The position numbers were made by a program, and so were the translations under genes. Of a stretch of DNA of 64,000 bases, positions 1 to 64,000 are shown piece after piece. How positions within the stretch are numbered: the first letter of the stretch is position 1; every line of letters starts with the position of its first letter. Origin of the DNA: an uncultured Pelagibacteraceae bacterium (lineage in GTDB: Bacteria > Pseudomonadota > Alphaproteobacteria > Pelagibacterales > Pelagibacteraceae). The DNA lies in NCBI GenBank assembly GCA_902576045.1, contig CACGTU010000001.1:1-64000 (forward strand), read 5' to 3'. Under the pieces are notes generated by a model. The model saw only the letters and a list, made by a program, of their open reading frames with translations. It was not told the origin of the DNA and ran no database searches.

Positions 1-671
1 CAATGATTTATGTGCCAGCAAAATTTGCCTCATCGGCAATTATAGAGGCAATTGATGCATCTATAGAATTAATTGTTTGTGTGACAGAGGGTATACCTGT
101 CCTTGATATGTTAAGAGTAAAACAGCATTTAAATAAATCTAAATCAAGATTAATTGGACCTAACTGCCCAGGCATTATCACGCCAGATGAATGCAAAATA
201 GGAATTATGCCTGGAAATATTCATAAAAAAGGATCAGTTGGTATAGTTTCGCGATCAGGAACATTAACTTATGAAGCTGTTGCTCAAACAACTGAAAATG
301 GGTTAGGGCAAACTACTTGTATAGGTATTGGTGGGGATCCTATTAATGGAACAAATTTTATTGATTGCTTAGATCTTTTTTTGAATGATGAGGATACAAA
401 ATCAATCTTAATGATAGGTGAAATAGGAGGAACAGCAGAAGAAGAGGCTGCTGAGTTTGTAAAAAATCATAATATAAAAAAACCAATTGTTGGATTTGTA
501 GCAGGATTAACAGCACCTCCTGGTAGAAGAATGGGGCATGCTGGTGCAATAATTTCAGGAGGTAAAGGTGGCGCAGAAGATAAAATAAAAAAAATGGAAG
601 AAAGTGGTATTACAATTGCAAAATCCCCTTCTGAGATAGGGAAAACTCTTTTTAATAAATTGTCTAGTTGA
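1..671 (+). CDS. sucD: Succinyl-CoA synthetase alpha subunit, 5' end cut by window
   Basis: Succinyl-CoA ligase alpha subunit, which makes succinate and a nucleoside triphosphate from succinyl-CoA in the TCA cycle with SucC. The visible 222 residues begin at a motif ([12 protein letters not shown]) that lies about 70 residues into normal SucD, so the true start is left of the window and the ATG at base 3 is internal. [11 protein letters not shown] and the phosphohistidine loop [15 protein letters not shown] (His at visible residue 179, close to the usual 246 once the missing part is added) are intact, as is the C terminus. It is followed by sucA, sucB and lpd on the same strand, the usual alphaproteobacterial block. 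Identification is secure; only the N terminus is missing. Confidence 0.97.
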
Positions 672-710
672 TAATATTTTTTTAGTAATATAGCTTAACG
701 ATATAGACAA

Positions 711-784
711 ATGTCATCTTCAAAAAACTTAGAGTATAAAAAACATCATTCCTGAATAAGACAAATAGTGCATTTATAGAGGAG
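711..784 (+). other. Out-of-frame N-terminal segment of sucA (one-base frameshift)
   Basis: The ATG at 711 opens MSSSKNLEYKK in frame 0 and stops at TGA 753-755. From base 743 the other frame reads TSFLNKTNSAFIEE directly into the annotated MYVRFLNQDPN. Joined, the two pieces give the normal start of an alphaproteobacterial SucA. The break lies in a run of six A (738-743); one extra A would restore a single frame. The true start of sucA is therefore probably 711, with a one-base deletion or a sequence error in the homopolymer. Confidence 0.85.
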
Positions 785-3613
785 ATGTATGTAAGATTTT
801 TGAACCAAGATCCAAATCTTGCAGATAGTTGGAAAGATTATTTTGAAGGTATTCAGGACGAAGCAGAAGTTATTTTAAATGATATTAATGGACCATCATG
901 GAAACCTGAAGGGGTAAGAATAAATTCCAATAATATAGAAAAAATAATAGAAAAAAATGGCAATGCATCCAAAGATGTATCTGATAAATTTAATTTTCAA
1001 GTAGTTGCAAATTCCAACAAAGAATCCATAAGTGCTGTAGCACTTATAAGAGCTTATAGGCTAAGAGGACATTTACTTGCAAAGTTAGATCCTCTAGAAA
1101 TGATGACGACAGAATATTTAGATGAGTTACATCCTGAATATTATGGTTTTGATAAGAAAAACTACGATAAAAAAATTGAACTTAATGGTGTAATAAACAG
1201 GGAGAAAGCAAGCGTACGAGAGATACTTCAATTCTTAAAGAAAACTTATTGTGGCCCAGTTGGTTATGAGTACATGCATATCTCCAATCCAACTGAAAGA
1301 AAATGGTTTAGAGATAGAGTTGAAAAAGACGAGAATGCATTAAAATTTACTAACAATGGAAAAGATGCAATTTTAAATAAGCTTATTCAAGCTGAAGGTT
1401 TTGAAAAGTTTTTACATACAAAATACGTTGGAACCAAAAGATTTGGCTTAGATGGTGGGGAAAGTTTGATACCTGCGTTAGAGCAAATCATAAAAATTGG
1501 AGGACAGTTTAAAATTAAAGAAGTTAAAATAGGCATGTCTCATAGAGGACGATTAAACGTATTAGCAAACGTTTTACAAAAATCTTACAAAAGAATTTTT
1601 AATGAGTTTGCTGGAGAAATGAGTGGTAACACTAAAGATAGTGCTGGAGATGTGAAGTATCATTTGGGAGCTTCCTCAAACAGAGAATTTGATGGAAATT
1701 CGGTACATGTCAGTCTTACAGATAATCCATCTCATCTAGAGGCTGTAAATCCAGTTGTTTTAGGACAAACACGAGCAAAGCAATTTTTTCATGGCGATAA
1801 AGAAAGAAATAAAGTTATACCTATTCTTATCCATGGTGATGCTGCGTTTGCTGGCCAAGGAGTTGTATCTGAGTGTTTTGCAATGTCAGGGCTACCTGGT
1901 CACAACACTGGAGGAACAATTCATATAATTGTAAATAACCAAATAGGATTTACTACAAGCCCAAGATTTGCACGTTCATCACCATATCCATCTGATGTTG
2001 GGAAAATGGTAGATGCACCAATAATTCATGTCAATGGAGATAATCCTGAAGCTGTAGTTTACGCGACAAGAGTAGCAACAGAGTTTAGATTAAAATTTAA
2101 CAGAGATGTGGTTATTGATCTAATTTGCTATAGAAGATTTGGTCATAACGAAGGAGATGAGCCATCTTTTACCCAGCCTTTAATGTATAAGAAAATAAGA
2201 TCTCACCCGTCTACGGTAAATATTTATGGAGAAAAACTAGTAAATGAAAATCTTTTCTCTAAAGATCAACTTAATTTAAAAATTCAAGAGTTTAAGAATT
2301 TATTAGACGATCAATTTAAAACTGCGAAAGACTATAAACCGAAAATAGAATGGTTTGAGGGAACATGGTCAAGATACAAACCAGAAAAAGGAAAAGATAG
2401 ACGAGGTGTTACAGGAGCTGACATTAAAATTTTAAAAGAAATTTCAAATAAAATTAATATTGTTCCACAAGAAAAAAATATTCATAAAACAATTATTAAA
2501 ATTCTTGACTCCAGAAGACAAACAGTTGAGCAAGGTGTTGGAATTGACTGGGCTACAGCAGAGGCTTTAGCTTTTGGTTCTTTATTGGAGGAGGGATATC
2601 CAGTTAGATTGGTTGGCCAAGATTCAGGAAGAGGGACTTTTAGTCAAAGACATTCCGTTCTAAGAAATCAAATTGATAATTCCAGATATATTCCTTTGAA
2701 CAATATATCAAAATATCAAAAAAATTTTGAAGTTGTTGATAGTTTTTTATCAGAACTCGCAGTCCTAGGATTTGAATATGGATATAGTTTAGTTGAACCA
2801 AATACTCTTACTTTGTGGGAAGCACAGTTTGGAGATTTTGCTAATGGTGCTCAAGTAATTATTGACCAATTTATTGCATCTGGAGAAAGGAAATGGAATA
2901 GAGCCTCAGGATTAGTAATGCTGCTACCCCATGGATATGAAGGTCAAGGTCCAGAGCATTCTTCCGCAAGATTGGAGAGATATCTACAGTTATGTGCAAA
3001 TGATAATCTTCAAATTATGAATTGCACTACTCCAGCTAACTATTTTCATGCATTGAGAAGACAAATGCACAGAGACTTTAGAAAGCCTTTAATTATGATG
3101 ACACCAAAGTCCTTACTAAGAAATAAATTATGTGTATCAAATATAGAGGATTTTAGTAGAGAAAATACATTTCACAGAGTACTCTGGGATCACGCTTTAG
3201 ATCCTAAAGCTGAGGGTTTTTTAAAATTAAAAGATAAATCAAAGATAAGAAAAGTTATTATGTGTTCTGGTAAAGTTTACTTTGATTTATTGGCAGCAAG
3301 AGAGAAACTAAAAGTTGATGACGTTGCATTGTATAGAATTGAACAATTATACCCATTTCCTGCAAAAGCTCTTGTAAAAGAACTTAGACCATTTGCAAAT
3401 AATTCAAATTTTTTTTGGTGCCAAGAGGAACCAAAAAATATGGGCGCATGGTTCTCAGTAAGAGATTATATACAATGGACATTAGAAACTATTAAGGCTA
3501 AAAATAGTAAAATTTCTTATATAGGAAGAAATCCTGATGCTTCACCTGCAACAGGTTACGCAAAAAGACATCTTTCAGAACAACAAGAAATTATTAATAA
3601 AGTATTTGAATAA
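785..3613 (+). CDS. sucA: 2-oxoglutarate dehydrogenase E1 component
   Basis: Thiamine-diphosphate-dependent E1 subunit that decarboxylates 2-oxoglutarate and passes the succinyl group to lipoyl-SucB. The 942-residue frame carries the E1o signatures GMSHRGRLNVL, HGDAAFAGQGVV, NNQIGFTT and GHNEGDEPSF in the cofactor half, and LPHGYEGQGPEHSSARLERYLQL in the transketolase-like C-terminal half. The listed start (ATG 785) has only GAGGAG two bases upstream, too close for a good ribosome site; the family N terminus is encoded just upstream from ATG 711 in another frame (separate entry). Without those 25 residues the SucB-contacting N terminus is lost, though the catalytic domain is whole. The stop abuts the sucB ATG, so the two are co-translated. 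Confidence 0.96.
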   Translation: MYVRFLNQDPNLADSWKDYFEGIQDEAEVILNDINGPSWKPEGVRINSNNIEKIIEKNGNASKDVSDKFNFQVVANSNKESISAVALIRAYRLRGHLLAKLDPLEMMTTEYLDELHPEYYGFDKKNYDKKIELNGVINREKASVREILQFLKKTYCGPVGYEYMHISNPTERKWFRDRVEKDENALKFTNNGKDAILNKLIQAEGFEKFLHTKYVGTKRFGLDGGESLIPALEQIIKIGGQFKIKEVKIGMSHRGRLNVLANVLQKSYKRIFNEFAGEMSGNTKDSAGDVKYHLGASSNREFDGNSVHVSLTDNPSHLEAVNPVVLGQTRAKQFFHGDKERNKVIPILIHGDAAFAGQGVVSECFAMSGLPGHNTGGTIHIIVNNQIGFTTSPRFARSSPYPSDVGKMVDAPIIHVNGDNPEAVVYATRVATEFRLKFNRDVVIDLICYRRFGHNEGDEPSFTQPLMYKKIRSHPSTVNIYGEKLVNENLFSKDQLNLKIQEFKNLLDDQFKTAKDYKPKIEWFEGTWSRYKPEKGKDRRGVTGADIKILKEISNKINIVPQEKNIHKTIIKILDSRRQTVEQGVGIDWATAEALAFGSLLEEGYPVRLVGQDSGRGTFSQRHSVLRNQIDNSRYIPLNNISKYQKNFEVVDSFLSELAVLGFEYGYSLVEPNTLTLWEAQFGDFANGAQVIIDQFIASGERKWNRASGLVMLLPHGYEGQGPEHSSARLERYLQLCANDNLQIMNCTTPANYFHALRRQMHRDFRKPLIMMTPKSLLRNKLCVSNIEDFSRENTFHRVLWDHALDPKAEGFLKLKDKSKIRKVIMCSGKVYFDLLAAREKLKVDDVALYRIEQLYPFPAKALVKELRPFANNSNFFWCQEEPKNMGAWFSVRDYIQWTLETIKAKNSKISYIGRNPDASPATGYAKRHLSEQQEIINKVFE

Positions 3614-4948
3614 ATGAGTGAAAAAATTCTAGTCCCTGTGCTTGGAGAGAGTATTACTGAGGCAACAGTATCCAAGTGGTTAAAGAAACAGGGCGACAGT
3701 GTCATTGCAGATGAAGCTGTAGTTGAACTTGAAACTGATAAAGTAAATTTAGAAGTACCAGCATCAACACATGGTGTTATTGCAGAGATTAATGCCAACG
3801 AAGGAGATACAGTTGAAGTAGGAGCAGTTTTAGGAGTGATTTCAGAGACTGCAAATAAAACAGAAAATAAACCTTCGAGTCAAGTTATAGAAGATCAAAA
3901 ATACCAAGTAGAGGAGAACCCTAAAATATTTGAGACTAAAGTCGAACCAACATTAAAAACTAAAGAAAAAGACAATGTTATAAGCTTGGATGTAGAAAAA
4001 AAACAAAAAGTATTAGAAACTTCAGATGAAGAACAGCCATTTGTTTTAACAGATGAAGTATTAGAGCCAAATGCAGAAGAAACAAAAATAAATCCAATAT
4101 TATCCCCTGCTGTAAGAAAAATGGTTGCAGAAAAAAAAATTGATTTAGAACAAGTAAAACCTACAGGAAAAGATGGCAGAATATTAAAAGGCGACTTAAT
4201 TAGTATGATGGGCGCCAATCCTCAACCGAACCAAAGAAAAATTCAATTTGGTGAAGAGGAAAGAATTAAGATGTCTAGGTTAAGACAGACTATTGCAAAA
4301 AGATTAAAGGAAGCCCAGGAAAATGCAGCTATGTTAACCACTTTTAATGAGGTTGATATGTCAGGTATAATGTCGATGCGAAAAGAAAATCAAGAAGATT
4401 TTCAGGCAAGATATGGAATTAAACTTGGATTTATGTCCTTTTTTGTAAAAGCTTGCGTGGTTGGTTTAAAATTATTTCCAGCAATAAATGCAGAAATAGA
4501 GGGACAGGAAATAATATATAAAAATTACTATAATATTAGCTTTGCTGTTGGAACTGAAAAAGGTTTAGTAGTACCAGTTTTAAAAAATGCTGACGAAATG
4601 TCTTTTGCTGACATAGAGAAAGAAATTAAAAATCTATCAGAAAAAGCAAAAAATAATTCTTTAGTTATTGAGGATTTACAAGGTGGTACATTTACAATCA
4701 GCAATGGGGGAGTGTATGGTTCAATGTTGTCTACCCCGATTTTAAATCCTCCTCAGTCAGGTGTATTAGGAATGCACAATATTGTTGAAAGACCTGTTGT
4801 TCAAGATAATGAAATTAAAGTAAAACCAATAATGTATCTTGCACTTTCATATGACCATAGGATTATAGATGGAAAAGACTCAGTTTCTTTTTTAAAAACA
4901 GTTAAAGAAAACCTTGAAGATCCAAGGAGATTATTTTTAAATATTTAA
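3614..4948 (+). CDS. sucB: Dihydrolipoyl succinyltransferase (E2 of 2-oxoglutarate dehydrogenase)
   Basis: E2 core of the 2-oxoglutarate dehydrogenase complex; transfers succinyl from lipoamide to CoA. Three parts are visible: one N-terminal lipoyl domain with the lipoylated lysine K43 in ETDKVNLEVPA; a charged linker of about 80 residues; an E3-binding segment (LSPAVRKMVAEKKIDLEQVKPTGKDGRILKGDL); and the acyltransferase domain ending in SYDHRIIDGKDS, with catalytic H415 and D419. At 444 residues it is a normal E2o with a single lipoyl domain. ATG follows the sucA stop with no gap, and its own stop abuts lpd. Confidence 0.97.
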   Translation: MSEKILVPVLGESITEATVSKWLKKQGDSVIADEAVVELETDKVNLEVPASTHGVIAEINANEGDTVEVGAVLGVISETANKTENKPSSQVIEDQKYQVEENPKIFETKVEPTLKTKEKDNVISLDVEKKQKVLETSDEEQPFVLTDEVLEPNAEETKINPILSPAVRKMVAEKKIDLEQVKPTGKDGRILKGDLISMMGANPQPNQRKIQFGEEERIKMSRLRQTIAKRLKEAQENAAMLTTFNEVDMSGIMSMRKENQEDFQARYGIKLGFMSFFVKACVVGLKLFPAINAEIEGQEIIYKNYYNISFAVGTEKGLVVPVLKNADEMSFADIEKEIKNLSEKAKNNSLVIEDLQGGTFTISNGGVYGSMLSTPILNPPQSGVLGMHNIVERPVVQDNEIKVKPIMYLALSYDHRIIDGKDSVSFLKTVKENLEDPRRLFLNI

Positions 4949-6346
4949 ATGTCAGAAAAATTTGATGTAACAGTAATTGGTGGTGGCCCTGGTGGGTATG
5001 TCTGTGCAATAAGATTATCACAACTAGGTCTAAAAACTGCATGCATTGAATCCAGAGGATCGCTTGGTGGAACCTGCTTAAATGTAGGGTGTATTCCGTC
5101 AAAAAGCTTATTGAACTTATCTGAAAATTATCACAAGGCAAAAAATTTTGAAAAGATTGGTATCGAAATTGGTGAAATTAAATTGAACCTTGGAAAGATG
5201 ATGAAAAATAAAGAAAAGGCTGTAACCGTTTTAACAAAGGGAATAGAATTTTTGTTCAAAAAAAATAAGGTTTCTTATTTCAAAGGCAAAGGGTCATTTA
5301 AGAGCTCAAATGAAATATTAGTTTCTGGGGATGGAGAAGAAACAGTTATTGAGACTGAAAAAGCAATAATTAGTACTGGTTCAGAGCCTGTATCAATACC
5401 TGGAATGGAATTTGATGAGGAAAAAATAATCTCGTCTACTGGAGCATTATCCTTGGAAAAATTACCAAAAAAAATGGTTGTAGTTGGTGGAGGATATATT
5501 GGTTTGGAAATGGGTTCAGTTTGGTCAAGACTTGGAACAGAAGTAGAAGTTGTTGAATTTCTAGATCATATTACACCTGGTATGGACCGTGAGATATCAA
5601 CTGAATTCATGAAGATACTTAAAAAACAAGGAATAAAATTTAAATTAAATACCAAGGTTGAAAAAATTACAAAAAATGAAAATGGAGTTATCCTAGAGGT
5701 AATTGATAAAGAAAATAAGAAAAATAATATAGAAGCTGATGTTGTCCTTATTTCAGTTGGAAGACGACCATACACGACCGGTTTAAAATTAGAAAATGTA
5801 GGTGTTAAAACTGATGAAAAAGGAAAAGTAAAAGTAGATAAAAATTTTGAAACAAATATTAAAAACATATTTGCTATTGGTGATGTTATTGATGGTCCTA
5901 TGTTAGCTCACAAAGCAGAAGAGGAAGGAATTGCAGTTGCAGAATTTATTGCTGGTCAATCAGGACATGTTAATTACGAGATTATACCTGGTGTAATTTA
6001 TACCTCTCCAGAAGTTGCTTCAGTAGGAAAAACTGAGGAACAATTAAATGAAAAAAAAATTAATTTTAAAGTTGGAAAATTTCCTTTTATGGCAAATTCA
6101 AGAGCAAAAGCAATAGATGAGCCTGAAGGTTTTGTAAAAATACTTGCTGATGCAACTTCTGATAAAGTTTTAGGAGTACATATTATAGGCCCACACGCTG
6201 GAGAAATGATTGCTGAAATGGCTATCGCAATGGAGTTTGGTGCAAGTTCAGAGGACATAGCGAGAACTTGCCATGCGCACCCAACATTTTCAGAGGCAAT
6301 AAAAGAAGCAGCTTTATCTGTAGAAAAAAGACAGATTCACTCTTAA
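4949..6346 (+). CDS. lpd: Dihydrolipoamide dehydrogenase (E3)
   Basis: FAD flavoenzyme that reoxidises dihydrolipoamide with NAD+. The FAD-binding start VIGGGPGGYVCAIR is followed by the redox disulfide GGTCLNVGCIPSK (C43/C48), an NAD-binding VVVGGGYIGLEMGSVW near residue 180, the second FAD motif (FAIGDVIDGPMLAHKAEEEG) and the C-terminal HAHPTFSEAIKEA with the active-site His. Length 465 is standard. Last gene of the sucAB-lpd run, starting immediately after the sucB stop. The same E3 may also serve pyruvate dehydrogenase or glycine cleavage, but those are not in view. Confidence 0.97.
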   Translation: MSEKFDVTVIGGGPGGYVCAIRLSQLGLKTACIESRGSLGGTCLNVGCIPSKSLLNLSENYHKAKNFEKIGIEIGEIKLNLGKMMKNKEKAVTVLTKGIEFLFKKNKVSYFKGKGSFKSSNEILVSGDGEETVIETEKAIISTGSEPVSIPGMEFDEEKIISSTGALSLEKLPKKMVVVGGGYIGLEMGSVWSRLGTEVEVVEFLDHITPGMDREISTEFMKILKKQGIKFKLNTKVEKITKNENGVILEVIDKENKKNNIEADVVLISVGRRPYTTGLKLENVGVKTDEKGKVKVDKNFETNIKNIFAIGDVIDGPMLAHKAEEEGIAVAEFIAGQSGHVNYEIIPGVIYTSPEVASVGKTEEQLNEKKINFKVGKFPFMANSRAKAIDEPEGFVKILADATSDKVLGVHIIGPHAGEMIAEMAIAMEFGASSEDIARTCHAHPTFSEAIKEAALSVEKRQIHS

Positions 6347-6366
6347 TATATTTCATAATATCAATT

Positions 6367-8322
6367 ATGAAATATCCAATTTTATTACCTAATATTTTTG
6401 ATCATCCATTTACTTATGAAAGTGAAAGTAAATTAAATATAGGTGACTATGTAAATGTACCCTTTGGCTCAAAAACAATAACAGGTGTTGTATGGGATAA
6501 ATTTGAGGAGAATAATAATAAAAATTTTAAAATTAAATCAATTAAAGAAAGATTAAATATTTTTTCATTAAAAAAACAAACCATAAATTTTTTAAATTGG
6601 TTTTCAGATTATAACCTTATTCCACTTGGTATGACACTCAAGCTTCACTTTCTAAGTGGAAAAGCTATAGAAATGCAAAAAAAAGAGGAATATCAAAAAT
6701 ATTCTAAAAAGTTTGGTAAACAGCAATTTAATTTATCTAATGAGCAAATAAAAGCCTATAAAGAAATAATAAAAAAAGATGACAAATTTAGAGTACACTT
6801 ACTACAAGGCACAACTGGCTCAGGAAAGACAATTGTTTACTTTAATTCAATAAAAAAAATTCTTGATCAGGGAAAACAATCTTTAATTTTATTACCAGAA
6901 ATTGGCCTCACGGGAGAATTTGAAAAGAAATTTAAGAATTTTTTTGGTTTTGAGGCAGCCATTTGGCACTCAAAAATAACTCCAAAAATGAAAAAAATTA
7001 TTTGGAGTGGATTAGCGTCAGGATTAATAAAAGTAGTTATTGGTGCAAGATCATCATTATTTTTACCTTTTAAAAACTTGGGATTGATTACCGTGGATGA
7101 GGAACATGATCAGTCTTATAAACAAGATGAGGGTGTTATTTATAATGCAAGAGATATGGCGATTGCTCGTGCCAGTAATGAAAATATACCTATTAATCTA
7201 GTAACAGCTGTTCCATCTATAGAAACTTATGCAAATGTTAAAAATGAAAAATATTATCATTCAAGGTTGATAAAAAGATATAAGGATGCAAAATTACCTA
7301 ACCATCACATTATAGATCTTAATCAATACAAACTTGCAAAAAAATCATTTATTTCATCGAAAACTTTAGAAAAAGTAAATGACCATCTTCTAAAAGGTGA
7401 TCAAATACTTTTCTTTATCAATAGAAGAGGTTTTGCTCCGTACGTTTTATGTAAAAAATGTTTGAATGTATTTTCATGCCCAAATTGTTCAATTAATCTT
7501 GTTTATCATAAAAATAATAAAAAACTTCTCTGCCATTATTGTGGCTACACTTCTTACTTGAATAGAAAATGTAAAAAAAAAGATAACTGTGAATTTATTT
7601 TTAGTGGGCCAGGTGTTGAAAAAATTGCTGAGGATGTGGAAATATTATTTCCAAACAAAAAAATAAATATTTTTTCAAGCGATACAATGAATAAAGCTTC
7701 AGGAAAAAAAATTTTAGATAAAATTATTTCTGGAGAAATTAATATACTTATCGGAACCCAATTAATCTCAAAAGGTTTTCATTTTCCTAATTTAAATTGT
7801 ATTGTTGTATTAGATATTGATTTAACTTCACAAGGACACGATCTAAGAAGTGCAGAGAAGAATTTACAATTATATCATCAACTTTCTGGTCGAGCAGGTC
7901 GAGCAGGCAAGCCTGCTAATATTTATTTTCAAACTTTAAATTTAAAAACTCAAGTAATTGATCAATTAACTCATCAAGATCCATTTAAGTTTTTAGATCA
8001 TGAATTAGAACTTCGTAAACAAAACAACCTCCCACCTTTTGAAAGATTTGTCTCATTAATTTTAACCTCAGAAGATGAAAAATTATTATATGATGAAGCT
8101 TCAAAATTTAAAAACAAGCTTACTAGTAAAATTAGCGAAAAAATTCTTGGTCCTGTTAATGCTCCTGTATTTAGAATTAAGAGAAAGTTTAGAAGTAGGC
8201 TTTTAATAAGAGCAAAGAAAAACAGCAATATTCAAAAAAAACTCAAAATGATCTTAAAAGAAATTAAATTTTCCAAAGGAATGAAACTAACAGTTGATGT
8301 TGACCCTGTAAGCTTCAATTAG
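6367..8322 (+). CDS. priA: Primosomal replication restart helicase PriA
   Basis: Superfamily 2 3'-5' helicase that reloads the replisome at collapsed forks. From ATG 6367 the protein is 651 residues: N-terminal DNA-binding part, Walker A GTTGSGKT at 148-155, Walker B VDEEHD, a cysteine-rich zinc insert (CKKC...CPNC...CHYCG...C) and the helicase C block ending GRAGRAG. The ORF-track start at 6268 lies inside lpd and adds 33 residues unlike PriA; MKYPILLPNIFDHPF is the family-like N terminus. The zinc region ends in RKCKKKDNCEF, a slightly lysine-rich spacing. Its place just upstream of atpH is common in alphaproteobacteria. Confidence 0.95.
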   Translation: MKYPILLPNIFDHPFTYESESKLNIGDYVNVPFGSKTITGVVWDKFEENNNKNFKIKSIKERLNIFSLKKQTINFLNWFSDYNLIPLGMTLKLHFLSGKAIEMQKKEEYQKYSKKFGKQQFNLSNEQIKAYKEIIKKDDKFRVHLLQGTTGSGKTIVYFNSIKKILDQGKQSLILLPEIGLTGEFEKKFKNFFGFEAAIWHSKITPKMKKIIWSGLASGLIKVVIGARSSLFLPFKNLGLITVDEEHDQSYKQDEGVIYNARDMAIARASNENIPINLVTAVPSIETYANVKNEKYYHSRLIKRYKDAKLPNHHIIDLNQYKLAKKSFISSKTLEKVNDHLLKGDQILFFINRRGFAPYVLCKKCLNVFSCPNCSINLVYHKNNKKLLCHYCGYTSYLNRKCKKKDNCEFIFSGPGVEKIAEDVEILFPNKKINIFSSDTMNKASGKKILDKIISGEINILIGTQLISKGFHFPNLNCIVVLDIDLTSQGHDLRSAEKNLQLYHQLSGRAGRAGKPANIYFQTLNLKTQVIDQLTHQDPFKFLDHELELRKQNNLPPFERFVSLILTSEDEKLLYDEASKFKNKLTSKISEKILGPVNAPVFRIKRKFRSRLLIRAKKNSNIQKKLKMILKEIKFSKGMKLTVDVDPVSFN

Positions 8323-8376
8323 TCCACTAAATACAGACATTTTTTAAAATCTGAGTCTTGAAGACTGATAATTGGT

Positions 8377-8982
8377 GTGTTAATTAAGCGAAATTTTTAT
8401 AAAACATCTTCATATTTGAGAACTAAATTGACTAAAATTAATACTTCAGTGACATCAAATAATAGCTACTCTCAAGCTCTGTTTGAGTTAGCCTCTGAAA
8501 ATAATGTTCTTTTAGAATTAGAAGAGCAAACCTCAGCTTTATTGAAATTAATAAAAACAAGTTCAGATTTTAGAGATTTGATTAAAAATCCAACAACAAA
8601 AAGTGATGATCTAATTAAGATAATGGATGAGATTGCAAATCAAAATAAATTTAATGGATTGTTAAAAAGATTTATCAGTTTTTTAATTAAAAAGAGAAGA
8701 TTCTTTTACGTTGAAAAAATATTTAACGATTATTTAGACGTATGCTCCAGATCTAGAGGAGAAATTAAAGCAGAACTTTCAGCAGCCAAAGAGTTAAATA
8801 AAAATGATATAGATAAAGTTAAAAATGAGCTAGCTGAAAATTTTGGCTCAAATATAAAATTAAACTATAAACATGATCCAAGTTTAATTGGTGGGTTGGT
8901 TATTAAAGTAGGTAGTACTATGGTTGATACCTCCATTAAAAATAAATTACATCAAATACAAAAGCAAATGATAGAGGCATAA
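8377..8982 (+). CDS. atpH: F1-ATPase delta subunit (start uncertain)
   Basis: Delta (OSCP-like) subunit, linking F1 to the peripheral stalk of ATP synthase. The recognisable domain starts at NSYSQALFELASENN and ends with the family C terminus (GGLVIKVGSTMVDTSIKNKLHQIQKQM). No ATG lies upstream in frame: the listed start is GTG 8377, with in-frame alternatives TTG 8416, TTG 8428 and GTG 8449. The family usually has only about 10-15 residues before YAxALFEL, which favours one of the three downstream codons. First gene of atpHAGDC; its stop is immediately followed by the atpA ATG. Fo genes are not in the window, the usual split in this class. Confidence 0.93.
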   Translation: MLIKRNFYKTSSYLRTKLTKINTSVTSNNSYSQALFELASENNVLLELEEQTSALLKLIKTSSDFRDLIKNPTTKSDDLIKIMDEIANQNKFNGLLKRFISFLIKKRRFFYVEKIFNDYLDVCSRSRGEIKAELSAAKELNKNDIDKVKNELAENFGSNIKLNYKHDPSLIGGLVIKVGSTMVDTSIKNKLHQIQKQMIEA

Positions 8983-10518
8983 ATGGAAATAAATCCTTCA
9001 GAAGTAACTAAGATTTTAAAAGAACAAATTAAACAATTTGGAGACAAAGCTGAAGTTTCTGAAGTTGGGCAAGTATTATCTGTAGGCGATGGTATTGCAA
9101 GAATTTACGGTCTAGATAATGTTCAAGCTGGTGAAATGGTTGAGTTTTCAGATGGATCAAAAGGTATGGCATTAAACCTTGAAAGTGAAAATGTGGGTGT
9201 TGTAATTTTTGGTGACGATAGAGCTGTAAAAGAAGGCGATACAGTCAAAAGAACAGGAGCTATTGTTGATACCCCAGTTGGAAAAGAGCTTCTAGGAAGA
9301 GTCGTTGATGGTTTAGGAAACCCGATAGATGGCAAAGGTGCTCTAGATAAAGGTATTAAGAAAAGTAGGGTTGAGGTAAAAGCGCCTGGAATTATTCCAA
9401 GAAAGTCAGTTAGTGAACCTATGCAAACAGGTTTAAAATCAATCGACAGTTTGGTTCCAATTGGAAGAGGTCAGAGAGAATTAATCATTGGAGACAGACA
9501 AACTGGAAAAACTGCAGTTGCAATTGATGCAATCATCAACCAAAAAAAAATTAATGAGTCTGGCGATGAAAAACAAAAACTTTATTGTATTTACGTTGCC
9601 ATTGGTCAAAAAAGATCAACTGTAAGACAAATTGAAAAGACTTTAGAGGAAGCTGGAGCAATGGAGTATACAACTATTGTTGCTGCAACCGCTTCTGATG
9701 CTGCCCCTCTTCAATTTCTGGCACCATATACAGGATGTGCAATGGGAGAATACTTTAGAGATAATGGAATGCACGCATTAATTATTTATGATGACTTATC
9801 AAAACAAGCAGTTGCATATAGACAAATGTCTCTGTTATTGAGAAGACCTCCAGGAAGAGAAGCTTACCCAGGTGATGTATTTTATTTACATAGTAGATTA
9901 TTAGAGAGAGCCGCAAAACTAGGAGATGATCATGGTGGCGGATCATTGACAGCACTGCCAATAATTGAAACTCAGGGTGGAGACGTATCTGCTTTTATTC
10001 CAACAAATGTAATATCAATTACAGATGGGCAAATTTTTCTTGAAACAGAGCTATTCAATCAAGGAATTAGACCCGCAATCAACGTTGGTCTGTCAGTTTC
10101 AAGAGTAGGGTCTTCTGCTCAAACTAAAGCAATGAAAAAGGTTTCTGGATCAATGAAACTAGAGCTGGCTCAATACAGGGAGATGGCAGCTTTTGCACAG
10201 TTTGGTTCTGATTTAGATGCCGCTACTCAAAAACTTTTGAATAGAGGTTCAAAACTAACCGAACTTTTAAAACAGAAGCAGTATTCACCGATGACAGTTG
10301 CTGAACAGGTTATATCAGTATTTTGTGGTGTAAAAGGACATTTAGATGAAATTGAACAAAAAGATATTGCAACATTTGAGACTAAAATTATTGAAAAATG
10401 TAGATCTGAAAAACCTGAAATAATTGATTCTATTAATTCATCAGGAAAACTTGATGAAGATAATGAAAAAGTATTAACAGAATTAATCTCGGATTTAAAA
10501 AAAACTTTTAACTCATAA
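8983..10518 (+). CDS. atpA: F1-ATPase alpha subunit
   Basis: Non-catalytic nucleotide-binding subunit of the F1 hexamer (alpha3beta3). The 511 residues show the N-terminal beta-barrel, the P-loop [15 protein letters not shown] near 170, the [24 protein letters not shown] block and the ATP synthase alpha/beta signature region [17 protein letters not shown]. Length and motif order are normal. It begins directly after the atpH stop and is spaced 3 bases from atpG, so the operon is translated as one unit. Confidence 0.98.
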
Positions 10519-10521
10519 AAA

Positions 10522-12817
<2,296 letters not shown>

Positions 12818-12818
<1 letters not shown>

Positions 12819-13216
12819 TGAGTGAAGGTTTCAAGATTGATATTGTTAATCCTGAAAAATCTTTTCTTTCAAAAGAAAATGTTTCAGAAGTAGTTGTTCC
12901 TGCTTATGAGGGTGAAATGGGAATTTTAAAGGACCATATACCAATTATCTCATTTTTAAAGCCTGGTATCATAAAAGTTATTTCTAGCTCTGAGGAACAT
13001 AATTTTTATGTTGAAGACGGTATTGTTGAATTTAAAGATAATACTTTATCTATTTTAACAAGCTCAATTTTTGACATTAAAAATGCGAATAAAAAACATG
13101 TTTCAGATGAAATCCAAGAAGCCGAAAAAGAGTTAAATAAAGATGATTTAAATGATCAAAAAAGATTTTTGTTAAATCATAAAGTCGAAATTTTAAAATC
13201 TATAAGTATTAATTAA
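12818..13216 (+). CDS. atpC: F1-ATPase epsilon subunit
   Basis: Epsilon subunit, part of the rotor and an intrinsic inhibitor of ATP hydrolysis. The N-terminal beta-sandwich is clear (FKIDIVNPEKSFLSKENVSEVVVPAYEGEMGILKDHIPIISFLKPG, then FYVEDGIVEFKDNTLSILTSS), followed by a helical C-terminal part. It overlaps atpD by one base. Its tail overlaps the convergent rppH gene by 8 bases, leaving no room for a separate terminator. A DUF1476 zeta-type inhibitor elsewhere in the window may share its regulatory role. Confidence 0.94.
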
Positions 13217-13685
13217 TAACCTTTTCAACTTCTTTCTGTATTTCTTGATAAACATGAAGTTTAAAATCTACAACTGTATCAGTAATCTTACTTAATTCTT
13301 CCCATTTCCAATCTAAAAATTCAGGATATTTTGTTTTAATATTTATTTCTTCATCATTTCCAATAAATTTTACAATAAACCATTTTTGTCTTTGACCTTT
13401 ATATTTGCCCTTCCAAATTATTCCGAGCAAATTCTCAGGTAAATAATAGGTTGTAAAACCATCTATTTCTTTAATTAATTTCACAGATTTAATACTTGTC
13501 TCTTCTTCTAGTTCTCTAAAAGCTGCTTTTAGATTATCTTCACCTTTGTCGATACCACCCTGAGGCATTTGCCAAAAATTTTTTGGATTATCAATTCTTT
13601 TTGCTAAAAAAACTTTATTTTCTTTATTTAATACTACTATTCCCACTCCACTTCTAAGTGGCAACTTTTTAAATTTTTCTTGCAT
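13209..13685 (-). CDS. rppH: RNA pyrophosphohydrolase (Nudix)
   Basis: Nudix hydrolase that removes pyrophosphate from 5'-triphosphate mRNA ends to start decay. The N terminus LPLRSGVGIVVLNKENKVFLAKRIDNPKNFWQMPQGGIDKGED is the RppH pattern, with WQMPQGG before the Nudix box. The box reads GGIDKGEDNLKAAFRELEEETSI: it keeps the metal-binding RELEEE glutamates but has Ser where the consensus has Gly near its end. The 158-residue length fits. It is the last gene of the rplU operon, one base after ctpA, and tail-overlaps atpC. Confidence 0.9.
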   Translation of the reverse strand: MQEKFKKLPLRSGVGIVVLNKENKVFLAKRIDNPKNFWQMPQGGIDKGEDNLKAAFRELEEETSIKSVKLIKEIDGFTTYYLPENLLGIIWKGKYKGQRQKWFIVKFIGNDEEINIKTKYPEFLDWKWEELSKITDTVVDFKLHVYQEIQKEVEKVIN

Positions 13686-13686
13686 T

Positions 13687-14829
13687 TTAACCGTTAAGTA
13701 ATTTTAACGCGTAATCAAGCTGGTTGTCGGTATCAGTATTTATTCTAAAATCATCTGACCCTTCTGCAATTTCAATATCAGGTGTAACACCTACTTGAGA
13801 AATTGATTTTCCAGACGGTAAATAATATTTTGAAACAGTCAGCCTTATCGCTCCATCATTTTTTAAAGGAATAATTGATTGAACAGATCCCTTGCCATAT
13901 GTGCTTTCGCCCACTAATACTGCTCTTTTATGATCTTGAAGTGCGCCCGCAACTATTTCAGATGCGGATGCAGAGCCATAGTTGATAAGAACAATCATTG
14001 TTTCTCCGTTTAAAACGTCCCCTCTCTTTGCGAACCATTTTCTATTTTCAAATTTTCTTTTACTTTTTGTTGAAACTATTTCCCCATTTTCAAGAAAGAA
14101 ATCAGAAATTTTTATAGCTTGAGAAAGCAACCCGCCAGGATTATTTCTTAGATCTAAAATATAATTTTTAACTTTTCCATTTTTTTTAAATTCTTTTATC
14201 TTATCCTCTATCTGATCACTGCTATTTTCATTGAAAGATGTAAGCCTAATATATCCGGTTCTATCGTCAATGATTTCAGATTTAACAGAAGCTACTTTTA
14301 TAATGTCTCTTGTAATAACAAATGTTAATGCCTTTTTCTCACCAACTCGTCTAACAGTTATTTCAATATCAGTTCCAACAGGACCTCTCATTAAATCAAC
14401 AGCCTCCATTAAAGACTTACCTTGAACTTGTATATCATTAATTTTTACAATGTAATCACCTGCCTTAATTCCAACTTTAGAGGCTGGAGAATTATCTATT
14501 GGTGAAATCACTTTTACTACACCTGCCTCCATACCTACTTCGATACCCAAACCTCCAAATTCTCCACTTGTTTCGGTTTGCATATTTTCAAATGAGTCTG
14601 GAGACATATATGCGGAATAAGGATCTAGAGATTGTAACACACCATTTATAGCCGCATCCATTGCATCACTTTGATTTACATCCTCAACATATTCTTTATT
14701 AATTTTATCTAGTACTTCACTGAATAGATCTATTTTTTTATAAATATCATCTTCATTTGCAGATTTTGAAATCGTTGAAAAATTACAAATTAAAATAATT
14801 ATTAGTAAATTTTTAATTTTAAATCTCAT
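13687..14829 (-). CDS. ctpA: C-terminal processing peptidase (S41)
   Basis: Periplasmic PDZ-containing serine protease that trims or degrades exported proteins. From the chosen start the protein has a signal peptide (MRFKIKNLLIIILICNFSTISKSA), the S41 N-terminal region, a PDZ domain (GGLGIEVGMEAGVVKVISPIDNSPASKVGIKAGDYIVKINDIQVQGKS) and the catalytic Ser/Lys pair in GSASASEIVAG and ESTYGKGSVQS. The ORF track starts 12 codons earlier; ATG 14829 is preferred because it gives a clean signal peptide and forms an ATGA overlap with the rsfS stop. Confidence 0.94.
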   Translation of the reverse strand: MRFKIKNLLIIILICNFSTISKSANEDDIYKKIDLFSEVLDKINKEYVEDVNQSDAMDAAINGVLQSLDPYSAYMSPDSFENMQTETSGEFGGLGIEVGMEAGVVKVISPIDNSPASKVGIKAGDYIVKINDIQVQGKSLMEAVDLMRGPVGTDIEITVRRVGEKKALTFVITRDIIKVASVKSEIIDDRTGYIRLTSFNENSSDQIEDKIKEFKKNGKVKNYILDLRNNPGGLLSQAIKISDFFLENGEIVSTKSKRKFENRKWFAKRGDVLNGETMIVLINYGSASASEIVAGALQDHKRAVLVGESTYGKGSVQSIIPLKNDGAIRLTVSKYYLPSGKSISQVGVTPDIEIAEGSDDFRINTDTDNQLDYALKLLNG

Positions 14830-15176
14830 ATAATTAATTTCTCTTTGGGTATTAATTCGGACCACATTTTTTCTAATTCGTAAAATTTTCTTTTTTCAGG
14901 ATTAAAAATATGAACAATTAAATCAATTCCATCAACCAACTTCCAATCATTACTTTCTTTACCTTCGATTTTACAATTTTGAATTCCACTTTTCTTAAAT
15001 TTTTCAAAAACTTGCTCTGATAAAGCTTGGATATGTCTCGATGAAGTTCCACTAGCTATAATCATATAATCAGCCATTGATGATTTACCCTCAAGATCAA
15101 TGGAAACTATATCTGTTGCTTTATTAAAATCTAGTGTATCGATTATTTCTTTTTTTAAACTGGAGATTTTATCCAT
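14826..15176 (-). CDS. rsfS: Ribosome silencing factor RsfS
   Basis: RsfS/YbeB family protein of 116 residues, which binds L14 on the large subunit and blocks 70S assembly in starvation. The pattern KATDIVSIDLEGKSSMADYMIIASGTSSRHIQALSEQV is the family core, with GKESNDWKLVDGIDLIVHIFNPEKRKFYELEKMW at the C terminus. Between nadD and ctpA it sits where alphaproteobacteria usually have rsfS followed by rlmH; rlmH is absent here because the rsfS stop already overlaps the ctpA start (ATGA). Confidence 0.95.
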   Translation of the reverse strand: MDKISSLKKEIIDTLDFNKATDIVSIDLEGKSSMADYMIIASGTSSRHIQALSEQVFEKFKKSGIQNCKIEGKESNDWKLVDGIDLIVHIFNPEKRKFYELEKMWSELIPKEKLII

Positions 15177-15193
15177 TAATTAAATTTAGAGTA

Positions 15194-15724
15194 TCAAATT
15201 TTTCTTAATTGAGAAGATGAAATTTTGACTTTATTAAATTTAATAAATTCAACGCTTTTCCTATTATATTTTTTATAAACAGGGGATTTAATGGCTTTGG
15301 TTTTATAACCATCTCTATCAAAAACTATTACTCTACATATCTTCAAAATTTCTTTGTAACTTTTCCACTTATGAAAATTAATCAGGTTATCTGCACCAAT
15401 AATAAAATATAATTTATTTGATTTTTTTTTTAAAAATTTAATTAAATGAATAGTTTTATTAGATTTTATTTTTTTTTCATAAAACTTAACTTCTATAAAT
15501 TTATTCTTTAAATTTATTTTTCTAGCAAATGCTATTCTTTTATTAATATTAATAAAACTTTCATTTTTGAAAGGATTCTTGTTTGTTATTGCCCATATAA
15601 TTTTATCAAGTTTTAAAATTTTTTTTGCAACTTTACTAATTTTAATATGACCGATGTGCGCGGGATCAAATGTTCCACCAAGAATGCCAATTCTTTTTTT
15701 ATTTTCTAATTTGGCCTGAACCAT
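15194..15724 (-). CDS. nadD: Nicotinate-nucleotide adenylyltransferase
   Basis: Converts nicotinate mononucleotide to deamido-NAD in NAD synthesis. The N terminus has the nucleotidyltransferase motif GILGGTFDPAHIGHI (GxFxPxHxGH) and the C terminus ISSSQLRK, the ISSTxIR-type motif. KLYFIIGADNLINFHKWKSYKEI matches the central NadD block. At 176 residues it is on the short side because the C terminus stops right after the SSSQLRK motif. The ATG at 15724 lies inside the end of proA (26-base overlap). Confidence 0.94.
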   Translation of the reverse strand: MVQAKLENKKRIGILGGTFDPAHIGHIKISKVAKKILKLDKIIWAITNKNPFKNESFININKRIAFARKINLKNKFIEVKFYEKKIKSNKTIHLIKFLKKKSNKLYFIIGADNLINFHKWKSYKEILKICRVIVFDRDGYKTKAIKSPVYKKYNRKSVEFIKFNKVKISSSQLRKI

Positions 15725-16943
15725 ATATTTCGTATTTGTAACTTACAAGTTGGTTTAGTCCAACAGGCCCTCTTGGAGGCAATTTGTTTGTTGAAATTCC
15801 AACTTCTCCACCAAATCCAAACTCACCCCCGTCTGCAAATTGTGTAGAAGAATTTTGAATTGCTATAGAGCTATTTACATTTCTTATAAAATATTTTGCT
15901 GTCCTGTTATTATTCGTAATAATAGCATCTGTATGCATAGTTCCATATTTGTTTATATGTCCAATAGCTTCTAAAATATTTTGAACAACTTTGACTGATA
16001 TTTTTGATGATAAATGTTCAGTAGACCAAGTTTTATTATTTGCTATTAATGTTTTTCCAGAAAAATTTTTTTTTATAGTTTTATCACCATAAATCTTACA
16101 ACCACTTTTTGTTAACTCTTTTAATATTTCGTTGATATTTTTTAATTTATTTTTGTGTATCAAGAGGGTTTCTGTGGCGCCACAAATACTCGTGTTTCTC
16201 ATTTTTGCATTTTTAACAATTTTTTTTGCCATATTTAAATTTGCATCTTTATCTATGTAAGTATGACAAATACCTTCCAAATGACCTATTACTGCAACAT
16301 TTGATAATTCTTGAACTTTCTTGACTAAATTTTTACCTCCCCTGGGTATTACCACATCGATATATTGCTTCATTTTTGAGAGCATAAAATCCACAAGTTT
16401 CCTATCTTTCTTTTCGATAAATTGAACAAAATTTTTATCTATTTTGTGTTTAGCTAGACAAGTTCGGAAATAGTTAGCTAAAATTTTATTGGTAAAATAA
16501 GCTTCTGATCCACCTCTTAAAATGACACAATTTCCAGATTTGAAACATAAAGTCGATACATCTGCAGTAACATTTGGTCTGCTCTCATAAATCACCCCAA
16601 TAACTCCAATTGGTATGCTTACTTTTTTAATTTTTAACCCATTAGGTCTTGTCCACTTGCTCAATTCGTAATTGACTGGATCTTTTAGTTTTATAACAGT
16701 TTTAATTGCTTCTATTATTGAATTAAGTTTCTCATTGTTAAGCTCTAATCTATTAACTAAATTTTTTTTAAGACCTTTTTTCTTTGCGTATCTTATATCT
16801 TTTAAATTTTCTAGTAGAATTTTATTTTTATTTTTAAAAATTAATTTTACAAAACTTTTAAGGACATTATTTTTAATTTTAGTATCTATAATTTCATGTG
16901 CTTTTTTTGAATTTTGTCCTAGTTTTATCAAATATTTACTCAT
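15699..16943 (-). CDS. proA: Gamma-glutamyl phosphate reductase
   Basis: NADPH-dependent reduction of glutamyl-5-phosphate to glutamate-5-semialdehyde, the second step of proline synthesis. Aldehyde-dehydrogenase fold, 414 residues: IPIGVIGVIYESRPNVTADVSTLCFKSGNCVILRGGSEA, catalytic cysteine in MRNTSICGATETLLIH, and the C-terminal GGEFGFGGEVGISTNKLPPRGPVGLNQLVSYKYEIYGSGQIR. It shares one base with the stop of proB (TAATG at 16943) and overlaps nadD, so proBA-nadD are translated in series. Confidence 0.96.
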   Translation of the reverse strand: MSKYLIKLGQNSKKAHEIIDTKIKNNVLKSFVKLIFKNKNKILLENLKDIRYAKKKGLKKNLVNRLELNNEKLNSIIEAIKTVIKLKDPVNYELSKWTRPNGLKIKKVSIPIGVIGVIYESRPNVTADVSTLCFKSGNCVILRGGSEAYFTNKILANYFRTCLAKHKIDKNFVQFIEKKDRKLVDFMLSKMKQYIDVVIPRGGKNLVKKVQELSNVAVIGHLEGICHTYIDKDANLNMAKKIVKNAKMRNTSICGATETLLIHKNKLKNINEILKELTKSGCKIYGDKTIKKNFSGKTLIANNKTWSTEHLSSKISVKVVQNILEAIGHINKYGTMHTDAIITNNNRTAKYFIRNVNSSIAIQNSSTQFADGGEFGFGGEVGISTNKLPPRGPVGLNQLVSYKYEIYGSGQIRK

Positions 16944-18049
16944 TATATCCTTACCATATCATCTTTATGAATAACTTCCGATTTTGAAACATATCCCAAT
17001 AAACTTGAAATTGTGTTTGAATGTTGCCCCTTAATTTTACTTATTTCAGCCGATGTGAAGCTACTTAAGCCGCGAGCAAATTCATTCATGTTTTTATCTA
17101 AAATTTTAATATGATCTCCTTTATTAAAATTTCCTCTAACAGTTTTAATACCAGCAGCCAACAAACTCTTGCCTTTTCTTAGGGCGTTTAAAGCACCGTC
17201 ATCAATTATTACATCTCCTTTTGGAGAAATAGAACTTATAATCCATTTTTTTCTAGCGTCTAATTTTGATATATTTGGTAAAAACCAAGTACAATTATTA
17301 TCTGATAAAATTTTTTGAATAGGTCTATGAACTAAACCATTTGCAATTGCCATATGACATCCTGAAAGTTGGCAAACCTTTGCTGCATCAATCTTAGTCT
17401 TCATGCCACCAGTTCCGTGCTCACTTATACTTTTCGTTGCGATTTTTTCAATCTTATCATCAATAGTGCTTATTTCTTTTATTAATATTGCTTCTTTATT
17501 TATTTTTGGATTTTTTGTGTATAATCCTTCAACATCAGATAATAAGATTAAACAATCAGCACCTGAAATTTGTGCAACTCTTGAAGCTAATCTGTCATTG
17601 TCACCATACTTAATTTCAGATGTTGCGATGCTATCATTCTCATTAACTATTGGGACAAAACCTAAACTAAATAGATTCTCAAATGTTCTTTTAGCATTAA
17701 TTGCTCTTCTTCTTTTCTCAGTATCCTCAAGAGTTAACAATATTTGTGAAAGATTAATTTTTTTTGGACTGAAAAATTCTTTAAACAAATTCATTAATTC
17801 GATTTGTCCAATTGATGCCACGGCCTGACTTTTATCTAATTTTAGATTTTTTTTACTTAATTTAAGTTTTTTACAGCCAAGCGCTATAGCGCCTGAACTA
17901 ACAATAATTATGTTTTTTTTTAACTTTTTTAAATTTTTGATATCTTTTGCAAATTCACTTAACCATTTTACCCTTATTTTTTTATCTTTATCAATAAGAA
18001 GAGAAGAGCCAATTTTTACAACAACAGTCTTTGAGTCTTTAAGATACAT
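16943..18049 (-). CDS. proB: Glutamate 5-kinase with PUA domain
   Basis: First step of proline synthesis: ATP-dependent phosphorylation of glutamate. The N-terminal amino-acid-kinase domain shows VVVKIGSSLL, IVSSGAIALG, NENDSIATSEIKYGDNDRLASRVAQ and GTGGMKTKIDAAK; residues from about 275 (KGDVIIDDGALNALRKGKSLLAAGIKTVRGNFNKGDHI) form the C-terminal PUA domain. Full length at 368 residues. It overlaps the end of obgE by 11 bases. Feedback by proline is usual for the family but cannot be read from sequence. Confidence 0.96.
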   Translation of the reverse strand: MYLKDSKTVVVKIGSSLLIDKDKKIRVKWLSEFAKDIKNLKKLKKNIIIVSSGAIALGCKKLKLSKKNLKLDKSQAVASIGQIELMNLFKEFFSPKKINLSQILLTLEDTEKRRRAINAKRTFENLFSLGFVPIVNENDSIATSEIKYGDNDRLASRVAQISGADCLILLSDVEGLYTKNPKINKEAILIKEISTIDDKIEKIATKSISEHGTGGMKTKIDAAKVCQLSGCHMAIANGLVHRPIQKILSDNNCTWFLPNISKLDARKKWIISSISPKGDVIIDDGALNALRKGKSLLAAGIKTVRGNFNKGDHIKILDKNMNEFARGLSSFTSAEISKIKGQHSNTISSLLGYVSKSEVIHKDDMVRI

Positions 18050-19022
18050 AATTTATTAATTTAGCTTTGACTTTCATTAATGCGTCTTTTCTAAGTGTAG
18101 ATAATAGTAATACATTTTTTTTTGTTTTTTTTTTAAAGTTTTTTACTTTTTCATTTACTTCTATTTCATCCAATAAATCTATCTTGTTTAAAACTATTAA
18201 TTCATCTTTTTTCAAGAGATCATTACTATACTCGCCCAATTCATTTCTTACTTGATTATATGATTCCTCAAGATTGTTTTCTGTAATGTCTATTAAATGT
18301 AATAGAGATTTACATCTTTCTATATGTTTTAAAAACTTAATACCTAAGCCAGTTCCTGTATGTGCTCCTTCTATTAGACCAGGTATATCTGCCAGTGTTA
18401 TTTCTTTATCATCATAAATTGTGACACCTAAGTTTGGATTTAATGTGGTAAATTTGTAATTTGCTATTTTTGGGTTGGCACTTGTTATGGATGCAAGCAG
18501 GCTAGATTTACCAGCATTAGGAAGTCCTATAATTCCTATATCAGCAATAGTTTTGAGTTGAAGCCATATCCAAAATTCCTCTCCTTTAGATCCCTTAGTA
18601 AATTTTTTTGGAGCACGATTAGTTGAAGATTTGAATCTTGTATTCCCAAATCCCCCCTTTCCTCCTATAGCAACAACAAATTCTTCATTTTCATTTTTAA
18701 AATCATAGATTAAAGTTTTGTTATCTTCCTCAAATACTTGTGTACCGACAGGAACTTTTAGAAAAAGAACTTCACCACCTTTCCCTGTTTTGTTTTTTCC
18801 ACTACCATCGCCACCTCTTTGTGCTTTAAAGTGTTGTTGATAACGAAAGTCTATAAGCGTGTTTAAGTTTCTTTCAGATGTAAGTACTACAGAACCGCCT
18901 TTACCACCGTCTCCACCATCAGGACCTCCAAACTCAACGAATTTTTCTCTTCTGAAACTAGGTGATCCCGATCCGCCATCGCCAGCTTTTACGTATATCT
19001 TTACTTGATCTAAAAATTTCAT
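18039..19022 (-). CDS. obgE: Obg/CgtA GTPase
   Basis: Essential GTPase acting in 50S subunit maturation. The glycine-rich Obg fold occupies about residues 1-157 (KFLDQVKIYVKAGDGGSGSPSFRREKF, GGPDGGDGGKGGSVVL). The G domain follows: G1 GLPNAGKS at 166-173, DIPGLIEGAHTGTGLG (G3) and NKIDLLD (G4). The protein ends soon after the G domain at 327 residues, so the variable C-terminal OCT domain is missing, as in many compact genomes. It lies in rplU-rpmA-obgE, the near-universal order. Confidence 0.97.
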   Translation of the reverse strand: MKFLDQVKIYVKAGDGGSGSPSFRREKFVEFGGPDGGDGGKGGSVVLTSERNLNTLIDFRYQQHFKAQRGGDGSGKNKTGKGGEVLFLKVPVGTQVFEEDNKTLIYDFKNENEEFVVAIGGKGGFGNTRFKSSTNRAPKKFTKGSKGEEFWIWLQLKTIADIGIIGLPNAGKSSLLASITSANPKIANYKFTTLNPNLGVTIYDDKEITLADIPGLIEGAHTGTGLGIKFLKHIERCKSLLHLIDITENNLEESYNQVRNELGEYSNDLLKKDELIVLNKIDLLDEIEVNEKVKNFKKKTKKNVLLLSTLRKDALMKVKAKLINYVS

Positions 19023-19050
19023 GATACAACAATGTTAGGAGTTGTGAGAT

Positions 19051-19305
19051 TTAATTGGGTTTTACAGATACGTAAGTTCTATCTGACTTACTTTTTTTAA
19101 ATTCTACTTTACCTTTAACTACAGAAAAAATTGAGTGATCTTTTCCCATCCCTACATTTTCTCCAGGGAAAATTTTTGTTCCTCTTTGTCTTACTATTAT
19201 ATTTCCAGGAACAACAAACTGGCCACCATATTTTTTTACTCCGAGCCTACGTCCAGCACTATCTCTACCATTCCTTGACGATCCACCAGCTTTTTTTGTT
19301 GCCAT
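19051..19305 (-). CDS. rpmA: 50S ribosomal protein L27
   Basis: L27, 84 residues, near the peptidyl-transferase centre. Starts [60 protein letters not shown], the almost invariant family sequence. No N-terminal cleavage extension of the Firmicute type. It follows rplU after 7 bases. Confidence 0.98.
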
Positions 19306-19312
19306 ACTTTAC

Positions 19313-19717
19313 CTATTTATTTGAAACTTCCTTAGTTTGAGTTTTTATTTCTTTTGAAGCTTCCTTTTTTATTTCCGCCTCTGAAATTATCTTTCCATCC
19401 TTAGAAAAAATTTTATTTATTCTAATTAAAGAAAACTGCTGTCTATGTCCATTTTTTCTTCTAGAGTTTTTTCTTCTTCTTTTTTTAAAAATTAATACCG
19501 TTCTATTTTTTCCATTTTTAATTAAGTCAGCTTCAACTTTAGCTCCTGAAATAGTTGGTTCTCCTAATTCAAGTTTTTTATCGTCTCCGTAAGCTAAAAC
19601 TTCGTTAAATTCTAATTTAGTTTCAGGCTTCGAATCTTCTAATCTTTCAATCTTAATTATTTCGCCAGCTTGCACTTTGTACTGTTTTCCACCTGTTTTT
19701 ATTACTGCGAATGACAT
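19313..19717 (-). CDS. rplU: 50S ribosomal protein L21
   Basis: L21, which binds 23S rRNA. The core (FAVIKTGGKQYKVQAGEIIKIERL to KKRRRKNSRRKNGHRQQFSLIRINKI) is followed by about 30 residues of Lys/Glu-rich tail, an extension common in alphaproteobacteria. First gene of a nine-gene minus-strand operon running to rppH, with a good sigma-70 promoter just upstream (separate entry). Confidence 0.97.
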   Translation of the reverse strand: MSFAVIKTGGKQYKVQAGEIIKIERLEDSKPETKLEFNEVLAYGDDKKLELGEPTISGAKVEADLIKNGKNRTVLIFKKRRRKNSRRKNGHRQQFSLIRINKIFSKDGKIISEAEIKKEASKEIKTQTKEVSNK

Positions 19718-19743
19718 AGTTAGTCCTAATTTTTAATAACTGC

Positions 19744-19771
19744 AATATAGTCAGGGTCAAATCATAGTCAA
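19744..19771 (-). promoter_or_regulatory. Sigma-70 promoter of the rplU operon
   Basis: On the minus strand TTGACT (19766-19771) and TATATT (19744-19749) are separated by 16 bases, about 25 bases upstream of the rplU ATG, with AGGA before the start. It sits in the only gap between gloB and rplU and is the sole plausible promoter for the operon. Confidence 0.65.
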
Positions 19772-19781
19772 GCTGAATAAC

Positions 19782-20498
19782 TTAGAAATTATCCTTTAAA
19801 TCTCTCAATTTTGAAAATGTTTCCAAATCTTCAGATTTTAAAAAAATGTTGCAATCTAGTTCGTCCTCAATTGTGGTTGGAATAGTTGGTAATCCTTTAT
19901 CTAATAAATTTTTTATTTTTTCAAATTTTTTGTTTAACTTCTCATTTTGTTGATCTTGAATTTTACAAAACTCTGCATTTTTCATTGTGTATTCATGTCC
20001 ACAGAATATTTTTGTTTCTTTAGGGAAATTTTTAAATATTTGAAGCGAGGAAAACATTTGTTCATATGTACCTTCAAATATTCTACCACATCCTAAAGAG
20101 AATAATGTATCTCCAGTGAATAATAATTTTTCTTTTTTAAAGTAGAAACATATGTGCCCAGAAGTATGTCCTGGTATATGGAATACTTGAAAACTAAATT
20201 CATCTTTGCTCCAAATCTCTTTGTCCTTCAACTCTATATCGATTCCTGGTATTCTATGTTTATCTTCTACATATCCTATTACTTTGGCATTATATTTCTT
20301 TTTTAAATTTAAATTTCCTCCAATGTGATCAAAATGATGATGTGTGTTTAAAATATACTTTAAATTAGCTTGATTACTTTCTACAGAAGCAATTACTGGT
20401 CCTTCCTCACTTGGGTCTACAACACATGCATTTTTGTTACTGTCTATAATTAAATAGGAATAATTATCTTCTAGACATTTTATAATTTCAACATTCAT
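19782..20498 (-). CDS. gloB: Hydroxyacylglutathione hydrolase (glyoxalase II)
   Basis: Metallo-beta-lactamase-fold thioesterase that hydrolyses S-lactoylglutathione. The metal ligands are visible: THHHFDHIGG (residues ~52-60), HIPGHTSGHICFYF, FTGDTLFSLGCGRIFEGT and CGHEYTMKNAEF. 238 residues, normal for GloB. It starts immediately after the metW stop with no gap, so it is probably the last gene of metX-metW-gloB. A methionine-related function is not implied; this trio occurs in other alphaproteobacteria. Confidence 0.93.
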   Translation of the reverse strand: MNVEIIKCLEDNYSYLIIDSNKNACVVDPSEEGPVIASVESNQANLKYILNTHHHFDHIGGNLNLKKKYNAKVIGYVEDKHRIPGIDIELKDKEIWSKDEFSFQVFHIPGHTSGHICFYFKKEKLLFTGDTLFSLGCGRIFEGTYEQMFSSLQIFKNFPKETKIFCGHEYTMKNAEFCKIQDQQNEKLNKKFEKIKNLLDKGLPTIPTTIEDELDCNIFLKSEDLETFSKLRDLKDNF

Positions 20499-21095
20499 TT
20501 ATTTCTCTATTAAAAAAATTCCTAATTGCGATTCTAAATTTCTCCATGCTAAATTTTTAGCACTCAAATTTAGAGTTTTATCATTTTTTAATGCTAAAGA
20601 TTTAAAAATTTTTATTTCTCTTTTTGAACAAAAATTGAAAAAATCCCTTAAAGTGCACATATGCAAATTAGGTGTATTATACCATTCATTAGGAAGGTTT
20701 TCTGTAACTGGCATTGTGCCTTTAATTAATAAATTAAGACGAACTTTCCAGTAACCAAAGTTTGGTATAGTTACAATTGCTTTTTTACCAACTCGCAAAA
20801 GCTCAGAAATAACTTTTTCAGGATCTAAGAAAGCTTGAAGCGTCTGACTTAATATAACAAAATCGAATGAATTATTTGGGAATTGTTGCAAGTCATTTTC
20901 TGCATTTCCTTCTATGACAGTCAAACCTTTTGATAGGCAATTTTGAACCCTATTTTTTGAAATTTCTAAACCACGTATCTTAGAAGTTTTATTATCTTTA
21001 AGAAACTTCATTAATTCTCCATCGCCACATCCAACATCTAAAACTTTGGAATTTTGCAATATTAGCTCAGAAATAACTTTAAATTCTTTTTTCAT
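20499..21095 (-). CDS. metW: Methionine biosynthesis protein MetW
   Basis: MetW is a small class I methyltransferase-fold protein that supports homoserine O-acetyltransferase. SAM-type motif KVLDVGCGDGELMKFLKD near residue 20, FDFVILSQTLQAFLDPEKVISELLRVGKKAIVTIPNFGYWKVRL, and the MetW-specific LPNEWYNTPNLHMCTLRDFFNFC. 198 residues. Its start lies 17 bases inside metX, which encodes its partner. Confidence 0.95.
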   Translation of the reverse strand: MKKEFKVISELILQNSKVLDVGCGDGELMKFLKDNKTSKIRGLEISKNRVQNCLSKGLTVIEGNAENDLQQFPNNSFDFVILSQTLQAFLDPEKVISELLRVGKKAIVTIPNFGYWKVRLNLLIKGTMPVTENLPNEWYNTPNLHMCTLRDFFNFCSKREIKIFKSLALKNDKTLNLSAKNLAWRNLESQLGIFLIEK

Positions 21096-22212
21096 TCAAA
21101 GTTTTATAGTTTGTTTTTAAATAATTCCCTAAAGTATCCAAAAAATCTGGTACATCTAAAAGAAATGAATCGTGTCCTTTGTCAGATTCTATTTCTACAA
21201 AACCAACATCTGCACCAATTGCGTTTAGCGCTATAACTATCTCTCTATTTTCAGAAGTTGGATATAACCAATCTGAAGTGAATGAAATTACAAAAAATTT
21301 AGAAGTCGTATTACTGAAAGCAGCTGATAGATTACCATTAAATTGTTTTGATAAATCGAAGTAATCCATCGCTCTAGTTATATACAAGTAACTATTTGCA
21401 TCAAACCTATCTACAAACACTGATCCTTGGTATCTAAGATAACTCTCAATTTGAAAATCTGCATCAAAACTAAATTTTAAATCATCTCTCTCTTGTAACT
21501 TTCTGCCAAATTTTTCCTGGAGACCCTTTTTCGACAAATAAGTAATATGTGCCGCCATTCTAGCAACAGCCAAACCTTTATCAGGACTTGTTTTATTTTC
21601 TTCATACAAGCCATTTTTCCAATTAGTATCAGCAAGTATTGCTTGTCTTCCAAGTTCATTGAATGCAATATTTTGTGCAGAATGACTAGATGTACAGGCA
21701 ATCGGTATTGCAATACGTGATTTATCCGGAAAATTTGAAACAAATTGTAATACCTGCATACCACCCATGGACCCGCCGATAACTGCAAATAATTTATCTA
21801 TTTTAAAATGCTCTAGTAGATTGTATTGAGCATTAACCATATCATTAATTGTTATAACTGGAAAATTTGTCCCTATGGGTTTGCCTGTTTCTTCATCTAT
21901 TGTGCTCGGACCATATGAACCCATACATCCTCCAATTACGTTAGCGCATATGACAAAAAATTTTTCTGTATCTATAGCTTTTCCTGATCCAAGTGCGTAG
22001 CTCCACCAGCCATCTTTATTTGTAATAGGATTTTTTCCAGAAGCAAATTGATCACCTGTTAGTGCATGAAATACTAAAATAGCATTATCTTTTTTTTCGT
22101 TAAGAGTCCCATATGTCTCATATGAAATTGAAAAATTTGAAATTTCTTTCCCACAATCTAATTTTTGTGGTTTTGTTATTATAATATTTTTAAACTGTTT
22201 TAATTTATTCAT
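21079..22212 (-). CDS. metX: Homoserine O-acetyltransferase
   Basis: Alpha/beta-hydrolase enzyme that acetylates (or succinylates; the substrate cannot be told here) homoserine for methionine synthesis. Nucleophile S148 in VIGGSMGGMQVL, Asp in SFTSDWLYPT and His in SDKGHDSFLLD complete the triad; HALTGDQFASG and GGCMGSYGPS are family blocks. 377 residues. The start ATG is followed upstream by a SAM-II riboswitch, so expression should fall when S-adenosylmethionine is plentiful. Overlaps metW. Confidence 0.96.
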   Translation of the reverse strand: MNKLKQFKNIIITKPQKLDCGKEISNFSISYETYGTLNEKKDNAILVFHALTGDQFASGKNPITNKDGWWSYALGSGKAIDTEKFFVICANVIGGCMGSYGPSTIDEETGKPIGTNFPVITINDMVNAQYNLLEHFKIDKLFAVIGGSMGGMQVLQFVSNFPDKSRIAIPIACTSSHSAQNIAFNELGRQAILADTNWKNGLYEENKTSPDKGLAVARMAAHITYLSKKGLQEKFGRKLQERDDLKFSFDADFQIESYLRYQGSVFVDRFDANSYLYITRAMDYFDLSKQFNGNLSAAFSNTTSKFFVISFTSDWLYPTSENREIVIALNAIGADVGFVEIESDKGHDSFLLDVPDFLDTLGNYLKTNYKTLNEKRI

Positions 22213-22249
22213 AATAAATTTAAGATTTAGCGAATTGAGAGGTAAAAAA

Positions 22250-22303
22250 ACTTGTTTAGCAGGTTTTTTATAGCGCTCGCAATTCAGTTTAAATCAGCGC
22301 AGT
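22250..22303 (-). promoter_or_regulatory. SAM-II (SAM-alpha) riboswitch upstream of metX
   Basis: The minus-strand leader reads GCGCUGAUUUAA, then ACUGAAUUGC-GAGCGC, an A-rich stretch and GCUAAACAAG. This is the order and near-exact wording of the SAM-II aptamer from metX leaders of marine alphaproteobacteria. P1 pairs GCGCU (22296-22300) with AGCGC (22273-22277). The A-rich stretch and GCUAAA form the 3' pseudoknot strand in the known fold; I did not verify each pseudoknot pair. The aptamer ends about 38 bases before the metX ATG and begins at the predicted transcription start, fitting translational control. Confidence 0.9.
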
Positions 22304-22308
22304 AAACT

Positions 22309-22335
22309 TTTACAAGATAGGTATTTACATGTCAA
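22309..22335 (-). promoter_or_regulatory. Promoter of metX
   Basis: On the minus strand a perfect TTGACA (22330-22335) is followed after 15 bases by TGTAAA (22309-22314). Initiation about 7 bases further would place the 5' end of the RNA right at the first base of the SAM-II aptamer. Confidence 0.55.
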
Positions 22336-22399
22336 TTTTTTTGGAATTAATTGCTTCTTTTGTTTAAATATATAAATATTCACTTTAATAATTATCGAT

Positions 22400-23485
22400 A
22401 TGAATGTACCAAATTTTAGAAAAATAGATCTCATCACCTACAAGCCAGGAAGGTCATTATTAAGCTCTAAAAAAAAAGTAATTAAACTGTCAGCAAATGA
22501 GTCGGCTTTCGGTGCAGGGGAAAGAGTAAGAAATATATTAAAGAATAGAAATAACAATATTTCAAAATATCCCGATAGTAAGTTTAAAAGATTAATAGAA
22601 ACTATTTCAAAGAAATTTAATTTAAATAAAGAAAAAATTATATGTGGAGCAGGATCAGATGAAATAATACAAATGATTTGCACACTATTTCTTAATAAGG
22701 GTGATGAAGTAGTTGTCCCACAGTACAGTTTTTTAATGTATAGAATTTATGCAAAAATTGTTGGTGCTAAGATTAAGTTTTCAAAAGAAGTAAATTTTAA
22801 AGTTTCTGTGGATGAAATCTTGAAAAAAGTAGGTAGAAATACAAAAATAGTTTTTATAGCAAATCCAAATAATCCTACGGGCACTTATTTAACAAAAAAA
22901 GAATTATTAAAATTAAGAAAAAAATTAAATAAGAAAATACTATTAGTTGTGGATGATGCGTACTTTGAATATATGATGAACAAAGATTACTCATCAGGAT
23001 TAAATATTTTTAAAAATTTTAGCAATGTTTTTATTTTAAGGACATTCTCAAAAATTCATGGTCTTGCATCATTAAGAGTTGGTTGGGGGTATGGTGACAA
23101 AAAAATAATTAAAGAACTTTATAAAATTAAACCACCATTTAATGTTAATAAATTTGCACAAGATTGTGCTGTGGAGGCTTTATATGACAACAAACATATA
23201 AAAAATTCTATAAAACATAATACCTATTGGTGTAAAAAAATTAAGAGTGAGTTACAAAAATATGACATCACCATGAATGAAGTTACAGCAAATTTCTTTT
23301 TACTAAACTTTAAAAACTGTAAATTCTCATCAAACGTTATCTCAAGAAAACTTGAGAATAGAGGAATCATATTAAGAGAGATGTATGCATATGGAATAAA
23401 AAATTGTTTAAGATTAACAATAGGCAATGTTAAAGAGAATAAATTTTTTTTAAAACAGATGTCACTGATATTTAAAAATGTTTAA
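22400..23485 (+). CDS. hisC: Histidinol-phosphate aminotransferase
   Basis: PLP-dependent class I/II aminotransferase of the HisC family, 361 residues. LSANESAFGAGERV, SDEIIQMICTLFLNKGDEVVVPQYSFLMY, ANPNNPTGTYL, DDAYFEYM and the PLP lysine in FILRTFSKIHGLASLRVGWG are all present. Next to tyrA, such HisC enzymes often also transaminate aromatic substrates, so a role in tyrosine/phenylalanine synthesis is likely. It diverges from metX and overlaps tyrA by 8 bases. Confidence 0.92.
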   Translation: MNVPNFRKIDLITYKPGRSLLSSKKKVIKLSANESAFGAGERVRNILKNRNNNISKYPDSKFKRLIETISKKFNLNKEKIICGAGSDEIIQMICTLFLNKGDEVVVPQYSFLMYRIYAKIVGAKIKFSKEVNFKVSVDEILKKVGRNTKIVFIANPNNPTGTYLTKKELLKLRKKLNKKILLVVDDAYFEYMMNKDYSSGLNIFKNFSNVFILRTFSKIHGLASLRVGWGYGDKKIIKELYKIKPPFNVNKFAQDCAVEALYDNKHIKNSIKHNTYWCKKIKSELQKYDITMNEVTANFFLLNFKNCKFSSNVISRKLENRGIILREMYAYGIKNCLRLTIGNVKENKFFLKQMSLIFKNV

Positions 23486-24377
23486 AAAATTATTGATTAT
23501 AGGATGTGGATTAATTGGATCCTCTCTTTTGAGAGCATCTATAAATAAAAAAATTTCAAGGCAAATACTAGTTTTTGAAAAATCAAAAAAATATAAGAAG
23601 CAAATCAAGAGTATTAATTCAAAAATAATCATTCTGGATGGGCTTGATAAAAATATATCTGATGTTGATTTCGCAATATTAAGCACTCCCATGAGTGAAT
23701 ATAAAAAAATAATTCCTATGCTAAATAAGTATATTAAATCAGATTGTATAATTACTGACATAGGATCAACTAAATTGAATGTTTTAAAAATCAAAAATAA
23801 AGAATTAAATAAATCATTGACATGGATTATGAGTCATCCAATTGCAGGTTCAGAGGTTAGTGGACCAACTCATGGTACAAAAAATTTATTTCTTAATAAA
23901 TGGTGTATTGTTTTTGAAGATAAAAATAAAACAAAGCAAAAAAAACTATTAAAATTCTGGAAAATAATTGGCTCAAAAACAATCATAATGAAGGCCGATG
24001 AGCATGATAAAATTTTTTCTATTACCAGTCATTTGCCACACTTAATTTCTTATAATTTAATCACAACAGCATTAGATTTTCAAAAGAAATACAAAAAAAA
24101 TATCATTAAATTTAGCGCTGGAGGATTAAGGGATTTTTCAAGAACGGCGGCATCCAATGAAATTATGTGGAGAGATATATTCTTTAGTAATAAAAAGAAT
24201 ATGTTAGAGGCAATTAATTTATTTATAAAAAATTTAAATCAATTTAAGAAAAATATAATTAATTCTGAAAATACAAAAATATTAAGAAAATTAAAAAACT
24301 CTAAAAATGTTAGAAGTCAAATTATTGAACTTAAACAAGATGTTTCCGAGCCAAATTTTGGAAGAGAAGATAATTAA
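23478..24377 (+). CDS. tyrA: Prephenate/arogenate dehydrogenase
   Basis: NAD(P)-dependent dehydrogenase of tyrosine synthesis (TyrA/TyrC type). Rossmann motif IIGCGLIGSSLLRA at the N terminus, FAILSTPMSEYKKI, DIGSTK, MSHPIAGSEVSGPTHGT and SITSHLPHLISYNL are family blocks, ending at 299 residues with no ACT domain. Whether prephenate or arogenate is preferred cannot be read. Its stop shares the palindrome TTAA (24374-24377) with the stop of the convergent peptidase gene. Confidence 0.93.
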   Translation: MFKKLLIIGCGLIGSSLLRASINKKISRQILVFEKSKKYKKQIKSINSKIIILDGLDKNISDVDFAILSTPMSEYKKIIPMLNKYIKSDCIITDIGSTKLNVLKIKNKELNKSLTWIMSHPIAGSEVSGPTHGTKNLFLNKWCIVFEDKNKTKQKKLLKFWKIIGSKTIIMKADEHDKIFSITSHLPHLISYNLITTALDFQKKYKKNIIKFSAGGLRDFSRTAASNEIMWRDIFFSNKKNMLEAINLFIKNLNQFKKNIINSENTKILRKLKNSKNVRSQIIELKQDVSEPNFGREDN

Positions 24378-25126
24378 ATTGAAAAAATTTTTTTAACTTT
24401 TAAACCAGCAGTTTTTTCAATAAGCTTAATCGTTTGATTTATTGACATTATCAAAACTTTTTTTCTTGGTCCATAAGCGTGTATAAATTTTTTTGAATTT
24501 ATACAAATTCCAACATGTCCCTTCCAAAAAATAATGTCACCTTTTTTAAATTTTTTTTTGGATTTAAGTCCCTTTTTAAACTTGATCTGGTCAACAGTAT
24601 CTCTTGGGAAAAATTTGTTATTATAATTGTAAATTATTTGCACTAAACCAGAGCAATCAATGCCTTTAAAAGTTTTACCTCCCCATTTATATTTTACATT
24701 TCTAAAAAGGTTTACAATATACACAAAATTTTTAATCTTATGATTTATTGGTTTAACATCATCCCTTTTAATCCAAAAATTTTTCTTAAACATTAAATAG
24801 GATTTGTATTTGTTTAAAATTTGAATTTTACTTGCAAATGGTAAATTTTTACCTGTGTAAGTAAATTTATTCTCCTTACACAATTTGTATATTTTTGATT
24901 TTAGTACATAAATTTTATGTGAGGTTCGGTATTTATTAAAAAGTTTTAACTTTTTGATAAATCCAACATAGTTATCAGTATCAATTTTAATTTTATAAAA
25001 GTTTCTAGATTTTTTTAAAATACTAAAGTTTTCACCAAATAATATCTGTGTACTAACATTTGAATTAATATTTGGTCTTTCATAAATATTAGAAAATTCG
25101 GAATTGTAGATAAAATTATTTTTCAC
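24374..25126 (-). CDS. NlpC/P60 (C40) peptidase with N-terminal SH3-type domain
   Basis: Likely gamma-D-glutamyl amidase/endopeptidase acting on peptidoglycan peptides. The first ~70 residues resemble bacterial SH3 (SNIYERPNINSNVSTQILFGENFSILKKSRNFYKIKI); the C-terminal part holds the C40 catalytic cysteine in GIDCSGLVQIIY and the histidine in FWKGHVGICINSKKFIHA. There is no signal peptide, so a cytoplasmic enzyme on imported muropeptides is likely, similar to the dipeptidyl-peptidase VI group. It follows an AmpG-like permease with an 11-base overlap, which supports a recycling role. Identification of the fold is firm, the substrate is inference. Confidence 0.85.
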   Translation of the reverse strand: MKNNFIYNSEFSNIYERPNINSNVSTQILFGENFSILKKSRNFYKIKIDTDNYVGFIKKLKLFNKYRTSHKIYVLKSKIYKLCKENKFTYTGKNLPFASKIQILNKYKSYLMFKKNFWIKRDDVKPINHKIKNFVYIVNLFRNVKYKWGGKTFKGIDCSGLVQIIYNYNNKFFPRDTVDQIKFKKGLKSKKKFKKGDIIFWKGHVGICINSKKFIHAYGPRKKVLIMSINQTIKLIEKTAGLKVKKIFSI

Positions 25127-26489
25127 TGAGTTTTAATTTTTTTCTTATAAACCATAAGCAAATTAGTGATGGAATAACCATTAACGCAGTTAGAATGAAA
25201 AAAATTCCCCAATCACCGTTTAACCAATCAACTAATGATCCTGATGATGATGCTAGCAAAGTTCTACCTGCTGTCCCTATAGATGCAAGAAGTGCATATT
25301 GTGTAGCCGTATAAGTTCTATCTACAAGTAAAGATATGAATGCTACAAATGCTACAGTTGCGAATGCAGCTGCAATATCATCTAATATTACAGCTGCAGC
25401 GAATAATAATTCAGATTTTCCACTCCAAGCAAGAAGTGTAAACATTAAATTTGTTATAGCCATCAAACCTCCAGCTATAAACATTGTTTTGACTGTTCCG
25501 GATCTTATTGCGAACAGCCCACCCAACAATGTAAATATAACTGTTGTAATCCATCCAAGTGTTTTTGAATATATCGCAATATCTGATTTTGAAAAACCAA
25601 GCTCTTTATAAAAAACGATAGACATTCTACCTAAAAAAGCTTCCCCAATTTTAAATAAGAAAACAAATCCTAAAATTCCTATTGCTATTGAAAATCCATT
25701 TTTCTTAAAAAAACTTATTACTGGACCTGCTATAGTGCCTGATAACCAAGATAAAATTATTGTTAAAAAATTATTATTTCCAAGTTTATTTTTAATTATT
25801 TCATCTGTCTTTTTTTGAGATAAAACTCTTTCTGTAAAACTATTTTCATGAACAAACATTAGTGCAATATTCATTATAATTACTAAAACACCCATAACTA
25901 TAAAAGTTGCTTGCCAGTAATTATTAACACCAATTTTTTCGAAATATTCTGCAGTGAACAAAGCTACAACGCCACCAAGCTTATAACCAGTCCACCAACC
26001 AACAACAGCCATGGCTGCACCTGCTGCCATAGATTTAGTTTCATGTTCTCCTACTTGCTCAATTCTTAAGGCATCAACAGTTATATCTTGTGTGGATGAG
26101 GCAATAGCTATCACCAGACCAATAGATATTAGCAAAGCTAAGTTTTCAGATGGGTTTATTAAACTCCATAGTATTAATGAAATTAAAATTACCAACTGCA
26201 TTAAAACTATCCAGCCGCGCCTGTGACCAATTTTTTTTGTTAGAAAAGGAATTCGTATCCTGTCAATTAAAGGTGCCCATAAATAGTTGAATGCATACAC
26301 TCCAAATATCAGACCTGCCCATCCTATTGTTGATCTACTTAATCCCTCTTCTTTGAGCCATAAAGATAAACTGCTTCCTATTAAAACCCATGGAAAACCA
26401 CTTATTGCACCAAGTAGCAAAATTCTTAACATTCGGATATCAAAATAATATTTAAATAAATTTGACATTTTTTCTTCTTTTTTAATCAT
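25116..26489 (-). CDS. ampG: AmpG-like muropeptide permease (MFS)
   Basis: Twelve-segment-type major facilitator of the AmpG family, which imports GlcNAc-anhydroMurNAc muropeptides. LGAISGFPWVLIGSSLSLWLKEEGLSRSTIGWAGLIFGVYAFNYLWAPLIDR and the amphipathic TQDITVDALRIEQVGEHE are AmpG hallmarks. The ORF track starts at 26579 inside trkH; ATG 26489 forms a TGATG overlap with the trkH stop and is preferred (ATG 26468 is possible). Gene order with the C40 peptidase supports peptidoglycan recycling. Confidence 0.88.
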   Translation of the reverse strand: MIKKEEKMSNLFKYYFDIRMLRILLLGAISGFPWVLIGSSLSLWLKEEGLSRSTIGWAGLIFGVYAFNYLWAPLIDRIRIPFLTKKIGHRRGWIVLMQLVILISLILWSLINPSENLALLISIGLVIAIASSTQDITVDALRIEQVGEHETKSMAAGAAMAVVGWWTGYKLGGVVALFTAEYFEKIGVNNYWQATFIVMGVLVIIMNIALMFVHENSFTERVLSQKKTDEIIKNKLGNNNFLTIILSWLSGTIAGPVISFFKKNGFSIAIGILGFVFLFKIGEAFLGRMSIVFYKELGFSKSDIAIYSKTLGWITTVIFTLLGGLFAIRSGTVKTMFIAGGLMAITNLMFTLLAWSGKSELLFAAAVILDDIAAAFATVAFVAFISLLVDRTYTATQYALLASIGTAGRTLLASSSGSLVDWLNGDWGIFFILTALMVIPSLICLWFIRKKLKLSEK

Positions 26490-27937
26490 CAGTATTTTCT
26501 CCAAAAGGAAGGAATAAATAATACAAGTACCGCAAATAGTTCCAACCTTCCTAGTATCATTCCTATACTCAAGATCCATTTTGAAAAATTAGATAAGTAA
26601 GAGAAATTTCCATTTGGACCTATTACATCGCCTAATCCAGGTCCAACATTTGAAATAGATGTAGCAGCAGCAGATATAGCTGTTATAAAATCTAAACCAT
26701 CTACAGACAGCAAAGCAGTAATAACAAAGAAAATTAATATATATAAGAATATGAAAGAAATAATTGATGCCATAAATTTTTCATCAACATTATTTTTATC
26801 GTATTTAATATTGAATATTCCTCTTGGATAAATAATTCTCTTTAATTGATTTGATATAAACTGATAAAGTATTTGAACTCTAAATACTTTAATACCACAA
26901 GCAGTAGATCCAGCGCATCCACCTATAAACATTAATATTAAGAAATAAATTAGTGGAAACTGACCCCATTTACTAAAATCATTTGTTACATATCCAGTCC
27001 CAGTTAAAATTGAAACAACATTGAAAGATACTTCTCTGAAGTTTATTTCAAATATGCTTTGATTTTTAAGAGATAGGTAAAGAAAAATTATAAAAATTGA
27101 AAAAATTACGATTTTTATAAAAGTTTTTATTTGGGTATCTGTAATAAAAATTTTTTTATCACCCCCTAAATATTTAATATAAGCAATAAATGGTACACTT
27201 CCAAGAATTATAAAGATAATAGCTGTTAGCTCAATAAATCCACTGTCAAAATAACCGATAGATTCGTTGTAATTGGAAAATCCTCCAGTTGCTATCGTTG
27301 TCATTGAATGGACAATACTATCAAAAAAACTCATTCCAAAAATTTTATAGAAGAAAGCGCAGACTAAAGTTAATGATGAGTATATAGCAATTAATCTGAT
27401 AGAAATTTCTTTAGACTTAGGTAATATTTTTTCTGGTGTATGGGTATTTGAAATAACAAATAATTGCATACCTCCAATATTCATTATTGGCATTAAAGTA
27501 ATTGCCATTACAATAATTCCAATTCCTCCCAACCATTGAAGCATTGCTCTCCATAATAAGATTGCTTTTGGTGTTTCATTGAGATTTGTCAGAATAGTTG
27601 AGCCAGTAGTTGTGATTCCTGACATACTTTCAAAAAATGCATTTGTGAATGAGAGACTTAAATCTGAGAAAACAAATGGTAAAGAGCCAAATATTGCAAT
27701 ACTCAACCATGATAGTGCCGTCAAAAGAAATGCTTGAGGTAAAGTTAATTTTTTTTCGTAATCTAAGTTAGATAAAAAAAATAGAACTCCAAAAATTATC
27801 GAAACTAAGCCAGATCCAATAAAACCAGAGTCTACTTGATTATAATAAAATTGCGCTATAATAGGCACAATCATAGATAATCCTAAAATAATTTGTAAAA
27901 CACCGAGTATAAAAAAAACGGTTTTATAATTGGACAT
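26489..27937 (-). CDS. trkH: Trk potassium uptake protein TrkH
   Basis: Potassium-translocating subunit of the Trk system in the inner membrane. The 482 residues hold four repeats of the M1-P-M2 channel unit; selectivity-filter segments include SGITTTGST near 115, TIATGGFSNYNES, ILTGTGYVTND and AAATSISNVGPGLGD, with GGIGIIVMAI and FIGGCAGSTACGIKVFR as family marks. TrkA, the regulatory partner, is not in the window. First gene of trkH-ampG-C40; divergent from lysS. Confidence 0.95.
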   Translation of the reverse strand: MSNYKTVFFILGVLQIILGLSMIVPIIAQFYYNQVDSGFIGSGLVSIIFGVLFFLSNLDYEKKLTLPQAFLLTALSWLSIAIFGSLPFVFSDLSLSFTNAFFESMSGITTTGSTILTNLNETPKAILLWRAMLQWLGGIGIIVMAITLMPIMNIGGMQLFVISNTHTPEKILPKSKEISIRLIAIYSSLTLVCAFFYKIFGMSFFDSIVHSMTTIATGGFSNYNESIGYFDSGFIELTAIIFIILGSVPFIAYIKYLGGDKKIFITDTQIKTFIKIVIFSIFIIFLYLSLKNQSIFEINFREVSFNVVSILTGTGYVTNDFSKWGQFPLIYFLILMFIGGCAGSTACGIKVFRVQILYQFISNQLKRIIYPRGIFNIKYDKNNVDEKFMASIISFIFLYILIFFVITALLSVDGLDFITAISAAATSISNVGPGLGDVIGPNGNFSYLSNFSKWILSIGMILGRLELFAVLVLFIPSFWRKY

Positions 27938-28022
27938 TTTGATTGGACATTATTTTATGGTAAATAAATTTCAACTCTATAAGAGTTATTAAATACGTTA
28001 TTTTTGAGTATTTTGCATTTAT

Positions 28023-29591
28023 ATGATTGACAAAATAAATATTGATAAAACAAATGCATGGCCATTTGTAGAAGCAAAAAAAATCATAAGAGAGAGAAAG
28101 AAAAATATAGAGAGTAAGGGAAAAATAACTCTACAAACGGGTTATGGCCCAAGCGGTTTACCTCATATTGGAACATTTGGTGAAGTTGCAAGAACATCAA
28201 TGATAGTCAATGCGCTTAATCATTTAACTGACCTTCCTAAAGAGATAATTACTTTTTCAGATGACATGGATGGTTTGAGAAAAGTCCCAGAGAATGTACC
28301 AAACCAAGAAATTTTAAATGCTAACCTACATAAACCCTTAACAGTTGTTCCAGATCCTTTCGGTAAATTTAATAGTTTTGGAGAACATAATAATGAAATG
28401 TTAAAAGATTTTTTAAATAAGTTTGGGTTTAAATATTCTTTTAAAAGTTCAACTGAGCTTTATAAATCTGGAAAGTTTAATGAAACTCTCAAATTAATAT
28501 TAAGTAATTATAAAGGCATAATGAATATTATTTTACCAACCTTAGGTAAAGAGAGGCAGCAAACTTATTCACCCTTTTTGCCTATCTGCCCAATATCAGG
28601 AGCTGTCTTAGAAATACCGATCAAGGAAATCGACGAGAACAATTCCAAGGTTTTGTTTGATAACAATGGAACAGATTTAGAAAAGAGTATTTTAAATGGC
28701 GATTGTAAATTACAATGGAAGGTAGACTGGGCTATGAGATGGTATGCACTTGATGTTGATTTTGAGATGTATGGAAAAGATCTCATTGAGAGTGCAATCT
28801 TATCAACAAAAATTATAAGATTACTTGGTAAACCTAATCCCTCAGGTTTTGCATATGAATTATTTTTAGATGAAAAAGGAGAGAAAATCTCAAAATCAAA
28901 AGGAAATGGAGTAACTATAGACCAATGGCTAGAGTATGCTTCTCCTCAAAGTTTATCACTTTATATGTATCAAAACCCTAAAAGAGCAAAAAAACTTTAT
29001 AGAGAAGTTGTTCCTAAAGCTATGGATGAATATCTAGAGTTTATAGAAAAAGGTAAAAATCAAAGTGATCTTGAAAAATTAATGAATCCAGTTTGGCATG
29101 TTCATAACGGAACAATTCCAAATGAAAAAATTATAATGTCATTTTCTATGTTGCTAAATTTGGTTGAGACAAGCAATGCAGATAACAAAAAACTACTTTG
29201 GAAATTTGTGAAAAAATACAAACAAGATATTAAAGAGGACGAGCATCCAATTTTTGATAACTTAATCAATTATGCAATTAAATATTTTAATGATGTTATA
29301 AAAACTAAAAAAGTTTATAAAACACCTAATGAAAATGAAAAAGGTGCGTTAAATGCTTTAATAAAGTCACTTGACAATTGTAATGATGATATGGCTCCTG
29401 AAGAACTTCAGACAAATATATTTACAGTTGGAAAAGAAAACGGTTACAAAGAAAACCTAAGAGATTGGTTTAAACTTATTTATGAAGTTGTTTTCGGTGA
29501 TGAGAATGGACCTAGAATGGGTTTCTTTATTAGCTTTTTTGGAGTGCAAGAAACTAAACAACTTATCAAAAATAAATTAAATAATGTTTAA
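28023..29591 (+). CDS. lysS: Class I lysyl-tRNA synthetase
   Basis: Charges tRNA-Lys. This is the class I (archaeal-type, LysK) enzyme, not the class II LysS: Rossmann motif HIGT at 48-51 in GPSGLPHIGTFGE and a KMSKS-like KISKSKGN near residue 291 in GEKISKSKGNGVTIDQWL. Class I LysRS is standard in alphaproteobacteria and spirochaetes, so this supports the taxonomic call. 522 residues, complete. Overlaps pyrD by 8 bases. Confidence 0.96.
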   Translation: MIDKINIDKTNAWPFVEAKKIIRERKKNIESKGKITLQTGYGPSGLPHIGTFGEVARTSMIVNALNHLTDLPKEIITFSDDMDGLRKVPENVPNQEILNANLHKPLTVVPDPFGKFNSFGEHNNEMLKDFLNKFGFKYSFKSSTELYKSGKFNETLKLILSNYKGIMNIILPTLGKERQQTYSPFLPICPISGAVLEIPIKEIDENNSKVLFDNNGTDLEKSILNGDCKLQWKVDWAMRWYALDVDFEMYGKDLIESAILSTKIIRLLGKPNPSGFAYELFLDEKGEKISKSKGNGVTIDQWLEYASPQSLSLYMYQNPKRAKKLYREVVPKAMDEYLEFIEKGKNQSDLEKLMNPVWHVHNGTIPNEKIIMSFSMLLNLVETSNADNKKLLWKFVKKYKQDIKEDEHPIFDNLINYAIKYFNDVIKTKKVYKTPNENEKGALNALIKSLDNCNDDMAPEELQTNIFTVGKENGYKENLRDWFKLIYEVVFGDENGPRMGFFISFFGVQETKQLIKNKLNNV

Positions 29592-30624
29592 TAAAATAAG
29601 ACCTTTAATTTTCAAATTTAGTCCTGAAGTAGCACACTCTCTAGCGATTAAAACTCTTAAGCTAAACGCTTTGCCAAAAAAGAAAATTAAAAATAAAACT
29701 GTTTTAGAAACATCAATATTCAACAAAATTCTTGAAAACCCAATAGGAGTTGCAGCAGGTTTTGATAAAAATGCGGAGGTATATAATCCACTATTTAACC
29801 TGGGTTTTGGTTTTGTTGAGGTTGGTACTATTACACCTGAACCACAGTATGGAAATCCAAAACCGAGAGTATTCAGACTTGAAGAGGATGAGGCTCTAAT
29901 CAATAGACTAGGATTTAATAATTCAGGTTCAGAGGAAATTTATAAAAGAATTGAAAGTAATAAACCATACGGTTTGTTGGGAGTTAATATAGGCCCAAAT
30001 AAAACAAGTGATAATAGAATTCAGGATTATGTAAAATGTTTTAGAAAATTTATTTCGGTTGCAGATTATATCACAATAAATATTTCTTCTCCTAATACAG
30101 AAAATTTAAGAAATTTTCATAATCAAGAGGAAATGAACAATTTATTATCTGAAATTCAAAAAGAAAAAAAGAAATTACAATCCAATTTACCTATAGCTGT
30201 AAAAATTTCACCAGATATAAATTTTAACTCAATTGATGAAATTTGTGAATCATTGGTTAAACATTCTATAGAAATTTTAATCGTATCGAATACCTCCGAA
30301 AAAAATAGAGATAATCTTAAAAATATAAATAAACTAGAAAAGGGTGGGCTTTCAGGAGCCCCAATAGAAAATAAATCGAATGAATTAATTAATTTATTTT
30401 TTAACAAACTAAAAAATAAAATTAAAATTATAGGTGTTGGAGGAGTAAGCACTGGTAAGGGAGCTTACGAAAAAATAATTCGTGGAGCATCTTTAATTCA
30501 ACTTTATACTGGCATGGTATATAGAGGACCAGATATAGCTAATAAAATAAGCCAGGAATTAATCGAAATACTAACAAAAGATGGCATTAAAAATATTTCA
30601 GAGATAGTGGGATCAAAAAATTGA
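29584..30624 (+). CDS. pyrD: Dihydroorotate dehydrogenase (quinone), class 2
   Basis: Membrane-associated FMN enzyme oxidising dihydroorotate to orotate with quinone. The N-terminal helix (MFNKIRPLIFKFSPEVAHSLAIKTLK) is the class 2 quinone-tunnel segment; the barrel has NPIGVAAGFDKNAEVYNPL, VGTITPEPQYGNPKPRVFRL, NRLGFNNSG, NISSPNTENLR and IIGVGGVSTGKGAYEKI. The class 2 catalytic serine lies in the NISSPNT region. 346 residues, normal. Confidence 0.96.
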   Translation: MFNKIRPLIFKFSPEVAHSLAIKTLKLNALPKKKIKNKTVLETSIFNKILENPIGVAAGFDKNAEVYNPLFNLGFGFVEVGTITPEPQYGNPKPRVFRLEEDEALINRLGFNNSGSEEIYKRIESNKPYGLLGVNIGPNKTSDNRIQDYVKCFRKFISVADYITINISSPNTENLRNFHNQEEMNNLLSEIQKEKKKLQSNLPIAVKISPDINFNSIDEICESLVKHSIEILIVSNTSEKNRDNLKNINKLEKGGLSGAPIENKSNELINLFFNKLKNKIKIIGVGGVSTGKGAYEKIIRGASLIQLYTGMVYRGPDIANKISQELIEILTKDGIKNISEIVGSKN

Positions 30625-30626
30625 TA

Positions 30627-30655
30627 TTGACGGATTAACTCATTAATCTTATACA
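30627..30655 (+). promoter_or_regulatory. Sigma-70 promoter of rpmB
   Basis: TTGACG (30627-30632) and TATACA (30650-30655) are separated by exactly 17 bases in the pyrD-rpmB gap, 12 bases before the rpmB ATG, predicting a very short leader. Close to consensus, as expected for a ribosomal protein gene. Confidence 0.65.
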
Positions 30656-30667
30656 AGCATAATTTTT

Positions 30668-30949
30668 ATGACAAAAAAATGTGAACTCACAGGAAAAATG
30701 CCTCTTAAAGGTCACAACGTTAGCCATGCTAACAACAAAACTAAAAGAAGATTTTTACCTAATTTAAAAAAGGTAAAATTTAAAAGTGAATTGTTAAAAA
30801 AGTCTTTGAAGCTCACTGTCTCTAATGCAGGTGTGAGATCAGTTGATAAGAAAGGTAGCTTTGATAACTTCTTAAAATCAGCAAAAGCAAGAGATTTATC
30901 TCTAAGGCTAAAAAAACTTAAAAAATCATTACTCTCTAAAACTGCTTAA
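30668..30949 (+). CDS. rpmB: 50S ribosomal protein L28
   Basis: L28, 93 residues. [34 protein letters not shown] is the family N terminus; the rest includes [23 protein letters not shown]. Its TAA shares the last base with the ATG of the next gene (TAATG), coupling it to a transporter for queuosine precursors. Confidence 0.97.
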
Positions 30950-31497
30950 TGAACAAAGTATTTTTAATACTCTCATTATTTATGGGAGTTGTAGTATTAG
31001 CATCCAATTATTTAGTTCAGTTTCCAATCAATTATTATGGACTTCAGGATATTTTAACATACGGTGCCTTTAGTTATCCGATTGCATTTTTAATTACTGA
31101 TTTAGCAAATAGATCTTTTGGAAAAATAATTGCTAGAAAAATTGTTTATATTGGATTTGTAATTGGAATTTTTTTTACACTTATATTCTCAACAAATTTT
31201 GAAGATTTAATATCAATTAGGATAGCAATAGGATCTGGTACTGCTTTTATGGTTGCTCAATTATTAGATGTGCAAATTTTTGATAAATTAAGACAAAAAA
31301 AATGGTTTATTGCACCTTTGGCCTCATCCTTCGTAGGCTCAATAGTAGACACATTCCTATTCTTTTCTATATCTTTTTATGGAACAGGTGTTCCATGGGT
31401 AACTCTCTCTCTAGGAGATTTAGCAGTTAAAATTCTAGTTGCTTTAATAATGTTAGTACCTTTTAGGATGATGTTGGGTATTTTAAAGCCAGCTTAA
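30949..31497 (+). CDS. Queuosine precursor transporter (YhhQ/VUT family)
   Basis: Integral membrane protein of about six segments, 182 residues, of the COG1738 family shown in E. coli to import queuosine precursors. Visible marks are VVVLASNYLVQFPINYYG, LTYGAFSYPIAFLITDLANRSFG, FMVAQLLDVQIFDKLRQKKWFIAPLASSFVGSIVDTFLFFSISFYG. Coupled to rpmB by a one-base overlap. Its stop directly abuts the last base of the convergent ureohydrolase gene. Confidence 0.88.
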   Translation: MNKVFLILSLFMGVVVLASNYLVQFPINYYGLQDILTYGAFSYPIAFLITDLANRSFGKIIARKIVYIGFVIGIFFTLIFSTNFEDLISIRIAIGSGTAFMVAQLLDVQIFDKLRQKKWFIAPLASSFVGSIVDTFLFFSISFYGTGVPWVTLSLGDLAVKILVALIMLVPFRMMLGILKPA

Positions 31498-32391
31498 TTA
31501 GAAATGAAATTTATAAGCTAAAATTTTATAAGCCAACTTTGCAACTAAAAAATTATAAGAATTAAATCCTTTAATTGGAGAAAGTTCATTAATATCTGCA
31601 CCCACTATGTTTGAATTTTTAGCCGCAATCTTAATAATTTCTAAAGATTCATTCCAGAATAGTCCGCCTGGTTCTGGAGTACCAGTAGCTGGCATAATAC
31701 TACTATCGAAGCCATCTACATCAAAAGTTAGATAAACCGTTTTATTTTTAATCATTTTTTTAAAAGTATTCAAATTCCATTTTTTTTTATCTTTTGCCCA
31801 AAAAATATTTATTCTTTTTGAATTCTTTTTTAAGAAGGGTATTTCACCCTCTGATATATTTCTAATACCAAAAGATATTAAGGAAACATTTTTGTAATCT
31901 AAGCATCTCCTTATTGCAGAGGCGTGAGAATATTTTTCACCAAGGTAACTTTCTCTTAAGTCTGCATGTGCATCAAAATGTAAAAGACAAATATTCTTGA
32001 ACTTTTTTGTAAATGGAATAATGCAACCTGGAGTTATTGAGTGTTCACCTCCAAGGACAAGAGGAAATTTTTTCTTATTTAAAATATTTTCATTTATTAA
32101 AGAAATTTTTTTTAAAGCCTTATTAATATTTTTATCAATTTTAAATGGTTTTAAAGTTTTGATACCAATTTTCTTATGAGGCTCATAATTTAGCTCTTCA
32201 TCGTATAACTCAACTTGATGAGAAGCTTTTATAATTTCTTTTGGTCCATTTTTTGTTCCACCACCATAACTAACTGTTTTTTCAAGACCAAAAGGTACAA
32301 CAACTACCTTCTCTTTAAATTTTGTTTTATTATCAATGCCAAGGAAACCGTCCTTATTTTTCAAAAATTCTAATTCTTTAATCATTCTCAT
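31498..32391 (-). CDS. speB: Agmatinase-like ureohydrolase
   Basis: Manganese ureohydrolase of the arginase/agmatinase superfamily. Metal ligands are present in GGEHSITPG, LHFDAHADLRE and TFDVDGFDSSIMPATGTPEPGGLFW. The GTPEPGG ending is agmatinase-like. As the cluster already has an ornithine decarboxylase, agmatine is not required for putrescine, and no arginine decarboxylase is in view, so the substrate may be another guanidino compound. 297 residues; ATG 32391 with a second in-frame ATG at 32385. Last gene of the polyamine cluster, 4 bases after the PhzF-like gene. Confidence 0.83.
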   Translation of the reverse strand: MRMIKELEFLKNKDGFLGIDNKTKFKEKVVVVPFGLEKTVSYGGGTKNGPKEIIKASHQVELYDEELNYEPHKKIGIKTLKPFKIDKNINKALKKISLINENILNKKKFPLVLGGEHSITPGCIIPFTKKFKNICLLHFDAHADLRESYLGEKYSHASAIRRCLDYKNVSLISFGIRNISEGEIPFLKKNSKRINIFWAKDKKKWNLNTFKKMIKNKTVYLTFDVDGFDSSIMPATGTPEPGGLFWNESLEIIKIAAKNSNIVGADINELSPIKGFNSYNFLVAKLAYKILAYKFHF

Positions 32392-32395
32392 CTAA

Positions 32396-33178
32396 TTAAA
32401 TCTCTATTTTTCCTCTTAAAAAAGTAATCGCATCTCCTCCAATTGTAACCCTATCACCATTATAAGTACAATAAAGTTTACCACCCCTTTTTGAGATTTG
32501 ATGGGCGGTCATTTCTTTTTTTTTTAATCTTTTAAACCAGTAAGGAATGAGTTCGCAATGGGCCGAACCAGTCACTGGATCTTCTGGAATACCTAACTTA
32601 GGTGCAAAAACTCTTGATACGAAATCTACTTCATTTCCTGGTGCTGTTACTATTGTTATTGGATATTCTAGTTTATTCAATTTATCAAAGCTTGGAGAAA
32701 TATTAATTATATCTTCTTCACAATCATAGACAGCAATCGCATCTCTATGTCTATAAAGTTCTTTTGGTTTTTTACCAAGAGCGTTAGAAATATCATCCAT
32801 ATTATTTTCAATACTAGGATTCCTAGAGGGAAAGTCCATAAAGTATAAATTATCTTTATGTGTCACAGTCAATGTATCTTGAATTTTTGTTTTAAATACT
32901 ATTTTTTCTAAATTTATATCTAACTCTTTTAAAATTACATGTGCAGTCGCAAGTGTTGGATGACCAGCTAAGTCTAATTCAGTTAAAGGTGTAAACCAAC
33001 GTATATCAAATTCATTTTTATTTTTTACAAAAAAAGCTGTTTCAGAGAGATTATTTTCTTGAGCAATTTTTTGCATTAAATTATCACTTATCCATTCTTG
33101 CAAAGGACATACTGCTGCCGGATTGCCCCCAAATACTTTAGATGTAAAAGCATCAACTTGATAGATTGGTATAATCAT
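32396..33178 (-). CDS. PhzF-family isomerase/epimerase-like protein
   Basis: Diaminopimelate-epimerase-fold protein of the PhzF family, 260 residues. The N-terminal QVDAFTSKVFGGNPAAVCPL and the catalytic-type glutamate E46 in NNLSETAFF are clear; FAPKLGIPEDPVTGSAHCELIPYW is the second-half signature. There are no other phenazine genes, so phenazine synthesis is ruled out; the true substrate is unknown. Lies between the deoxyhypusine-synthase-like gene (22-base gap) and the ureohydrolase. Confidence 0.85.
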   Translation of the reverse strand: MIIPIYQVDAFTSKVFGGNPAAVCPLQEWISDNLMQKIAQENNLSETAFFVKNKNEFDIRWFTPLTELDLAGHPTLATAHVILKELDINLEKIVFKTKIQDTLTVTHKDNLYFMDFPSRNPSIENNMDDISNALGKKPKELYRHRDAIAVYDCEEDIINISPSFDKLNKLEYPITIVTAPGNEVDFVSRVFAPKLGIPEDPVTGSAHCELIPYWFKRLKKKEMTAHQISKRGGKLYCTYNGDRVTIGGDAITFLRGKIEI

Positions 33179-33200
33179 CCTTTAATTATATGATATTAAA

Positions 33201-34241
33201 TTAAAATATTTTTGAGAAATTTTTTCTCTCTCTATTTTTCCACTCACCTTTATGGAAAGCATCACTTGCAATTAACGGCAAAACAGTTGTTGCTTCAGCA
33301 AAAACCATTTGTTCTTTTGTTACGTCAACTTTGCCCCATGAACTTGCTTCTTTTAAAGTTGAACTGCTGCAAGCACCATCTCTAGAATCTGCAACTGTAA
33401 TTTGCACAGCATATTTATGCATAGCCACATTTTTTCCAAGCAGTTCAGCACATATGACCGTATCTTGAATAAAATTTTTTGGAACACCTCCACCAATCAT
33501 AAATAAACCCGAACCTTCAGATCTAATTTTTATTTCTGTCAATTCTCTAAACTCTCTTATTGCATCAATGGTTATGTGATTTTTTGGATTTCTTTCTTGA
33601 TGCATTACTAATCCAAAGCCAGCGCTGGAATCTGTAAAAGCAGGGCAAAAAATTGGTACATTATTGTCGTAAGCCATTTCTATTAACGACCCTTTTTTTT
33701 TTGAATTTGTTTTTAGATATTTTCCTATTTCCTGAATAAATTCTCTTGAAGTGTAACTACGAGGCTCTAAAGTATCTGCAATTTCTCCGATAATTCTATC
33801 ACACATTTGAAGTTGATCTTCATCTATGTAGGTATCGTATATTCTATCAATATAATTTTCTCTAAGCTCCATATCATCCTGAAATTGAGAACCTTGATAA
33901 TGTTTAAAGCCCAAAGCCTCAAAAAAATCCATATCAATTATAGAAGCTCCAGTTGCAACTATTGCGTCCACCATATTGTATTTAACCAAATCTCTATACA
34001 CATGCATACATCCTGCTGCAGAGGTAGATCCAGCTAAGGTTAAAAAAATTGTACAATCTTTATCCTTCAGCATTTCATTATAAATATCTGCTGCATTGGC
34101 AGTTTCTCTTGATACAAATGACATTTTTGACATCGAGGATATAATTTCTCTTGCATCGAACTTTGTGATGTCAATGTGCTCAACCTCCTTGCTCAAGAGG
34201 TCTTTTTTTCTATTATGTGATAAGTTTTTGTTTTCTGACAT
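33201..34241 (-). CDS. Deoxyhypusine synthase-like protein, probable homospermidine synthase
   Basis: NAD-dependent aminobutyl-transferase family. Bacteria lack the eIF5A substrate of true deoxyhypusine synthase, and members next to ornithine decarboxylase in alphaproteobacteria are thought to make homospermidine from putrescine. Marks: LTLAGSTSAAGCMHVYRDLV, IVATGASIIDMDFFEALG, IFCPAFTDSSAGFG, GGGVPKNFIQDT and the catalytic-lysine block SSTLKEASSWGKVD. 346 residues. Its ATG shares a base with the stop of the ODC gene. Homospermidine as product is inference from family and context. Confidence 0.85.
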   Translation of the reverse strand: MSENKNLSHNRKKDLLSKEVEHIDITKFDAREIISSMSKMSFVSRETANAADIYNEMLKDKDCTIFLTLAGSTSAAGCMHVYRDLVKYNMVDAIVATGASIIDMDFFEALGFKHYQGSQFQDDMELRENYIDRIYDTYIDEDQLQMCDRIIGEIADTLEPRSYTSREFIQEIGKYLKTNSKKKGSLIEMAYDNNVPIFCPAFTDSSAGFGLVMHQERNPKNHITIDAIREFRELTEIKIRSEGSGLFMIGGGVPKNFIQDTVICAELLGKNVAMHKYAVQITVADSRDGACSSSTLKEASSWGKVDVTKEQMVFAEATTVLPLIASDAFHKGEWKNRERKNFSKIF

Positions 34242-35419
34242 TATGCAACAAGAAACTCTTTCATAGTTTCTTTGTTATACATTGTCATAATTGGATCATC
34301 TTCTACTTCAAATATCTGATCAGAATAAAAACCATTAAATTGAGTTCTAAATGTTAAACCATATGCTCCGAGTTGACCTAACTCGATATAATCGTTTTCC
34401 TTAATATTGTTTGGCAATATGAAAGGACCTTTCATATAATCCATACTATCACATGTTGGACCATAAAAATCAAAAGAAGTTAACTTTTTTGATATTACTC
34501 TTCCATTTTTAATTACTCTTGATGGATAAACAATATTAGGTGTTCCTGCATCAAATAAAGTTCCATACGTTCCATCATTGATATACAATTTTTGTTTTTT
34601 TCTTAAGTTTACTCTTACAATTGTAGATCCACTTTCCGCAACAAGCGATCTACCAGGTTCACAAATTATTTCTGGCAGTTTTTGAAGTTTTAAATTTTTT
34701 AAACCTTTCTTTATTTCGTCAAAATAAGATTGCATTGGCTGCGGTACAAGATCTGGATAAATTGTTGGAAATCCACCGCCGACGTTTATTATGTCAGGAA
34801 CAATCTTTGTTCTTTTAATTATATTTCCTATTTCTGAAATTCCTTTTGCATACGAAATTGGATGCATGCATTGAGAGCCTACATGAAAACTTAAACCAAG
34901 TTTGTAAGCATATTGTTTACCAAGCCTTAAAAGACCTGCTGCTTCTGATGTTATAGCTCCAAATTTTTTGGATAAATCAATTTCAGCATGTTCATTTGAA
35001 ACAGAAACTCTTACAAATAATCTTAAGTCTTTCGCGTGATTTGTGCTTTCAATAATTTTTATTAATTCATCTTTTGTATCTAATGCAAAAGTTTTTATAT
35101 TGTACTTAAAATATGCTTCCTTTATATCTTCTCTACTTTTTACGGTATGCATGTAAGAACATTCAACTTCAGGATTTAAATTTTTTATTGTTTCGATCTC
35201 TTTAATTGATGCAACATCGTAGTGCTTTATTCCGCTATCTAATAATGTTTGTAAAACTACTGGATGTGGATTTGTTTTGACAGCGTAAAGGATTTTACCT
35301 GGAAATTTATTTTGAAAGAATTTAGAAGCTAATCTTATAGAATTTCTTCTTATACAATATACCGGTTCTGTTGGTTTCAGTTGGTTTACAAGCTCGTCAA
35401 CTGACTTAAATTTTTGCAT
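34241..35419 (-). CDS. odc: Ornithine decarboxylase (alanine-racemase fold)
   Basis: PLP decarboxylase giving putrescine from ornithine, possibly also cadaverine from lysine. Fold-type III: PLP lysine in KILYAVKTNPHPVVL (residue ~48), LSFHVGSQC, INVGGGFPTIYPD, ICEPGRSLVAESG and the active-site cysteine in FYGPTCDSMDYM. 392 residues, eukaryote-like ODC group rather than the E. coli SpeC fold. GGAG lies 6 bases before ATG. An intrinsic terminator in the leader (separate entry) suggests attenuation. First gene of the ODC-DHS-PhzF-ureohydrolase unit. Confidence 0.92.
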   Translation of the reverse strand: MQKFKSVDELVNQLKPTEPVYCIRRNSIRLASKFFQNKFPGKILYAVKTNPHPVVLQTLLDSGIKHYDVASIKEIETIKNLNPEVECSYMHTVKSREDIKEAYFKYNIKTFALDTKDELIKIIESTNHAKDLRLFVRVSVSNEHAEIDLSKKFGAITSEAAGLLRLGKQYAYKLGLSFHVGSQCMHPISYAKGISEIGNIIKRTKIVPDIINVGGGFPTIYPDLVPQPMQSYFDEIKKGLKNLKLQKLPEIICEPGRSLVAESGSTIVRVNLRKKQKLYINDGTYGTLFDAGTPNIVYPSRVIKNGRVISKKLTSFDFYGPTCDSMDYMKGPFILPNNIKENDYIELGQLGAYGLTFRTQFNGFYSDQIFEVEDDPIMTMYNKETMKEFLVA

Positions 35420-35444
35420 TTAAAGCTCCAAAAAAAAATTTAAC

Positions 35445-35473
35445 AAAAAAAACTCGCATAACTGTTATGCAAG
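35445..35473 (-). terminator. Intrinsic terminator/attenuator in the ODC leader
   Basis: On the minus strand CUUGCAUAA-CAG-UUAUGCGAG forms a 9-bp stem (one G-U) with a 3-base loop, followed at once by eight U. It lies 25 bases before the ODC ATG. The gene upstream on the other side is divergent, so the only transcript this could stop is the ODC operon's own, pointing to attenuation. The 5' arm can instead pair upstream in AUGC(UC)GUUU-UAUAU-AAAC(UU)GCAU (35467-35491), an antiterminator-like alternative. Confidence 0.7.
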
Positions 35474-35530
35474 TTTATATAAAACGAGCATTTATGCTGA
35501 AAATGAGCCAATGTAAAGTAAAAATATATA

Positions 35531-35559
35531 CTTGAAATAATTTAGAATGTTTCCATATA
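35531..35559 (+). promoter_or_regulatory. Possible heat-shock-type promoter of the RegA gene
   Basis: CTTGAAA (35531-35537) and TTCCATATA (35551-35559), 13 bases apart, resemble the sigma-32 elements CTTGAAA and CCCCATNTA and the better-supported hsp20 promoter in this window. Start of transcription would fall at or next to the ATG at 35566, giving a leaderless RNA. An upstream sigma-70 start using AAGG (35558-35561) as ribosome site is an alternative. Confidence 0.3.
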
Positions 35560-35565
35560 AGGCCC

Positions 35566-36129
35566 ATGGCTGAAGCTGAAATAGTAAAAAAAATAACAGA
35601 ATTTGAGGATAAATCTCTATTAATTGTAGACGATGATAACCCATTCAGAGAAAGACTTGCAAGAGCAATGGAGAAGAAAGGTTTCTCCGTTTCACAAGCT
35701 GAAGGTGTAAAAATTGGAATAGAATCTGTAAAATCCAAAAAGCCAGCCTTTGCAGTTGTAGATTTAAGATTAAATGATGGAAATGGACTTGAGGTTGTTA
35801 AAGAAATTCAAAAAAATAATTCTGAGAGCAGAATAGTAATGCTAACTGGATACGGCAATATTCCAACTGCAGTTGCAGCTATTAAAGAAGGTGCAATTGA
35901 TTATCTTGCAAAACCAGCTGATGCAGATGACGTTGAAAAGGCATTGCTTGCAGATCCTAACAAAAAAGCAGCTCCACCAGAAAATCCAATGTCAGCAGAT
36001 AGAGTAAAATGGGAACATATCCACAGGGTTTTTGAGCTTTGTAATAGAAATGTTTCTGAAACTGCAAGAAGATTGAAAATGCATAGAAGAACTCTGCAAA
36101 GAATTCTCTCTAAAAGATCACCTAGATAA
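35566..36129 (+). CDS. regA: RegA/ActR/PrrA-family response regulator
   Basis: Redox-type global regulator: N-terminal receiver domain with phosphoacceptor D66 (AFAVVDLRLNDGNG), acidic pocket VDDDN and K in YLAKPAD; a proline linker (AAPPENPMSADRVKWEHI); and a Fis-type helix-turn-helix (FELCNRNVSETARRLKMHRRTLQRILSKRSPR). 187 residues, the RegA size. In other alphaproteobacteria it is encoded next to the kinase RegB and SenC; neither is present here, so it is an orphan in this window. Stop overlaps the convergent bioY by 8 bases. Confidence 0.92.
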   Translation: MAEAEIVKKITEFEDKSLLIVDDDNPFRERLARAMEKKGFSVSQAEGVKIGIESVKSKKPAFAVVDLRLNDGNGLEVVKEIQKNNSESRIVMLTGYGNIPTAVAAIKEGAIDYLAKPADADDVEKALLADPNKKAAPPENPMSADRVKWEHIHRVFELCNRNVSETARRLKMHRRTLQRILSKRSPR

Positions 36130-36673
36130 ATCTTCTAAAATTTTTCAACTTATTAACAATCAAAGTAAGCAGAAGAATTTTAAGTATTTCCGCATAAACA
36201 AATGGCAACAAGCCTAATTTAAATATCGGTTTATCCCACCCAATAAGGGTACCAAGCCACAATAAACCAAATAGATAAATAATTGAAATTGAAAATAAAA
36301 TTTTAAAAAAATTAAAAAAATAGTTTTTGTTATATTTCAAATATCCAGCAATAACTGCAGCAAAAATAAATCCAATTAGATAGCCCATTGTTGGACCCAT
36401 AAAATAAGATAGACCAACTCCCTTCTCAGGAGAATTAGAGAATACAGGCAATCCAGAAATTCCCTCAATTAGATACAAACAAACTGCAGCAGCACCAGCT
36501 TTATATCCAAATGTTATCCCTAACAATATTACGACAAAAGTCTGCATTGTCATTGGAACAGGGTAAAAAGGGATTTTAATTTTTGCCGATATAGTTAATA
36601 ATATTGATCCAGCAAAAGCAATTACGATGTATTTAAGTATTTTGTTACTGTAAATATTTTTAGCTATTTCCAT
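36122..36673 (-). CDS. bioY: Biotin transporter BioY
   Basis: S component of an ECF-type biotin uptake system, or a stand-alone transporter; about six membrane segments. The BioY signature IPFYPVPMTMQTFVVILLGITFGYKAGAAAVCLYLIEGISGLPVFSN is exact, as is GPTMGYLIGFIFAA. ORF-track start 36688 is a TTG; ATG 36673 five codons later is chosen. BioM and BioN are not in view. Implies dependence on external biotin, if biosynthesis genes are absent elsewhere. Confidence 0.93.
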   Translation of the reverse strand: MEIAKNIYSNKILKYIVIAFAGSILLTISAKIKIPFYPVPMTMQTFVVILLGITFGYKAGAAAVCLYLIEGISGLPVFSNSPEKGVGLSYFMGPTMGYLIGFIFAAVIAGYLKYNKNYFFNFFKILFSISIIYLFGLLWLGTLIGWDKPIFKLGLLPFVYAEILKILLLTLIVNKLKNFRRFI

Positions 36674-36770
36674 GCTTAATTGATACAATTATAATAACAA
36701 TAAATCTACACTTTTGTTAACAAGTTATTTTAAAATTATTAACTTATATTAATTTAAGCTAAAATATTAA

Positions 36771-39545
36771 ATGTCAAAAATTAAAAAAGACGACAACTTT
36801 TATTTGATTGATGGATCTGGATATATTTTCAGAGCTTATTATGCACTTCCACCGTTAACAAGAAAAAGCGATGGCTTACCTGTCGGAGCTGTTAGTGGAT
36901 TTTGTAACATGCTTTTTAAACTTCTAGAAGATGCTAAATCAAAAGACAATAAAGATAAGCCCAGTCATTTTGCAGTAATTTTTGACTCGGCAAGAAAAAA
37001 TTTCAGAAATGAAATTTACTCTGAATATAAAGGAAACAGATCTGATGCTCCTGATGATTTAATTCCACAATTTGATTATATAAGAAAATCAGTACTCGCG
37101 TTCAATCTTCCTTCTATTGAATTAATAAATTATGAAGCAGACGATTTGATCGCTACTTATGTAGAGCAAATTTTAGAAAAAGGTGCAAAAGCAACAATAG
37201 TTTCCTCTGATAAAGATTTAATGCAGCTTTATAGGAAAAATGTGAGAATATATGACCCTATGAAGAATAAATTTATAAATGAGGAGGATGTTCAAAATAA
37301 ATTTGGAGTTGAAGCTGGAAAGGTAATCGATGTTCAAGCTTTAGCTGGAGATAGTACTGATAATATTCCAGGCGTACCAGGTATTGGGGTTAAAACCGCA
37401 GCTGAATTAATCAAAGAGTATGGAAATTTAGAAAACTTACTAAAAAATGCAAATAAAATTAAACAGAATAAGAGAAGAGCAACATTAATTGAAAATAAAG
37501 ACAAAGCAATAATTAGCAAGAAACTGGTAACATTAAAAAAGGATGTTCCAGTTAAAAATAAAATTGAGGAATTTGAATTAAAGGAAATTGATAAACAAAA
37601 ACTTTATAATTTCTTAAGAGAAATGGAATTTAATAGACTATTAAGTTCTGCGATTTCAACTTACGGTGAAACTGATTTTTCACAGAGCAAAAATAAAAAT
37701 ACTGATAAAAAAAATAATTCAAAAATTAAAAAAGAAAACTATCATTTAATTAAAAATGAGGTCGAGCTACAAAAATGGTTAAAAGATGCAGAGGATAAAG
37801 GGGAATTTGCTATTGATACAGAAACTAACTCATTAGATGCTCATCAAGCAAAACTTGTGGGAATTTCTATATCCCATACAATTGGTAAAGGCTGTTATAT
37901 TCCTACAGGACATAAAAATTTCAAAAATTTAGATGAAACAAAAATTTTAAAAATATTAAAACCTTATTTAGAGGATAAAAGTATTAAAAAGATCGGTCAA
38001 AATATAAAGTTTGATTATATTATTTTTAACAAAAGAGGAATAAATATTAATTCTTTAGAAGATACAATGTTGATGTCTTATGTTTTAGATGCAGGAAAAA
38101 ATAGACATAACATGGATACACTGGCTGAAATTCATCTAGGACATAAAACAATTCAATTTAAAGATTTAGTAGGTACTGGAAAAAAACAAATAAATTTTTC
38201 AGAAGTAGATGTGAATATAGCCAAGGATTATGCAGCTGAGGATGCTGATATTACATATCGATTGTACAAAAACTTTTTAAAGTCTTTAAAAGAAGAAAAC
38301 CTTTTAAATATTTATGAAATTTTTGAAAAACCATTAGTTAAAATTTTAGCTAAAATGGAAATAGAAGGTATTAAATTAGATGAAAAATCACTTAAAAACT
38401 TATCTTCGAAATTTGAAAAAAAAATAAAAAGCCTAGAACAGAAAATATTTAAGCTCTCTAAAAAAGAATTTAATATTGGTTCTACCAAGCAGCTTGGTGA
38501 AATAATGTATAATGACTTAAAAATTGCCTCATTAAAAAAAACAAAAAAAGGAAGTTTTGCAACTAGTGCTTCTGTTTTAGAAGATTTAGCTTTCAAGGGT
38601 TATGATTTTCCAAAATTAGTTCTTGAGTGGAGACAAACTAGCAAACTTAAAAATACTTATTCAGATACTCTTCCTGAACACATAAATAAAAATACAAAAA
38701 GAATTCATACATCTTTCCTTTTAGCTGCTACAACAACTGGAAGACTGGCATCAAGTGATCCAAATTTGCAAAACATCCCAATTAAAACTGTAGAAGGCAA
38801 AGATATAAGAAGAGCATTTATTGCTGAAAAAAACAAAAAACTTATTTCTGCAGATTATAATCAAATAGAAATGAGAATCTTAGCAGATCTAGCAGATGTG
38901 AAAGAGTTAAAAAAAGCATTTAATAATAATGATGATATTCACTCTCTTACAGCAAGCCAAGTATTTGGTACTGAAATTAACAAAGTTGACCCAGATATGA
39001 GAAGAAAAGCTAAAGCTATTAATTTTGGGATAATTTATGGAATATCGCAATATGGTCTTGCAAAACAAATTAACGTTTCAAACGTCGAGGCTGAGGAATT
39101 TCTTAACTCTTATTTTTTAAAATTCCCTGAGATAAAAGAATATATGTCTGAAACAATAAAGTTTTGTAGAAAAAGCGGATTTGTAAACAATATTTTTGGA
39201 AGAAAAACACACATTACCGGTATTAATGATAAAAACTTTAACGTAAGAAATTTTCAAGAAAGAGCAGCAATAAATGCGCCAATTCAGGGGTCAGCATCAG
39301 AAATAATGAGGATGGCAATGATTAGATTAGATGACGAGATTAGCGATAAAAAAAATAATAATCTAAAAATGCTTTTGCAAATTCATGATGAGTTAATATT
39401 TGAAGTAGAGGAAAAAAATATTATTAATAGTTCAAAAATTATAAAAAAAATAATGACAAGTGTAAAAGATAGTAACCTGCACTCATTCTCAATACCTTTA
39501 TTAGTAGACATAAATTCTGGTGATAATTGGGGACAATTACATTAG
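36771..39545 (+). CDS. polA: DNA polymerase I
   Basis: Repair and Okazaki-fragment polymerase, 924 residues, with all three activities. The 5'-nuclease domain spans ~1-290 (YLIDGSGYIFRAYYALPPL, GDSTDNIPGVPGIGVKTA). The 3'-5' exonuclease is intact: AIDTETNSLD (Exo I), GQNIKFDYIIF (Exo II) and YAAEDADITYRLY (Exo III). The polymerase carries motif A SADYNQIEMRILA, motif B RRKAKAINFGIIYG and motif C QIHDELIFEV. A lysine/asparagine-rich linker (~300-325) separates the first two domains. Confidence 0.97.
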   Translation: MSKIKKDDNFYLIDGSGYIFRAYYALPPLTRKSDGLPVGAVSGFCNMLFKLLEDAKSKDNKDKPSHFAVIFDSARKNFRNEIYSEYKGNRSDAPDDLIPQFDYIRKSVLAFNLPSIELINYEADDLIATYVEQILEKGAKATIVSSDKDLMQLYRKNVRIYDPMKNKFINEEDVQNKFGVEAGKVIDVQALAGDSTDNIPGVPGIGVKTAAELIKEYGNLENLLKNANKIKQNKRRATLIENKDKAIISKKLVTLKKDVPVKNKIEEFELKEIDKQKLYNFLREMEFNRLLSSAISTYGETDFSQSKNKNTDKKNNSKIKKENYHLIKNEVELQKWLKDAEDKGEFAIDTETNSLDAHQAKLVGISISHTIGKGCYIPTGHKNFKNLDETKILKILKPYLEDKSIKKIGQNIKFDYIIFNKRGININSLEDTMLMSYVLDAGKNRHNMDTLAEIHLGHKTIQFKDLVGTGKKQINFSEVDVNIAKDYAAEDADITYRLYKNFLKSLKEENLLNIYEIFEKPLVKILAKMEIEGIKLDEKSLKNLSSKFEKKIKSLEQKIFKLSKKEFNIGSTKQLGEIMYNDLKIASLKKTKKGSFATSASVLEDLAFKGYDFPKLVLEWRQTSKLKNTYSDTLPEHINKNTKRIHTSFLLAATTTGRLASSDPNLQNIPIKTVEGKDIRRAFIAEKNKKLISADYNQIEMRILADLADVKELKKAFNNNDDIHSLTASQVFGTEINKVDPDMRRKAKAINFGIIYGISQYGLAKQINVSNVEAEEFLNSYFLKFPEIKEYMSETIKFCRKSGFVNNIFGRKTHITGINDKNFNVRNFQERAAINAPIQGSASEIMRMAMIRLDDEISDKKNNNLKMLLQIHDELIFEVEEKNIINSSKIIKKIMTSVKDSNLHSFSIPLLVDINSGDNWGQLH

Positions 39546-39596
39546 AAACATTTAATTGCCCAAATTTAAACATTTTAGTATTTTTATAAGTGAATA

Positions 39597-40295
39597 ATGA
39601 AACAAACAATTGCACTAGTCGATGATGATAGAAATATCTTAACTACTTTAAGTATTGCACTTGAGAAAGAAGGATTTCAAATTCAAACATATTTAGATGG
39701 AGAAAGTGCTCTAATAGGTTTGTCAAGAACGCCACCTGATCTTGCAGTTATAGACATTAAAATGCCAAGAATGGATGGAGAAGAATTGTTAAAAAAATTA
39801 AGAAAAAAAACTTCAATGCCTGTAATTTTTTTAACTTCAAAGGATGAAGAAGTTGATGAATTGCTTGGATTAAAACTTGGGGCCGATGATTTCGTAAAAA
39901 AATCTGGTGGATTTTCAACGAAAGTTCTTATTGAGAGAATTAGAGTACAACTTAGAAAAAAAGATAATAAAATTGAAGAAAATAAAAATATTATTTCTCA
40001 CGGTAAATTAAAATTAGACCCCTCACAATTAGAGTGTGAGTGGGATGGAAAAGAACTACCAGATAAATTAACAACGACAGAATTTTTAATAGTTAAAGAA
40101 CTGTCAAAAAGACCTGGTATAATCAAAGAAAGATCTCAATTAATGGATGTTGCATATAGAGAAGATACTGACATTGAAGATAGAACAATAGACAGCCATG
40201 TAAAAAGAATAAGAAAAAAATTTAAGAGGATAGATCCTGACTTTTCAGCGATTGAAACTAGATACGGAAGTGGATATCGTTGGAATGTTAAATAA
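39597..40295 (+). CDS. chvI: ChvI-type response regulator
   Basis: OmpR-family regulator paired with ChvG, controlling envelope and acid-stress responses in alphaproteobacteria. Receiver domain with D53 (LAVIDIKMPRMDGEELL) and VIFLTSKDEEVDELLGLKLGADDFVKK; C-terminal winged helix ending TIDSHVKRIRKKFKRIDPDFSAIETRYGSGYRW, the ChvI wording. 232 residues. Shares one base with the start of chvG (TAATG). Confidence 0.93.
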   Translation: MKQTIALVDDDRNILTTLSIALEKEGFQIQTYLDGESALIGLSRTPPDLAVIDIKMPRMDGEELLKKLRKKTSMPVIFLTSKDEEVDELLGLKLGADDFVKKSGGFSTKVLIERIRVQLRKKDNKIEENKNIISHGKLKLDPSQLECEWDGKELPDKLTTTEFLIVKELSKRPGIIKERSQLMDVAYREDTDIEDRTIDSHVKRIRKKFKRIDPDFSAIETRYGSGYRWNVK

Positions 40296-41827
40296 TGTTG
40301 AGTCGTTTTCTTAAAAATTTATCAATACTAAAAAAATTTCTATTTATTAATTTTTTGGTATTTTTGATTATTGGTTTACTCACATTAATTTACCTTAATA
40401 GAATTCAACCTACATTAATAAAAACTAAGACAGTAAATCATATTAATACACTAGACAATACAATTGAAAATTTGAATAGATTACAAGTTCAATTTAATGA
40501 GGAAGAGGTAAAAAGTTTTCTTTTTTCTACTAGGTTTTTGTTTCAAAGTTTAGATAGAGTTCAGTTTTTTGATCTCAATTTTAATCTAATTGGGGATACG
40601 GACACTCTTGATCTGGACCCGCGAGCTTTTTCCCAAAGATTAGATATAGTTGAAATGAATAACCTCAACGAAAACGAACAAAATAATAAACCAGAAAAAA
40701 AAGAGGAAAATTTAAAAAAAAAAGTTAAAATTTTGGAAAATTTGGACATTTATAAAAGTTCAAAAAATTATGGACAACCCTATACATTTACTTCTGATAG
40801 TTACGATCAATTTTTGTTAACAACTTTGAAAAATGTCATAATAGATAATATAGAAGTTGGTTTTATTGCAGTTACAGAAAACGCAAATGATGTAAAAGCT
40901 GTAATTAACGAACGTAAAGTGTTTATAGTTAGAACAGCAATTTTAGTAGGTATAGTAATTATAATTTTTTCATTTGTTATGAATAGATATTTTTTAAAGC
41001 CAATAAAAAATTTGGTTATTTATACAAATTTAATAAAAGAGAAAAGTAGTCAAGAAACAAACATAAAATCAATTCAGAATAGAAATGATGAAATTGGAAC
41101 TTTATCAAAATCATTGGGAGAAATGACTGATGAATTACATCAAAGAATTACAACAGCAGAAAATTATTCAACAGACTTGTTGCATGAAATAAGAAATCCG
41201 CTAGCATCTTTGAAGAGTGCATCAGAAATTATATCTGAGACTGAGGATAAATCACAAAGACATAAGTTAGTAAAAATTGTTTCTCATGATGTTGAAAGAA
41301 TTGAGAGATTAATTACAGATTATTCACAAATGTTGAGAGATGAGGCTGCAATTTCATCCGAAAAGATGAAAAAAATCAACTTAGCTGAGGTAGTAAAATC
41401 AGTCGTTGATGATTTTAATAGCGTTTATGACACTAAAAAATCTATAGCAATTAATTTTAAGACAAATGGCCAAAATAATTATGAAATTCTTGCTATAGAA
41501 AATCGAATTGAACAAATTATAGCAAACTTATTAGAAAATTCGATTTCATTCAGTGAGAAAAATCAAGCAATAGATGTTGAGCTAGCAAAAAAAGAAGAGG
41601 ATAAAATTACATTAATAGTTTCAGACGAAGGGGTTGGTTTTAATGAAAATGATACAAATAAAATTTTTAATAGATTTTATAGCAATAGACCTGAGAAATT
41701 TGGTGAGCATTCAGGTTTAGGACTAAATATAGTAAAAAATTTAGTAGAGATACATGGTGGCGAAATCACCGCATCTAATAATAAGGATAAAGGTGCCAGA
41801 ATTGAAATAAATTTCCCAAAAGCTTAA
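40295..41827 (+). CDS. chvG: ChvG-type sensor histidine kinase
   Basis: Membrane sensor kinase of the ChvGI system. A first membrane segment (~16-34) and a second (~212-230) enclose a periplasmic sensor domain of about 175 residues with a low-complexity Asn/Glu/Lys stretch (~122-150). A HAMP domain follows, then the phosphoacceptor H297 in LLHEIRNPLASLKSASE, N box IIANLLENSISF and G boxes VSDEGVGFNEND and HSGLGLNIVKNLVEIHGG. 510 residues. In rhizobia the gene is followed by hprK, a PTS EIIA and HPr before ahcY; here ahcY follows directly. Confidence 0.92.
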   Translation: MLSRFLKNLSILKKFLFINFLVFLIIGLLTLIYLNRIQPTLIKTKTVNHINTLDNTIENLNRLQVQFNEEEVKSFLFSTRFLFQSLDRVQFFDLNFNLIGDTDTLDLDPRAFSQRLDIVEMNNLNENEQNNKPEKKEENLKKKVKILENLDIYKSSKNYGQPYTFTSDSYDQFLLTTLKNVIIDNIEVGFIAVTENANDVKAVINERKVFIVRTAILVGIVIIIFSFVMNRYFLKPIKNLVIYTNLIKEKSSQETNIKSIQNRNDEIGTLSKSLGEMTDELHQRITTAENYSTDLLHEIRNPLASLKSASEIISETEDKSQRHKLVKIVSHDVERIERLITDYSQMLRDEAAISSEKMKKINLAEVVKSVVDDFNSVYDTKKSIAINFKTNGQNNYEILAIENRIEQIIANLLENSISFSEKNQAIDVELAKKEEDKITLIVSDEGVGFNENDTNKIFNRFYSNRPEKFGEHSGLGLNIVKNLVEIHGGEITASNNKDKGARIEINFPKA

Positions 41828-41871
41828 ATCTTTGTTGATTAATTTTGTTAAATTGTTAAAAGCCTCTTCTT

Positions 41872-43158
41872 ATGGAAGATTATAAAGTAAAAGATATATC
41901 TGAAGCAGAATTTGGTAGAAAAGAAATTTCATTAGCAGAAACAGAAATGCCAGGCTTAATGGCATTAAGAGCAGAGTATAAAGGTAAAGAACCTTTAAAA
42001 GGTGCAAAAATTGTTGGCTGTTTACATATGACAATCCAAACAGCAGTATTAATTGAAACACTAGTTGAGCTTGGAGCTGAAGTAAGATGGTCTTCGTGTA
42101 ATATTTTTTCTACCCAAGATCACGCAGCTGCTGCAATTGCAAAAGCTGGAATACCTGTTTTTGCATGGAAAGGTGAAACAGAGGAAGAATATTGGTGGTG
42201 TGTAAAACAAACTATTGAAGGAAAAGAAGGTTGGAAACCAAATATGATACTTGATGATGGTGGAGATTTAACAGCCTTGATGCACAAAGATTATAAAGAT
42301 TTATTAAAAGATATAAAAGGTTTGTCAGAAGAAACTACAACTGGAGTTTTAGCTTTGAAAAAAATGGAAAGCGAGGGAACTTTACTTGTACCTGCGATAA
42401 ACGTAAACGACTCTGTTACAAAATCAAAATTTGATAACCTTTATGGTTGTAGAGAAAGTTTAGTTGATGGAATAAAAAGAGCAACTGACGTAATGATGTC
42501 AGGAAAAGTTGCTATCGTAGCAGGTTTTGGTGACGTTGGAAAAGGAAGTGCTGCATCGCTCCGTCAAAGTGGTGCAAGAGTTATGGTTACCGAAACTGAT
42601 CCTATATGCGCACTTCAAGCTGCAATGGAAGGTTATGAAGTAGTATTAATGGATGATATGATCAAAGAAGCAGACATTGTTGTAACAGCTACTGGAAACA
42701 AAGATGTAGTTACAGCTGATCACATGAGAGATATGAAAGATAGAGCTATACTTTGCAATATTGGACACTTTGATAATGAAATTCAAGTTGAAGCACTAAA
42801 AAATTATAAGTGGGATGAAATCAAACCACAAGTTCATGAAATTACTTTGCCTAGCAATAAAAGAATAATTTTACTTGCTGAAGGTAGACTGGTAAATCTT
42901 GGTTGTGCAACAGGGCACCCTAGTTTTGTAATGAGTGCATCATTTACAAATCAAGTAACTGCTCAAATTGAACTTTGGAATAATTCAGATAAGTATGAAA
43001 AGAAAGTATATGTTTTACCAAAACATTTAGATGAAAAAGTTGCAAGACTTCACTTAGAAAAAGTTGGGGCTAAATTAACTAAGTTATCTGAAGATCAAGC
43101 TCAATATATTAGCGTAACTACAGAAGGACCATACAAGCCTGATGCGTATCGCTACTAA
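41872..43158 (+). CDS. ahcY: Adenosylhomocysteinase
   Basis: NAD-dependent hydrolysis of S-adenosylhomocysteine to adenosine and homocysteine, closing the methyl cycle. [85 protein letters not shown] and the NAD motif [22 protein letters not shown] are present; ends in PYKPDAYRY, the invariant Tyr tail. 428 residues. The upstream 44 bases hold no SAH-riboswitch-like structure that I can see. Overlaps tsaE by 17 bases. Confidence 0.97.
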
Positions 43159-43630
43159 AAGTAGCAAGTTAAATATTTCTAAATTAGAAAATACCAAAAA
43201 AATCGCAGATATTTTTGCAAAGAATATTTTCAAGGGTAATGTTATTTTATTTTATGGAGAGATTGGGGTAGGCAAAACAACCTTTATAAAATTCTTGGTA
43301 AATAGTCTTGAGAAAATAGACAAAAAAAATATTTCAGAAATAACAAGCCCCACTTTTAGTTTGATGAATCAATACAAATTAAACAAATTTGATATACATC
43401 ATTACGACCTTTATAGACTGAAGAGTGAAAAGGATATTTTGAGTTTGAATATTTTTGAAGATATTTCTGATAAAATTGTATTAATTGAATGGCCAGAAAT
43501 ATTAGGTGAACATAAACCAAAAAACACAATTGATATAAATTTTGAGTATGGAGAAAATTTTAACTCAAGGTATTTAACAATATCAGCTTATGAAAAATTA
43601 AAAATATTTGATGAATTTAAATCATTATAA
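43142..43630 (+). CDS. tsaE: tRNA threonylcarbamoyladenosine ATPase TsaE
   Basis: ATPase of the t6A37 tRNA modification complex (with TsaB and TsaD). Walker A GEIGVGKT at 39-46, [14 protein letters not shown] and [24 protein letters not shown], then [14 protein letters not shown] are TsaE hallmarks. 162 residues. ATG 43142 lies in the tail of ahcY. It is followed, with overlap, by amgK and murU, the common alphaproteobacterial arrangement. Confidence 0.94.
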
Positions 43631-44546
43631 AAAATTATCAGGAGACGCATCCTTTAGATCCTTTTATCGCTCAAACAAATCAGTCATTGTTTATAGTAAA
43701 AAGGATCCAAAAATAAATCTATTAATATATGATGCAATCAATAAACTTCTTTTAAAAAATAAAATTAACGCTCCTAAATTACTAAAAGAAAATTATGATA
43801 AAAATTATATAGAGATAGAGGATTTAGGAGATGAAACAATTTTAAGTACATTAAAAAGAAAAAAAGCTAAAATTGAAATATATAAAAAAATTTTTTTATT
43901 ACTTATTAGAATTCAAAAAATTAACAAAGAAAAAACTTTAACTTTTAAAAAAAGTTATTACCATTTACCAAAATATTCTGAGAAAAAATTAATTGATGAA
44001 GCAAACTTATTTACTCAGTGGTATCTACCAACAAAACTAACAAAAAATGAGATAAAAAAAGTAAAAAATAAACTAAATAAAATTTTTAAAAAATTGTTAT
44101 CAAAGTTAAAAATTAAAAAAAAAGTTTTAGTACACAGAGATTTTCATATTTCAAATATTATGTTTCATAAAAATAAGCTATTTTTAATTGACAGTCAGGA
44201 TGCGGTATATGGAAATCCTGCTTATGATTTAGCATCTTTAATAGATGACGTAAGGTTTAAAACAACTCGGAATTTTAAAAGTCACTTACTTCAAACATAT
44301 TTTAAACTTGAAAAAAAAATTAAAATTGAAAAATTGAAAAATGATTTTGAAATATTATCTGTTTTAAGAAACTTGAAAATAATTGGTATTTTCACAAGAT
44401 TATCATTAAGAGACAAAAAACATAAATACCTAAAATTAATCCCCTATGCATGGAAATTAATTCAAGATAGATCAGAGGATATAAAATTTAAAGAACTTAA
44501 CGTTTTATTAAATAATTATATCCCAGAAAAGAAAAGACTAAAATGA
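43611..44546 (+). CDS. amgK: Cell-wall amino-sugar kinase AmgK (APH family)
   Basis: Aminoglycoside-phosphotransferase-fold kinase; with MurU it turns N-acetylmuramate into UDP-MurNAc, bypassing de novo synthesis and fosfomycin. The domain starts [15 protein letters not shown] and has the catalytic loop VLVHRDFHISNIMF and metal-binding IDSQDAVYGNPAYDLASLIDDVR. 311 residues. The ORF-track start (43608) is a TTG preceding ATG 43611, which is preferred. Stop overlaps the murU ATG as ATGA, and pairing with murU supports the specific assignment. Confidence 0.87.
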   Translation: MNLNHYKKLSGDASFRSFYRSNKSVIVYSKKDPKINLLIYDAINKLLLKNKINAPKLLKENYDKNYIEIEDLGDETILSTLKRKKAKIEIYKKIFLLLIRIQKINKEKTLTFKKSYYHLPKYSEKKLIDEANLFTQWYLPTKLTKNEIKKVKNKLNKIFKKLLSKLKIKKKVLVHRDFHISNIMFHKNKLFLIDSQDAVYGNPAYDLASLIDDVRFKTTRNFKSHLLQTYFKLEKKIKIEKLKNDFEILSVLRNLKIIGIFTRLSLRDKKHKYLKLIPYAWKLIQDRSEDIKFKELNVLLNNYIPEKKRLK

Positions 44547-45226
44547 GGATATCAACAGGGTTAATTTTGTGTGCAGGTTTTGGTAAAAGAGTTGCTCCTT
44601 TAACTAATACTACTCCGAAACCTCTTCTCCAAATTAAAAATGGTACATTATTAGAAAACTCTATAAATTTTTTAAAGAAATGTGGAATTAAAAAAATTAA
44701 AATTAATACTCATTATCTATCAGATGAAATAGAAAATTTTATTAAAAAAAAAAATTATAAAAATGAAGTAGAATTATTTTTTGAAAAAGAAATTTTGGAT
44801 ACAGGAGGAGGTATCAAAAATTTAGCAAATAATGATACTGATGAAAATTTTTTGATTATAAATCCAGATACAATTTGGAAGGATAATTATTTAATTGTAG
44901 TAGAAAAAATGAAAAAATTTTATTTTGATAACAATTTAAGCAATATTTTGATGCTTGTTAATAAATCTAAAAGCTTTGATAAACGGTTTAAAGGTGATTT
45001 TACTCTAAAAGATAATTTAGTATCTAAAAAAAATATAAATAACTACATTTTTACTGGGTGCCAAATTTTAAATAAAAGTATTTTTAGAAGTATTAATAAG
45101 GATAAGTTTTCAATATCTGAAGTTTGGGACAAAGAAATTAATAATAAGCAGCTATACGGCATCGAAAGTGTTAACGAATTTTTGCATGTTACAGATCTTG
45201 ATATTTATAAAAAATTAAGTTCTTAA
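44543..45226 (+). CDS. murU: N-acetylmuramate-1-phosphate uridylyltransferase MurU-like
   Basis: Sugar-1-phosphate nucleotidyltransferase. LILCAGFGKRVAPLTNTTPKPLLQI is the GxGxR...PKP activation motif; EILDTGGGIKNL and LIINPDTIW carry substrate- and metal-binding residues. 227 residues, short like MurU rather than full GlmU. Immediately downstream of amgK, so the MurNAc-1-P specificity is inferred from context. Its stop shares TTAA (45223-45226) with the convergent gpmA. AddAB, often next in other alphaproteobacteria, is absent. Confidence 0.86.
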   Translation: MRISTGLILCAGFGKRVAPLTNTTPKPLLQIKNGTLLENSINFLKKCGIKKIKINTHYLSDEIENFIKKKNYKNEVELFFEKEILDTGGGIKNLANNDTDENFLIINPDTIWKDNYLIVVEKMKKFYFDNNLSNILMLVNKSKSFDKRFKGDFTLKDNLVSKKNINNYIFTGCQILNKSIFRSINKDKFSISEVWDKEINNKQLYGIESVNEFLHVTDLDIYKKLSS

Positions 45227-45936
45227 AATTTGATCAGGTTTTTCGCTCTACTTTTGTCTAGATAAATTGCATCAGTTAATTTTTTTTCATTATTAAATGT
45301 GATTTTCAATGGATTGCCAGTTGGTATTTCTAATTTAGTTACTTCATCATTATCTAGTTCAAATAAAAATTTGCACATTGATCTTATTGAATTTCCATGG
45401 GCTGAAACAACAATATTATTATCCAATTTATTTTCGATTTGAGACTTATAATAAGGAATTACTCTTTCGTAGGTGTCTTTTAAAGACTCAGTATCAGGCA
45501 CTTTTTCTCTTGGAATATCTTTATAAGTTTCAATATTTAAAGGATGATAAGGACTATTTTTACTTAAAGGTTGAGGTGGAGTATCCCATGATCGTCTAAA
45601 AATGTGAACTTGTTCTTCTCCTAATTTTTTTTTCATTTCATCTTTATTTAAACCAGTTAAGGCTCCATAATGTCTCTCATTTAACTCCCATGCTTTTATA
45701 ATTTGATCATCTTTTTCTCTGATAGTGTTTAATATAAGCTTAAGAGTATCTATAGATCTCTTTTGATAGGAGCTAAAAAAGTAATCAATTTTAAAATTTA
45801 ATTCTTTTATAAGTTCACCTGCTTTACATGCCTCAAGTTTGCCTTGCGGAGAGAGTTCAACGTCAACCCATCCTGTAAACTTATTTTGTAAATTCCATTC
45901 ACTTTGTCCATGTCTTATTAAAATTAAATGTCTCAT
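45223..45936 (-). CDS. gpmA: 2,3-bisphosphoglycerate-dependent phosphoglycerate mutase
   Basis: Glycolytic/gluconeogenic interconversion of 3- and 2-phosphoglycerate. The phosphohistidine motif LIRHGQSEWNLQNKFTGWVDVELSPQG opens the protein; ERHYGALTGLNK, RRSWDTPPQPL and SAHGNSIRSM complete the active site. The ORF-track start at 45966 adds ten hydrophobic residues; ATG 45936 (MRHLILIRHG) is the family start and gives 237 residues. Confidence 0.95.
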   Translation of the reverse strand: MRHLILIRHGQSEWNLQNKFTGWVDVELSPQGKLEACKAGELIKELNFKIDYFFSSYQKRSIDTLKLILNTIREKDDQIIKAWELNERHYGALTGLNKDEMKKKLGEEQVHIFRRSWDTPPQPLSKNSPYHPLNIETYKDIPREKVPDTESLKDTYERVIPYYKSQIENKLDNNIVVSAHGNSIRSMCKFLFELDNDEVTKLEIPTGNPLKITFNNEKKLTDAIYLDKSRAKNLIKF

Positions 45937-46040
45937 TTTATAATATTTAATATAAAATATATACATACTAAAGATATTTAAAATATTAATATAATAATAT
46001 CTTAAAGATGTATTAAATTTTAAAATTTGGAGGATAAGTA

Positions 46041-46349
46041 ATGGACTCTTTTGAAGATAGAAAAAAAGGTTTTGAAAAAAAGTTTGCTCATGACGAAGAA
46101 AAAGAATTTAAAATAAGTGCAAGAAGAAATAAATATCTAGGAGAGTGGGGATCAAAGATTATGGGATATAGCGAGGAGCAAACTAAGGAGTATATTCAAT
46201 CAGTTATAAAAGCAGATTTTGCAGAAGCTGGTGATGAAGATGTATTTAGAAAAATTAAAAGCGATTTAGAAAGTTTTAATATTTCTGACGACGAAATTCG
46301 TAGTAAAATGAATGAGATGAATGAAAAGGCTAAAGCAGACTTTAATTAA
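46041..46349 (+). CDS. F1-ATPase inhibitor zeta subunit (DUF1476)
   Basis: Alphaproteobacterial zeta subunit, which blocks ATP hydrolysis by F1 (characterised in Paracoccus). 102 residues, all-helical: the N-terminal inhibitory segment (MDSFEDRKKGFEKKFAHDEEKEFKISARRNKYLGEWGSKIMG) and the C-terminal bundle VIKADFAEAGDEDVFRKIKSDLES match the family. A strong Shine-Dalgarno GGAGGA (46029-46034) lies 6 bases before the ATG. It is 33 kb from the atp operon. In less compact genomes it is linked to pur genes, not seen here. Confidence 0.9.
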   Translation: MDSFEDRKKGFEKKFAHDEEKEFKISARRNKYLGEWGSKIMGYSEEQTKEYIQSVIKADFAEAGDEDVFRKIKSDLESFNISDDEIRSKMNEMNEKAKADFN

Positions 46350-46830
46350 ATTATTCATTACCTTTTTATTTTGTAGTAATTCTTTCTCAGATACAGAACA
46401 AATATCCTCGAAGAATGTTTTAGTAATAGATGGTGACACAATTATTTTAAATAAAAAAAAAATCAGATTTTCAGGAATTGATGCTCCAGAAAGTTTTTTT
46501 AGAGGTAAGAAACAAACCTGTAAGCTTGAAAATCAAAAAATTTTTTGTGGCGAAATTTCAAAAAAAAAACTAACTCAAAAAATCGATAATCAAATTGTAA
46601 AATGTTTTATTGAGAAAAATAATGATAGATATAATAGAATTCTAGCAGAATGTTTTGTTAATAATGAAAGTTTATCGGTTTATATGGTGAAAAATGGTTA
46701 CGCATTTGATTATGCTAAATACTCAAAAAAAAAGTACCAAGAATATGAAAATTTTGCAAAAAAAAATAAACTTGGATTATGGAAAACTAAATTTGAATAT
46801 CCATGGGTATGGAGAAAAAAAAATAGATAA
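46321..46830 (+). CDS. Secreted thermonuclease-like nuclease (SNase fold)
   Basis: Staphylococcal-nuclease-fold protein, 169 residues. Signal peptide MKRLKQTLIKLFITFLFCSNSFS, then VLVIDGDTIILNKKKIRFSGIDAPES, with the metal and catalytic residues DGDT, RFSGIDAPE and NRILAECFVNN, and YAKYSKKKYQEYENFAKKNKLGLW. Exported to the periplasm or outside; a role in nucleic-acid scavenging or envelope quality control is inference. ATG lies 29 bases inside the zeta-subunit gene. Four cysteines in the mature part may form disulfides. Confidence 0.87.
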   Translation: MKRLKQTLIKLFITFLFCSNSFSDTEQISSKNVLVIDGDTIILNKKKIRFSGIDAPESFFRGKKQTCKLENQKIFCGEISKKKLTQKIDNQIVKCFIEKNNDRYNRILAECFVNNESLSVYMVKNGYAFDYAKYSKKKYQEYENFAKKNKLGLWKTKFEYPWVWRKKNR

Positions 46831-46845
46831 TTTATAAATTAATTT

Positions 46846-47445
46846 GTGATTCGATCAAAAAAATTAATAGTTTTAATTTCATTTTTATTTATATCTGCGT
46901 GTTCATCTGTACCAAAGAATACAGCAAATAGTTGTTCAATTTTTTCTGAAAAATATTTTTGGTATAAACATGCAAAAAAAACAGAAAAGAAATGGGGTAC
47001 CCCTGTTTATTTACAACTAGCTATCATTAAAATGGAGTCAGATTTTAATTGGTTGGCAAAGCCACAAAGACAAAAAATTTTTAAGGTTATACCTTACAAA
47101 CGTCCTTCAAGTTCTTTTGGATACTCACAAGCTGTCAAAGGAACGTGGAAAGAATATAAAAAGGAGACTGGAAATAAATTTGCATCAAGGGCAAGATTTA
47201 AAGATAGTGTTGATTTTATTGGGTGGTACACAAACAAAACAAAATCTATACTTAAAATACCGTTAGATGATAGTTTCAGACAATATCTTGCTTATCACGA
47301 GGGATGGGGTGGATACAAAAATTACAAAAAAAATCAAAAGGTTATCCTTTTAGCAAAGAAGGTAGAGAACAATTCAAATAAATACAAAAAACAACTTAAT
47401 GAATGTAAAAATTCCTTATCAAATAAAAGGTATATTATTTTTTAG
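46846..47445 (+). CDS. Lipoprotein with lysozyme-like (SLT) fold
   Basis: Predicted outer-membrane or periplasmic lipoprotein: signal MIRSKKLIVLISFLFISACSS with lipobox ISAC, then a lysozyme-like domain in which AIIKMESDFNWLAKP resembles the transglycosylase ES motif and SSFGYSQAVKGTWKEYKKETGNK the GLMQI region. AYHEGWGGYKNY is further support. 199 residues. Start is GTG 46846, 15 bases after the nuclease stop. Peptidoglycan cleavage is inferred. Stop overlaps the convergent RND gene by 4 bases (TTAG). Confidence 0.78.
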   Translation: MIRSKKLIVLISFLFISACSSVPKNTANSCSIFSEKYFWYKHAKKTEKKWGTPVYLQLAIIKMESDFNWLAKPQRQKIFKVIPYKRPSSSFGYSQAVKGTWKEYKKETGNKFASRARFKDSVDFIGWYTNKTKSILKIPLDDSFRQYLAYHEGWGGYKNYKKNQKVILLAKKVENNSNKYKKQLNECKNSLSNKRYIIF

Positions 47446-50400
47446 TTTAATTGTTTTTTTAGCTCTAAATCTACGGCATCTATTCTTTTTGTATTTTTTG
47501 CAAGAGCCAAATACATTGTTGGAGTTATGTACAATGTAAAAAATGTTGAAATTATCATTCCACCTAAAATTGTTGATCCAACAGCTAATCTTGATCCTTC
47601 ACCCGCTCCAGGTCCAATATTTCCAATAACCAAAGGCAACATTGCAATCATAGTACTTAAAGAAGTCATAATGATAGGTCTTATTCTAAGTTTACAAGCA
47701 TCTTTAATTGCTGTCTCTATTTTTGTACCTGTTCTTCTTATTTGGTTAGCGTAGTCAACAATTAAAATGCTGTTTTTTGTAGATATGCCAATTAAAATTA
47801 CTAGAGCGATTTGTGAAAAAATATTTATTGAACTATTTAAGAATAAAATAAATATCAATCCTCCAAACACAGCAAGTGGAACTGTTAAAATTATGATGAA
47901 TGGATGAACAAATGAATTGAATGTAGCAGCCATCACTAAATATGCAGTAATTAATGCTAAAGCAAAAATAATAAAGATTTCATTGCTAGTTTCCTTCAAT
48001 TCCTCTGACTTGCCTTTCCAAGTGATTTGATTTTGTGGCGCTAAATTATTCATTGTATTTTCTAAGTACTTCATTGCCTCAGCTAGACTATAATTTTCGT
48101 CAATTGCTGCAGATATGGTGACAGCTCTTTGTCGATTATACCTTGGTAAAGTCTCTGCTGTACCTTTCTCCTCAAATTCTACTAAACTTGCTAGAGATAC
48201 GAGTTTACCACTTGTTTCTGATCTAACATGTATTTTTGAAATTCCATCTTTATTTCTTCTGTCTGCAAGATATTGTTGTAAAATAATAGGATATTCTCTT
48301 CCCATCCTATTAAATGATGTAACTCTTTTTCCACCGTAAAAAGTCTCCAAAGTTCTCCCTATTGTCTCTGTAGAAACACCTAAATCTTTAGCTCTATTTT
48401 TATTTGTAATTAACTTAACTTCAGGTTTATTTTTTGTGTAATCACTCTCAATTCTCGAAAGATTTCTATTTTTTCTAAGAGTTTGAATTACTTCATTTTG
48501 AATTTTCTCTAGCTCCTCATAACTTGTACCATAAATAACCATTTGAACTGGTTTGTTGTAATTAGATACTCTTATAGATTGTGGTGAAATTGGAAAAGCA
48601 AAAGCTTGTGGAACTGTAACTATCTTTCCAATAGCTTCTCTTAAAACTGTCTGACTACCTTTTTTCCTATTTTTCCATTCATCTAGTAATGCTATTATAA
48701 TAAAACTGTTGTATGTGGTTGCTGATTTACCAAATCCTGGAACACGCATAATTAATCTTTCATAAGGACTATCTTCAGCTTCAAGAAGTTTTAATAATCT
48801 ACTTTCAATAATTTGTGCCTTATCTTGAGTATATTCAAAAGAACTTCCCTCATCTGTGGAACCAATTATTAAATATGCACCTCGATCCTCAATAGGGATT
48901 AATTCCTTTTTGGTGAAATTGAAAAGAAAAATAGACCCTAAGACCACAAATATTATAAATCCTGATATTATTTTTTTTTTATTTAACCAATATCCTAAGG
49001 TTTCGATGTAACCTTCAGAGAAGGATTTAAATAAATTATTAAACTTTTTAACAAATAAACCTTTTTTTTCTTTTTTACTTAAAAATTTGCTTCCCAACAT
49101 AGGGGACAGAGTAAGAGCAACAAATGAGGAAACAACAATTGAAAAAGATAAAGCTATAGCAGTTTCTCTAAAAAGTGTACCAGAGATACCCTTTATAAAA
49201 ATTAGAGGTAAAAATACCGCCACTAAAATTAATGTTGTTGCAATAATTGCAAATGTAATTTGTTTTGATCCCTTATATGCAGCAACTAAAGACGTTTCTC
49301 CTTTTTCAATACGAGTATAAATTGCATCAGTCATTATAACAGAGTCATCTGTTATAATTCCAATCGCCAGTATAAAACTTAGCAAAACGAAAATATTTAT
49401 TGATAAATCAAAAATATATAAGCCCAAAAAAGATCCAATTAAACTTACTGGGAGTGCAATTGCAGGCACAATGACAGCTTTTAAATTTCCTAAAAATAAA
49501 TAAATGATTAATACAACTAATACAAAAGCAATTATTAAACTTTTATAAACTTCTTGAATAGCAGTTCCAACATAAGTTGCTCTATTAAATGCAATCTCAA
49601 GATTTAAACCATCTGGCAATAAGGGTTTTATTTCATTAATTTTTTTTTTAATTTGATTAGATAGTTCAACTGTAGAAGCACCGCTTCTAGCATAAATACC
49701 AATTCCTACAGTTTTTAAATTTTTTGCATTTTTTCTCTGAGCTTTAAACAGAGTTTTTTCTGAGACAGGTCCAAATTCTATATTTGCGACATCAGATAAT
49801 AATATTGCTTTATCTTTAACTTTTTTAATTGGTAGTGATTTTATTTTTTCTATATTTGTATAAGATTTATCAATGTTTAAAGTTAAGTCTCTATTATCTG
49901 CTTCTAAAGTACCAGCAGGAAGATCAACATTCTCATTTCTTAAAGCTCTTTCAACTTCTTGAATAGTTAAATCGTTTGCAGCTAATTTAATTGGATCAAT
50001 CCATACTCTAACACTTAATTCTCTTAGACCCCCGACTAAAATTCTACCAACATTTGGTACACTTGAAAATGCATCCACAAGGTATCTTTCAGCGTAATCC
50101 CCAAGATCTAAATCGTTCCATGTAGGAGATGAAAGACTTAGCCACATAGTTGTAGTAAATCCTGCTGCTCTTTTTAAAATTTGAGGAGGACTAGACTCAC
50201 TTGGTAAATTATCAACTACTCTTGATACTCTCTCTCTAATGTCGTTAGCGGCATTGTCTAAGTCTATATCGGTATTAAACTCAATATTAATTCTACTTCT
50301 GCCATTTAAAGAAGTGGAATCTATGTTCTTAATCCCTTCAGCACCCCCTATTACATCCTCAATTTTTTGTGTAATTTCCTCATCAATAATTTCAGTAGAA

Positions 50401-50564
50401 GCTGATTTATAATCTGTTTGAACTTGGACTACAGGTGGTTGAATTCCCTCAGGTAGTTCTCTTACTGGAAGTTCTGAGAAAACAAACATCCCAAAAATAA
50501 CCAATACTAAGGACATCACCCATGCTACTACCGGTCTTTTAATACTTATTTCTGTAAGATTCAT
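47442..50564 (-). CDS. RND-family efflux transporter (AcrB/MexF type)
   Basis: Inner-membrane proton-driven exporter, 1040 residues, the usual size for HAE1 pumps: TM1, a large porter loop, TM2-6, hydrophobic loop, porter loop, TM8-12. The proton relay is intact: D406/D407 in GIITDDSVIMTD (TM4) and Lys in GISTKNSILIVDYANQI (TM10). R-rich docking is not evident. It follows its adaptor gene by 14 bases. No outer-membrane factor is in the window. Substrate unknown. Confidence 0.93.
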   Translation of the reverse strand: MNLTEISIKRPVVAWVMSLVLVIFGMFVFSELPVRELPEGIQPPVVQVQTDYKSASTEIIDEEITQKIEDVIGGAEGIKNIDSTSLNGRSRINIEFNTDIDLDNAANDIRERVSRVVDNLPSESSPPQILKRAAGFTTTMWLSLSSPTWNDLDLGDYAERYLVDAFSSVPNVGRILVGGLRELSVRVWIDPIKLAANDLTIQEVERALRNENVDLPAGTLEADNRDLTLNIDKSYTNIEKIKSLPIKKVKDKAILLSDVANIEFGPVSEKTLFKAQRKNAKNLKTVGIGIYARSGASTVELSNQIKKKINEIKPLLPDGLNLEIAFNRATYVGTAIQEVYKSLIIAFVLVVLIIYLFLGNLKAVIVPAIALPVSLIGSFLGLYIFDLSINIFVLLSFILAIGIITDDSVIMTDAIYTRIEKGETSLVAAYKGSKQITFAIIATTLILVAVFLPLIFIKGISGTLFRETAIALSFSIVVSSFVALTLSPMLGSKFLSKKEKKGLFVKKFNNLFKSFSEGYIETLGYWLNKKKIISGFIIFVVLGSIFLFNFTKKELIPIEDRGAYLIIGSTDEGSSFEYTQDKAQIIESRLLKLLEAEDSPYERLIMRVPGFGKSATTYNSFIIIALLDEWKNRKKGSQTVLREAIGKIVTVPQAFAFPISPQSIRVSNYNKPVQMVIYGTSYEELEKIQNEVIQTLRKNRNLSRIESDYTKNKPEVKLITNKNRAKDLGVSTETIGRTLETFYGGKRVTSFNRMGREYPIILQQYLADRRNKDGISKIHVRSETSGKLVSLASLVEFEEKGTAETLPRYNRQRAVTISAAIDENYSLAEAMKYLENTMNNLAPQNQITWKGKSEELKETSNEIFIIFALALITAYLVMAATFNSFVHPFIIILTVPLAVFGGLIFILFLNSSINIFSQIALVILIGISTKNSILIVDYANQIRRTGTKIETAIKDACKLRIRPIIMTSLSTMIAMLPLVIGNIGPGAGEGSRLAVGSTILGGMIISTFFTLYITPTMYLALAKNTKRIDAVDLELKKQLN

Positions 50565-50578
50565 TATAAATGTTTATC

Positions 50579-51577
50579 TTAGCTTTTTTTCTCAGCTTCA
50601 GATTTTTTAAAAATATTTAACTTTTTAAGCCAGTCAAATTTTCCTTTTGTCGCTTCACTTTTAGTAGTTTTCTCTTTTTTCCCCCATGTCGATGCTTTCT
50701 GTTTTTCACCTTTTTCAATTGGCTTTATTTCTAAATTTGGTCTGACTTTTTTTAATCCCTCAGCTACAATCTTGTCTCCAGAATTTATGCCGTCTTTAAT
50801 TTCAATAAATCCTTTATAACGATCACCTATATTAACTTTAGTTTTAATTGCTTTATTTTCATTGTTTACTTTGTAAATAAATACATTGTCTCCCTCTACA
50901 ATTGTGCTTGTATCAGGCGCACCCAAATTATTTCTTACATTGTATCTAATTGAGACTTCAAGAAAAGATCCAGGTAAAATTTCACCTTTTTGATTATCTA
51001 TTTTAATTCTAATTGGTAATGATCTTGTGTCCTCTGTAATTCTACTTGATATGGAATCTACTACTCCATCAAAATATTTTTTTGCAGAGCCGGAGTATTC
51101 AATTTTAACTGGCAATCCAACTTCAATAAAAGGAAAATAAATCTCTGGGATTTGAACGTCACAATATATTGTTGATGAGTCATCTAAATTAATTAAAAGT
51201 GATGATTTTGAAACTTCAACGTCCTCGGAGAATTCTTTTTTACCAATAATCCCATCAAATGGAGCAAAAATTTTCCTATTTTTTAATTCGACTATTACAT
51301 CATCTTTTTTAACTTTTCGGTTAAATTCTATTGGTTTAATTATTTCAAATTTTTCTATTTTATATGCTTGAGTTTGAATAGGTACTGCTGTACCAAAAGT
51401 ACTTATATTATTTTCAAAAATCCTTTCTTTAGCGTATGTTACTATTACTCCGGGAGGAGGCATTTTACTAAATTTTTTTTTGAAATGATTTCCAATCATT
51501 GTTCTTGCAATGATTACTCCTGCAATAATAAAAAAAAATATAAATATAACTGTTGTAATTTTAGATGATCTTTTCAT
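50579..51577 (-). CDS. RND periplasmic adaptor lacking the coiled-coil hairpin
   Basis: Membrane-fusion protein partner of the RND pump. N-terminal membrane anchor (~8-25), then half of the lipoyl domain ending VKKDDVIVEL (94-98) joined after only four residues to the second half KIFAPFDGIIG (102-112). Known adaptors carry a 50-100 residue alpha-helical hairpin at this point, which contacts TolC; it is missing. Beta-barrel and membrane-proximal parts follow (IPEIYFPFIEVGLPVKIEY ...). A Lys/Ser/Glu-rich tail of ~45 residues ends the protein. At 332 residues it is short mainly through the loss of the hairpin. Confidence 0.88.
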   Translation of the reverse strand: MKRSSKITTVIFIFFFIIAGVIIARTMIGNHFKKKFSKMPPPGVIVTYAKERIFENNISTFGTAVPIQTQAYKIEKFEIIKPIEFNRKVKKDDVIVELKNRKIFAPFDGIIGKKEFSEDVEVSKSSLLINLDDSSTIYCDVQIPEIYFPFIEVGLPVKIEYSGSAKKYFDGVVDSISSRITEDTRSLPIRIKIDNQKGEILPGSFLEVSIRYNVRNNLGAPDTSTIVEGDNVFIYKVNNENKAIKTKVNIGDRYKGFIEIKDGINSGDKIVAEGLKKVRPNLEIKPIEKGEKQKASTWGKKEKTTKSEATKGKFDWLKKLNIFKKSEAEKKS

Positions 51578-51584
51578 TTATTTT

Positions 51585-52400
51585 TTATTCTATTTTTCCG
51601 TACTCTGCCCATGAACCATCGTAAATGGTAGGCACATATTTATTATCAACCAAAGAATATGCAAGTGCTAATATACAAGCTGAAACTCCTGAGCCACAAG
51701 AAAAAACTAACAATTTATTATTATCAGGATTTATTTGATTAAATATTTGTTTAATTTCTTCAATATTTTTAAATGTTTTGTCTGATCGTATAATATTGCT
51801 GAATGGCAAACAGTGCGAGTTTGGTATCGATCCACTTCTAACATTTTTTCTAGGATCAGATACTTTTCCAAAAAATCTTTCTTCACTTCTCGCATCTAAA
51901 ACTAAAAATTCATTTGTTCTAATATTTAAATCAATCTCAGATTTATTTCTTACCATATTTCTATTTTCAACAGCTTCATATTTTGTTTCTTTAAAGTTAA
52001 CTTTTTCTTTTGATGTTGGTTTTTTCTCTTTTTTCCACTTACCCAGTCCTCCATCGAGAACACTTACATATTTGGGGTTATGACCGTAATAAATAAAATT
52101 GTACCAACATCTGCATGCACTTAACACATCAGAGTTATCGTAGATTATTATTTTATCTTCGTTTTCTATACCAAGCTTTGAGATATTTTTTGCCCAAGTT
52201 TTAGCATCTGATAGCATATGAGGAAGATCAGTATTTTTTTCTGAAAACTCATCTAAATCAAAAAAAATTGAATTCTTAATGTGTTCAATTTTATATTCTT
52301 CAAATCCGTCTCTATTTGTCGAGGGCAGATGCCATGAGGCATCTATTATTTTTACATGACTTAAATTTCCTATTAACCAGTCTGTGGAAACTAAATACAT
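51585..52400 (-). CDS. sseA: 3-mercaptopyruvate sulfurtransferase (two rhodanese domains)
   Basis: Transfers sulfur from 3-mercaptopyruvate to an acceptor. The N-terminal rhodanese domain is inactive; the C-terminal one holds C235 in VFSCGSGVSACI, the CGSGV loop of mercaptopyruvate (not thiosulfate) sulfurtransferases. ARSEERFFGK and GSIPNSHCLPF are further family blocks. 271 residues. Shares a base with msrA (TAATG at 52400), joining two sulfur/oxidation-related genes. Confidence 0.92.
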   Translation of the reverse strand: MYLVSTDWLIGNLSHVKIIDASWHLPSTNRDGFEEYKIEHIKNSIFFDLDEFSEKNTDLPHMLSDAKTWAKNISKLGIENEDKIIIYDNSDVLSACRCWYNFIYYGHNPKYVSVLDGGLGKWKKEKKPTSKEKVNFKETKYEAVENRNMVRNKSEIDLNIRTNEFLVLDARSEERFFGKVSDPRKNVRSGSIPNSHCLPFSNIIRSDKTFKNIEEIKQIFNQINPDNNKLLVFSCGSGVSACILALAYSLVDNKYVPTIYDGSWAEYGKIE

Positions 52401-52846
52401 TAGAATTTTTTATCTAAATATTTCTGATGATATTCTTCTGCTGTACAGTAATTTTTTAAAAGTGATAGTTGTGTCACAACTTTTCCATTTAACTTTTTAT
52501 TTTCAGCTTCAATCATTTTTTCAGCAGACATTTTTTGTTTTTCATTTAAATAAAAAATTTCACTTCTATATTGTGTACCAAAATCATAACCTTGAGAGTT
52601 AAGTGTAGTAGGATCATGAAATTTAAAAAAATATTTTAATATATCCTCGTAAGTGACAGTTTTTTCATCGTATTCAAGTTTAACAACTTCAGCATGGTTA
52701 GTTGTTCCGGTACAAACATCCTTATAAGTTGTGTTTTCAGTATTACCTCCACAATAACCAACTTCAGTTCTAATTATTCCATCTATCTTACTAAATTTTT
52801 GTTCAGGACCCCAAAAACATCCAAGTGCTAAAATTGCTATTTCCAT
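52400..52846 (-). CDS. msrA: Peptide methionine sulfoxide reductase MsrA
   Basis: Reduces methionine-S-sulfoxide in proteins. Catalytic C10 in LALGCFWGPEQ, then GVGYCGG-type VGYCGGNTENTTYKDVCTGTTNHAEVVKLEYD and YDFGTQYRSEIFY; resolving cysteine in NYCTAEEYHQKYL near the end. 148 residues, a compact MsrA without a long C-terminal part. Divergent from a DMT permease, 34 bases apart. Confidence 0.95.
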   Translation of the reverse strand: MEIAILALGCFWGPEQKFSKIDGIIRTEVGYCGGNTENTTYKDVCTGTTNHAEVVKLEYDEKTVTYEDILKYFFKFHDPTTLNSQGYDFGTQYRSEIFYLNEKQKMSAEKMIEAENKKLNGKVVTQLSLLKNYCTAEEYHQKYLDKKF

Positions 52847-52880
52847 TGATAATTAGTGTATTTAATTTAAAGATAATAAC

Positions 52881-53762
52881 ATGCTCTCTAAAAATCAATT
52901 GGGATTTTTGTACATGTTTCTATCTGTGTGTGCATTTTCAGTAATGGATATAATTGTAAAATGGTCTCAACATTACCCTTTGGGTGAAGTTTTATTTTTT
53001 AGGGGATTTTTTGGCGTCATTTTTTATTTGTTTATTATACCATCAGATAGACGAAAAAATTTTTATTACACTAAGAGGGCAGGGTTACATTTTTTAAGAT
53101 GTGCTTTTGGATTAATTGCTTTAGTTGCAATATTTATTGCTTTAAGAAATTTGCCATTAGCTACAGTAGTAAGTATTTCATTTGCTGCACCTATATTCAC
53201 AACTATATTTTCAATTTTTTTGTTGAGAGAAAAAGTTGGCATATTTAGATGGGTAGCAGTCATTATAGGTTTTGTCGGAATAATTATTATTACTGAGCCG
53301 GGTTTAAGTTCAGTGAACATATATTACATATACCCAATCATTTTTTGTTTGGGATTATCTTATGTAGCAATTGCTATTAGACAGTTGTCAAAAACAGAGC
53401 CAGTTTGGTTAATTTCTCTATATTTTTCAGTTGCGATCACTTTATTAAGCTTATTTACAATTCCTTATGGGTGGATTATGCCAAGTCTATATGACCTTCC
53501 ATTTTTATCTTTTATAGGTTTTTTTGGAGGCGTTGCAAATTTATGGTTAAGTCAGTCATATAAATATTCTGAGGTATCATTAGTTACTCCTCTTAAGTAT
53601 TTAGCTTTAGTTTTTGCTATATTTTTTGGATATCTAATTTGGGGAGAGGTACCAACAATAAAAACTTTGATGGGGGCAGGTTTGGTAATAATTTCATCAT
53701 TAATTATTTTTAGAAGAGAGATATATCTCAAAAAACAGTTAACAGTTGGAAGACATGAGTAA
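52881..53762 (+). CDS. EamA/DMT-family permease
   Basis: Ten-segment drug/metabolite transporter, 293 residues with two EamA repeats: GFLYMFLSVCAFSVMDIIVKW with HYPLGEVLFFRGFFGVIF, and SFAAPIFTTIFSIFLLREKVGIFRWVAVIIGFVGIIIITEP in the first; SLVTPLKYLALVFAIFFGYLIWGEVPTIKTLMGAGLVIISSLIIF in the second. Substrate cannot be told; SAR11-type genomes carry several such exporters or importers. Tail overlaps alkA by 8 bases. Confidence 0.88.
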   Translation: MLSKNQLGFLYMFLSVCAFSVMDIIVKWSQHYPLGEVLFFRGFFGVIFYLFIIPSDRRKNFYYTKRAGLHFLRCAFGLIALVAIFIALRNLPLATVVSISFAAPIFTTIFSIFLLREKVGIFRWVAVIIGFVGIIIITEPGLSSVNIYYIYPIIFCLGLSYVAIAIRQLSKTEPVWLISLYFSVAITLLSLFTIPYGWIMPSLYDLPFLSFIGFFGGVANLWLSQSYKYSEVSLVTPLKYLALVFAIFFGYLIWGEVPTIKTLMGAGLVIISSLIIFRREIYLKKQLTVGRHE

Positions 53763-54381
53763 ACCGCCATCATATTGGAATAAAGCTAGGAGATATTTAT
53801 CATCAAAGGATAGAGTAATGAAAACTTTAATTGAAAAATATTCTGATGCCTCACTTACAACTAGAAAAAATATATTTCTTTCACTTTGTAAAAGTATTAT
53901 TGGTCAGCAGATTAGTGTAGCGGCTGCTAATTCCGTATTTTTAAAGTTTAAAAAAAAATGTAAGAATAAAATTTCTCCTAAAACAATTAAAAAATTAACT
54001 TTCACACAATTAAAAAGCTGTGGATTAAGCAGGCAAAAAGTAAAAGGAATTAAGTCGTTAGCTGAAAAAATGCTTAATAAAGAATTTAAACCTAATTTAA
54101 TAAAAAATATGTCAGACGAGCAAGCGATTGAATATTTATCAGAATTGAGGCAGATAGGCAGATGGTCTGCTGAGATGATACTTTTATTTACTTATAACAG
54201 GTCAAATATTTGGCCTGTTCAAGATATTGGTTTATTGAGAGCTATATCAAATAATTATAAAAAAAAATATTTGCCACCAAATAATTTTGTAGAAAAATTA
54301 AAAATTAGATTTTCCCCATATTGTTCAGTTGCAACATGGTATTTATGGAGATCTATAGATGATGAACCTATTCAGTACTAA
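53755..54381 (+). CDS. alkA: DNA-3-methyladenine glycosylase II (AlkA/HhH-GPD)
   Basis: Base-excision glycosylase for alkylated purines. Helix-hairpin-helix region LKSCGLSRQKVKGIKSLAEKM ... ELRQIGRWSAEMILLFTYNRSNIWPVQDIGLLRAI; the catalytic aspartate is in WPVQDIGL. FLSLCKSIIGQQISVAAAN is the family start of the core. No AlkA N-terminal domain and no FeS cluster, so about 208 residues. The ORF-track start (53746) is TTG; ATG 53755 is preferred. Tail overlaps the convergent DUF1330 gene by 14 bases. Confidence 0.9.
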   Translation: MSKPPSYWNKARRYLSSKDRVMKTLIEKYSDASLTTRKNIFLSLCKSIIGQQISVAAANSVFLKFKKKCKNKISPKTIKKLTFTQLKSCGLSRQKVKGIKSLAEKMLNKEFKPNLIKNMSDEQAIEYLSELRQIGRWSAEMILLFTYNRSNIWPVQDIGLLRAISNNYKKKYLPPNNFVEKLKIRFSPYCSVATWYLWRSIDDEPIQY

Positions 54382-54664
54382 ATCCTTCTACAACTTGCAT
54401 GTGTCGAACAGTTGTATTTTTAGCTAACGCCCAACCTTTTTGATATTCTTTTGAGTCGTGACATTCAATTGCCTTTTGAAAATTTGGGAATTCCCAAACA
54501 ACTGTTCTTAAAAAATTATCTCCCTCAAAAGATTGACTCCTTCCTCCTCTTACTAGAGGCACACCTCCATAACTTTTAATAATTGGTGTTGCTGCTTCAG
54601 CATATTTTTTTAAGTTTTCTTGGTTTTCAATTTTTGTATATAAACTTATCCAATATCCTTTCAT
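54368..54664 (-). CDS. DUF1330 domain protein
   Basis: Small dimeric ferredoxin-like (ABM superfamily) protein, 98 residues: GYWISLYTKIENQENLKKYAEAATPIIKSYGGVPLVRGGRSQSFEGD and RTVVWEFPNFQKAIECHDSKEYQ match DUF1330. Biochemical role unknown. A clear AAGGAGAAA ribosome site precedes the ATG. Divergent from the phosphoribosyltransferase gene. Confidence 0.88.
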   Translation of the reverse strand: MKGYWISLYTKIENQENLKKYAEAATPIIKSYGGVPLVRGGRSQSFEGDNFLRTVVWEFPNFQKAIECHDSKEYQKGWALAKNTTVRHMQVVEGFSTE

Positions 54665-54694
54665 TATATTTCTCCTTTTTAAATTTTAAAATTT

Positions 54695-55243
54695 ATGATA
54701 CCAGATTTTATGTCAGAAAAATTAATAATCAGTTTTGAAGAATACCTGGACACAGTAGAAAAACTTGCATTAGAAATAAATAATAACTTTAAACCAACTG
54801 TATTAGTTGGAATTATGAGAGGTGCTGCGCCTATAATTGATATTTTATCAAGAATTTTAAAGTTACCTACAGCTTATATAGTAATCCAAAGTTACTCTGG
54901 CGAAGGCATGGAAGATAAGCAAGGAGAATTAGTTTTTGCTAGAGATATAAGCTCTATAGCTAAAGAGGAAGACTTTAAAAAAGTTTTATTGGTTGATGAC
55001 TTATCTGATACGGGTCTTACACTAAATAAAAGCATAGAATGGTTGAAAAATTACCAACCAATTAAAAAGCAAATTCAAGAAATTAAAACTGCTTGTTTAT
55101 GGAAGAAAAAATCATCTAAATTTACACCAGATTTTTGTCCAATTAAGCTCGATAACGATCCGTGGATAGTCCAACCTACAGAGCATTATGAGGAAATGTC
55201 TATTGATGAGGTAATTGAAAAACAAGGTAGGGCTAGAGATTAA
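54695..55243 (+). CDS. Purine phosphoribosyltransferase-like protein
   Basis: Type I PRTase, 182 residues. PRPP motif VLLVDDLSDTGLTL, flexible-loop part YIVIQSYSGEGMED, and an N-terminal KPTVLVGIMRGAAPI. Resembles archaeal/bacterial Gpt-type xanthine or hypoxanthine-guanine enzymes. No Shine-Dalgarno before ATG 54695; a second in-frame ATG at 54710 is possible. It faces a purine-type permease, which supports a nucleobase salvage role. The stop codon lies in the loop of a shared terminator. Confidence 0.85.
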   Translation: MIPDFMSEKLIISFEEYLDTVEKLALEINNNFKPTVLVGIMRGAAPIIDILSRILKLPTAYIVIQSYSGEGMEDKQGELVFARDISSIAKEEDFKKVLLVDDLSDTGLTLNKSIEWLKNYQPIKKQIQEIKTACLWKKKSSKFTPDFCPIKLDNDPWIVQPTEHYEEMSIDEVIEKQGRARD

Positions 55244-55252
55244 CTCTAGCCC
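55230..55252. terminator. Bidirectional terminator between PRTase and NCS2 genes
   Basis: GGGCTAGAG (55230-55238), loop ATTAA, CTCTAGCCC (55244-55252): a perfect 9-bp stem. On the plus strand it is followed by ATTTAGATAATTATTT. The stop codon of the PRTase gene (TAA 55241-55243) sits in the loop, and the convergent permease stop is 15 bases away, so the hairpin can serve both genes. Confidence 0.75.
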
Positions 55253-55266
55253 ATTTAGATAATTAT

Positions 55267-56577
55267 TTAAGCTACCACGAAACTAATTAAACTTAAAACC
55301 GCAATAACCCATATTGCAGGAGAAGTATCAGAAGCTTTTCCTGTAAATAATCTTATTAATGCATAAGATACAAATGCCAAGGCAATACCATTGCTGATAC
55401 TGTAAGTTAATGGCATCGTTATCATTGCAAGTATTGCTGGGGCTGATTCACCTATATCATTCCACTCAATATCTGTAATGTTTCTTACAAAAAGAACTGA
55501 AACAAATAATAGAGCAGCACCATCAATTTGTTTTGGTAAACTAGTTGCTAATGGTGCAAAAAATATGCAAGAAAGAAATAGAAGCCCAATAACCAAAGAA
55601 GTCATTCCAGTTTTCCCACCTGCTTTTACACCAGCACCAGACTCCACATAACTTGTTACAGTAGTGGTTCCCATCATTGCACCTGCAACAGTACTTACGC
55701 TATCTGATAGCATTGCTTTATTTATATCTTGAACTTTACCTTTTTTATCAACTTTGCCAGCAACATTAGCAACCGAAGTTAATGTTCCTGCAGTATCGAA
55801 AAAATCGATAAAAAGTAACGTAAAGATTACCGTCGACATTCCTGCTGTCATAGCCGCAGATAAGTCAAATTCAAAAAGGTAAGTCATAGGAGGTGGAGCA
55901 CTTGCAATACCATTAAATTTTGCAAGACCAGTTGCCCATGAAATTATACTGAAAGCTAAAATACCAATAATAATATTTCCTTTTACATTCATTTTTTCAA
56001 GCACTACAATTACAATAAAAGTTGCACAACCTAATAAAACTAATGGATTACTTAAGTCTCCAAGTTTTACTAAAGTTACTGGATCGTCAACAACAACTTC
56101 CATAATTTGTAATCCAATGATTGCTAAAAATAATCCTATACCTGCTCCAATTCCTAACTTTAAGCTTCTTGGAATTGAGTTAATTAACCAAGCTCGAATT
56201 GGTGTGAGAGATATAATTAAAAACAATACACCTGCAACAAGTACAGCACCTAAAGCCTCTTGTGGCGTGTATCCCATTCCTGCACAAACTCCAAATGCAA
56301 CAAAAGCATTAATTCCCATTCCTGGAGCTAATCCGATAGGCCATGTCTTTCCGTAAAATGCCATTATAAAACATGCAAGCGCAGTTGCTAAAATTGTTGC
56401 CGTGTAAACTGCCCCAAAATCAAAAAATCCTTTTTCAGGTCCAGCAAACTCACCTGAAAGTATAAATGGATTTAAAAACATAATGTAAGCCATAGTTAAA
56501 AATGTTGTTACACCGGCTATGACTTCAGTACGAAAGTCTGTTTTATGTTTTTTATAATTAAAATAATTATCTAACAT
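55267..56577 (-). CDS. Purine permease, NCS2 (AzgA/PbuG type)
   Basis: Membrane importer of hypoxanthine, guanine or adenine. FRTEVIAGVTTFLTMAYIMFLNPFILS at the N terminus, GLAPGMGINAFVAFGVC and FIDFFDTAGTLTSVAN, SYVESGAGVKAGGKTGMTSLV are AzgA-family blocks; ~12-14 membrane segments in 436 residues. Strong AAGGAGG ribosome site, but it is part of a hairpin (separate entry). Paired with the convergent PRTase for purine salvage. Confidence 0.93.
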   Translation of the reverse strand: MLDNYFNYKKHKTDFRTEVIAGVTTFLTMAYIMFLNPFILSGEFAGPEKGFFDFGAVYTATILATALACFIMAFYGKTWPIGLAPGMGINAFVAFGVCAGMGYTPQEALGAVLVAGVLFLIISLTPIRAWLINSIPRSLKLGIGAGIGLFLAIIGLQIMEVVVDDPVTLVKLGDLSNPLVLLGCATFIVIVVLEKMNVKGNIIIGILAFSIISWATGLAKFNGIASAPPPMTYLFEFDLSAAMTAGMSTVIFTLLFIDFFDTAGTLTSVANVAGKVDKKGKVQDINKAMLSDSVSTVAGAMMGTTTVTSYVESGAGVKAGGKTGMTSLVIGLLFLSCIFFAPLATSLPKQIDGAALLFVSVLFVRNITDIEWNDIGESAPAILAMITMPLTYSISNGIALAFVSYALIRLFTGKASDTSPAIWVIAVLSLISFVVA

Positions 56578-56579
56578 TC

Positions 56580-56595
56580 GTTCCTCCTTAGGAAC
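56580..56595 (-). promoter_or_regulatory. Hairpin covering the ribosome site of the purine permease
   Basis: Minus strand GUUCCU-AAGG-AGGAAC: a perfect 6-bp stem and a 4-base loop ending two bases before the ATG. The Shine-Dalgarno AAGGAGG is split between loop and stem. Could moderate translation or sense temperature; the effect is inference. Confidence 0.45.
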
Positions 56596-56712
56596 TATCT
56601 TTATTATATTCTTAATTGAAATTCCCGATTTTAGATTGAATTATTAACATTTTTCAACTGTGGGGTTTAAATTTGCCTTATTTTGGTGGTTATAATTTAT
56701 CATAAAATGTAC

Positions 56713-57015
56713 ATGAAAATAAAATTTATTTTAATCTCTGTGTTATCTCTAATTCTCCTATCTGGTTGTCAAACAATCAAAAATAAATCTGATGAAGTTG
56801 CAGAAAAAGAGAATGAGAAATATGGACAATTCGTAGGCAAACAAGTTAGTGAATTAAAAATGGAACTTGGAGCACCTACAGAGGATTTTGTTAATGAACT
56901 TGGGAATGAAACTTTAGTTTATAAAACTAAAAAATATGGTTTACCTTGTGACAGAAAATTCGAGATTAATTCTTCAGGTACAATTATAGGATTTAATTCA
57001 AGCGGTTGTTTTTAA
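56713..57015 (+). CDS. Small lipoprotein of unknown function
   Basis: About 100 residues with a lipoprotein signal (KIKFILISVLSLILLSGC, lipobox LLSGC) and a SmpA/BamE-like core: YGQFVGKQVSELKMELGAPTEDF and ETLVYKTKKYGLPCDRKFEINSSGTIIGFNSSGC. Two C-terminal cysteines flank the last strand and may form a disulfide. The ORF-track start is TTG; ATG 56713 (or 56707) is preferred. BamE relationship is weak; treat as unknown. Confidence 0.75.
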   Translation: MKIKFILISVLSLILLSGCQTIKNKSDEVAEKENEKYGQFVGKQVSELKMELGAPTEDFVNELGNETLVYKTKKYGLPCDRKFEINSSGTIIGFNSSGCF

Positions 57016-57047
57016 ACCTGTGGGGCTTAACCCCACAAGCAAGGTTT
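57014..57047. terminator. Terminator hairpin between lipoprotein and hsp20 genes
   Basis: TGTGGGG (57019-57025), loop CTTAA, CCCCACA (57031-57037), with an outer extension AAACC (57014-57018) pairing GGTTT (57043-57047) around an AGCAA bulge. It spans the 34-base gap between convergent genes and has A/T-rich flanks, so it can stop transcription in both directions. Confidence 0.75.
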
Positions 57048-57049
57048 AC

Positions 57050-57496
57050 TTATTTGATTTCAATAAGTTTTCTTTTTTTATGCTCTGGTATTATTCTTTC
57101 ACAAGCAATAGTTAAAAGACCATCTTTTAGTTGAGCGCCATTTACTTTTACATCATCAGCAATTGTAAAAGATCTTGCAAAATGTCTTTGGGATATGCCT
57201 TTGTGAATTATTTCACCATCATCGTTTTTATTTTCTGACTTATCAACTTGTTTTGTTCTAACAGTTAATAAATTATCTTCAAATTCAACTTCAACATCAT
57301 TTTTACTGAAGCCAGCAAGCGCAACCTCTATAGAGTATTTGTCTTGTCCAGTTCTTCTGATGTTGTATGGCGGATAGTTTGATTGCATGCTCAAACCTCC
57401 ATTTCCAAGCATATTTTCGAATTGGTCAAACATATCGTCGAAACCAATAGAAAACGGCCTTAATGAATTGAAGATAGATAGATCCTTACTTGTCAT
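57050..57496 (-). CDS. hsp20: Small heat shock protein (Hsp20/IbpA)
   Basis: ATP-independent holdase chaperone. Alpha-crystallin domain from about residue 45 (YPPYNIRRTGQDKYSIEVALAGFSKNDVEVEFEDNLLTVRTKQVDKSENKNDDGEIIHKGISQRHFARSFTI...) to LKDGLLTIACERIIPE, and a C-terminal I-x-I-like EIK ending. The ORF-track start at 57532 is unlikely: ATG 57496 has AAGGAGG 5-6 bases upstream and gives 148 residues. Preceded by a ROSE-like leader and a sigma-32 promoter (separate entries). Confidence 0.94.
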   Translation of the reverse strand: MTSKDLSIFNSLRPFSIGFDDMFDQFENMLGNGGLSMQSNYPPYNIRRTGQDKYSIEVALAGFSKNDVEVEFEDNLLTVRTKQVDKSENKNDDGEIIHKGISQRHFARSFTIADDVKVNGAQLKDGLLTIACERIIPEHKKRKLIEIK

Positions 57497-57497
57497 A

Positions 57498-57550
57498 ATT
57501 TCCTCCTTTGTTAAGCAAGTATATTTTTGCAAGCCCCATTAGGCGACTTA
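57498..57550 (-). promoter_or_regulatory. ROSE-like RNA thermometer in the hsp20 leader
   Basis: The minus-strand leader ends CUUGCUU-AACA-AAGGAGG-AAAUUAUG. CUUGCUU (57513-57519) pairs with the Shine-Dalgarno AAGGAGG (57502-57508) over a 4-base loop, with a central G-G opposition and a U-G pair. This is the U(U/C)GCU anti-SD hallmark of ROSE elements that open on heating. A second hairpin AAGUCGC-CUAAU-GGGGCUU (57531-57549) lies upstream, also with an internal G-G. The leader begins at the predicted transcription start. Confidence 0.75.
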
Positions 57551-57557
57551 CAAATTA

Positions 57558-57586
57558 TATATAGGAATGAAGTTTATTTTTTCAAG
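57558..57586 (-). promoter_or_regulatory. Sigma-32 promoter of hsp20
   Basis: Minus strand CTTGAAA (57580-57586), 14 bases, CCTATATA (57558-57565). The -35 is a perfect heat-shock element; the -10 is a good match to CCCCATNTA. Initiation about 7 bases downstream falls at 57551, where the ROSE-like hairpins start. The -35 is a few bases from the end of the upstream ptrB gene. Confidence 0.7.
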
Positions 57587-57591
57587 ATTGA

Positions 57592-59667
57592 TTAAATTTT
57601 ATCAGTAATTTTTAATATAAAAGAATAATCTAGTGCAATTTCTTCAATAGCACCATCTCTTCCAGACTTACCACCGTGCCCAGCATTCATTTCAGTTTTT
57701 AATAGTAGTAAATTATTGTCTGTTTTGTGTTCTCTAAGTTTTGCAGTAAATTTTGCAGGTTCATCGAACAGAACTCTGTTATCACTTAAACTTGTAGTAA
57801 TTAATATATCCGGATAATCCATTTTTTTTATATTGTTATAAGGTGCATAAGAATAAATATAATCGAAATGTTCCTTGTTTTCTTTAGCATTTCCAAATTC
57901 ATCAAATTCTCCTACAGTAAGAGGAAGTGAATGATCTAAATTAGTTGTTAATGAGTCTACAAATGGAACAGCCATAATTATACCTTTAAATAATTCTGGA
58001 TTTTTATTAACAACTGCCCCCATTAATAAACCACCTGCAGAACCACCCATTCCAATTATTTTTCCCTTAGATGTATATTTTTTTTCAATAAGAAATTTTG
58101 CAACTGCAATATAATCCTCAAAAGTATTTTTTTTATTAAGAAGTTTTCCCTCCTTCCACCATTTCATTCCTTTTTCCATTCCCCCTCTTATATGTGCAGT
58201 GACCCATATTATATCTCGATTAATTAAGCTTAATCGCGTTGAAGAAAAGTTGGGTGTCATTGAACTTCCATAGGACCCATAGCCATACAATAGTAAATTA
58301 GCTGAGCCATCGACTGGTGTATTTTTATGCCTAGTTATTGTTAATGGAATTAATCTATTGTCATGTGAAGAACACTCAAGTCGTTCCACTATGTAATCAT
58401 CTGAATTGTGACCAGAGGGAATTTCCTGTTCTTTTAATAATTTTCTCTCTTTAGTCTTAAGATTATACAGATAAGTTCTTCCGGGTGTCTTTGGTGACGA
58501 ATATGATAAGTGAACCTCGTCAGTATTCTTATCTTTTTGGGCTAAAGAGATACCAGGTACAATAACTTTTTCGTCAGAAAAAACAATCTCCTCTTCTTCG
58601 TTAGTTTTGGGGTCTCTAAGAATAAGTTTACTCAATGCATTTGAGGTTTCAGAACGTATAATCCAATTTTTCAAAAATACTAAACCACCAATTAAAACTT
58701 CATCTCTTGCTGGTATAAATACTTCCCAATTTTGATTTTCCAAGCTTCTTGCTCTCTCAATTTTAAAATCTTCAGCATCTTTATTGGTGTGTTTATAAAA
58801 ATTCTCATCCCAAGAATTTACGGAATAGATTATTCCTCTTTCCCTTTTTTGAATAAGTTTTGGTTTTGGTTCCTGCTCGTCCACTGCAAAATAATATTGT
58901 TCTGATGTATTATGATCAGAAGAGGTAATAAAAAAAAATTTTTCATCTGAACTAATACCTAACCCAACCGTGAATGCTTCACTTTTTTCCTCAAAAATAA
59001 GCTCATCATCTAAAACACTGCTACCCAATTTATGTCTGAATATTTTTCTTGGTCTATGATGTTCATCAAGTTTTGAATAAAAAATGTACTTATCATCTAA
59101 ACTGAAAGTGATGCTTCCACTTGTTTCCTGTATTTTTTCGGTGATTAATTTATTTGTTTCTATATCTCGTACATGAATTGTGTAATATTCAGATCCCTTC
59201 AAATCTAGAGAGTAAGCAAGATATTTATCATTAAAACTAACTTCCAAATCTCCTAAACCAAAATATTCAGTATTTAATTTTTCTTTTTCCTTATCGCCAT
59301 TCCAAATTTCCTCTACTTCATTGGTATTAATTTTTTTTCTTAATTTAATTGAATAATTCCCTTTTTCTGTTGTTTTGGTCCAATACTCATAACGAACATC
59401 TTTATAAGGCAACGATTGATCCTCTAATTTTATTCTTCCTTTGATTTCATCAAATATTTTTTTTTGACTATCTTTAGTATTTTTCATTTGATATTCAAAA
59501 TATGCATTTTCTTCCTCTAGATATTTTCTAACCTCAGGTAAAAGCTTTGAACTATCCTTGAGGACTTCTAAAATATTTTTTTGATGTATCCAGCTATAAT
59601 TATCTTCCCAAGAGACATCGTGACAAGATTTTACTTCTAGTTTTTTTCGTAATTGTGGTATTTTCAT
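57592..59667 (-). CDS. ptrB: Oligopeptidase B (S9A)
   Basis: Cytosolic serine oligopeptidase cleaving after basic residues in short peptides. An N-terminal seven-bladed propeller (HDVSWEDNYSWIHQKN start, SPDGKYLAYS-like blades) is followed by the alpha/beta hydrolase domain with nucleophile in GMGGSAGGLLMGAVVNK, Asp in TSLSDNRV and His in NAGHGGKSGR. 691 residues, the PtrB length. ATG 59667 is only 15 bases from the divergent J-domain ATG. Confidence 0.93.
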   Translation of the reverse strand: MKIPQLRKKLEVKSCHDVSWEDNYSWIHQKNILEVLKDSSKLLPEVRKYLEEENAYFEYQMKNTKDSQKKIFDEIKGRIKLEDQSLPYKDVRYEYWTKTTEKGNYSIKLRKKINTNEVEEIWNGDKEKEKLNTEYFGLGDLEVSFNDKYLAYSLDLKGSEYYTIHVRDIETNKLITEKIQETSGSITFSLDDKYIFYSKLDEHHRPRKIFRHKLGSSVLDDELIFEEKSEAFTVGLGISSDEKFFFITSSDHNTSEQYYFAVDEQEPKPKLIQKRERGIIYSVNSWDENFYKHTNKDAEDFKIERARSLENQNWEVFIPARDEVLIGGLVFLKNWIIRSETSNALSKLILRDPKTNEEEEIVFSDEKVIVPGISLAQKDKNTDEVHLSYSSPKTPGRTYLYNLKTKERKLLKEQEIPSGHNSDDYIVERLECSSHDNRLIPLTITRHKNTPVDGSANLLLYGYGSYGSSMTPNFSSTRLSLINRDIIWVTAHIRGGMEKGMKWWKEGKLLNKKNTFEDYIAVAKFLIEKKYTSKGKIIGMGGSAGGLLMGAVVNKNPELFKGIIMAVPFVDSLTTNLDHSLPLTVGEFDEFGNAKENKEHFDYIYSYAPYNNIKKMDYPDILITTSLSDNRVLFDEPAKFTAKLREHKTDNNLLLLKTEMNAGHGGKSGRDGAIEEIALDYSFILKITDKI

Positions 59668-59682
59668 TATGAAATTTATTAC

Positions 59683-60195
59683 ATGAATTATTTTATTTTA
59701 ATACTTATTATTTTTATTGTTTTATATCTGTTCCTAAACTGGTTTGCCAAAACATCTTCAAAAAAAATTTCAAAGTATATTAGATTATTTATAATTTTTT
59801 TTTCAGTTCTTTTAGCATTTCTCATGTTTTATGCAGGAAGGTATATTTTCTCATTACCGTTTTTGTTGGCAATACTTCCTTTAATTAAAACAAAAGCTGG
59901 TATTACTTTGCTTCAATTAATTAGGATCTGGGGACTTTTGCGTGTTTTAAAAAGCTCTGGAAGATTTAATTTTAATAATTTTAATCAAGCCAACAATACT
60001 CAAAATATGAAAATTGATGAGGCATTTAAAATTTTAAATCTTGATATGAATAAAAAATATTCAAAAGAAGAAGTAATGAAATCTTACAAGAGTATTATGA
60101 AAAAAATTCATCCAGATGTAAGTCCTGAACTTTCAAGATTGGCATCTATTGTAAACGAAGCCAAGGATGTTGTGATAAAAAGTATAGATATTTAA
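59683..60195 (+). CDS. Membrane-anchored J-domain protein
   Basis: Two N-terminal membrane segments (NYFILILIIFIVLYLFLNWF and LFIIFFSVLLAFLMFYAGRYIFSLPFLLAILPLI) and a C-terminal truncated J-domain (EAFKILNLDMNKKYSKEEVMKSYKSIMKKIHPDVSPELSRLASIVNEAKDVV) with the DnaK-stimulating HPD. This is the alphaproteobacterial DjlA/TIM14-like arrangement. The ORF-track start at 59653 is TTG; ATG 59683 is preferred, giving 170 residues. Client unknown. Confidence 0.85.
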   Translation: MNYFILILIIFIVLYLFLNWFAKTSSKKISKYIRLFIIFFSVLLAFLMFYAGRYIFSLPFLLAILPLIKTKAGITLLQLIRIWGLLRVLKSSGRFNFNNFNQANNTQNMKIDEAFKILNLDMNKKYSKEEVMKSYKSIMKKIHPDVSPELSRLASIVNEAKDVVIKSIDI

Positions 60196-60232
60196 TCTTT
60201 ACTAAAAAAATATTATCTATTAATTTATTATA

Positions 60233-61117
60233 ATGAGCAAGGTAAATGGCATATATGCTGCTACATTATCAGTATTAAATGATGACTTGTCCCTAAACAT
60301 TAAAAAAACCATTAATCATGCAGAGAATGTAATGGAATTAGGGTGTCACGGTGTAGTTTTTTTTGGCAGTACAGGCCAGTCACAACTAATTTCTTTATCC
60401 GATAAGATACAAATGATCAATAATTTACCTGGCAGTCAAGATAAAGAAAAATTTATAATCGGCACTGGCTTGAATTCGCTAGGTGACACAATCAATTTGA
60501 TGAGTATTTCACTATCGAATAAATTAAACAAATTTTTAATAATGCCACCTGCTTATTACAAGTATCAGGACGATGATGTTATAAATTTTTACTCAAAGAT
60601 TATCGAAGCTTTACCTGAAAGTGAAATAATACTTTATAATTTTGAAAAATTATCTGGTTATGTTTTTAGTTTAGAATGTATTGAAAAATTAGTCTCTAAA
60701 TTTCCAAAACAAATTATTGGTGTAAAAGATAGCTCATATAACCTGTATAAAAAACTAAAAATAGATAATTTTTCCATCATGCCTGGCTCTGAATTAAAGC
60801 TGCTGGAGGGACTATCTATTGGTTGTTCTGGAATTATTACTGCAACTGCAAATGTTACAGCTTCACTTGCAAGAAATGTTTATAATGATTTTGTAAACAA
60901 AAGAGATCAGACACAAAATCAAAAATTATGTGATGTAAGAAGTACGTTTGACAAATTTAATTTAATTTCAGGATTACATACCTTTTTAAAAAGTAAAGAC
61001 AATAATTTTAAAAATTTATTACCACCTCTTCACTTACTACCCAAAGATCAAGAGCATGAATTAAAAACTTTATTAAAAAATTTAAATTTTGATATTGAAA
61101 TACCAAGAGCTGCATAA
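60233..61117 (+). CDS. DapA/NanA-superfamily aldolase of unknown substrate
   Basis: Class I aldolase of the dihydrodipicolinate synthase / N-acetylneuraminate lyase superfamily. Schiff-base K165 in GVKDSS, Y135 in ILYNFEKLSGY and GSTGQS near the N terminus. True DHDPS has an arginine after that tyrosine; here the sequence is FEKLSG, closer to NanA or keto-sugar-acid lyases. 294 residues. Its stop shares one base with the ATG of cfa. Lysine synthesis is unlikely. Confidence 0.85.
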   Translation: MSKVNGIYAATLSVLNDDLSLNIKKTINHAENVMELGCHGVVFFGSTGQSQLISLSDKIQMINNLPGSQDKEKFIIGTGLNSLGDTINLMSISLSNKLNKFLIMPPAYYKYQDDDVINFYSKIIEALPESEIILYNFEKLSGYVFSLECIEKLVSKFPKQIIGVKDSSYNLYKKLKIDNFSIMPGSELKLLEGLSIGCSGIITATANVTASLARNVYNDFVNKRDQTQNQKLCDVRSTFDKFNLISGLHTFLKSKDNNFKNLLPPLHLLPKDQEHELKTLLKNLNFDIEIPRAA

Positions 61118-62304
61118 TGAATTTAGCTAATTTTTTAAATAAAATATTTACTCAGGATGGATTTATACTAATTGATTATAATTCAAAAAAATATCAAATA
61201 GGCAAACCAGTTAAAGAAAAACCTATAAACTTAAGAATATTAGATAAATCTTTACATTACAAATTAATGTTTTATCCAGATTTATATTTAGGAGAGGCTT
61301 ATACAGACGGATCTTTGATAATAGAGAATGGAACACTTACTGAGTTTTTAGAAATAGCATTTAAAAATATAGGGAGAAGTGAAATAAGTACATATAGCAA
61401 GATACTAAAAAAAATTAGAGGAACCTATAGATACCTTACTAATTATAATCAAATTACAAAATCAAAAAAAAATGTCAGTCACCATTATGATATATCTGAA
61501 AAACTCTATGATCTTTTTTTAGATGAAAAAAGACAATATTCATGTGCTTACTTCAAAGATGACAATAATACCTTAGAGGAAGCTCAAAATAATAAAATTG
61601 ATCATATAATAAAAAAATTAAATATAAAACCAAATCAAAAAGTATTGGATATAGGATCAGGCTGGGGCTCTCTTGCAATCGACATTGCAATGAAAACAAG
61701 TGCTCATGTGGTTGGAATAACACTTTCAGAAAATCAGTTAGAATATAGTAAAAAAAAAGTTAAGGAATTAAATTTAGGCAATCAAGTAGATTTTAAACTT
61801 ATTGATTATAGAGAAATAAACGAAAAGTTTGATCGAATTGTAAGTGTTGGAATGTTCGAGCACGTAGGAAGGAAATATTATCAAAAGTTCTTTAATCAAG
61901 TTGCAAAATTACTTAATGAAGATGGAGCAGCTTTAATCCACACAATTGGTTCTGTAAACAGCCCAAGAGACCCACAGCCGTGGATAAATAAGTATATATT
62001 TCCAGGCGGTTATACTCCAAGTTTGAGTGAGGTTGCCAGCCCGATTGAAAATTCCGGTTTAATTATAACAGATTTAGAGGTTCTAAGAATGCATTACACC
62101 CACACCCTCAGACATTGGAAAGAGAGATTTTTATTGAAAAAAGATCAAGTTTTAGAAATGTTTGATGAAAGGTTCATGAGGATGTGGGAATTTTATCTTG
62201 CAAGTTGTGAAATGGCTTTCAAATGGGGAGATCAGGTTGTATTTCAGTTACAATTAACAAAAAAATTAACTTCGGTTCCTAATACTAGAGACTATATTTA
62301 TTAA
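61117..62304 (+). CDS. cfa: Cyclopropane-fatty-acyl-phospholipid synthase
   Basis: SAM-dependent enzyme adding a methylene bridge to unsaturated phospholipid acyl chains (or a related methyltransferase). 395 residues: N-terminal lipid-binding region with LGEAYTDGSLIIENGTLTEFLEIA, active-site NVSHHYDISEKLYDLFLDEKRQYSCAYF, SAM motif VLDIGSGWGSLAIDIA, then VGMFEHVGRKYY and RMHYTHTLRHWKERF. Translationally coupled to the DapA-like gene. Homologues methylating other lipids exist, so the exact product is not proved. Confidence 0.93.
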   Translation: MNLANFLNKIFTQDGFILIDYNSKKYQIGKPVKEKPINLRILDKSLHYKLMFYPDLYLGEAYTDGSLIIENGTLTEFLEIAFKNIGRSEISTYSKILKKIRGTYRYLTNYNQITKSKKNVSHHYDISEKLYDLFLDEKRQYSCAYFKDDNNTLEEAQNNKIDHIIKKLNIKPNQKVLDIGSGWGSLAIDIAMKTSAHVVGITLSENQLEYSKKKVKELNLGNQVDFKLIDYREINEKFDRIVSVGMFEHVGRKYYQKFFNQVAKLLNEDGAALIHTIGSVNSPRDPQPWINKYIFPGGYTPSLSEVASPIENSGLIITDLEVLRMHYTHTLRHWKERFLLKKDQVLEMFDERFMRMWEFYLASCEMAFKWGDQVVFQLQLTKKLTSVPNTRDYIY

Positions 62305-62336
62305 ATTATTACTGATAGATCTTAAAATTCACTTTG

Positions 62337-63533
62337 ATGAAGAAAAAAAAAAATAAAAAAAAAAAATCAAAAAAAAATAAAGTCATTAAATCAAAAAAAA
62401 AAATTAAATCATTTAAAAATAATAAAAAAATAAAAAAAAAATCAAACAAAACTAAAACTAAAAAAATTAAAAAAAGAAAAAGAAGAAAAATTAAATACGC
62501 GAAAAATATAATTTCTAAACCAAAAAAAAGTGAGAGTTTAATTCTTAAAACGATAAGAGTCCAAGAAGCCTTAAAATCAAAATTTACATTTAAGTTTAAT
62601 ATTAATCTTTTAGCTATTGACAAAGCAATTGCTAAATTTTTTCAAAAAATTGATCAAAAAATAGTTGAGTACAGAGAAATTAAAGCAGAGGAGAAAAGAA
62701 GAATTAAATTAGAAAAATTAGAAATAGCTCAAAAACAAAAGATACTTTTACAAAAGCAAAAAAAGGAAGACGACGAAAATAAATTAAAGCTTAAACAAAA
62801 AGAATTAAGAGAAGAAGAAAGATTAGAAAAAGAGAGAGCAAAAGATATAAAAATCTTTTTAAGAAAAGAGCAAGCATTAATAAGAAAAGAACAAGCAGAA
62901 AGACAGAAAAAATTCTTACAAGAAATTAAATTAGAACAACAAATAGAAAAGTTCAGAATTAGGGAAATTAAAGAACTTGAAAAATTAGAAAAAATTGCAC
63001 TTAAGGAAAAGAGAGATGATTATTCAGGTTTACAAGAAAGAATAGAAAAACTTAAAAATAAATATCAACAACTAAGGGATCAAAAAATCAGAGAAAGAGT
63101 TGAGGCTCTAGGCGTTGAAATCCAAGAAGGAGATGATAGAGAAACACTTTTAAAAAAAGAAAGAGAATACAATATCGCCAGACAAAAAATTGAACTGGCT
63201 CTTGAAAGCTTTTATAGAAGTGCAAATAGTTTAGTTTTTCAACTTAACAAAAGATATATTACAAAACATATGTCCATACTTAGATGTATAGATAGAAGAT
63301 TTGAAACAGGAGAAATATTTATTAAATGGGATGAAACAATTGATGATGACTGGTTAATTCTAATTTATATTAAAGATAATGCCCCAGATAAAGGAATTAT
63401 AATTGAAGATAAATCGAATGAAGAAAAAAATCTTTCTTATGAATACAAACCTAGTGAAATTTTTAAAGCATCAGACACGATGGTGGACTCTTTAACACAA
63501 CTAATCGCCAGAAAAAGATCTAAGAAAAACTAA
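62337..63533 (+). CDS. Lysine-rich coiled-coil protein, unknown function
   Basis: About 398 residues, no recognised family. Residues 1-60 are mostly lysine, encoded by A runs of 11, 12 and 9 near the start. Residues ~110-240 are a charged coiled coil (Lys/Glu, QKILLQKQKKEDDENKLKLKQKELREEE). The C-terminal ~120 residues look folded: KIELALESFYRSANSLVFQLNKRY ... GEIFIKWDETIDDDWLILIYIKDNAPDKGIIIED. ORF-track start (62334) is TTG; ATG 62337 follows. The basic tail suggests binding of nucleic acid or a membrane; inference only. Tail overlaps the next gene by 4 bases (CTAA). Confidence 0.75.
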   Translation: MKKKKNKKKKSKKNKVIKSKKKIKSFKNNKKIKKKSNKTKTKKIKKRKRRKIKYAKNIISKPKKSESLILKTIRVQEALKSKFTFKFNINLLAIDKAIAKFFQKIDQKIVEYREIKAEEKRRIKLEKLEIAQKQKILLQKQKKEDDENKLKLKQKELREEERLEKERAKDIKIFLRKEQALIRKEQAERQKKFLQEIKLEQQIEKFRIREIKELEKLEKIALKEKRDDYSGLQERIEKLKNKYQQLRDQKIRERVEALGVEIQEGDDRETLLKKEREYNIARQKIELALESFYRSANSLVFQLNKRYITKHMSILRCIDRRFETGEIFIKWDETIDDDWLILIYIKDNAPDKGIIIEDKSNEEKNLSYEYKPSEIFKASDTMVDSLTQLIARKRSKKN

Positions 63534-64000
63534 ACTTGTAATTCTTTTATCAATTTTTTTATTAATTCAATGCTTTCGCCACTTTTAATCAATGGGTAAA
63601 TTGTTTTTGCCTTTTCTAAGTCAGTTATAGCTTTTTCATACTCCTTTAATGATAAATAAATCTGAGCTCTACCTGATAGTGCTCCAAAATGTCTTGGCTC
63701 TAGAATTAAAACCTGTTCAATATCTTTTAAAGAAGCGTCATAATTTCCCATTAAAAATAGCAAAGTCGCTCTTTTATTCCAAGCTTCAGCCCAGCTGGGA
63801 TCTTCACTAATTACATCACTAAACAACTTAAGTGCCAGACGATATTGATTGTTATTCATTGAAAATGTGCCATTTTCAAGCTTATCAGTTAAATATTTAC
63901 TTTTTGGGTGAGTAACCCAATTTCTCCAAATATTTTTTTCAATATACTCTGCAGCATAAATACTTTCAGCTTTTTGCAATTCATCGAAAAGACTATTTAA
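63530..64000 (-). CDS. TPR-repeat protein, 5' end cut by window
   Basis: Tetratricopeptide protein; the frame stays open to the window edge (NSLFDELQKAES upstream of the TTG called by the ORF track), so the start is outside. Three TPRs are visible: NQYRLALKLFSDVISEDPSWAEAWNKRATLLFLMGNYDASLKDIEQVLILEPRHFGALSGRAQIYLSLKEYEKAITDLEKAKTIYP. The FDELQ...EYIEKNIWRNW segment is the usual alphaproteobacterial pre-TPR region. Function unknown, probably protein-protein scaffold. Confidence 0.85.
   Translation of the reverse strand, partial: LNSLFDELQKAESIYAAEYIEKNIWRNWVTHPKSKYLTDKLENGTFSMNNNQYRLALKLFSDVISEDPSWAEAWNKRATLLFLMGNYDASLKDIEQVLILEPRHFGALSGRAQIYLSLKEYEKAITDLEKAKTIYPLIKSGESIELIKKLIKELQV

Follow-up and report, generated by a model that had tools for sequence, protein, structure and literature searches.

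Few groups of organisms in the sea are as numerous as the bacteria of the SAR11 clade, which have shed most of their transcription factors. Which control has been kept in front of their small heat-shock gene is the question raised by a locus in positions 1 to 64,000 of contig CACGTU010000001.1 (assembly GCA_902576045.1), from an uncultured Pelagibacteraceae bacterium; we refer to this whole stretch of 64,000 nt as the window. The initial annotation had proposed two layers of heat control for the hsp20 gene located there, a sigma-32 promoter and, in a very short leader, an RNA thermometer of the ROSE type.

The hsp20 gene and its surroundings

The product of the gene matched PF00011 in the profile search (64.8 bits), and its score against the IbpA model was 102 bits, under the cut-off of 212. 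It is the only hsp20 copy found in the source genome (1.14 Mb, 83% complete), which also encodes RpoH (TIGR02392, 354 bits, cut-off 323). Just upstream and on the same strand lies a gene for a prolyl-oligopeptidase-type S9 peptidase (57592-59667, minus), whose stop is at most about 10 bases away from the -35 element of the hsp20 promoter. Convergent with hsp20, a small predicted lipoprotein-like protein of 110 aa is encoded at 56683-57015 (plus); it had no Pfam or NCBIfam match. The features of the hsp20 locus itself are collected in Table 1.

Table 1. Features of the hsp20 locus, in window coordinates
Feature	Position	Strand	Basis or remark
-35 element CTTGAAA of the sigma-32-type promoter	57586-57580	minus	pattern match; conservation in 128 relatives
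-10 element CCTATATA, after a 14-nt spacer	57565-57558	minus	pattern match; conservation
Predicted 5' leader, ~55 nt	57551-57497	minus	start position estimated from the promoter
Hairpin I (stable, 5'-proximal), UGUAAGUCGCCUAAUGGGGCUUGCA	57552-57528	minus	fold; 8/10 pairs changed on both sides
Hairpin II, CUUGCUU-AACA-AAGGAGG, presumed thermosensor	57519-57502	minus	fold; conservation; U(U/C)GCU motif
Anti-Shine-Dalgarno CUUGCUU (ROSE motif: UUGCU)	57519-57513	minus	
Shine-Dalgarno AAGGAGG	57508-57502	minus	sequence
hsp20, IbpA-like small heat-shock protein, 148 aa	57496..57053	minus	ATG at 57496, stop at 57050-57052
AAGUAAG (codons 2-4), complement of the anti-Shine-Dalgarno	57485-57491	minus	synonymously invariant in relatives

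A sigma-32-type promoter conserved among SAR11 relatives

The promoter postulated in the initial annotation, CTTGAAA-N14-CCTATATA, is present exactly where it had been placed. The window contains one match to the strict pattern, where 0.17 are expected by chance and 17 of 100 shuffled sequences have at least one; taken alone, a single strict match per window is weak evidence. Among 128 distinct SAR11 regions upstream of hsp20, the best match to CTTGAAA-N12/15-CCCATATA averages 13.4 of 15 bases vs 9.3 of 15 in shuffled upstream regions, and the spacer measures 14 nt in 123 of them. The -10 element of the source genome is CCTATATA, the majority form among the relatives CCCATATA. Reading by eye, we found CTTGAAA also before SAR11 groES, and CTTG(T/C)AG is common before dnaK, each of them preceding a CT/CCTATAT-like -10 element. 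The combination typical of a sigma-32 regulon member, a CTTGAAA-N13/15-CCCATNTA promoter together with RpoH in the same genome, is found at this locus. Because the element is conserved in relatives, rpoH is encoded and the groES and dnaK promoters look similar, a sigma-32 promoter before hsp20, with predicted dependence on RpoH, is well supported. By its geometry, transcription would start at about 57551, some 7 nt past the -10 element.

A recognisable SAR11 sigma-32 consensus with a (C)CTATAT-like -10 element was seen at groES-groEL of the source genome and at dnaK of relatives. Searching the whole genome with a degenerate sigma-32 pattern gave 9 matches vs 6 for the reversed control, so the regulon cannot be read from the pattern alone.

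The predicted leader folds into two hairpins

The predicted fold of the leader consists of two hairpins and has an energy of -15.3 kcal/mol; its z-score is -2.68, and 6 of 200 shuffled sequences folded equally well. In agreement with the initial annotation, the second hairpin pairs CUUGCUU with the Shine-Dalgarno sequence AAGGAGG in the order C-G, U-G, U-A, G opposite G, C-G, U-A, U-A, the G-G opposition being formed by G57516 and G57505. The accompanying remark that a leader of about 55 bases is among the smallest for such an element holds in relation to ROSE elements (61-62 nt in Pseudomonas) but not to RNA thermometers generally; single-hairpin RNA thermometers exist.

The structure is retained across SAR11, and its two halves differ in how this can be recognised. 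A covariance model built from 23 SAR11 leaders found the leader in 100 of 100 SAR11 hsp20 loci, among them the 23 used for the model. Within the source genome the hsp20 leader reached 84.9 bits and was the sole strong score, the next best being 18.0. In the alignment of the 23 leaders, which was made without structure, 95.1% of cells are paired under the two-hairpin model, and there are 13 double-changed cells vs 4.5 after shuffling, every slid control being far lower. When 93 distinct leaders were aligned to the model, the double-changed cells amounted to 68 vs 20 shuffled, and the covariation score was 0.228 vs 0.132, a value as high in none of 500 shuffles and above all slid controls; being fitted to the model, this larger alignment leans to the structure, and it agrees with the structure-blind one.

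The compensatory signal comes almost entirely from hairpin I, in which 8 of 10 pairs show double changes (for instance A-U/U-A/C-G/G-C at column pair 5-29). For hairpin II, 95.7% of cells are paired in the 93 distinct leaders with hardly any changes and with fixed Shine-Dalgarno letters; this hairpin is without covariation because one of its sides is the fixed Shine-Dalgarno sequence. Thus, stem conservation, on which the initial annotation depended, was found throughout the loci searched, whereas covariation speaks for hairpin I only; the pairing of hairpin II appears to be supported by conservation and motif.

Within the order Pelagibacterales the element varies. In 19 leaders the anti-Shine-Dalgarno is shifted by one base, CCUUGCUAAC in place of CUUGCUUAAC; these are predicted to form a sensor hairpin of 4 bp, CCUU/AAGG, and keep the UUGCU core. 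The predicted hairpin II of one genus (g4) is a weaker 4-bp form. In nine leaders from f2, a sister family within Pelagibacterales, UAAUCGCUUAAGGAGGAUUA adjoins the start and the fold gives longer leaders with multiple hairpins. Since the leaders of this sister family are longer and multi-hairpin, the short form seems particular to Pelagibacteraceae.

Probable assignment to the ROSE class

What marks ROSE elements is U(U/C)GCU in the 3' hairpin, where this motif pairs imperfectly with the Shine-Dalgarno sequence; they belong to small heat-shock genes (PMC3669281). Here a PF00011 hsp20 gene lies directly 3' of the leader, UUGCU within CUUGCUU covers AAGGAGG imperfectly in the 3'-proximal hairpin, and hairpin I provides a further stable upstream hairpin of conserved structure. 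The U(U/C)GCU motif is present in 122 of 122 distinct SAR11 leaders examined and in most hsp20 leaders at the level of the class.

The comparison with Rfam, named in the initial annotation as the check on a ROSE identity, came out divided. By E-value, ROSE_3 (RF02523) was the only family to match at the exact place, aligning with the leader end to end (57552-57491, minus; 24.1 bits, E 0.0082 in a search of 4227 families), while no Rfam family reached its gathering score at the leader, that of ROSE_3 being 43, and RF00435 had no match in the source genome at E up to 1. Formally, the leader therefore belongs to no Rfam family. For calibration, the proven ROSE of E. coli ibpA scored 100 bits on its own ROSE_2 model and 20.8 bits on ROSE_3; as this proven element also fails RF02523, we consider the missed gathering score a limit of the models. 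Several other alphaproteobacteria likewise have hsp20 leaders that stay under the cut-off of RF00435. With stricter filters, ROSE_3 gave weak and scattered matches across 197 genomes of the family (18.9 bits at most), and many control genomes matched too, which makes this search uninformative.

Searches in the other direction gave graded scores. The model made from SAR11 alone found other hsp20 leaders with 62 bits in a sister genus, 42 bits in another family (f122) and 23-29 bits in several further alphaproteobacterial families; it also matched five individual hsp20 leaders of other families at E 0.0001-0.004. At the hsp20 leader of genome G461, RF00435 and the SAR11 model mark the same place independently. 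These graded scores, together with the common target in G461, link the SAR11 element to the classical ROSE. E. coli ibpA was not matched by the SAR11 model.

Considering the ROSE_3 match, the motif, the compensatory changes in hairpin I, the graded alphaproteobacterial matches and an anatomy like that known from Pseudomonas, the suggestion of a ROSE-like leader stands: very probably, hsp20 is controlled by a short two-hairpin leader, a predicted RNA thermometer of the ROSE type, transcribed from a sigma-32 (RpoH) promoter.

Invariant codons at the start of hsp20

The constraint seems not to end at the start codon. Codons 2-4 of hsp20 (57485-57493), ACA AGT AAG, show zero synonymous change among 114 distinct SAR11 genes, with lysine at the last of them in 111. 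Relative synonymous diversity averages 0.74 over hsp20, and this start is the lowest four-codon window; AAG makes up 14% of the lysine codons in the window. The starts of dnaK (also Met-Ser-Lys) and groEL in 30 genomes each, and that of a neighbouring permease in 69 genes, are not frozen and have AAA for lysine. The invariance spans the stretch complementary to the anti-Shine-Dalgarno and relaxes at codon 5, where GAT and GAC vary. Together, this suggests that the RNA is under constraint within the reading frame, and the complementarity of codons 2-4 to the anti-Shine-Dalgarno implies that the element may include part of the coding sequence. In other alphaproteobacteria, complementarity of the anti-Shine-Dalgarno to early codons was not above shuffled sequences, so it is not a general feature of ROSE elements.

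When 30 nt of coding sequence were folded together with the leader, about half of the predicted anti-Shine-Dalgarno pairing went elsewhere, often to AAGUAAG. The leader might then be a switch with two states. In the closed one the anti-Shine-Dalgarno would pair with the Shine-Dalgarno; in the other it would pair with AAGUAAG(G), which lies in codons 2-5, and a large loop would hold both the Shine-Dalgarno and the AUG. With this stretch the anti-Shine-Dalgarno can form an uninterrupted run of seven pairs in either register (CUUGCUU or CCUUGCU), the predicted energies of the two states are almost the same, and the end of the invariance where complementarity ends would be explained. But the predicted energy difference is constant across temperatures, in genus g4 the prediction gives the alternative pairing a share of about 1%, in genus g5 and outside Pelagibacteraceae this pairing is absent, and with both partners fixed there is no compensatory change. 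In 2.5% of cases a synonymous redraw formed an equally good duplex, and the frozen stretch could have another reason, such as a Shine-Dalgarno-like AAGGA or a contact with protein. On balance we regard such a switch as rather unlikely.

A protein contact leads to a further explanation, in which the leader serves mainly as a binding site through which Hsp20 represses its own synthesis and temperature is sensed by aggregates that titrate the protein away. Self-repression via the 5' UTR has been shown for gammaproteobacterial IbpA and depends in E. coli on R93 together with Y34, R97 and K98 (PMC10474464). Of these residues, Y34, R93 and R97 have retained counterparts in the SAR11 protein, and invariant nucleotides in the loop and the codons, which pairing does not need, would fit such a contact; the counterpart of K98, however, is Ser in SAR11, and K98A abolished repression in E. 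coli (PMC10474464). Self-repression would moreover be compatible with thermosensing, as E. coli has both layers. As the main function of the leader we think it unlikely.

Proposed working and predicted behaviour with temperature

For the predicted RNA thermometer we propose the following course. Heat would raise RpoH activity and with it the transcription of hsp20. In the mRNA, hairpin I would remain folded and may stabilise the 5' end or the fold, whereas hairpin II would cover the Shine-Dalgarno at the normal temperature of the sea; upon warming it would loosen, exposing AAGGAGG so that ribosomes could start.

Nearest-neighbour folding gave -6.9 kcal/mol for hairpin II at 10 °C and -3.1 kcal/mol at 37 °C, and for the leader it predicted no clear opening of the Shine-Dalgarno between 5 and 42 °C. 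The same calculation predicts no opening for E. coli ibpA, the positive control, either; because this control fails too, temperature folding is no test in either direction.

The small thermal opening predicted in the temperature range of SAR11 would also fit a leader that merely sets a fixed low rate of translation and stabilises the mRNA, with the heat response coming from sigma-32 alone, and hairpins at the 5' terminus are known to be stabilising, as PMC3669281 discusses. Such a static role would leave unexplained that U(U/C)GCU and the imperfect pairing with the Shine-Dalgarno are retained across the class, and ROSE elements of like anatomy are proven thermosensors (PMC3669281); we judge it improbable. 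That an AT-rich leader resembles a promoter and two hairpins by chance, for which one could cite the 17% of shuffled windows with the promoter pattern and a degenerate pattern hardly above its reversed control genome-wide, is refuted by the conservation of the promoter, the presence of the leader in all loci searched and the compensatory changes, and we give it practically no credence.

Meaning for SAR11

With subscription papers and supplements outside its scope, our literature search found no report linking ROSE elements or RNA thermometers to SAR11 hsp20. A survey of structured RNAs in Pelagibacter makes no mention of heat-shock genes or thermometers (PMC2704228), and ibpA is mentioned elsewhere only downstream of manA RNAs (PMC2864571). 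New, and solid at sequence level, is a compact and widely conserved ROSE-type leader in SAR11, which belongs to a kind already known and was to be expected; it extends ROSE elements to the order Pelagibacterales. If shown, a two-layer heat response of hsp20 that was kept with a thermometer of such small size would tell which regulation is worth keeping, and the hsp20 response of SAR11 would be a direct readout for its response to ocean warming. The long leaders of the sister family and the short ones of Pelagibacteraceae form a natural series for the minimal size of a sensor, and the frozen start codons are a concrete and testable oddity.

Comparison with known systems

The SAR11 leader shares with the E. 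coli ibpA ROSE (RF01832, ROSE_2) the gene and presumably the function, the E. coli motif being UCGCU over AGGAG; unlike in SAR11, the E. coli leader is longer and has more hairpins. Common to the SAR11 leader and the classical ROSE (RF00435, Bradyrhizobium hspA) are the gene family, the U(U/C)GCU anti-Shine-Dalgarno and the target in G461, whereas the classical form has three or four hairpins and its model spans 94 positions. The alignment with ROSE_3 is full-length and includes both stems, with the Shine-Dalgarno and AUG in register; several pairs of that model are however not formed, the SAR11 sequence is shorter and its score lies under the gathering score.

On its predicted anatomy, the nearest match is the short ROSE of Pseudomonas ibpA, which consists of two hairpins in 61-62 nt behind a sigma-32 promoter, the first insensitive to temperature and the second melting (PMC3669281); this element exceeds the SAR11 leader by a few bases. 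Both have a stable 5' hairpin, U(U/C)GCU on the Shine-Dalgarno in the 3' hairpin, an unpaired AUG, a sigma-32 promoter, a gene of the same family and a similar length (PMC3669281). In contrast to the Pseudomonas element, that of SAR11 is AT-rich and has a hairpin I of its own (GCC-UAAU-GGG tip), and its frozen codons 2-4, complementary to the anti-Shine-Dalgarno, are a SAR11 feature.
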